Below, one piece after another: positions 1 through 35,546 of a DNA stretch of 35,546 nt. A program made the translations under genes and the position numbers. The notes under the pieces were generated by a model. That model was not told the origin of the DNA and ran no database searches. It saw only the letters and a list, made by a program, of their open reading frames with translations. The stretch comes from Candidatus Omnitrophota bacterium. GTDB lineage: Bacteria > Omnitrophota > Gorgyraeia > B26-G9. The stretch is taken from assembly GCA_018895275.1 (NCBI GenBank), contig JAHIOQ010000108.1, forward strand, positions 1 through 35,546, in the 5' to 3' direction. Each line of letters starts with the position of its first letter. Positions within the stretch are counted from its first letter, which is position 1.

Positions 1-1
1 C

Positions 2-1594
2 GAGGTTATCGCGCATCTGATCGAAAAGTTTTATAAAGGGGATTTGAAAAAGGCGGTCTTGTCTACGGTGAAATGCCTGCGGGGCAGCTTCGCGATTGGG
101 GTAATAAGTATTTATCATCCGGGAATACTTGTTGCCGCGCGTAAAGACAGCCCTTTGATTATCGGCAAGGGAAAGGGCGAGAATTTTATTGCCTCGGACG
201 TGCCGGCAATCTTATCCCGGACGCGGGAGATTATTTATCTTGATAACGATGAAATCTGCGAATTGACGAAGGAAGAGGTAAAGGTCTATGACCTGTCCGG
301 GAAAGAGGTAAAAAAGAAAAAGGTGCTGATTCAATGGGACGCGCAGAGCGCGGAAAAGGCGGGGTATCCGCATTTTATGATTAAGGAAATCCACGAACAG
401 CCGCAGGTCATGCGCCAGATTATTGCCAACCGCATCAAAAATAACCGTGTAGTATTTGAGGAATTGGCGCTTTCCGCGGCAAAGCTCAAGCGGATTGAAA
501 ACATTCAGATTGTTGCCTGCGGCACGGCGTACCATGCCGGCTTATGCGGTAAATATATCCTGGAAAAATTGCTGCGGATTCCGGTGAATGTCGATACTTC
601 CAGTGAGTTCCGCTATCGGGAACAGATTATAAAGAAAGATAAAACGCTTATTATTCCCGTGAGCCAGTCCGGAGAAACTGCCGACACCCTGGCCAGCCTG
701 CGGGAGGCAAAGAGCAAAGGCGCGCTTATCCTGTCTATTTGCAATGTCGTCGGCAGTTCGATTGCCCGGGAATCCGACGGGGTTATCTATATTCTCGCCG
801 GCCCGGAGATTGCCGTGGCTTCGACCAAGGCATATACGGCACAGCTGGCGAATTTTTACCTGCTGGCCTTGTATTTAGGCGCGCTCAAGGGAATGCTCGG
901 CGCTAAAGCCGTGAAACGGCATCTGGATACTTTATTAACCGTGCCGAAACTCATGGAAGAGGCGTTGCGTTCTAAGAATAAGGTAAAAAAGACCGCGGAT
1001 GATTATGTGAGTAAATATAATTACCGGCTTGCCGAGCAGTTTAAGTTTCTGGAAGACGAAATTTCCCTGTTTAAGGACGGCCGCAAGGCATTGGCGTTTG
1101 CCGAACAATTGGCAAAAAAATCGCACTCTGCTTACGGTAAACGGTTCGGCGATTTTCCGTTCCTGTATCTGGGCAGAAACGTTAATTATCCCAGCGCGCT
1201 CGAAGGCGCTTTAAAGTTGAAAGAAATCACCTATATCAGCGCCGAAGGCTATGCCGCAGGAGAGATGAAGCATGGGCCGATCGCGCTGATTGACGAATTC
1301 CCTCTGGTTGTGTGTATCGCGCCGCAGTCAAGCGTTTATGAAAAGATGCTTTCGAATATCCGGGAGATAAAGGCGCGCAAAGGCGTTGTCCTGGCGATAG
1401 CGACAAAGGGAGACAGGGAGATCCGCAAGAAAGAAAATTCCGACTATGTTCTGGATATCCCGCAAATCGATGAATTCTTTTCCCCGCTTATCGTTGCCCT
1501 GCCGCTGCAGCTATTGGCCTATTACATTGCCGTGGGACTGGAGTGTGATGTCGACCAGCCGCGAAACCTGGCCAAGAGCGTGACCGTTGAATAG
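2..1594 (+). CDS. glmS: Glutamine--fructose-6-phosphate aminotransferase (isomerizing), 5'-truncated by window edge
   Basis: Frame open from nt 2; SIS-domain motifs 'VACGTAYHAG', 'PVSQSGETADTLASLREAK', 'ALEGALKLKEITYISAEGYAAGEMKHGPIALID', C-terminal 'DQPRNLAKSVTVE'. Confidence 0.96.
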   Translation, partial: EVIAHLIEKFYKGDLKKAVLSTVKCLRGSFAIGVISIYHPGILVAARKDSPLIIGKGKGENFIASDVPAILSRTREIIYLDNDEICELTKEEVKVYDLSGKEVKKKKVLIQWDAQSAEKAGYPHFMIKEIHEQPQVMRQIIANRIKNNRVVFEELALSAAKLKRIENIQIVACGTAYHAGLCGKYILEKLLRIPVNVDTSSEFRYREQIIKKDKTLIIPVSQSGETADTLASLREAKSKGALILSICNVVGSSIARESDGVIYILAGPEIAVASTKAYTAQLANFYLLALYLGALKGMLGAKAVKRHLDTLLTVPKLMEEALRSKNKVKKTADDYVSKYNYRLAEQFKFLEDEISLFKDGRKALAFAEQLAKKSHSAYGKRFGDFPFLYLGRNVNYPSALEGALKLKEITYISAEGYAAGEMKHGPIALIDEFPLVVCIAPQSSVYEKMLSNIREIKARKGVVLAIATKGDREIRKKENSDYVLDIPQIDEFFSPLIVALPLQLLAYYIAVGLECDVDQPRNLAKSVTVE

Positions 1595-1736
1595 TAGGCT
1601 TGTATAGATAACTTCCTAATTTCCGGCATCTAACTATATATTCGGCATATTTTTTGCAATAAGATTCTCCGTGAACCAATCTGCAACTCTTTTATTTTCA
1701 ATACATTACATTAATAAAAAAAAACGGCTATTACCA

Positions 1737-1765
1737 TTGAAATACAGTGATTTTTATGGTATACT
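1737..1765 (+). promoter_or_regulatory. Putative sigma70-type promoter (TTGAAA-17 nt-TATACT) for giant gene A
   Basis: TTGAAA 1737-1742, 17-nt spacer, TATACT 1760-1765; followed by RBS 'aggag' and ATG at 1842. Confidence 0.6.
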
Positions 1766-1841
1766 TTCTCAGTTTTATTTTTCTTCTTTTACAACTTTAA
1801 ATGAGATAACCGGTTATGTTAATAATCAGAGGAGTAGGAAA

Positions 1842-4800
1842 ATGTTTTTAAAAAAAAGGAATAGGTATTGCTTAATAATAAGAATTATAAATTTTTTCAT
1901 CTTGCAGTGTTTTATAATTATAAATGTTCAAGGTGTTTTTGCTCAGGAGCAGCTCTTTTCTTTGAGACGCCGGCAGACAGATACCCTTTCTCCGTATTTA
2001 AATATTAAAGCCATAACCGTTCAATCAATCTTTTCCGATAAAAGTCAACAGCCGTTACCGCCGTTACCTGTTGAAAAATCTAAGGTTCGGTTAATGCCGC
2101 TATCATTGCGTGATACCGGAAGTATTGCGGAATTATTAGAAGGCAGCGAGGTATTCTTGAATGACTTATGGGCCAGAAAGACATTAGGCGTGCCGACAGC
2201 AATCAGCAGTCTTCGCAGTGAAGGTGATAATTTTGATGAATGGGATTGGGGCAGGGGTGACATGGGCGAATCCGGGCGCCGGCATATTTCATGGCTGGCC
2301 AGGAATGGTTTTTCCAGATGGATGCGTTTGCCTAACCGTAAAACTAACGCCTTATTCGGAGACCCCAGCCCTTATGCGGCGCGCAGCGCATTTGCCGGGG
2401 AAGATTCGGATATTGCCGTGCCGGAGGTGGAGGAATTTATTAAATCAGAACAAGCGCAAGCCTGGTATCGAGATAATAAACAACGGATTATGGATTTACA
2501 TAATGCAAAAAGAGTAGACGCGCTGGAAGTGGCCAGATTAAAAAATGAGGCTTTGTGGCTGGCGATGCAATATTTTAAAGAAAATCACTTAAATAAAAAT
2601 ACGCCGCGCGATAAAGCTTTTGATGAGTTTTTGCGCGACAATGACTGGGTAGATGATTACGCGCAATATATGGCGATAAGTGAATATTACTGGGATAAAA
2701 AAAAGGGTGTTTTTGATGAGATAAATAAAACTCTTTGGAGAGAGCTTGACGGAAAATTAAAAGGCCTGTTAAATGTTCTGCACCATGCAATGAAAATAGA
2801 GGGAACAAAAGATGTCGGGCAGTTATATGTACTGGTAGACGATTTTTTTAGGCGCTATTATGAGCAGAATATTGCCGGAAAAGAAACTAATAGGTTCCGG
2901 CTGAATATCTATGAGTTTTTGTTAAATAAAATAAAAGGGGGAGTTTTTAAAGCGCCTTTGAAGGGCAATATTGAATCTTTCATTAAAGCAGATTTTAATG
3001 GATGCCGAAATATGCTTTTTGATGGGTATGAGCGTTCAAAAAAAGCGTTCAATGATATGGAAGAAGCAATCGGGCAGGAATGTATGGCGGACTGGAGGAA
3101 TTGGGACAATGAAAAATTGGTGGAGCGCGATTCTGAAACTTTAGCCGGATACGGTTCGCTTTTGGAAGATAAGATATTGTTTCATAAGTACGCGCAGTTT
3201 GTCTTCAATGCGCAGGAAAAACAAATGAAAAAATTTGCCAACGACCATGGCATTGCAATTGAAGGGGATATTCCCTTTTATGTATCAACTATAAGCTGTG
3301 AAACGTGGGTGTATAAAAACAGGATTTTCCGGCTGGACTCGGAAAACCGGTATCAGCAGATGTTTGATACCGGCGCGCCGCCGGACCAGTATGACCGCGA
3401 ATACGGGCAGAACTGGGGCGGGACGCCTTATTATATAAATGAGGAGTTTAAGAAATTTTTCTATGAACGGACAAAACATGAATTAAAGAATGCGGACGGT
3501 ATACGTATCGATCATTTCCGGGCGCTTAATGATTTCTGGGTTATTCCCCATGGCAAGCTTGGCCGGGACGGTAGGTTCGAAGACGGGCCGAAGGATGAAT
3601 TATTACAGCCGTTGCTTAATCTGGCGTTGGGCCGGCTTAAACGTTTTTTTGCCGAAGACCTGGGCTCTGACCTGGAAGGGGTATGGGAGCTGATGCGCGA
3701 TAACGAGATCAAGGGGTTTCGTGTCGCGATATTTGGCCATGGGGATGATGATGATGTCTTGCACCGGAAATATAGCGGCCAGATCGCTTTTTCCGGAACA
3801 CATGATACCATGACCTGGATAGGCGCATGGGATAAGTGGGATGTTCCCAAACGAAAAATACTTCTGAACAGGTTTTTTTATGAAGATATCCCGGGGATTA
3901 TGGAGAGGTTGACGAAGGAACAGCAAAAAAACTTCTTTAAATTTCTTGATTATTTTGTAAAGCGATTAAAGAAAGACACGGCGGTTATAGAACAACCGGC
4001 GGATTTTCAATCCGTGCAGGACAATTTGTTTACCCCGTTAGAGAAAGCCCCCGACGAAGTCGGTGGTGGGAGAAATATAGACGCTGACGGTGGGTTAATG
4101 CCACCGTTAGCGGAAACCGTTAGGGAACGAAGTTCTCTAACGGGGTTTACTGCGGACGGCAGTTTTGAGGAAAAATTGCAGTTGATCCGCAAGATCTCGG
4201 AGGTTTTGGTTGATTTTGAGGAATTGCCCTTTGGCGTACAGGCCGCTATATTCGGAATCCTGGCTTTTTCCGAGGCGGATACGGTGTTTCTGCCGATGCA
4301 GGATATTTTCCGGCAGGGGGAAAAATATCGCATAAATGTCCCGGGTAAGCCCGGTGATTGGGGATACCGCCATCCGTTCACAGGTCAGGAATTGAATAAG
4401 GAAGAAATTAAAGAAATAAAAGAAGCCAATAAACTAATGCGGATGCTTGCTGAAACTTCAGGCCGGGATACCCGCAGGCCTTTATACAAAGAAGGCGAGG
4501 GCGCGCATATCCTGGGAGTTTCTCCGGGGGTTAACGCAAAGAAGATGTGCAAACAGGGAGGGGAATTTATTATCTGGGCGGCAGTACAGGGAGATAAACC
4601 GCAGAAAGTTACTCTGCTGACAAATATGCCGGAACACAAAGGCGCATATCCTATAGAACAGGCAGTTAAAATGGAGTTGGTAAAACAACTGTCTTCCGGA
4701 ACGTATCTTTACGGGGTAAGAATAAGAGCAACCCAGGCAGGGAAATGGGGGGTTGCGGTTGAGGCGGATAATGTAAGAGCCGGGGATGTTAAGGAAAATA

Positions 4801-6935
4801 CAAGTCTGGTTGTAACTGCACAGGAGGAAATAGAATTTCTGTCTGAAGAACAAATAAACGCGGCGCGTATTGCCGCAGGTATTTCAGCGGAAAAACTCCA
4901 ACAGATTTTTGCCCGGTTAATGCCGGAGACAGCCGCAGAACTTGAAGAGGTTTTAGGATATTATCAGCTTGATAGCGAAGTTGTTGATGAGGGGAAAATT
5001 AATCACACGAGGGGCATTGTCACGGATTTAGTGTATGGGAATGTATACCTTCTGCGTGAAAAATTGCTTAAGGCGGATGCCCGGCAGTTAAATAATGAAG
5101 TTCATCCCAGGTTAACGGATTCTGCTGAACGTGAATATATGAGGTATAATTGGTATTCTCCGGCAGTATCGAATAAATTAGTGCAGGATTTAATTAATAT
5201 TTCTGTTTTGCCCGGGGATCCGCAGCTTGTTATCGAACATCTGATTAAGATTTTTAATGAACGCAGAAACAGCCGGACAATAACTCAGGAAGCATTAAGA
5301 GCGATAGATAAATTAATCGCGAACGCCGCCGGGCTTTCCCGTGATGTTGTATTCAGAAAAGGGAAATTCTTCCTTTTGAACGAATTTAAGGATCCGGGCT
5401 CCAACCGGAAAATTTTGTCTTTTGCCCGCTATATGGGAAAAGGGAGAAAGGCGATTGTAATCAGTAATTGCGGTGATTCCCGTACGCACGGAACGCTACG
5501 GCTGAACCGCTATGATTTTGATAAGACATTCGGAATTTCGCGTATGCCGGGCAATTACTACGCGCTAATAGACAGAATTACCGGTGAGGTCTATCTGCGT
5601 GAAGGTAAGGAATTATTGGATAACGGGTTGTATTTTGAGCTTGCCGGCTACAGTTCCCATGTGTTTATGGTAAAGAACTTGCAGGATAATAACTGGGTTT
5701 TGGAAGCGATGCGCGACTGTTCTCAGGGAAAGGCATTGGGATTGGAACATGTTATTATGCTTTTAAATAATTTCGGGCTTACCCTGGATTTCCCCTGTAT
5801 CGGAAAAGCGGCTCAGGCCTTGAGCCTGCAGGGCCTTTTAAACAACATTACTGCCGCAGAACTGAAGCAGGCTTTTGAAAGTAATCCGGATATTGAGATA
5901 ATCGAATTTGAGACAAGCTTAGATGCGAATAGCACGAATAGCAGGCTGATAGCCGGGTTCAGGGAAAAAAACAAAGATAATAAAAAGGTTCGGGCTTTAT
6001 GCCTGGGCCTGGATTTTTTTAATCAGAGAGGAATGTTGGATAATATAAAGCTTGTCTCTAATTTTAACCGGGATAAAACATCGGTTGATGTCGGCAGATA
6101 CTATGGCCGAAGAGGAGATACCGGTTATATATATGTAAACTTATCAGAGCTGGCCATGGATTTAAACGAAGGCCCTAGAAGTGAAAGTGTTTATGCGGGT
6201 ATAATCGGTGAATGGATAGAACAAAGTGTTGAAAGATCTTTTTCCTGGGGTGGTTTGGGAGATGATAAAATGCGGCAGGCTTTTGAGGCGTTTTTAGCGC
6301 TTTGGGCGGAAGACAGATTAGACATGCCGAAATTAATAAGCAGTGAACATGAAGGAATAAAGCAGATTTTGGCAGAGATCGAAAATGATGTTGAGCCAAT
6401 AGTACAAGTTCTATGGGGGTCGCGTTTTGATTCTATTGAAAAAAAGGAGAATGAGTTTATTTTTTCGTATTTAAGAAGAATGCAGATGGATTTGAGTTTT
6501 GAAAATTTTTTTTATAATAAAACCAATTTAAACACAATAAAGAACTTTGCTTATTTTTTACCGTATTATTTGGCTAATTCCGAACAGCCGGATAATATCC
6601 GCGATATTTTGGTTGAAGGATTTTCCGAAGGAAAAGGCTCCTATTACGAGAAATATTTTCTTGATAAGTTTGTGTACGGGGCGCTGGTTTTAAGGGACAG
6701 TAAAATAGATGAGATTTTTATTGATTTACTGGAAAATCCTCCGCCGGATTTGGATTTTTATTTCCAGGCATTTGTGATAAAAGCAATGCACGGCCTAAAG
6801 CGTTTTGATTTAAAAGTGGACGGAATTTCCGTTGAGCGTCTCGGGGCGATTCTGAAATCCGGTAAAGAGATTCAAGCGCTTCATGAGGCGGTAAGCACGG
6901 TCCAGCGGTATGAGGCGCTTGAACAGGCGATATAA
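1842..6935 (+). CDS. Giant exported protein A: signal peptide, GH77 4-alpha-glucanotransferase domain, beta-rich and amylase-C-like regions, unknown C-terminus
   Basis: ATG at 1842 preceded by 'aggagtagg' gives signal peptide 'MFLKKRNRYCLIIRIINFFILQCFIIINVQGVFA'; GH77-like 'GDPSPYAARSAFAGED', 'IEGDIPFYV', 'GIRIDHFRAL', 'FAEDLG', 'AFSGTHDTMTW'; ORF track start (1671, GTG) is probably overextended. Confidence 0.85.
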   Translation: MFLKKRNRYCLIIRIINFFILQCFIIINVQGVFAQEQLFSLRRRQTDTLSPYLNIKAITVQSIFSDKSQQPLPPLPVEKSKVRLMPLSLRDTGSIAELLEGSEVFLNDLWARKTLGVPTAISSLRSEGDNFDEWDWGRGDMGESGRRHISWLARNGFSRWMRLPNRKTNALFGDPSPYAARSAFAGEDSDIAVPEVEEFIKSEQAQAWYRDNKQRIMDLHNAKRVDALEVARLKNEALWLAMQYFKENHLNKNTPRDKAFDEFLRDNDWVDDYAQYMAISEYYWDKKKGVFDEINKTLWRELDGKLKGLLNVLHHAMKIEGTKDVGQLYVLVDDFFRRYYEQNIAGKETNRFRLNIYEFLLNKIKGGVFKAPLKGNIESFIKADFNGCRNMLFDGYERSKKAFNDMEEAIGQECMADWRNWDNEKLVERDSETLAGYGSLLEDKILFHKYAQFVFNAQEKQMKKFANDHGIAIEGDIPFYVSTISCETWVYKNRIFRLDSENRYQQMFDTGAPPDQYDREYGQNWGGTPYYINEEFKKFFYERTKHELKNADGIRIDHFRALNDFWVIPHGKLGRDGRFEDGPKDELLQPLLNLALGRLKRFFAEDLGSDLEGVWELMRDNEIKGFRVAIFGHGDDDDVLHRKYSGQIAFSGTHDTMTWIGAWDKWDVPKRKILLNRFFYEDIPGIMERLTKEQQKNFFKFLDYFVKRLKKDTAVIEQPADFQSVQDNLFTPLEKAPDEVGGGRNIDADGGLMPPLAETVRERSSLTGFTADGSFEEKLQLIRKISEVLVDFEELPFGVQAAIFGILAFSEADTVFLPMQDIFRQGEKYRINVPGKPGDWGYRHPFTGQELNKEEIKEIKEANKLMRMLAETSGRDTRRPLYKEGEGAHILGVSPGVNAKKMCKQGGEFIIWAAVQGDKPQKVTLLTNMPEHKGAYPIEQAVKMELVKQLSSGTYLYGVRIRATQAGKWGVAVEADNVRAGDVKENTSLVVTAQEEIEFLSEEQINAARIAAGISAEKLQQIFARLMPETAAELEEVLGYYQLDSEVVDEGKINHTRGIVTDLVYGNVYLLREKLLKADARQLNNEVHPRLTDSAEREYMRYNWYSPAVSNKLVQDLINISVLPGDPQLVIEHLIKIFNERRNSRTITQEALRAIDKLIANAAGLSRDVVFRKGKFFLLNEFKDPGSNRKILSFARYMGKGRKAIVISNCGDSRTHGTLRLNRYDFDKTFGISRMPGNYYALIDRITGEVYLREGKELLDNGLYFELAGYSSHVFMVKNLQDNNWVLEAMRDCSQGKALGLEHVIMLLNNFGLTLDFPCIGKAAQALSLQGLLNNITAAELKQAFESNPDIEIIEFETSLDANSTNSRLIAGFREKNKDNKKVRALCLGLDFFNQRGMLDNIKLVSNFNRDKTSVDVGRYYGRRGDTGYIYVNLSELAMDLNEGPRSESVYAGIIGEWIEQSVERSFSWGGLGDDKMRQAFEAFLALWAEDRLDMPKLISSEHEGIKQILAEIENDVEPIVQVLWGSRFDSIEKKENEFIFSYLRRMQMDLSFENFFYNKTNLNTIKNFAYFLPYYLANSEQPDNIRDILVEGFSEGKGSYYEKYFLDKFVYGALVLRDSKIDEIFIDLLENPPPDLDFYFQAFVIKAMHGLKRFDLKVDGISVERLGAILKSGKEIQALHEAVSTVQRYEALEQAI
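4028..4150. repeat. Palindromic element inserted in frame within giant gene A
   Basis: Direct repeats GTTTAC at 4028-4033 and 4145-4150 (117 nt apart); terminal inverted repeat ACCCCGTTAGAGAA (4032-4045) / TTCTCTAACGGGGT (4133-4146); internal hairpins CCGAC-gaa-GTCGG, ACGGTGG-n7-CCACCGT, CCGTTAGGGAAC-gaa-GTTCTCTAACGG. Confidence 0.75.
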
Positions 6936-6938
6936 CTT

Positions 6939-6974
6939 AGTTCATTAGCTCATGGTTCATGGCTGATAGCTTAT
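6939..6974 (+). repeat. Degenerate heptanucleotide tandem array between giant genes A and B
   Basis: AGTTCAT-TAGCTCAT-GGTTCAT-GGCTGAT-AGCTTAT. Confidence 0.5.
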
Positions 6975-6982
6975 AACTTCTT

Positions 6983-9900
6983 ATGAAAAAAATATTTAAA
7001 ACAAGCTCAATAATCTTAATTCAAGCCTTCCTGGCAATGAATTTTGCCTGGGGGGGGGTAAATGATTTTCAGAGTGATTCAATAGTTTTCTCTCAGGATA
7101 CGCTTTCCCCGGCATTGCAGATCAACACGCCTTTACTGCGGCAGGTTATGCGGCAGGAAACTGCCTTTGATTATGCGGCAAATCTGGTCGAGATATATCA
7201 AAAAAACGCCTATAAAACGTATATCCAGATTTTTGCGCGTCCTGAGGGCTATCGCGTAGTAATAAAAGCCGAGCATGAAAGGCCGCTGACCCTGCACTGG
7301 GGGGTGAATCATTGGCAAAAACCGCCGGAGGCAATAATTCCTAACGGCAATGGTTATAGCACCTATGTTGATGAAACTACCGGAGCAACCCGCACGGAAG
7401 TCCAATCACAGGCTAAGGGCAATAATGTTTTTGTTATTGATATCCCTACGCTGCTGATTGATTCCATAGAAAACTTAAAATTTGTTTTTTTTGATGAGAA
7501 TACGGCTATTCAGGATATTGGCTTTAAGGACTATGAGGTGCCCATAAAAAATGCCCTGGATAAAACCATAGAGGAAATGGAACAGGGCAAGGGAAAAAGT
7601 GAAGAAAATAGATCAAAACTTGAGCAATTGCTTAAAAACCGGCTGACCCCGCCGCCAGGCCCAGGTGAACAGGATTTGAATGATAACGTACTTTATTCTA
7701 AAACAGGAAATAATGTTATTTCCGAGGTAATAAGGGGGGAAGGCGGCTTTAAGATAAATTTTTGGGTTATCAGCAACGATAAGCCGCAGTTATACTGGGG
7801 GATTAACGGCTGGCAGATGCCATCAAAGGATATTTTGCCTGCGGATACCCGTTTAGGGAAGAAAAATGAAGAGCCGGCAGTGTATACGGATATGGATAAA
7901 GAATCAGAAGACGGTTTGTACACGACATCAATATTTATCTCCGATGAGAAATGGCCGCATATAACGGAAATCAATTTTAATATCCATTATCCGGATAACG
8001 GGCATCGTGATACTAACGAGGATAAGCATTATGATCTTAAACTCACCGGCCCGGAGATGATCGGCTCTTTAGCAAAAAGAGTAAATAACATATATTTACC
8101 CGAGCCTCAGCGCAAAGAGACCGCCATGCTTTTAAAAAACGCGTTAACCGTTTTTGCCGAAGAAATATCTTATGAAGAGTTGTTGAAAATATTTCAAGAG
8201 GTTAAAGGCATTTCCTTTGAAGAGCAGGAGTCCTTGGGATTTATTTTGATCGCCAAGCTTCTTAACGAAGGCGCGGTTTGGGATGAGGCACAGGGGCGGA
8301 TAATTGTGGATAAAAACAAGGTTTCAACTGCCGTGGCTGAGCTCATTGACCGGCTTGACCCGCTTTGTGTGAACAAGTGTCTTTATCTTTTCGGCATGCT
8401 GGAACCATCCTGGATTTCAAGGCTTGTGCACGGCTTGGATTACAGGCAGTTGTATGAAGGCCAGCAAAGCGGCAGGATAACGGATTTAAGGCAGTTTATC
8501 CAGGATAAAATAAACGCATATGATGCTGAGGATAAGCCGGAGGTTTTGGAAGCAAAAGCTGTTAGTGGAAGCCGTTTATTTTTAAAAATGAATTTTAACG
8601 GCAATGTTATTTCAACATTTATGGGCTATGTTACGAAAGAAGACAAGTATTATTATAATGGTAAAAGAGTTGTTTTAAGGGATACCCTTGGTAATGAATT
8701 TTCAAGGCTAAATTTGCGCTTAGGCCGGCATGTGGATAAGGAAAAAATAAGAGTACTTATAGAAGACGGTCATAAGAAGGGCATAAAATTCATGGTTAAT
8801 TTTTTTGACTGGCATTCGCCTGAGGTCTTGAATAAAGATAATTATATGTATTATCATCACAAATTTCTCGGCAAAAATAAGGATGAGCTGACCATATTAT
8901 CAATTTTGGATAATTATGCGACAATCTTATCTCTTCCGGACGGCAGAAAGGTTTTGGTCATGCACCGACCGCTTAGCGCGGACCAGTTAAAGCCGAATTT
9001 AACCCTGGATAGTAGGAGCGGTAATTATTGGAAACAGAAATTTTTAGAGCATATGAGATATTTTATCGATGAGTTTGATATAGATGCCTTTCGGGTTGAC
9101 CTGCCCGGAGAACTGGAAGAAGCCGGGAACAGAGAGGTGTTTCAGTCTGCCTGTTTTGAGGCAGTGGAATATGCCGCGCGAAAAGGCAAAAAGATATTTT
9201 TTTGCCTTGAGGCATATTCAAAAAATTATTTCGGCACGGATGAATGCGCGCTGTTTAACGACTGGAATAATCATGCTGAAATAAGAAAATATAGATATAA
9301 GCCCTTCCGGCCTTATTATGATATGGTAAATAAAAGCTTGCTGACAGGCAATATCACTGAATTAAAAGCAGCCTTTGAAAGGATTGTGCGGCGTGTGGAG
9401 GAACTGGTTTCCTTATTTACTAATTTTGATGAAGAGCTGCTCAAAGACATGATTCCGGATAAAGAAGCGCGCGAAAAGCATGTCATGATGTTATATAATT
9501 TTGTGCGCGCCGGTTTTGACGCCTTGATGTATTTAAGGGATTTAGGCATAGGTGATATCGTAAGTATGGTCGGCGGAAAAAGTATAGGCTGGGGGGCTCT
9601 AGTACGTTATTTTACTCATAAGCCTGCGACTAAAAGGGAATTCCGCGCAAGAATGGAAAAATCCACCGGAGAGCTTGTGGATGAATCAGCGCTTTATCAA
9701 ATAATGAAAAACGCGGGCAGACACAGCTTTTCCCGGGTGTTTTTTAGAGGCAATAAGATTGTTTTTTACCGGCCGGGCTATGCGCCTGAGGTCTTTGATC
9801 TGGATAAGATGGTCTCTCCCATGCCGGCTATTGAGCTTTTGGATATGGAGCATTATGTTAACTTGTGGCTTGATGAACATGTGCTTTCTATCCCCAACGT

Positions 9901-17119: not shown

Positions 17120-17689
17120 ATGCAGGTAGCCGTAGTTGCCGTGTTTTTTGGGATAATGGTTGTGGCTTTTGCGCTGGTTATTTCAATCTATAACGGCTTG
17201 ATTACGCTGCGTAACAGGGTAAAAAACGGATGGTCTCAAATAGATGTTCAATTAAAGCGGCGTTATAACCTGATTCCGAATCTTGTGGAAACGGCTAAAG
17301 GATACATGAAGCATGAACGCGAGACCCTGGAGAAGGTGGTTCAGGCAAGGCAGCAGGCGGTGAACATTTCCGGCAGCGGAAACGTGGCGGAGCAGGCAAA
17401 AGCGGAGAATTTCTTGAGCCAGACCTTGCGTTCGCTTTTTGCCGTTTCCGAACGGTATCCGGACCTAAAAGCAAATCAAAATATGCTTCAATTGCAGGAA
17501 GAGCTTACTTCTACGGAAAATAAAATCGCTTTTGCGCGGCAGTATTATAATGACGAGGTCATGCGCTACAATACGAAAATCGAACGTTTTCCGGATACGG
17601 TTATCGCCGGCATGTTTAATTTTACAAAAGCGGAATTTTTTGAGATAGAAGATGCGGCACAACGTGAGGCTCCGCAGGTGAAATTTTAG
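17120..17689 (+). CDS. lemA: LemA family protein
   Basis: 'YNGLITLRNRVKNGWSQIDVQLKRRYNLIPNLVETAKGYMKHE', 'ENKIAFARQYYNDEVMRYNTKIERFPD'. Confidence 0.95.
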   Translation: MQVAVVAVFFGIMVVAFALVISIYNGLITLRNRVKNGWSQIDVQLKRRYNLIPNLVETAKGYMKHERETLEKVVQARQQAVNISGSGNVAEQAKAENFLSQTLRSLFAVSERYPDLKANQNMLQLQEELTSTENKIAFARQYYNDEVMRYNTKIERFPDTVIAGMFNFTKAEFFEIEDAAQREAPQVKF

Positions 17690-17714
17690 GATGTCTTATA
17701 GGGAAAGATAGACG

Positions 17715-19373
17715 ATGGGTTTTTCTTTTATCGAAATAGAGGAACAGAAAAGCCGCCTGATTTTTCTTCTTTTCTTGTTTCTTATGCTGTTTTATTTCAT
17801 TGTCGCCTGGCTTTTGATTATTCCTTTCAATCTTGTTTTCTTTTCCCGCATTTCCGGGGTTTTTCTCCCGACGCTTAAACAGATGCTGATTGCTTTTATT
17901 CTTGCCGTGATCGCCGGCGCCGCACATTGGTCCATCTCGGTTAACGGGGTTGTCGCCAGGGCTCTGGCAAGTATCGGGGCAAGGCCGGTGGATGAAAAAG
18001 ATATTTTTCATGTAAAATTCAAAAACATTGTGGAGGAGGCCTCGGTTGCTGCCGGAGGCAGACGGGTGGAACCCTGGGTAATTCCGGTGAGCGCGTTAAA
18101 TGCCTTTGCCTTAAGTGATTTTAGCGGGCGTGCGGTGATCGGGGTCACGGAAGGCTTATTGGCAAAGCTTAACCGTTCCCAACTGGAGGCGGTTATCGGG
18201 CATGAATTCGGACATATCCTAAGCGGCGACAGTATAATGACAACCATAACATCGTCATTATTCGGAATTTATTCGTCGTTGATGGACGGTATCCGTAGGA
18301 TTTTTGAATCCGGCCGCCATACGCGTTTTTCGCGTTCCCGCGGCGGGGGAGGAGTTTATATCTTCCTTGTCCTTGTTTATCTGATTTTAGCGGTAACTAA
18401 ATTTATGAGTAAATTATTGAATATGTTTATTTCCCGGCAACGTGAATACCGTGCCGACGCGATTGCGGTTCGATTGACGCGTAATCCTCTGGCCCTTGCC
18501 GAGGCGCTGCATCTGATTTCCAGAGGATGGCGTGGAGCGTATCTAAGCAGCGAGCATCTGGCCAGTATTTTTATTGTTAACCCGGTGCACAATAATCTCG
18601 ATGAATCGGAGAGTTTTTTTTCTGATATATTTTCTACGCATCCGCCGATAAAGAAGCGGATTGCGATTGCCGTGGATATGGCGCATATAAACGTTAAGAA
18701 TATGGAGGATGAGCTTAAGCAAAAGAGTGTGCCGGCAGAGCGCATGTCTTCTACTATTCAGGAAGTGGAGCAGCCGGAGGAAGACCGCTGGTTCGCCGTG
18801 GACAGCCAGGGGCAATGGCAGGGGCCTTTTGCCTTTGGACAGATGGCTGCGATGCCCTGGATTACGGCTGAAACATGGGTGCATAAAGAGTTTGATTCAA
18901 AAGTACAGTATGCCTGGCAGAATGATGATATCCGGGGGCTTTTACAGGGGAATGGGGCGCAGCATGGCAGGTATTCTTGCCCAAGGTGCAATTTTGCGTT
19001 GAAAGATGTTTTATATGAAGGAGTTCCGCTGTGGCATTGTTCCGGGTGCGCAGGCAATCTCGTAGAGCGCTCAAAGATTATGCGGATTCTCACTCGGCGG
19101 CAACAGGGATTTTCCGCGGAGGTCGAGCAAATGGGAAAGGTGATAAAGACCACGGTGAAACACAGCCAAATAAGCACTAAGGCCGGCGGTTCGTTCGGCA
19201 GCGCGCAGTTATTCAATTGTCCGCTTTGCCGCAGGCCGATGCGCAGGCAGTTTTATAATTTTGACTACCTGGTTGAGATTGATTTGTGTTTATATTGTGA
19301 TATAATCTGGTTTGATAAAAATGAACTGGAAGTCCTGCAGTTTTTGTACGAACAGCATGATGAACTTAAGTAG
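17715..19373 (+). CDS. M48-family membrane metalloprotease (HtpX-like) with C-terminal GYF_2-like and zinc-ribbon regions
   Basis: 'VIGHEFGHILSGD' HExxH motif, downstream 'SRQREYRADAIAV'; 'WFAVDSQGQWQGPFAFGQMAAMPWITAETWVHK' GYF_2-like; two CxxC...CxxC clusters 'CPRCN...CSGC' and 'CPLCRRPM...CLYCDIIWFDKNEL'. Confidence 0.9.
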   Translation: MGFSFIEIEEQKSRLIFLLFLFLMLFYFIVAWLLIIPFNLVFFSRISGVFLPTLKQMLIAFILAVIAGAAHWSISVNGVVARALASIGARPVDEKDIFHVKFKNIVEEASVAAGGRRVEPWVIPVSALNAFALSDFSGRAVIGVTEGLLAKLNRSQLEAVIGHEFGHILSGDSIMTTITSSLFGIYSSLMDGIRRIFESGRHTRFSRSRGGGGVYIFLVLVYLILAVTKFMSKLLNMFISRQREYRADAIAVRLTRNPLALAEALHLISRGWRGAYLSSEHLASIFIVNPVHNNLDESESFFSDIFSTHPPIKKRIAIAVDMAHINVKNMEDELKQKSVPAERMSSTIQEVEQPEEDRWFAVDSQGQWQGPFAFGQMAAMPWITAETWVHKEFDSKVQYAWQNDDIRGLLQGNGAQHGRYSCPRCNFALKDVLYEGVPLWHCSGCAGNLVERSKIMRILTRRQQGFSAEVEQMGKVIKTTVKHSQISTKAGGSFGSAQLFNCPLCRRPMRRQFYNFDYLVEIDLCLYCDIIWFDKNELEVLQFLYEQHDELK

Positions 19374-19402
19374 AATTCATCTATATAAAAGGGAATTAAT
19401 GT

Positions 19403-19741
19403 ATGGGCCGTAAGCACCTGGATAGATGTTGGGAATACATGCGTTGTGCAGAGCAAGTAGCGTGCGCGGCGTATCCTGATTGCGGCGAAGTATGCTGGGA
19501 AGCCGCGGGGACGATGCGCACTAATGAAGCGGAGAAGCGGCTTGAGAAACAGTCCAAGCTTGCCCGGGAAACAGGCCGTGACCTGACCGAGCAGGAGTTG
19601 TTGATGTTTAAACCGGTAAGATCGGTAAAACTTTGTAAATACATTGAAAGGTACGCAAGCTGTAAATGCTGCCCGTATTATCAATATGTGGATAAAATAA
19701 AAAAGATATCAAAAGGAAGAAGTCCTTTTGACGAATGGTGA
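19403..19741 (+). CDS. Small Cys-rich protein, two-CW-domain-like
   Basis: 'CWEYMRC...CAAYPDCGEVCWEAAGTM ... CKYIERYASCKCCPYYQ'. Confidence 0.6.
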   Translation: MGRKHLDRCWEYMRCAEQVACAAYPDCGEVCWEAAGTMRTNEAEKRLEKQSKLARETGRDLTEQELLMFKPVRSVKLCKYIERYASCKCCPYYQYVDKIKKISKGRSPFDEW

Positions 19742-20320
19742 TCAGGTATCTTTAATTTCAACGGAAAATAAGGCCAGCACTTTTTTAAGTTTGCTTAGCG
19801 GTAACCCGACTACGTTATAATAATCTCCCTGCATTTTTTTTACCAGGATATCCGCGTTTTCCTGCACGGCATATCCTCCGGCCTTATCGTGATTTCTTAA
19901 GGCAAGCACTTTTATCTGCGAAACAGGGATTTTTCTCGTCGTTATTTTTGTCTTATCGATGTCTACGATTCGTTTTCCGGTTTTAGCATCAATAACGGCA
20001 ATCGCCGTGTAAACATAGTGAGTCGTACCGCTTAATGAAGCGAGCATTTTTTCCGCATGGGCAATATCGCGGGGTTTGCCGAATATTTTATTGTGAAAGA
20101 CAACAATCGTGTCTGCGGCGATGATGATCCCCCGGCCGTGACGTTTGGCGACCTCTTCGGCTTTAGAAAGGGCAAGATGAATCGCATGATGCTCCGGCGC
20201 CAGGCAAGAAGCGGCGATTTCATCAATGCTGCTGGGGATGACTTTAAAGCGCAAACCGGTATTTTTTAAAAGTTCTTTTCTTCGCGGAGACCGCGACGCC
20301 AGTATTATTTCTTTTTCCAT
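19742..20320 (-). CDS. maf: Maf-family nucleotide pyrophosphatase
   Basis: 'IILASRSPRRKELL', 'IIAADTIV', 'GKPRD'; start Met at 20320, coupled to the upstream gene via TGATG overlap (ORF track start at 20377 is overextended). Confidence 0.93.
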   Translation of the reverse strand: MEKEIILASRSPRRKELLKNTGLRFKVIPSSIDEIAASCLAPEHHAIHLALSKAEEVAKRHGRGIIIAADTIVVFHNKIFGKPRDIAHAEKMLASLSGTTHYVYTAIAVIDAKTGKRIVDIDKTKITTRKIPVSQIKVLALRNHDKAGGYAVQENADILVKKMQGDYYNVVGLPLSKLKKVLALFSVEIKDT

Positions 20321-21924
20321 CAAATGTTTTGCGGATAGATTTTGGGATTTGCCTCTTCCTTGATTTTTGAAAACCAAACGTTTAAAAACCGGTTCTTTTT
20401 AAAAACAAGTATTTTTTCACGGTATTGTTCTTTTTCCGTTTTAAACTTTTCTTCATCTACGGGCGTGATTTTTTCCAGTTGAGCTATGCAGAACCCGCGG
20501 GGAGTGCTGATTACGGAAGAAACTTCCTGGGGTTTTAATGAAAACACGGCGTTCGTAAACTCCTGGGCAAAACCGAGTTCATTAACGTATCCGGAACGGG
20601 TTAAATCCGTTACTGTCTTTATCCGGCGGCCGGTTTTTTCCGCGGCATCTTTAAACGTTAAGTTATCCTTTTCCATCAAGGAAATGATTTCACTGCGCAG
20701 TTCTTCCGCTTTATTGCGAGCTAATGATTCTGCCTGCACGCTGCGGTATTTTTCTTTGGCCGCGTCCTTTACTTCTTCGAATTCAGGCACATAGGGTTCA
20801 AACTTTTTAATCGGCTTTAAAATATAAAGCGCGGTCGGGGTCTTAATTATTTCGCTTATTTCGCCTGTCTTTAAGGAAAAAGCCGCCTTAAGGAAAGGAA
20901 AGCTTAATCCTACTTCAGGGATTTCTTCCAGCATGGAGAAAGGCGCGGTTTTTTTTGCGGTTAGGCCGAATTCTGCGGCTACCTCACTAAAGGTTCTCTC
21001 CGTATAGAGATTGTTCATGATCTGCCGCGCTGTTTCCGAAGCGAGGTTATTCATCTCTTTTTCAAGCAGTTTATCATGGATGCCGTTTTTGACCTCGGCG
21101 AATTCCTTATACTGCGGAGCGCTGTTCCGGCCTTCAGCGCCTTCCGCTTCCGGAATTTTAAATTGAGTTTTGTTTTTCTCGTAATAATCCTGTAAGCGTT
21201 CGTCGCTTATTTTGGCTGAATCCTTAAAATGCTCAAACTTAATTTCAATGTATTCAACGCTTACGCGTTCCGGTTTTTTGAATTGCTCTTTGTTGTTTTC
21301 GTAATAGGCTTTAATGTCTTCAACATTATCGGCGGCAACCGCATCGAGTAATTCGGCGGGATTTACAAGAATGTATGAAGCCGATGCCTGTTCCTTATCT
21401 TTAATATACGCCTCTCGGATTTCTTCATCGCCGGCGCTGATTTTATCCGTAACCTCCTGCATAAGTTTTGCGATTAATAATGAATGCTGAATTCCTCGTT
21501 CGAAATCAACCGTAGACTGCTGAAAGAGCCGGCTGATAATCATTGCATAGTTTTGCGGGGACATCTGCGCGTATTGGAAAAGGGGCAAACTTTTGATGTA
21601 ATCCAGCAGTTCTTTATTCGATACGCTGATATTATTTTTTTTTGCTTCGATGAGGAGGATCAGGCGCGTCCAGGTTTGCTCCTCCAGGTCAACGGATTGC
21701 GCGAAATTATCGCCGTATTGCATCCAGGCATCGTTGCGGGCTGCCTGTTTTTCAATCGTAAAATCCTTCAAGGCTACTTTTTTGTTAAATATCTCTCCGG
21801 CATATCCGGAGCGGCGGTTGCTTACGGCAGAACCGATATTCCAGATGACAAATGCGGGAACGATAAAAATTGCAATAAGCCACATTATTGTTTTCATGTG
21901 TTTTCTCAGATTTTTGAAAATCAT
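20320..21924 (-). CDS. SurA/PpiD-like membrane-anchored peptidyl-prolyl isomerase
   Basis: Single N-terminal TM 'IMWLIAIFIVPAFVIWNIG', SurA_N-like helices, PpiC-type 'FSLKTGEISEIIKTPTALYILKP' and 'FSLKPQEVSSVISTPRGFCIAQLEK'. Confidence 0.85.
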   Translation of the reverse strand: MIFKNLRKHMKTIMWLIAIFIVPAFVIWNIGSAVSNRRSGYAGEIFNKKVALKDFTIEKQAARNDAWMQYGDNFAQSVDLEEQTWTRLILLIEAKKNNISVSNKELLDYIKSLPLFQYAQMSPQNYAMIISRLFQQSTVDFERGIQHSLLIAKLMQEVTDKISAGDEEIREAYIKDKEQASASYILVNPAELLDAVAADNVEDIKAYYENNKEQFKKPERVSVEYIEIKFEHFKDSAKISDERLQDYYEKNKTQFKIPEAEGAEGRNSAPQYKEFAEVKNGIHDKLLEKEMNNLASETARQIMNNLYTERTFSEVAAEFGLTAKKTAPFSMLEEIPEVGLSFPFLKAAFSLKTGEISEIIKTPTALYILKPIKKFEPYVPEFEEVKDAAKEKYRSVQAESLARNKAEELRSEIISLMEKDNLTFKDAAEKTGRRIKTVTDLTRSGYVNELGFAQEFTNAVFSLKPQEVSSVISTPRGFCIAQLEKITPVDEEKFKTEKEQYREKILVFKKNRFLNVWFSKIKEEANPKIYPQNI

Positions 21925-22051
21925 TTTTTCCTCCTCATTTTTGAATGTATATATGATAATTAATTTCTGCGGTATCCACCAGAGATTCTCCGCTTAATGG
22001 CGAAAATAGACTACCATAGTATAACGAAAATTTTTGCTTTTTGCAAATTTT

Positions 22052-22080
22052 TTGACAAAAATGTCCGGATGTGATACATT
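22052..22080 (+). promoter_or_regulatory. Putative sigma70-type promoter (TTGACA-17 nt-TACATT)
   Basis: TTGACA 22052-22057, TACATT 22075-22080, in the divergent intergenic region. Confidence 0.55.
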
Positions 22081-22120
22081 TTAATCAAAGAAATAAAAAA
22101 ATTGTTGAGGGATATAGGTT

Positions 22121-22260
<140 letters not shown>

Positions 22261-22277
22261 AATCAACAGAAAAATTT

Positions 22278-23240
22278 ATGCTTGATCCCAAAGTGGCAGA
22301 AAGAATAACTCGCGCGTTAAATTTCCAGGAGACTGATTGCGTTCCGATATGTGACTTTATAGATAATTCCCGGTTATTTGAATATTTTTCTCACAAGGAA
22401 AATCATTCGCTGGAAGAAAAAGTTAAGGCATATCACGGATTAGGTGTTGATGTCTGCTGGCGTTTTAACCAGCGCCTTAGTCATCGTGAAAACGGCATTT
22501 GGGCAAATCTGCGGCGTTTCGCCATGCGCGCTCCGCGTTTTAGGGTAATAACCAGGGATGAGTTGTTTGCCGAATTCGATGATTTTGCTCAACAGCAGGA
22601 ATTATTTCAGCCTTACACATACCTGGCGATGTCAACAGAAGGGTGTTTAAGTGTTCTGTACCGGGGTATCGGATTCGAAGAATTCACCCGGAGGATGTAT
22701 GAATACCCGATTGAGACGGAAAGGCTTATTGATATATTTGCCGAAAACCTTTATCAAAAGGCCGATGAATTCGCGCGCCGTGATTTAGGGGGTATCTTTT
22801 TTATAAAAGATGACATTGCTTATGATAAAGGACTGATATTTTCCCTTGATTTTTTGCAGAAACAATGGCTGCCGCGCATAAAACAGGCTATTCGTCCGTT
22901 AAAAGACAAAAATGTGAAAGTAATTCTGCACTCGGAAGGGGATATCGGGCCGCTTATTGATGGTCTTATTTCTATCGGAATTGACGGGATTCATCCAGTG
23001 GATTCAACTGCCGGGATGGATGCATCTATTATTAAAAAAAAGTATGGAAGAAGTCTTATTTTGTTTGGTTCAATAGAGTTAAATGTATTGCCGGACGAAG
23101 AAGTGATAGCTCATACCAATCGTTATATCCGGAATGCTGCTTGTGGAGCAGGTTGTTTTCTAGGGACAAGATTCGGCATTACAAATGATCTGGATTTAAA
23201 ACGCGTCTTTTCCTTCTTTAACGCGATCAAAGAACATTAA
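22278..23240 (+). CDS. Uroporphyrinogen decarboxylase (URO-D) family protein, probably a methyltransferase-type member
   Basis: 'VILHSEGDIGPLIDGLISIGIDGIHPVDSTAGMD' and overall UroD/MtaA-like arrangement. Confidence 0.85.
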   Translation: MLDPKVAERITRALNFQETDCVPICDFIDNSRLFEYFSHKENHSLEEKVKAYHGLGVDVCWRFNQRLSHRENGIWANLRRFAMRAPRFRVITRDELFAEFDDFAQQQELFQPYTYLAMSTEGCLSVLYRGIGFEEFTRRMYEYPIETERLIDIFAENLYQKADEFARRDLGGIFFIKDDIAYDKGLIFSLDFLQKQWLPRIKQAIRPLKDKNVKVILHSEGDIGPLIDGLISIGIDGIHPVDSTAGMDASIIKKKYGRSLILFGSIELNVLPDEEVIAHTNRYIRNAACGAGCFLGTRFGITNDLDLKRVFSFFNAIKEH

Positions 23241-23377
23241 AACTAATTAAAAATGATAAGGTTGGTTTTTGTCCTAGCCGTATGGTAAACTATAAAAACT
23301 GCTATAAATCGATCGTGCATTCTTGAAAAATTTTATTGCTATGATATGAGGGTTGTTGTATAATAAATACAAACGGC

Positions 23378-24052
23378 ATGTTATATATAGTTGCAACACC
23401 AATCGGAAACTTAAAGGATATCACCTTAAGGGCGATAGAAGTTTTGTCTAAAGTGGATTTTATTGCGTGTGAAGATACGCGGCGCACGCATATATTGTTG
23501 CAGCATTATGATATTAAAAAGCCGTTACTAAGTTATTACGAATACAATAAGCTGAAAAGAATAGATGAAATTATCCGCGCTTTAAAAGAAAATAAGAATG
23601 TCGCTTTGGTCAGCGACGCGGGTACCCCGGGAATTTCCGATCCGGGCAGCAGTCTAATAAGAAGGGTCATTGGCGAAAATTTAAAAATAGAGGTAATTCC
23701 GGGAGCAAGTGCGTTGCTTGTGGGATTGGTGCTTTCCGGGCTGCCGATGCATAAATTTATTTTCGAAGGTTTTTTGCCCGTAAAAGCCGGCGCCCGCCGC
23801 AGGGCTCTGGAATGTTTTAAGGATGAGCATAGGACGGTAATTTTTTACGAATCTCCCCATCGGTTGCTTAAGACATTGGTTGAAATAAAAGAGGTTTTGG
23901 GTAATTGTAATATTGTAATTGCCAGAGAATTAACGAAAAAATTCGAAGAAGTTTTGCGCTTTAAAGCGGAGGAAGCGATAGTGCATTTTACAAGAAATGA
24001 ACCTAGAGGAGAATTTGTAATCTTAATACATTCAAACATGAAAGGGGAATAA
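23378..24052 (+). CDS. rsmI: 16S rRNA (cytidine(1402)-2'-O)-methyltransferase
   Basis: 'MLYIVATPIGNLKDITLRAIEVL', 'CEDTRRT', 'VSDAGTPGISDPG', 'IPGASA'. Confidence 0.96.
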   Translation: MLYIVATPIGNLKDITLRAIEVLSKVDFIACEDTRRTHILLQHYDIKKPLLSYYEYNKLKRIDEIIRALKENKNVALVSDAGTPGISDPGSSLIRRVIGENLKIEVIPGASALLVGLVLSGLPMHKFIFEGFLPVKAGARRRALECFKDEHRTVIFYESPHRLLKTLVEIKEVLGNCNIVIARELTKKFEEVLRFKAEEAIVHFTRNEPRGEFVILIHSNMKGE

Positions 24053-24054
24053 CC

Positions 24055-24465
24055 ATGAGCGATAACCGCAAACATGTTATTCTATTGATGGAAGACGACG
24101 AAGTGTTGAGAAGATATCTTGCCAAGCTTTTGCGGGCTGATGGTTTCGAGGTTATTGAAGCAGGGAGCGTGAAAGAAGCGATTGAATGTGCGAGGACTCC
24201 TGAACTGAATCTGGTTGTGGCTGATTTAAAAATGCCGGATGATACGGCTATCGGTCTGATGAAAAAGCTTTCAGAGCAGCATATCGACATTCCGGTAATT
24301 ATTATTACCGCGTTTGGAGAGTGGGAAACATATTTGGAAGCATTGGATTTGGGCGTTTGCGATTACTTGAATAAGCCTATAGAATATGCGGAGTTTAAAG
24401 AGAAGATAAAATTGGTATTGGCAAAGAATGGTCAAAGAAAACATAAAAAGAAACCGGTAAGATAA
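24055..24465 (+). CDS. Stand-alone response-regulator receiver domain protein
   Basis: 'ILLMEDDEVLRRYLAKLL', phospho-acceptor 'LVVADLKMP', 'VIIITAFG', 'DYLNKPI'. Confidence 0.93.
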   Translation: MSDNRKHVILLMEDDEVLRRYLAKLLRADGFEVIEAGSVKEAIECARTPELNLVVADLKMPDDTAIGLMKKLSEQHIDIPVIIITAFGEWETYLEALDLGVCDYLNKPIEYAEFKEKIKLVLAKNGQRKHKKKPVR

Positions 24466-24543
24466 AGCGCAATATCGTATCGAGGTCTGTTCACGGTTCC
24501 TATCTGCTTGAAGAGCATTCCGATTATTGCCGTCATATAAACA

Positions 24544-25146
24544 ATGAAAAAGATTGCGGTATTCTGTTCAGGGTTTGGGTCAAATCTCCAGGCGATTATT
24601 AATGCGGTTAAGCGGGGGGGTGTAAAAGCCGACATCGCTTTTGTCCTCACCGATAAAGTCGACGCGCCTGCTTTGGTAAGGGCGCGTAAGGCCGGGATAC
24701 CTTTTATGTATGTTGACCCGGATGATTTTAAAGACCGCTTGGCATATGACAAATATGTGGCCGGCCAATTAAAAAAAAGGAATATTGATTTTGTCGTGCT
24801 TGCCGGGTTTCTGCGGATAATCAGCCCGTATTTTGTGCGTAAGTTTAAGAATAAGATAATCAATGTCCATCCGGCACTGCTTCCGTCTTTTAAAGGAGTG
24901 CATGGAATACGTGATGCCATAAATTACGGGGTTAAAGTAACCGGTGTGACCGTTCATTTTGTCGAAGAAGAACTGGATGCCGGTCCGGTTATCCTGCAGA
25001 AAGCGGTTAATGTCAGAGACGACGATACGCAGGATTCTTTGGCGCAGCGTATACACAAGGTTGAGCATATGTTATATCCGCTGGCGGTAAAATTGTTGGT
25101 TGAAAACAGAATAACGGTTAAAGGGAGAAAAGTCAGGATAAAATGA
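24544..25146 (+). CDS. purN: Phosphoribosylglycinamide formyltransferase
   Basis: 'IAVFCSGFGSNLQAII', 'VLAGFLRIISP', 'IINVHPALLPSFKGVHG', 'VTVHFVEEELDAGPVI'. Confidence 0.96.
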   Translation: MKKIAVFCSGFGSNLQAIINAVKRGGVKADIAFVLTDKVDAPALVRARKAGIPFMYVDPDDFKDRLAYDKYVAGQLKKRNIDFVVLAGFLRIISPYFVRKFKNKIINVHPALLPSFKGVHGIRDAINYGVKVTGVTVHFVEEELDAGPVILQKAVNVRDDDTQDSLAQRIHKVEHMLYPLAVKLLVENRITVKGRKVRIK

Positions 25147-26573
25147 AAGGACAGGGGCCGCGTAAACTAATACGTTTCGGAACCTCGGGGTGGCGCGCGA
25201 TTATTGCCGATGAGTTCACTTTTGAAAATGTGCGTTTGGTAAGCCGGGCAATAGCCGCGTATGTAAAGAGGGAGAATTCCGCCGCAAGCGTGCTTATCGG
25301 ATACGATACGCGTTTTCTTTCGCGGGAATTTGCGAAGATTTGCGCGGATGTGTTTGCGCAGGAAAACATAAACGTTTTACTTTCGGACCGAGATGTCCCC
25401 ACGCCGGTAATCGCCTATCATATTATTGCTAAAAAGCAGGACGGCGGAATAAATTTTACGGCAAGTCATAATTCGCCGGAGTATAACGGCATAAAGTTTT
25501 CAACCGCTTATGGCGGTCCTGCGCCGAAAAGCGTAACTTCCGTGATTGAAAAAAGTATTGCGGCGCTTAACGGCCGTCCGTTGCGGAAAATGAAGGATAA
25601 CGATAGTCGTGCTGCGGTAAAAATTGTTGACCTGCGTAAAGAATATCTGAATAGAATTAAACGGATTGTGGATATTGATTGTATCAAAAAAGCACGTTTA
25701 AAAATCGCTGTGGATTGTTTGTACGGCACAAGCCGAGGGTATCTTGACACGCTTCTTCAAGTCGCCAGCAAGGAATTTTTTGTTTTTAATAACTATATAA
25801 ATCCTCTTTTCGGCGGTTTTCCTCCGGAACCGGATAAGGCATATATCAAGGATTTGATTACGCATGTGCAGGCTAATTCCTTTCATCTTGGGCTTGCCTG
25901 CGATGGTGATGCGGATCGTTTTGGGATCGTAGATAAAGGCGGAGTCTTTTTTTCGCCGAATGAGGTTTTTACGCTCTTGTTTTATTATCTGCTTAAAACG
26001 CGTAAAAAAGCCGGATGTGTAGCTCGGACGCTGGCCACGACGCATATGATTGATGCCATTGCCGAAAAAGAAGGAATGGAAGTAATTGAGACTCCGGTGG
26101 GGTTTAAGTATATAGGGGAGGCATTAAGCCGCGGCGACTGTTTAATCGGCGGCGAAGAATCCGGCGGGTTATCAATCCGTGGGCATGTGCCGGAAAAAGA
26201 CGGTATTTTGGCCTGTCTGCTTATTGCCGAGATGGTTGCCCGCGAAAAAAAGACATTGCAGGAAATGCTGGGTTCATTATATGAACGGTATGGATACTAT
26301 TATTCGCGCAGAATAAACCTCTATCTGGCTGCGCATGAAAAAGATATATTAGTTGAACGTTTTAAGGCATTAGCCTCGGCAGATGAATTCGGCGGCATGA
26401 AAATAAAAAGAAAAGATTTGACCGACGGATATAAATTGATTTTTGACCGCGATTATTGGGTTATGTTTCGTCTTTCCGGAACAGAGCCGGTGGTGCGGTG
26501 TTATTATGAGGCCGCTTCCCGCAAGAAATTAATGCATTTGAAAAAGAGTATAGATGCTTTTGTAAAAGTTTGA
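25143..26573 (+). CDS. Phosphoglucomutase/phosphomannomutase family protein
   Basis: 'FGTSGWRAIIADEF', 'TASHNSPEYNGIK', 'CDGDADRFGIVD', 'GGEESGGLS', 'RLSGTEPVVRCYYE'; 4-nt overlap with purN. Confidence 0.95.
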   Translation: MKGQGPRKLIRFGTSGWRAIIADEFTFENVRLVSRAIAAYVKRENSAASVLIGYDTRFLSREFAKICADVFAQENINVLLSDRDVPTPVIAYHIIAKKQDGGINFTASHNSPEYNGIKFSTAYGGPAPKSVTSVIEKSIAALNGRPLRKMKDNDSRAAVKIVDLRKEYLNRIKRIVDIDCIKKARLKIAVDCLYGTSRGYLDTLLQVASKEFFVFNNYINPLFGGFPPEPDKAYIKDLITHVQANSFHLGLACDGDADRFGIVDKGGVFFSPNEVFTLLFYYLLKTRKKAGCVARTLATTHMIDAIAEKEGMEVIETPVGFKYIGEALSRGDCLIGGEESGGLSIRGHVPEKDGILACLLIAEMVAREKKTLQEMLGSLYERYGYYYSRRINLYLAAHEKDILVERFKALASADEFGGMKIKRKDLTDGYKLIFDRDYWVMFRLSGTEPVVRCYYEAASRKKLMHLKKSIDAFVKV

Positions 26574-26635
26574 ATAGATTTATTAGTTGACTTTTAAAAA
26601 TATTAGTTGTATATTTAAGCGGGGATTAATTATTA

Positions 26636-35546: not shown

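Follow-up and report, generated by a model that had tools for sequence, protein, structure and literature searches.

The window, i.e. the whole stretch of 35,546 nucleotides that was analysed, corresponds to contig C85 of an Omnitrophota MAG (G000; 2.56 Mb, 89% complete). It contains two neighbouring genes on the forward strand, ORF1 (P0001, 1842–6935) and ORF2 (P0002, 6983–12376), which are separated by a gap of 47 bases. Two adjacent giant ORFs had been noticed here in a sequence-only reading, and our analysis bears this out with products of 1,697 and 1,797 residues, respectively. Read from an upstream GTG, ORF1 would comprise 1,754 residues. Support for the ATG at 1842 as the true start comes from the ortholog P0006, which is 62% identical to ORF1 over the entire length and opens with a matching MFFRKRNSY. 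The orthologs of ORF2 show 69% and 44% identity. Among 5.8 billion proteins, full-length relatives are limited to one for ORF1 and two for ORF2. A search for the gene pair in related genomes, proposed as a check in the same reading, recovered it in three of the 12 family genomes searched (G000, G002 and G008). Upstream of the pair lies glmS (2–1594, forward strand), a conserved neighbour given here for context only. A Fic/DOC-family protein without the terminal signature described below is encoded shortly 3' of the pair (13076–13828).

ORF1 begins with a predicted signal peptide (1842–1943; family N-terminal profile, E = 5e-18), presumably cleaved between INVQGVFA and QEQ, followed by a TLSP box (TDTLSPYLNI, 1977–2006). 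The GH77 domain (2244–4385; PF02446, E = 5.4e-77) contains insertions, and Asp614 (codon at 3510), Glu662 (3654) and Asp712 (3804) fit the GH77 catalytic motifs RIDHF, AEDLG and GTHD. Within this domain, a palindromic element of about 125 nucleotides is inserted in frame (4028–4152, forward strand). It has perfect terminal inverted repeats of 14 bp, occurs in copies of 93–94% identity on contigs C75, C87 and C24, and is missing from the ortholog P0006; in kind, the insertion resembles the Rickettsia palindromic elements. The C-terminal 655 residues were predicted with a mean pLDDT of only 53. ORF1 ends in LEQAI (6918–6932), its ortholog in IGQAI.

In ORF2 the predicted signal peptide (MKKIFKTSSIILIQAFLAMNFAWG; 6983–7054, profile E = 1e-22), with a putative cleavage site at its end, and the TLSP box (QDTLSPALQI, 7094–7123) are followed by two Ig/starch-binding domains of the alpha-glucan water dikinase type (PF23166). 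The first is located at 7238–7516 (Pfam E = 7.9e-9), the second approximately at 7688–8041, in line with the two PF23166 stretches given by Pfam and with a beta domain in the AlphaFold model (pLDDT about 70–83). A GH77 domain (10451 to approximately 11662; PF02446, E = 5.2e-28) matches positions 1–214 of the profile only and has RLDAL in place of RIDHF; its residues Asp1443 (11309), Glu1485 (11435) and Asp1525 (11555) are invariant in three orthologs. The protein terminates with LVEQAV (12356–12373). Hence, the GH77 assignment of both proteins is upheld by profile matches and preserved catalytic triads, and the two starch-binding-like modules claimed for ORF2 reappear as PF23166 stretches in Pfam. 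The signal-peptide-like N-termini described earlier also agree with our assessment by eye and profile, in which both are of the Sec type with AxA-like ends.

The additional GH13 domain claimed for ORF2 is a mixed case. In the region around 8540–9862 the motifs GIKFMVN, DAFRVD, CLEAY and TNFDEE occur in the expected order, and their residues Asp706 (9098), Glu743 (9209) and Asp816 (9428) are invariant across three orthologs. A Pfam search of the middle region gave no GH13 match, and the best profile match, neopullulanase, is sub-significant (E = 0.058). The AlphaFold model of this region has a pLDDT below 50, too poor to judge the fold. For the N-terminal 1,061 residues as a whole the mean pLDDT is 52, and a fold search with this model retrieved Ig-like antibody domains only and was set aside. 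Judged by the ordered motifs, a GH13 identity of the middle region is plausible.

The enzymes had furthermore been presented as not described. This is too strong, as both GH13–GH77 fusions and secreted GH77 proteins have precedents. Such fusions exist as the NCBIfam models PRK14510 (GlgX/GH77) and PRK14507 (TreY/GH77). The GH77 catalytic domain is common to these models, to single-domain MalQ and to our pair, and the fusions likewise join enzymes of clan GH-H. However, ORF2 scores far under the curated cut-offs of the fusion models (e.g. 42.6 versus 1322 bits), and in contrast to them and to MalQ the pair is predicted to be exported, carries extra starch-binding domains and has a GH13 part that Pfam does not see. 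In plants, DPE2 and glucan water dikinase possess starch-binding domains of the CBM20/CBM45 type. ORF2 resembles them in that Ig-like domains of the glucan water dikinase type (PF23166) precede a glucan-active enzyme. Unlike the plant dikinase, it is bacterial, lacks a dikinase domain, combines a GH13-like with a GH77 region and is predicted to be exported.

Conserved ends of the two proteins

ORF1 and ORF2 have the TLSP box and an EQAI/EQAV tail in common, which the sequence-only reading had overlooked. The N-terminal part of this signature was traced from matches to residues 1–58 of ORF2 in unrelated large ORFs, which share the start MKKLLKITSVILIQAFLVMDFAWAG, followed by 10–25 residues and the box [ST]L[SA]PxLxI. 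With a profile built from 18 such N-termini we found 28 carriers in G000 and 7–46 per genome in all 12 genomes of the family; contamination of one MAG is thereby excluded as the source of the signature. Two of the 82 carriers evaluated (L155 and L156) were spotted first by their tail and added to the profile afterwards. A profile of the signal part only yielded 76 matches, of which 69 possess the L[SA]P box, with a background frequency of 2.5% per 48 residues, and 72 possess the tail.

A hydrophobic core is found in 72 of the 82 carriers and an AxA-like site ahead of the box in 67. The median cysteine content is 0.56% in carriers versus 1.24% in other proteins (p = 5e-12; the protein types in this comparison are unmatched), a depletion that is expected for export. 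The predicted Sec export of the carriers is supported by the form of the signal, the AxA-like sites and the low cysteine content. Lipoproteins and Tat substrates are ruled out, since a lipobox cysteine and a twin-arginine motif occur in one of 82 carriers each. Alternatively, the hydrophobic segment could act as an uncleaved anchor that keeps the enzymes in the cytosol at the membrane. This would suit the cargo, many functions of which are cytosolic and depend on ATP, NAD or DNA. It would leave the AxA-like sites in front of the box and the cysteine depletion unaccounted for, while the Lys/Arg-rich N-terminus favours an outward orientation of the C-terminus, and we consider such an anchor quite improbable.

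The C-terminal consensus is [LF]-[IV]-E-Q-[AS]-[IV]-COOH, most commonly L-[IV]-E-Q-A-I. An [AS][IV] ending was found in 75 of 82 complete carriers versus 13 of 327 other proteins (Fisher p about 1e-59), in statistics that cover the carrier loci and 429 kb of G000 stretches picked without regard to carriers; several of these 13 are truncated or frame-broken members. Within the unselected 429 kb the ending is present in four of five carriers versus eight of 280 others, two of which are missed family members. The bodies of the carriers fall into 57 BLAST clusters, and the tail occurs in 42 of the 47 singletons. Conservation is restricted to the last six residues, with 1.1–3.3 bits each compared with about 0.2–0.5 upstream. 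The codons used for the tail differ, as do the stop codons and the DNA behind them, so that selection acts on the protein. Chance or composition as origin of the tail is excluded by the enrichment and the information per position, recent duplication by the 57 body clusters and the differing codons, and a repeated DNA element at the gene ends by a downstream identity of 25%. Sequence statistics could hardly make the two-ended signature more certain. These numbers also bear on another explanation of the pair, namely that both are ordinary secreted scavengers of starch or glycogen whose shared ends reflect lineage-typical signal peptides and chance. GH77, CBM45-like, CBM48 and debranching domains would suit the breakdown of alpha-glucans, but a tail so far beyond chance, which moreover occurs in unrelated enzymes, among them PGK, FBPase, GGDEF and radical SAM proteins, makes this explanation very improbable.

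A C-terminal element also marks many unrelated proteins in known sorting systems, i.e. LPXTG/sortase, PEP-CTERM/exosortase, the C-terminal domain (CTD) of the T9SS and the outer-membrane beta-signal. All four were tried and rejected for the tagged proteins. LPxTG is found in 0 of 75, PEP within the last 40 residues in 0 of 75 and a TM-like C-terminus in one of 75, which excludes sortase and exosortase substrates. The limitation of conservation to the last six residues is incompatible with the Ig-like CTD of about 80 residues in T9SS proteins, and a terminal aromatic residue, as in the C-terminal signal of outer-membrane beta-barrels, is present in 0 of 75. The peroxisomal and glycosomal PTS1 is a short motif at the extreme C-terminus of glycolytic enzymes and provides the closest analogy to the tail. 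In contrast to PTS1 and the sorting systems, the Omnitrophota tail goes together with a box and an export signal at the N-terminus.

Cargo and destination of the tagged proteins

Judged by their ends, ORF1 and ORF2 are members of a large family of tagged exported-type proteins with a median carrier size of 1,044 residues. In G000 it includes a PGK fused to a response regulator receiver (L137:333-2777), a GlpX FBPase with FBP aldolase (L133:1-4221), a PGM/PMM with ROK (L134:3-5519) and a glycogen synthase, GlgA (L145:211-2484). Pfam further identified CBM48, CYTH with PRK and DHH, carbohydrate kinase with APH and methyltransferase, histidine kinase ATPases, LuxR HTH, GGDEF, methyltransferase 28 and xylose isomerase-like domains in this genome, and radical SAM with GFO/IDH/MocA as well as cNMP-binding domains in other genomes of the family. 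At L133, L134, L138 and L139 the ORF leaves the contig or stretch, so that the tail end lies outside the data. Tagged genes often form tandem runs of two to four (G000 contigs C42, C140, C48, C109 and C5). With an LpxR-type outer membrane protein that has the tail VDSSI (L142:142-1644), the cargo contains at least one family for which export is the rule. Ordinary PGK and GlgA genes are present in 12 of 12 genomes; the tagged PGK and GlgA are thus second copies. An ordinary GH77, split over contigs C58 and C117, also exists in G000.

Relatives of the pair extend its repertoire. The ORF2 ortholog of G008 continues into an amylo-1,6-glucosidase domain (GDE_C, E = 1.5e-71), and tagged GH77-like proteins of G010 and G011 contain GDE_N and GDE_C according to Pfam. 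As in G000, glmS adjoins a tagged glucan gene in G008 and G011. Together, the GDE domains and the adjacency to glmS fit a function of the predicted exported proteins in glycogen debranching.

For the giants of Velamenicoccus it was proposed that cast-off or degenerate domains serve as bulk of a coat or adhesin. If this applied to the tagged proteins, catalysis would be irrelevant; their large size, the existence of giants with the same ends and the many bodies in which Pfam recognises no domain would be in line with it. In comparison with solved structures, however, active-site motifs are kept in PGK (RxDxN, RF, HR, GGAK, WNGPLG), FBPase (ADGA, GEGERD, GGAPE), PGM (TASHN, DTDGDR, EESGG, RPSGTEP) and GlgA (QKG, EPCGL, and KTGGL with a Lys-to-Arg exchange). 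Both GH77 domains have likewise kept theirs, and even orthologs with no more than 44% identity share the catalytic residues without change. A mere structural role of the bodies is accordingly doubtful to a high degree.

The best reading, to which we give an even chance, is a dedicated two-ended address system that exports a second carbohydrate metabolism. The Sec-type signal peptide would carry the protein over the inner membrane and then be cleaved. The TLSPxLxI box, about 10–25 residues into the mature protein, and the last six residues would constitute the address, for which a receptor, a secretion machine or a PDZ-like protein is postulated as the reader. Enzymes of carbohydrate metabolism and signalling would thereby be placed, as second copies, in an extracytoplasmic location, where ORF1 and ORF2 may bind, disproportionate and debranch alpha-glucan, with the tagged glycogen synthase, the phosphoglucomutase/ROK kinase and the debranching enzyme as their putative partners. 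Export, cleavage, reading of both ends, destination and enzyme activities are what we infer from the sequences. Against this proposal, no receptor, protease or secretion machine has been identified. In addition, many tagged domains (PGK, radical SAM, GFO/IDH, LuxR HTH, histidine kinase ATPase) need ATP, NAD, SAM or DNA, which a normal periplasm does not provide. A search for an ATP/ADP translocase found none and matched no control either. A SecA-like DEAD/helicase with a weak preprotein-binding match is itself tagged (L139:2687-7879; the ORF leaves the contig) and represents a possible candidate for the export machinery.

The tail could also be a stability signal instead of an address. More specifically, it might be recognised by a PDZ-bearing tail-specific protease for degradation or processing and so set lifetime or maturation. 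A short motif at the extreme C-terminus, with a small residue followed by a terminal hydrophobic one, would be appropriate for this purpose, the terminal LxAA of family f29 (see below) resembles SsrA-type tails, and each of the 12 genomes encodes one S41 C-terminal processing peptidase. Such a protease would nevertheless have to act only on proteins that also bear the N-terminal box, and S41 peptidases are widespread among bacteria without the two-ended signature. We regard a protease signal as improbable, albeit less so than an anchor or a structural bulk.

With respect to the address system, the type of cargo points to a place in which nucleotides and sugar phosphates are available, i.e. a specialised compartment, a host or prey cell, or a vacuole. 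A specific version of this proposal would be delivery to another cell, either inside or around it, with a host, a prey or a host-derived vacuole as the target. Cargo domains of the cytosolic type are in its favour, because a partner cell would offer nucleotides and sugar phosphates, so that the tagging of kinases and PGK as well as of radical SAM and DNA-binding domains would be understandable. Omnitrophota have been described as symbiotic or predatory bacteria with giant proteins (PMC10066038). Chlamydia secretes MalQ (GH77), GlgX, GlgA, GlgB, GlgP and a phosphoglucomutase, CT295 (PMC4829429, PMC9251005), but by type III secretion without a signal peptide (PMC4829429). Since the tagged proteins bear Sec-type signals, they do not belong to a Chlamydia-type effector class. 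Furthermore, no partner cell is known for the source MAG and no translocator has been identified. We consider delivery to a partner cell rather unlikely.

The likeness to Chlamydia trachomatis, a bacterium of the PVC group, lies in the placement of housekeeping alpha-glucan enzymes, including GH77 and phosphoglucomutase, outside the own cytosol. The chlamydial enzymes have no shared C-terminal tail, whereas those of Omnitrophota combine Sec-type signal, box and tail and cover many more unrelated functions.

Distribution of the signature and giant proteins

Among 148 Omnitrophota genomes profiled, a strong signal was obtained in the family of G000 only and a weak one in 23 others. The sister family f29 exhibits the same layout with a box [ST]LAPxS and the terminal LxAA (L171–L186, L227–L243). 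Of its 23 carriers, 15 end with [AS]A and 19 with Ala, and [AS]A terminates two of 51 other proteins. The f29 cargo comprises phosphofructokinase, GT5 with GH13, and histidine kinase ATPase.

Giant ORFs were found at L247/L248 (7,423 residues), L250 (9,619), L253/L254 (11,305) and L257/L258 (10,736). Both ends are present in the 7,423-residue protein of f1 and in those of 10,736 and 11,305 residues of f29. For the 9,619-residue ORF of f1, which contains a GlgA-like domain, the tail alone was seen (LLEQAI); in a 45,379-residue ORF of G034 the signal is present and the tail absent. In other Omnitrophota, GH77-like domains also occur within open frames of 8,679–25,332 residues (G065 C26, G093 C5, G048 C5, G018 C70 and G076 C2). 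The giant ORFs of Velamenicoccus archaeovorus and others belong to the same phylum, some of the Omnitrophota giants carrying both ends of the signature; published accounts describe their size and domains. In the Omnitrophota literature outside subscription papers and bioRxiv, our searches turned up neither a two-ended signature common to several proteins nor central-metabolism enzymes with such tags.

Taken for the phylum, a tentative picture to which we assign somewhat less than an even chance is that Omnitrophota export a second set of enzymes for central carbohydrate metabolism and signalling to a dedicated compartment or a partner cell by means of a new two-ended signal, the tail chemistry of which diverged between families (EQAI versus LxAA) and which also marks some giants. 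A short tail on dozens of unrelated proteins per genome, combined with an N-terminal box, fits none of the sorting systems tested. As enzymes of glycolysis, gluconeogenesis and glycogen metabolism occur as tagged second copies, the question arises of where these bacteria run such chemistry. The signature also unites some of the unexplained giants of Omnitrophota and provides a simple sequence test for seeking the receptor or secretion machine. All in all, the shared signature suggests an undescribed protein-addressing system in this uncultured phylum.

Follow-up and report, generated by a model that had tools for sequence, protein, structure and literature searches.

Palindromic repeats lying in frame within coding sequences have so far been a curiosity of Rickettsia, together with scattered REP cases elsewhere. 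The Rickettsia palindromic elements (RPEs; Ogata et al. 2000, 2002) are palindromes of about 100–150 bp that occur in many copies, in frame in unrelated genes and also between genes, and each of them encodes a conserved peptide (reviewed in PMC10969869, PMC3733652). Among short elements without a transposase gene, the small mobile repeats (SMRs) of Haloquadratum have a mobiliser that is unknown (PMC3119063). The locus described here lies in a window of 35,546 nucleotides, meaning the whole stretch of Candidatus Omnitrophota DNA that was analysed, in which a palindrome is inserted into a GH77 4-alpha-glucanotransferase gene. This palindrome is one copy of a larger repeat family, which was beyond the view of the initial sequence-only reading of the window.

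The anatomy of the window copy is presented in Table 1. Two occurrences of GTTTAC, 117 nt apart, had been noted from the sequence, and both were observed (4028–4033 and 4145–4150), as were a perfect 14-bp terminal inverted repeat (4032–4045 and 4133–4146, 100% complementary) and three internal hairpins, two of them with a GAA loop. The same reading had proposed a clean 6-bp target duplication. The duplication stands, but its length does not: across copies it comprises 4 bp (TTTA), and six appear to be duplicated because the element starts with C and ends with G beside this repeat. The element therefore covers 113 bp with 13-bp terminal repeats, and together with one TTTA it forms a unit of 117 nt, or 39 codons. 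As had been predicted, the frame is open through the insert, and taking out the 117 nt yields DNLFTADGSFEEK. The right terminal repeat is the 3' arm of hairpin 3, and hairpin 3 resembles a 35-bp short form of the element, based on the 35-bp copies compared. The bases following the right TTTA (4146–4149) are CT, matching the preferred target TTTACT. Furthermore, the insert has a folding energy of -61.2 kcal/mol, compared with -38.8 +/- 3.4 for shuffles (z = -6.6), and an Rfam search of the window returned tRNAs only.

The GH77 domain occupies the first half of the host ORF (Pfam PF02446). In the orthologue comparison named beforehand, GH77 homologues from the 11 other genomes of the family were found without the 39-residue segment wherever the region was covered. 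An exact empty site for the window copy was not seen among these homologues, which are 30–37% identical to the divergent window protein. The GH77 copy is an ordinary family member, and the part of the protein in which it lies is variable and has conserved blocks on either side. Elsewhere in the window, about the last 900 residues of the GH77 ORF are without any Pfam match, the next ORF (6983–12376) encodes 1797 aa, and a short tandem AGAAGACAGAAGAC repeat is present at 22121–22169.

Table 1. Features of the window copy, with positions in the window, and genes elsewhere that carry an insert.
Feature	Position	Strand	Basis or location of insert
Host ORF, 1754 aa, GH77 4-alpha-glucanotransferase	1671–6935	+	ORF list; Pfam PF02446, E 5e-77
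Left TTTA, 4-bp direct repeat	4029–4032	+	sequence; flanks of 165 copies
Palindromic mobile element, 113 bp	4033–4145	+	43 exact arms and many full genomic copies; other phyla
Left terminal inverted repeat CCCCGTTAGAGAA	4033–4045	+	100% complementary to 4133–4145; near invariant, 42 copies
Hairpin 1, GAA loop	4048–4066	+	fold; compensatory changes
Hairpin 2	4082–4112	+	fold; compensatory changes
Hairpin 3, GAA loop	4117–4143	+	sequence; 35-bp copies
Right terminal inverted repeat TTCTCTAACGGGG	4133–4145	+	complementarity; 42-sequence alignment
Right TTTA direct repeat	4146–4149	+	sequence; target profile
RNA polymerase beta' (rpoC)			insert inside Rpb1 domain 1
DXS (dxs)			insert between domains
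Peptidyl-tRNA hydrolase (Pth)			insert inside domain
CDC48-type ATPase			in-frame insert, domains recognised
MiaB-like radical-SAM protein			in-frame insert, domains recognised
Amino-acid kinase with PUA domain			in-frame insert, domains recognised
DapA (dapA)			insert after residue 2

The search for other copies, which had been suggested at the outset, identified further copies in the same genome, many of them within ORFs. In this draft genome of 2.56 Mb, 84 pieces match the element, and 43 exact matches to the 11-mer arm CTCTAACGGGG were counted, compared with 0 for the pattern read backwards. Through searches and the regions gathered from them, a set of 230 complete, non-nested copies was collected; every genome used is a draft from metagenomes. 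Among GTDB genomes, at least 116 stretches contain an exact match to the right end and its flank. The matches listed include Omnitrophota, Elusimicrobia (Elusimicrobiota), Nitrospirae (Nitrospirota) and Deltaproteobacteria/Thermodesulfobacteriota, as well as several Patescibacteria, Planctomycetota (including Scalindua) and Auribacterota. Within Omnitrophota the distribution is patchy, with the element present in 34 of 342 genomes, and a 90% identical copy was observed in a different family of the same class. Best matches between phyla are about 71–83% identical over the full length. Alignment of 42 sequences revealed a single homologous element with near-invariant ends. Compensatory changes were enriched in the internal hairpins, with 77 two-sided changed cells compared with 33 expected, a value reached in 0 of 500 shuffles.

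No copy was found in the plasmids searched, the sole phage match was a partial one of 34 nt that was judged to be chance, and two pattern matches in viral contigs contained no complete copy. Among the open-licence papers covered, no mention of the element sequence and nothing on MITEs with Omnitrophica was found, and the literature naming both prepilins and MITEs was judged by title to concern other subjects.

Variants of the element were also observed. Six loci carry versions of 138–150 bp with an extra nested CCGTTAG...CTAACGGG hairpin, which look as if they had grown through insertion or duplication of the 35-bp short form. Three others contain a different 36-bp palindrome with related ends (CCCCGTTAGATAGA) whose surroundings, AACCACAGA...CACCGGCGCTT, are repeated as well; it may be a relative or a separate short repeat. 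Additionally, copies in an Elusimicrobia bin (L112) and an Omnitrophota bin (L040) are 98% identical, which may reflect recent transfer or a binning error; this match was set aside because both bins derive from one sequencing project.

Analysis of the flanks of 165 copies revealed 92–95% agreement over TTTA and near-chance agreement further out, while agreement is raised at the two adjoining positions because the element itself starts with C and ends with G. Left and right repeats are identical in 206 copies, 192 of which have TTTA. The other 14 have non-TTTA repeats that are still identical on both sides (e.g. CTTA/CTTA), which points to a true duplication. The position after TTTA is C in about 85% and the next is T in about 65%, and the left side is without clear preference. 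Relative to the target, the orientation was the same in 86/86 clearly orientable copies, including all 41 of these that lie outside genes. The element inserts beside a short asymmetric TTTA-C(T), in one orientation, and TTTA is left on both sides. In the case of L021, L024 and L025 (contigs C3 and C143 of the same genome, G000), the copies are embedded in a longer host repeat, TTCACCAAG-YACA-CAGAGAAAT, and have TACA or CACA flanks in which the T/C difference is matched on either side.

Two frames of the consensus are free of stops, one sense (F/TPLEKA...SLTG/F) and one antisense (V/NPVREL...FSNG/V). A copy was considered genic when, after excision of the unit, an ORF of at least 130 codons spanned the joint, a definition independent of the element's own length. 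Unit length was divisible by three in 58/65 genic and 27/54 non-genic copies of at least 50 bp (p = 4e-6), and the sense frame was open and in phase in 57/72 genic and 22/75 non-genic copies of at least 90 bp (p = 1e-9). The frame is therefore preserved within genes, whereas it decays outside them. Inside genes, 69 of the 230 non-nested copies are in frame and stop-free (59 sense, 10 antisense), and 31 genic copies are not open, 17 of which lie 35 codons or fewer from the end of the gene.

A domain search of the in-frame host genes recognised domains that flank the insert on either side or enclose it (Table 1), and at the level of sequence RpoC, DXS, Pth, CDC48, DapA and other host proteins stay whole with it. 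In rpoC, two genus mates carry an 84-bp unit and a congener has a precise, intact empty site, AAATTTAGGG; a second rpoC copy was not seen in these three drafts. Beside the tolerated insertions, a 94% identical copy (G000:C75:33651-33775) in a Mut7-C-type gene has two in-frame stops and truncates the gene, with the loss of about 19 last residues, and is a putative loss-of-function insertion.

The class III signal peptide motif (type IV prepilin G/FT-LIE) holds 28 of the 69 in-frame copies, exactly at the site. The target TTTAC corresponds to the F-T codon pair of G/FTLIE. As the last three bases of the element are always GGG and the duplicated TTT follows them, G/F is rebuilt; a filled prepilin gene reads M...KGF-[TPLEK...SLT]-GFTLIE. 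In the genome of the window, 28 N_methyl genes were identified, 7 with the element or a solo right end at the motif and one further gene with a decayed copy there. Half of the in-frame copies of this genome (6/12) are located at the prepilin motif, with p ~2e-9 under the assumption of 2300 genes. One pseudopilin site is filled in this genome and in a genome of another genus, and is empty in two further members of that second genus and in other genera. We infer that the gene is GspG-like, and under the simplest reading its site was probably struck twice, independently, in two genera, at one nucleotide. Prepilin leaders are cytoplasmic, variable in length and cut off by prepilin peptidase (PMC10191384), so the insert should be discarded along with the leader; its residues appear to sit in the leader, where the peptidase could remove them. 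Decayed or solo right ends were also identified in prepilin leaders at L203 and L204 (contigs C134 and C7 of G000) and at L140, e.g. MNREQSSLTGFTLLE. At these loci the inserts appear to erode within the leader while the cleavage site persists.

These observations very probably reflect a non-autonomous mobile palindrome of fixed orientation that is coding in frame and has a prepilin hot spot. It inserts next to TTTA-C(T) in a single orientation, leaving TTTA on either side, and at its usual lengths the unit divides by three and has two frames free of stops, one sense and one antisense. Landing in a gene in one of these phases, it adds about 20–50 residues and, at the level of sequence, leaves the protein whole. 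It would survive mainly where extra residues are harmless, chiefly in prepilin leaders but also in domain linkers and at N-termini. In the prepilin case its 3' end brings a new Gly and a complete G/FTLIE is recreated, so that prepilin peptidase might then cut the entire insert off with the leader. The mover most likely acts in trans and would be either an enzyme that works on folded single-stranded DNA or a site-specific recombinase.

It is very improbable that the insert never reaches the protein, being skipped by the ribosome as a bypassing element or spliced from the mRNA as an intron. The RNA fold is very stable and, like known bypassing elements, the insert has a direct repeat at either end, but skipping would need neither a length divisible by three nor an open frame, and genic copies keep both while non-genic copies lose them. 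The prepilin hot spot could instead arise from sequence targeting alone (GG-TTTAC-YT), with no contribution from tolerance or leader removal. TTTA-C-T is preferred at non-genic targets too, and occupied prepilin sites always have the TTT codon and never TTC (8/19 compared with 0/5, p = 0.13). However, the 35.5-kb window alone has 106 TTTAC sites over its two strands, and with a target so common about 19 prepilin sites cannot by sequence alone attract half of the in-frame copies; selection or tolerance is therefore also needed, and we regard targeting alone as unlikely. A stronger version of the mobile palindrome reading, which we put forward tentatively, is that the element evolved for erasure at the protein level: its ends (F-TPLE...SLTG-F) rebuild G/FTLIE, pilin genes would be a safe haven across phyla, and an orientation-specific mover would also duplicate the 4-bp target.

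For the mover itself, no mobilising enzyme was found among the genes between arms, the genes near copies, the IS1380-type genes or the Y1 loci. Three candidates for a long arm-bounded element (L057, L123 and L139) were considered and rejected, as they hold pilin and metabolic genes and no transposase. Unpaired right ends had no adjoining enzyme, several being decayed copies in pilin leaders, and no gene family recurring near copies was recognisable as a transposase, the largest clusters being pilins and pilus-assembly genes. An ordinary MITE mobilised by a DDE transposase (e.g. an IS1380/piggyBac-like one, which has CCC ends and leaves a T-rich duplication of 4 bp), moving by cut-and-paste with a staggered 4-bp target, would agree with the perfect 13-bp terminal inverted repeats, the 4-bp duplication and the concerted non-TTTA repeats of 14 copies. 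Symmetric ends, however, predict either orientation, and the absolute orientation observed argues against such an element, as do the IS1380-type genes of 20 genomes, which are without element-type ends, and the failure to find a long arm-bounded element; an ordinary DDE origin seems improbable. Under an HUH/Y1 mechanism (IS200/IS605 or RAYT-like), a single-stranded hairpin would be joined 3' of TTTA(C), with the right TTTA carried and not duplicated. This is a possibility that we entertain with reserve. The orientation is fixed beside a 4–6-base target, as is known for IS605-derived PATEs (PMC3119063), the hairpins are maintained through compensatory changes, and Y1 genes are present in 18 of 20 element-bearing genomes. 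Against it, element arms were found at 0 of the 37 Y1 loci examined, two element-bearing Patescibacteria bins, drafts that may be incomplete, gave no Y1 match, concerted repeats such as CTTA/CTTA are unexpected if the right repeat is carried, and IS605-type elements are without terminal inverted repeats (PMC3119063). A site-specific recombinase acting on a circle with the junction TTCTCTAACGGGG-TTTA-CCCCGTTAGAGAA, which has the look of a dif-type core, and integrating it at TTTA through spacer identity would, with no need of a dedicated transposase, account for the fixed orientation, the direct repeats, the concerted variants and the occurrence across phyla. The targets, however, are without arms on the outside and no circle was seen, and this route appears doubtful. 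HUH/Y1 transposition and spacer-identity recombination each account for part of the anatomy. Separately, Y1 transposase genes broken at contig ends were observed at L240 (end of C130) and L241 (start of C55) of G000; these may be copies of a single repeated element at which the assembly breaks.

The family extends in-frame coding palindromes to several phyla beyond that of Rickettsia, and even an RNA polymerase gene provides a clean empty site. How proteins accommodate 20–50 new residues can be followed here in a natural experiment that recurs. It also explains the odd ...SLTGFTLIE pilin leaders of these bacteria. If inserts in prepilin leaders are indeed cut away after translation, these leaders would be a safe haven, and selfish DNA would have such a haven in pilin genes across phyla. 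Since no standard mobiliser fits the combination of a fixed orientation and a duplicated target, a search for the enzyme would be worthwhile.

Compared with known systems, the element resembles MITEs in being short, lacking a transposase gene and having terminal inverted repeats, a short direct repeat as target-site duplication and empty sites, as in rpoC. It differs from them in its absolute orientation (86/86) and in that no parent IS was found, with no transposase-coding element sharing its ends among the fetched loci, IS1380-type genes and Y1 genes. PATEs and other IS200/IS605 derivatives share the hairpins, the orientation-specific insertion by a 4–6-base target and the lack of a transposase gene, whereas PATEs have neither perfect terminal inverted repeats nor concerted direct repeats (PMC3119063), and no Y1 element related to the present one was found. 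REP/BIME sequences (RAYT) are likewise repeated palindromes with a tetranucleotide by the stem, a few of them within genes (PMC3733652); here, however, the tag is TTTA rather than GTAG or CGTC, the insert is long and coding, and the Y1 genes are not repeat-flanked. SMRs are similar in size (~110 bp), in terminal inverted repeats unlike those of any known transposon and in a strong target preference, but are without target duplication and target other mobile elements rather than coding sequence (PMC3119063). PATEs and SMRs are the nearest transposase-free elements in anatomy, differing in ends or duplications (PMC3119063).

The resemblance to RPEs proposed in the sequence-only reading was borne out for behaviour. 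The element is a palindrome of the 100–150-bp class, repeated in the genome and located in frame in protein genes that are unrelated to one another and whose products remain whole. An RPE-like behaviour is supported, and membership of the RPEs is not claimed, as the hosts belong to other phyla, the ends are CCCCGTTAGAGAA and the likeness is one of behaviour. Unlike RPEs, the element combines clean empty sites with an orientation-fixed TTTA target and a hot spot at the prepilin cleavage motif, the latter two being, to our knowledge, outside the known features of RPEs.
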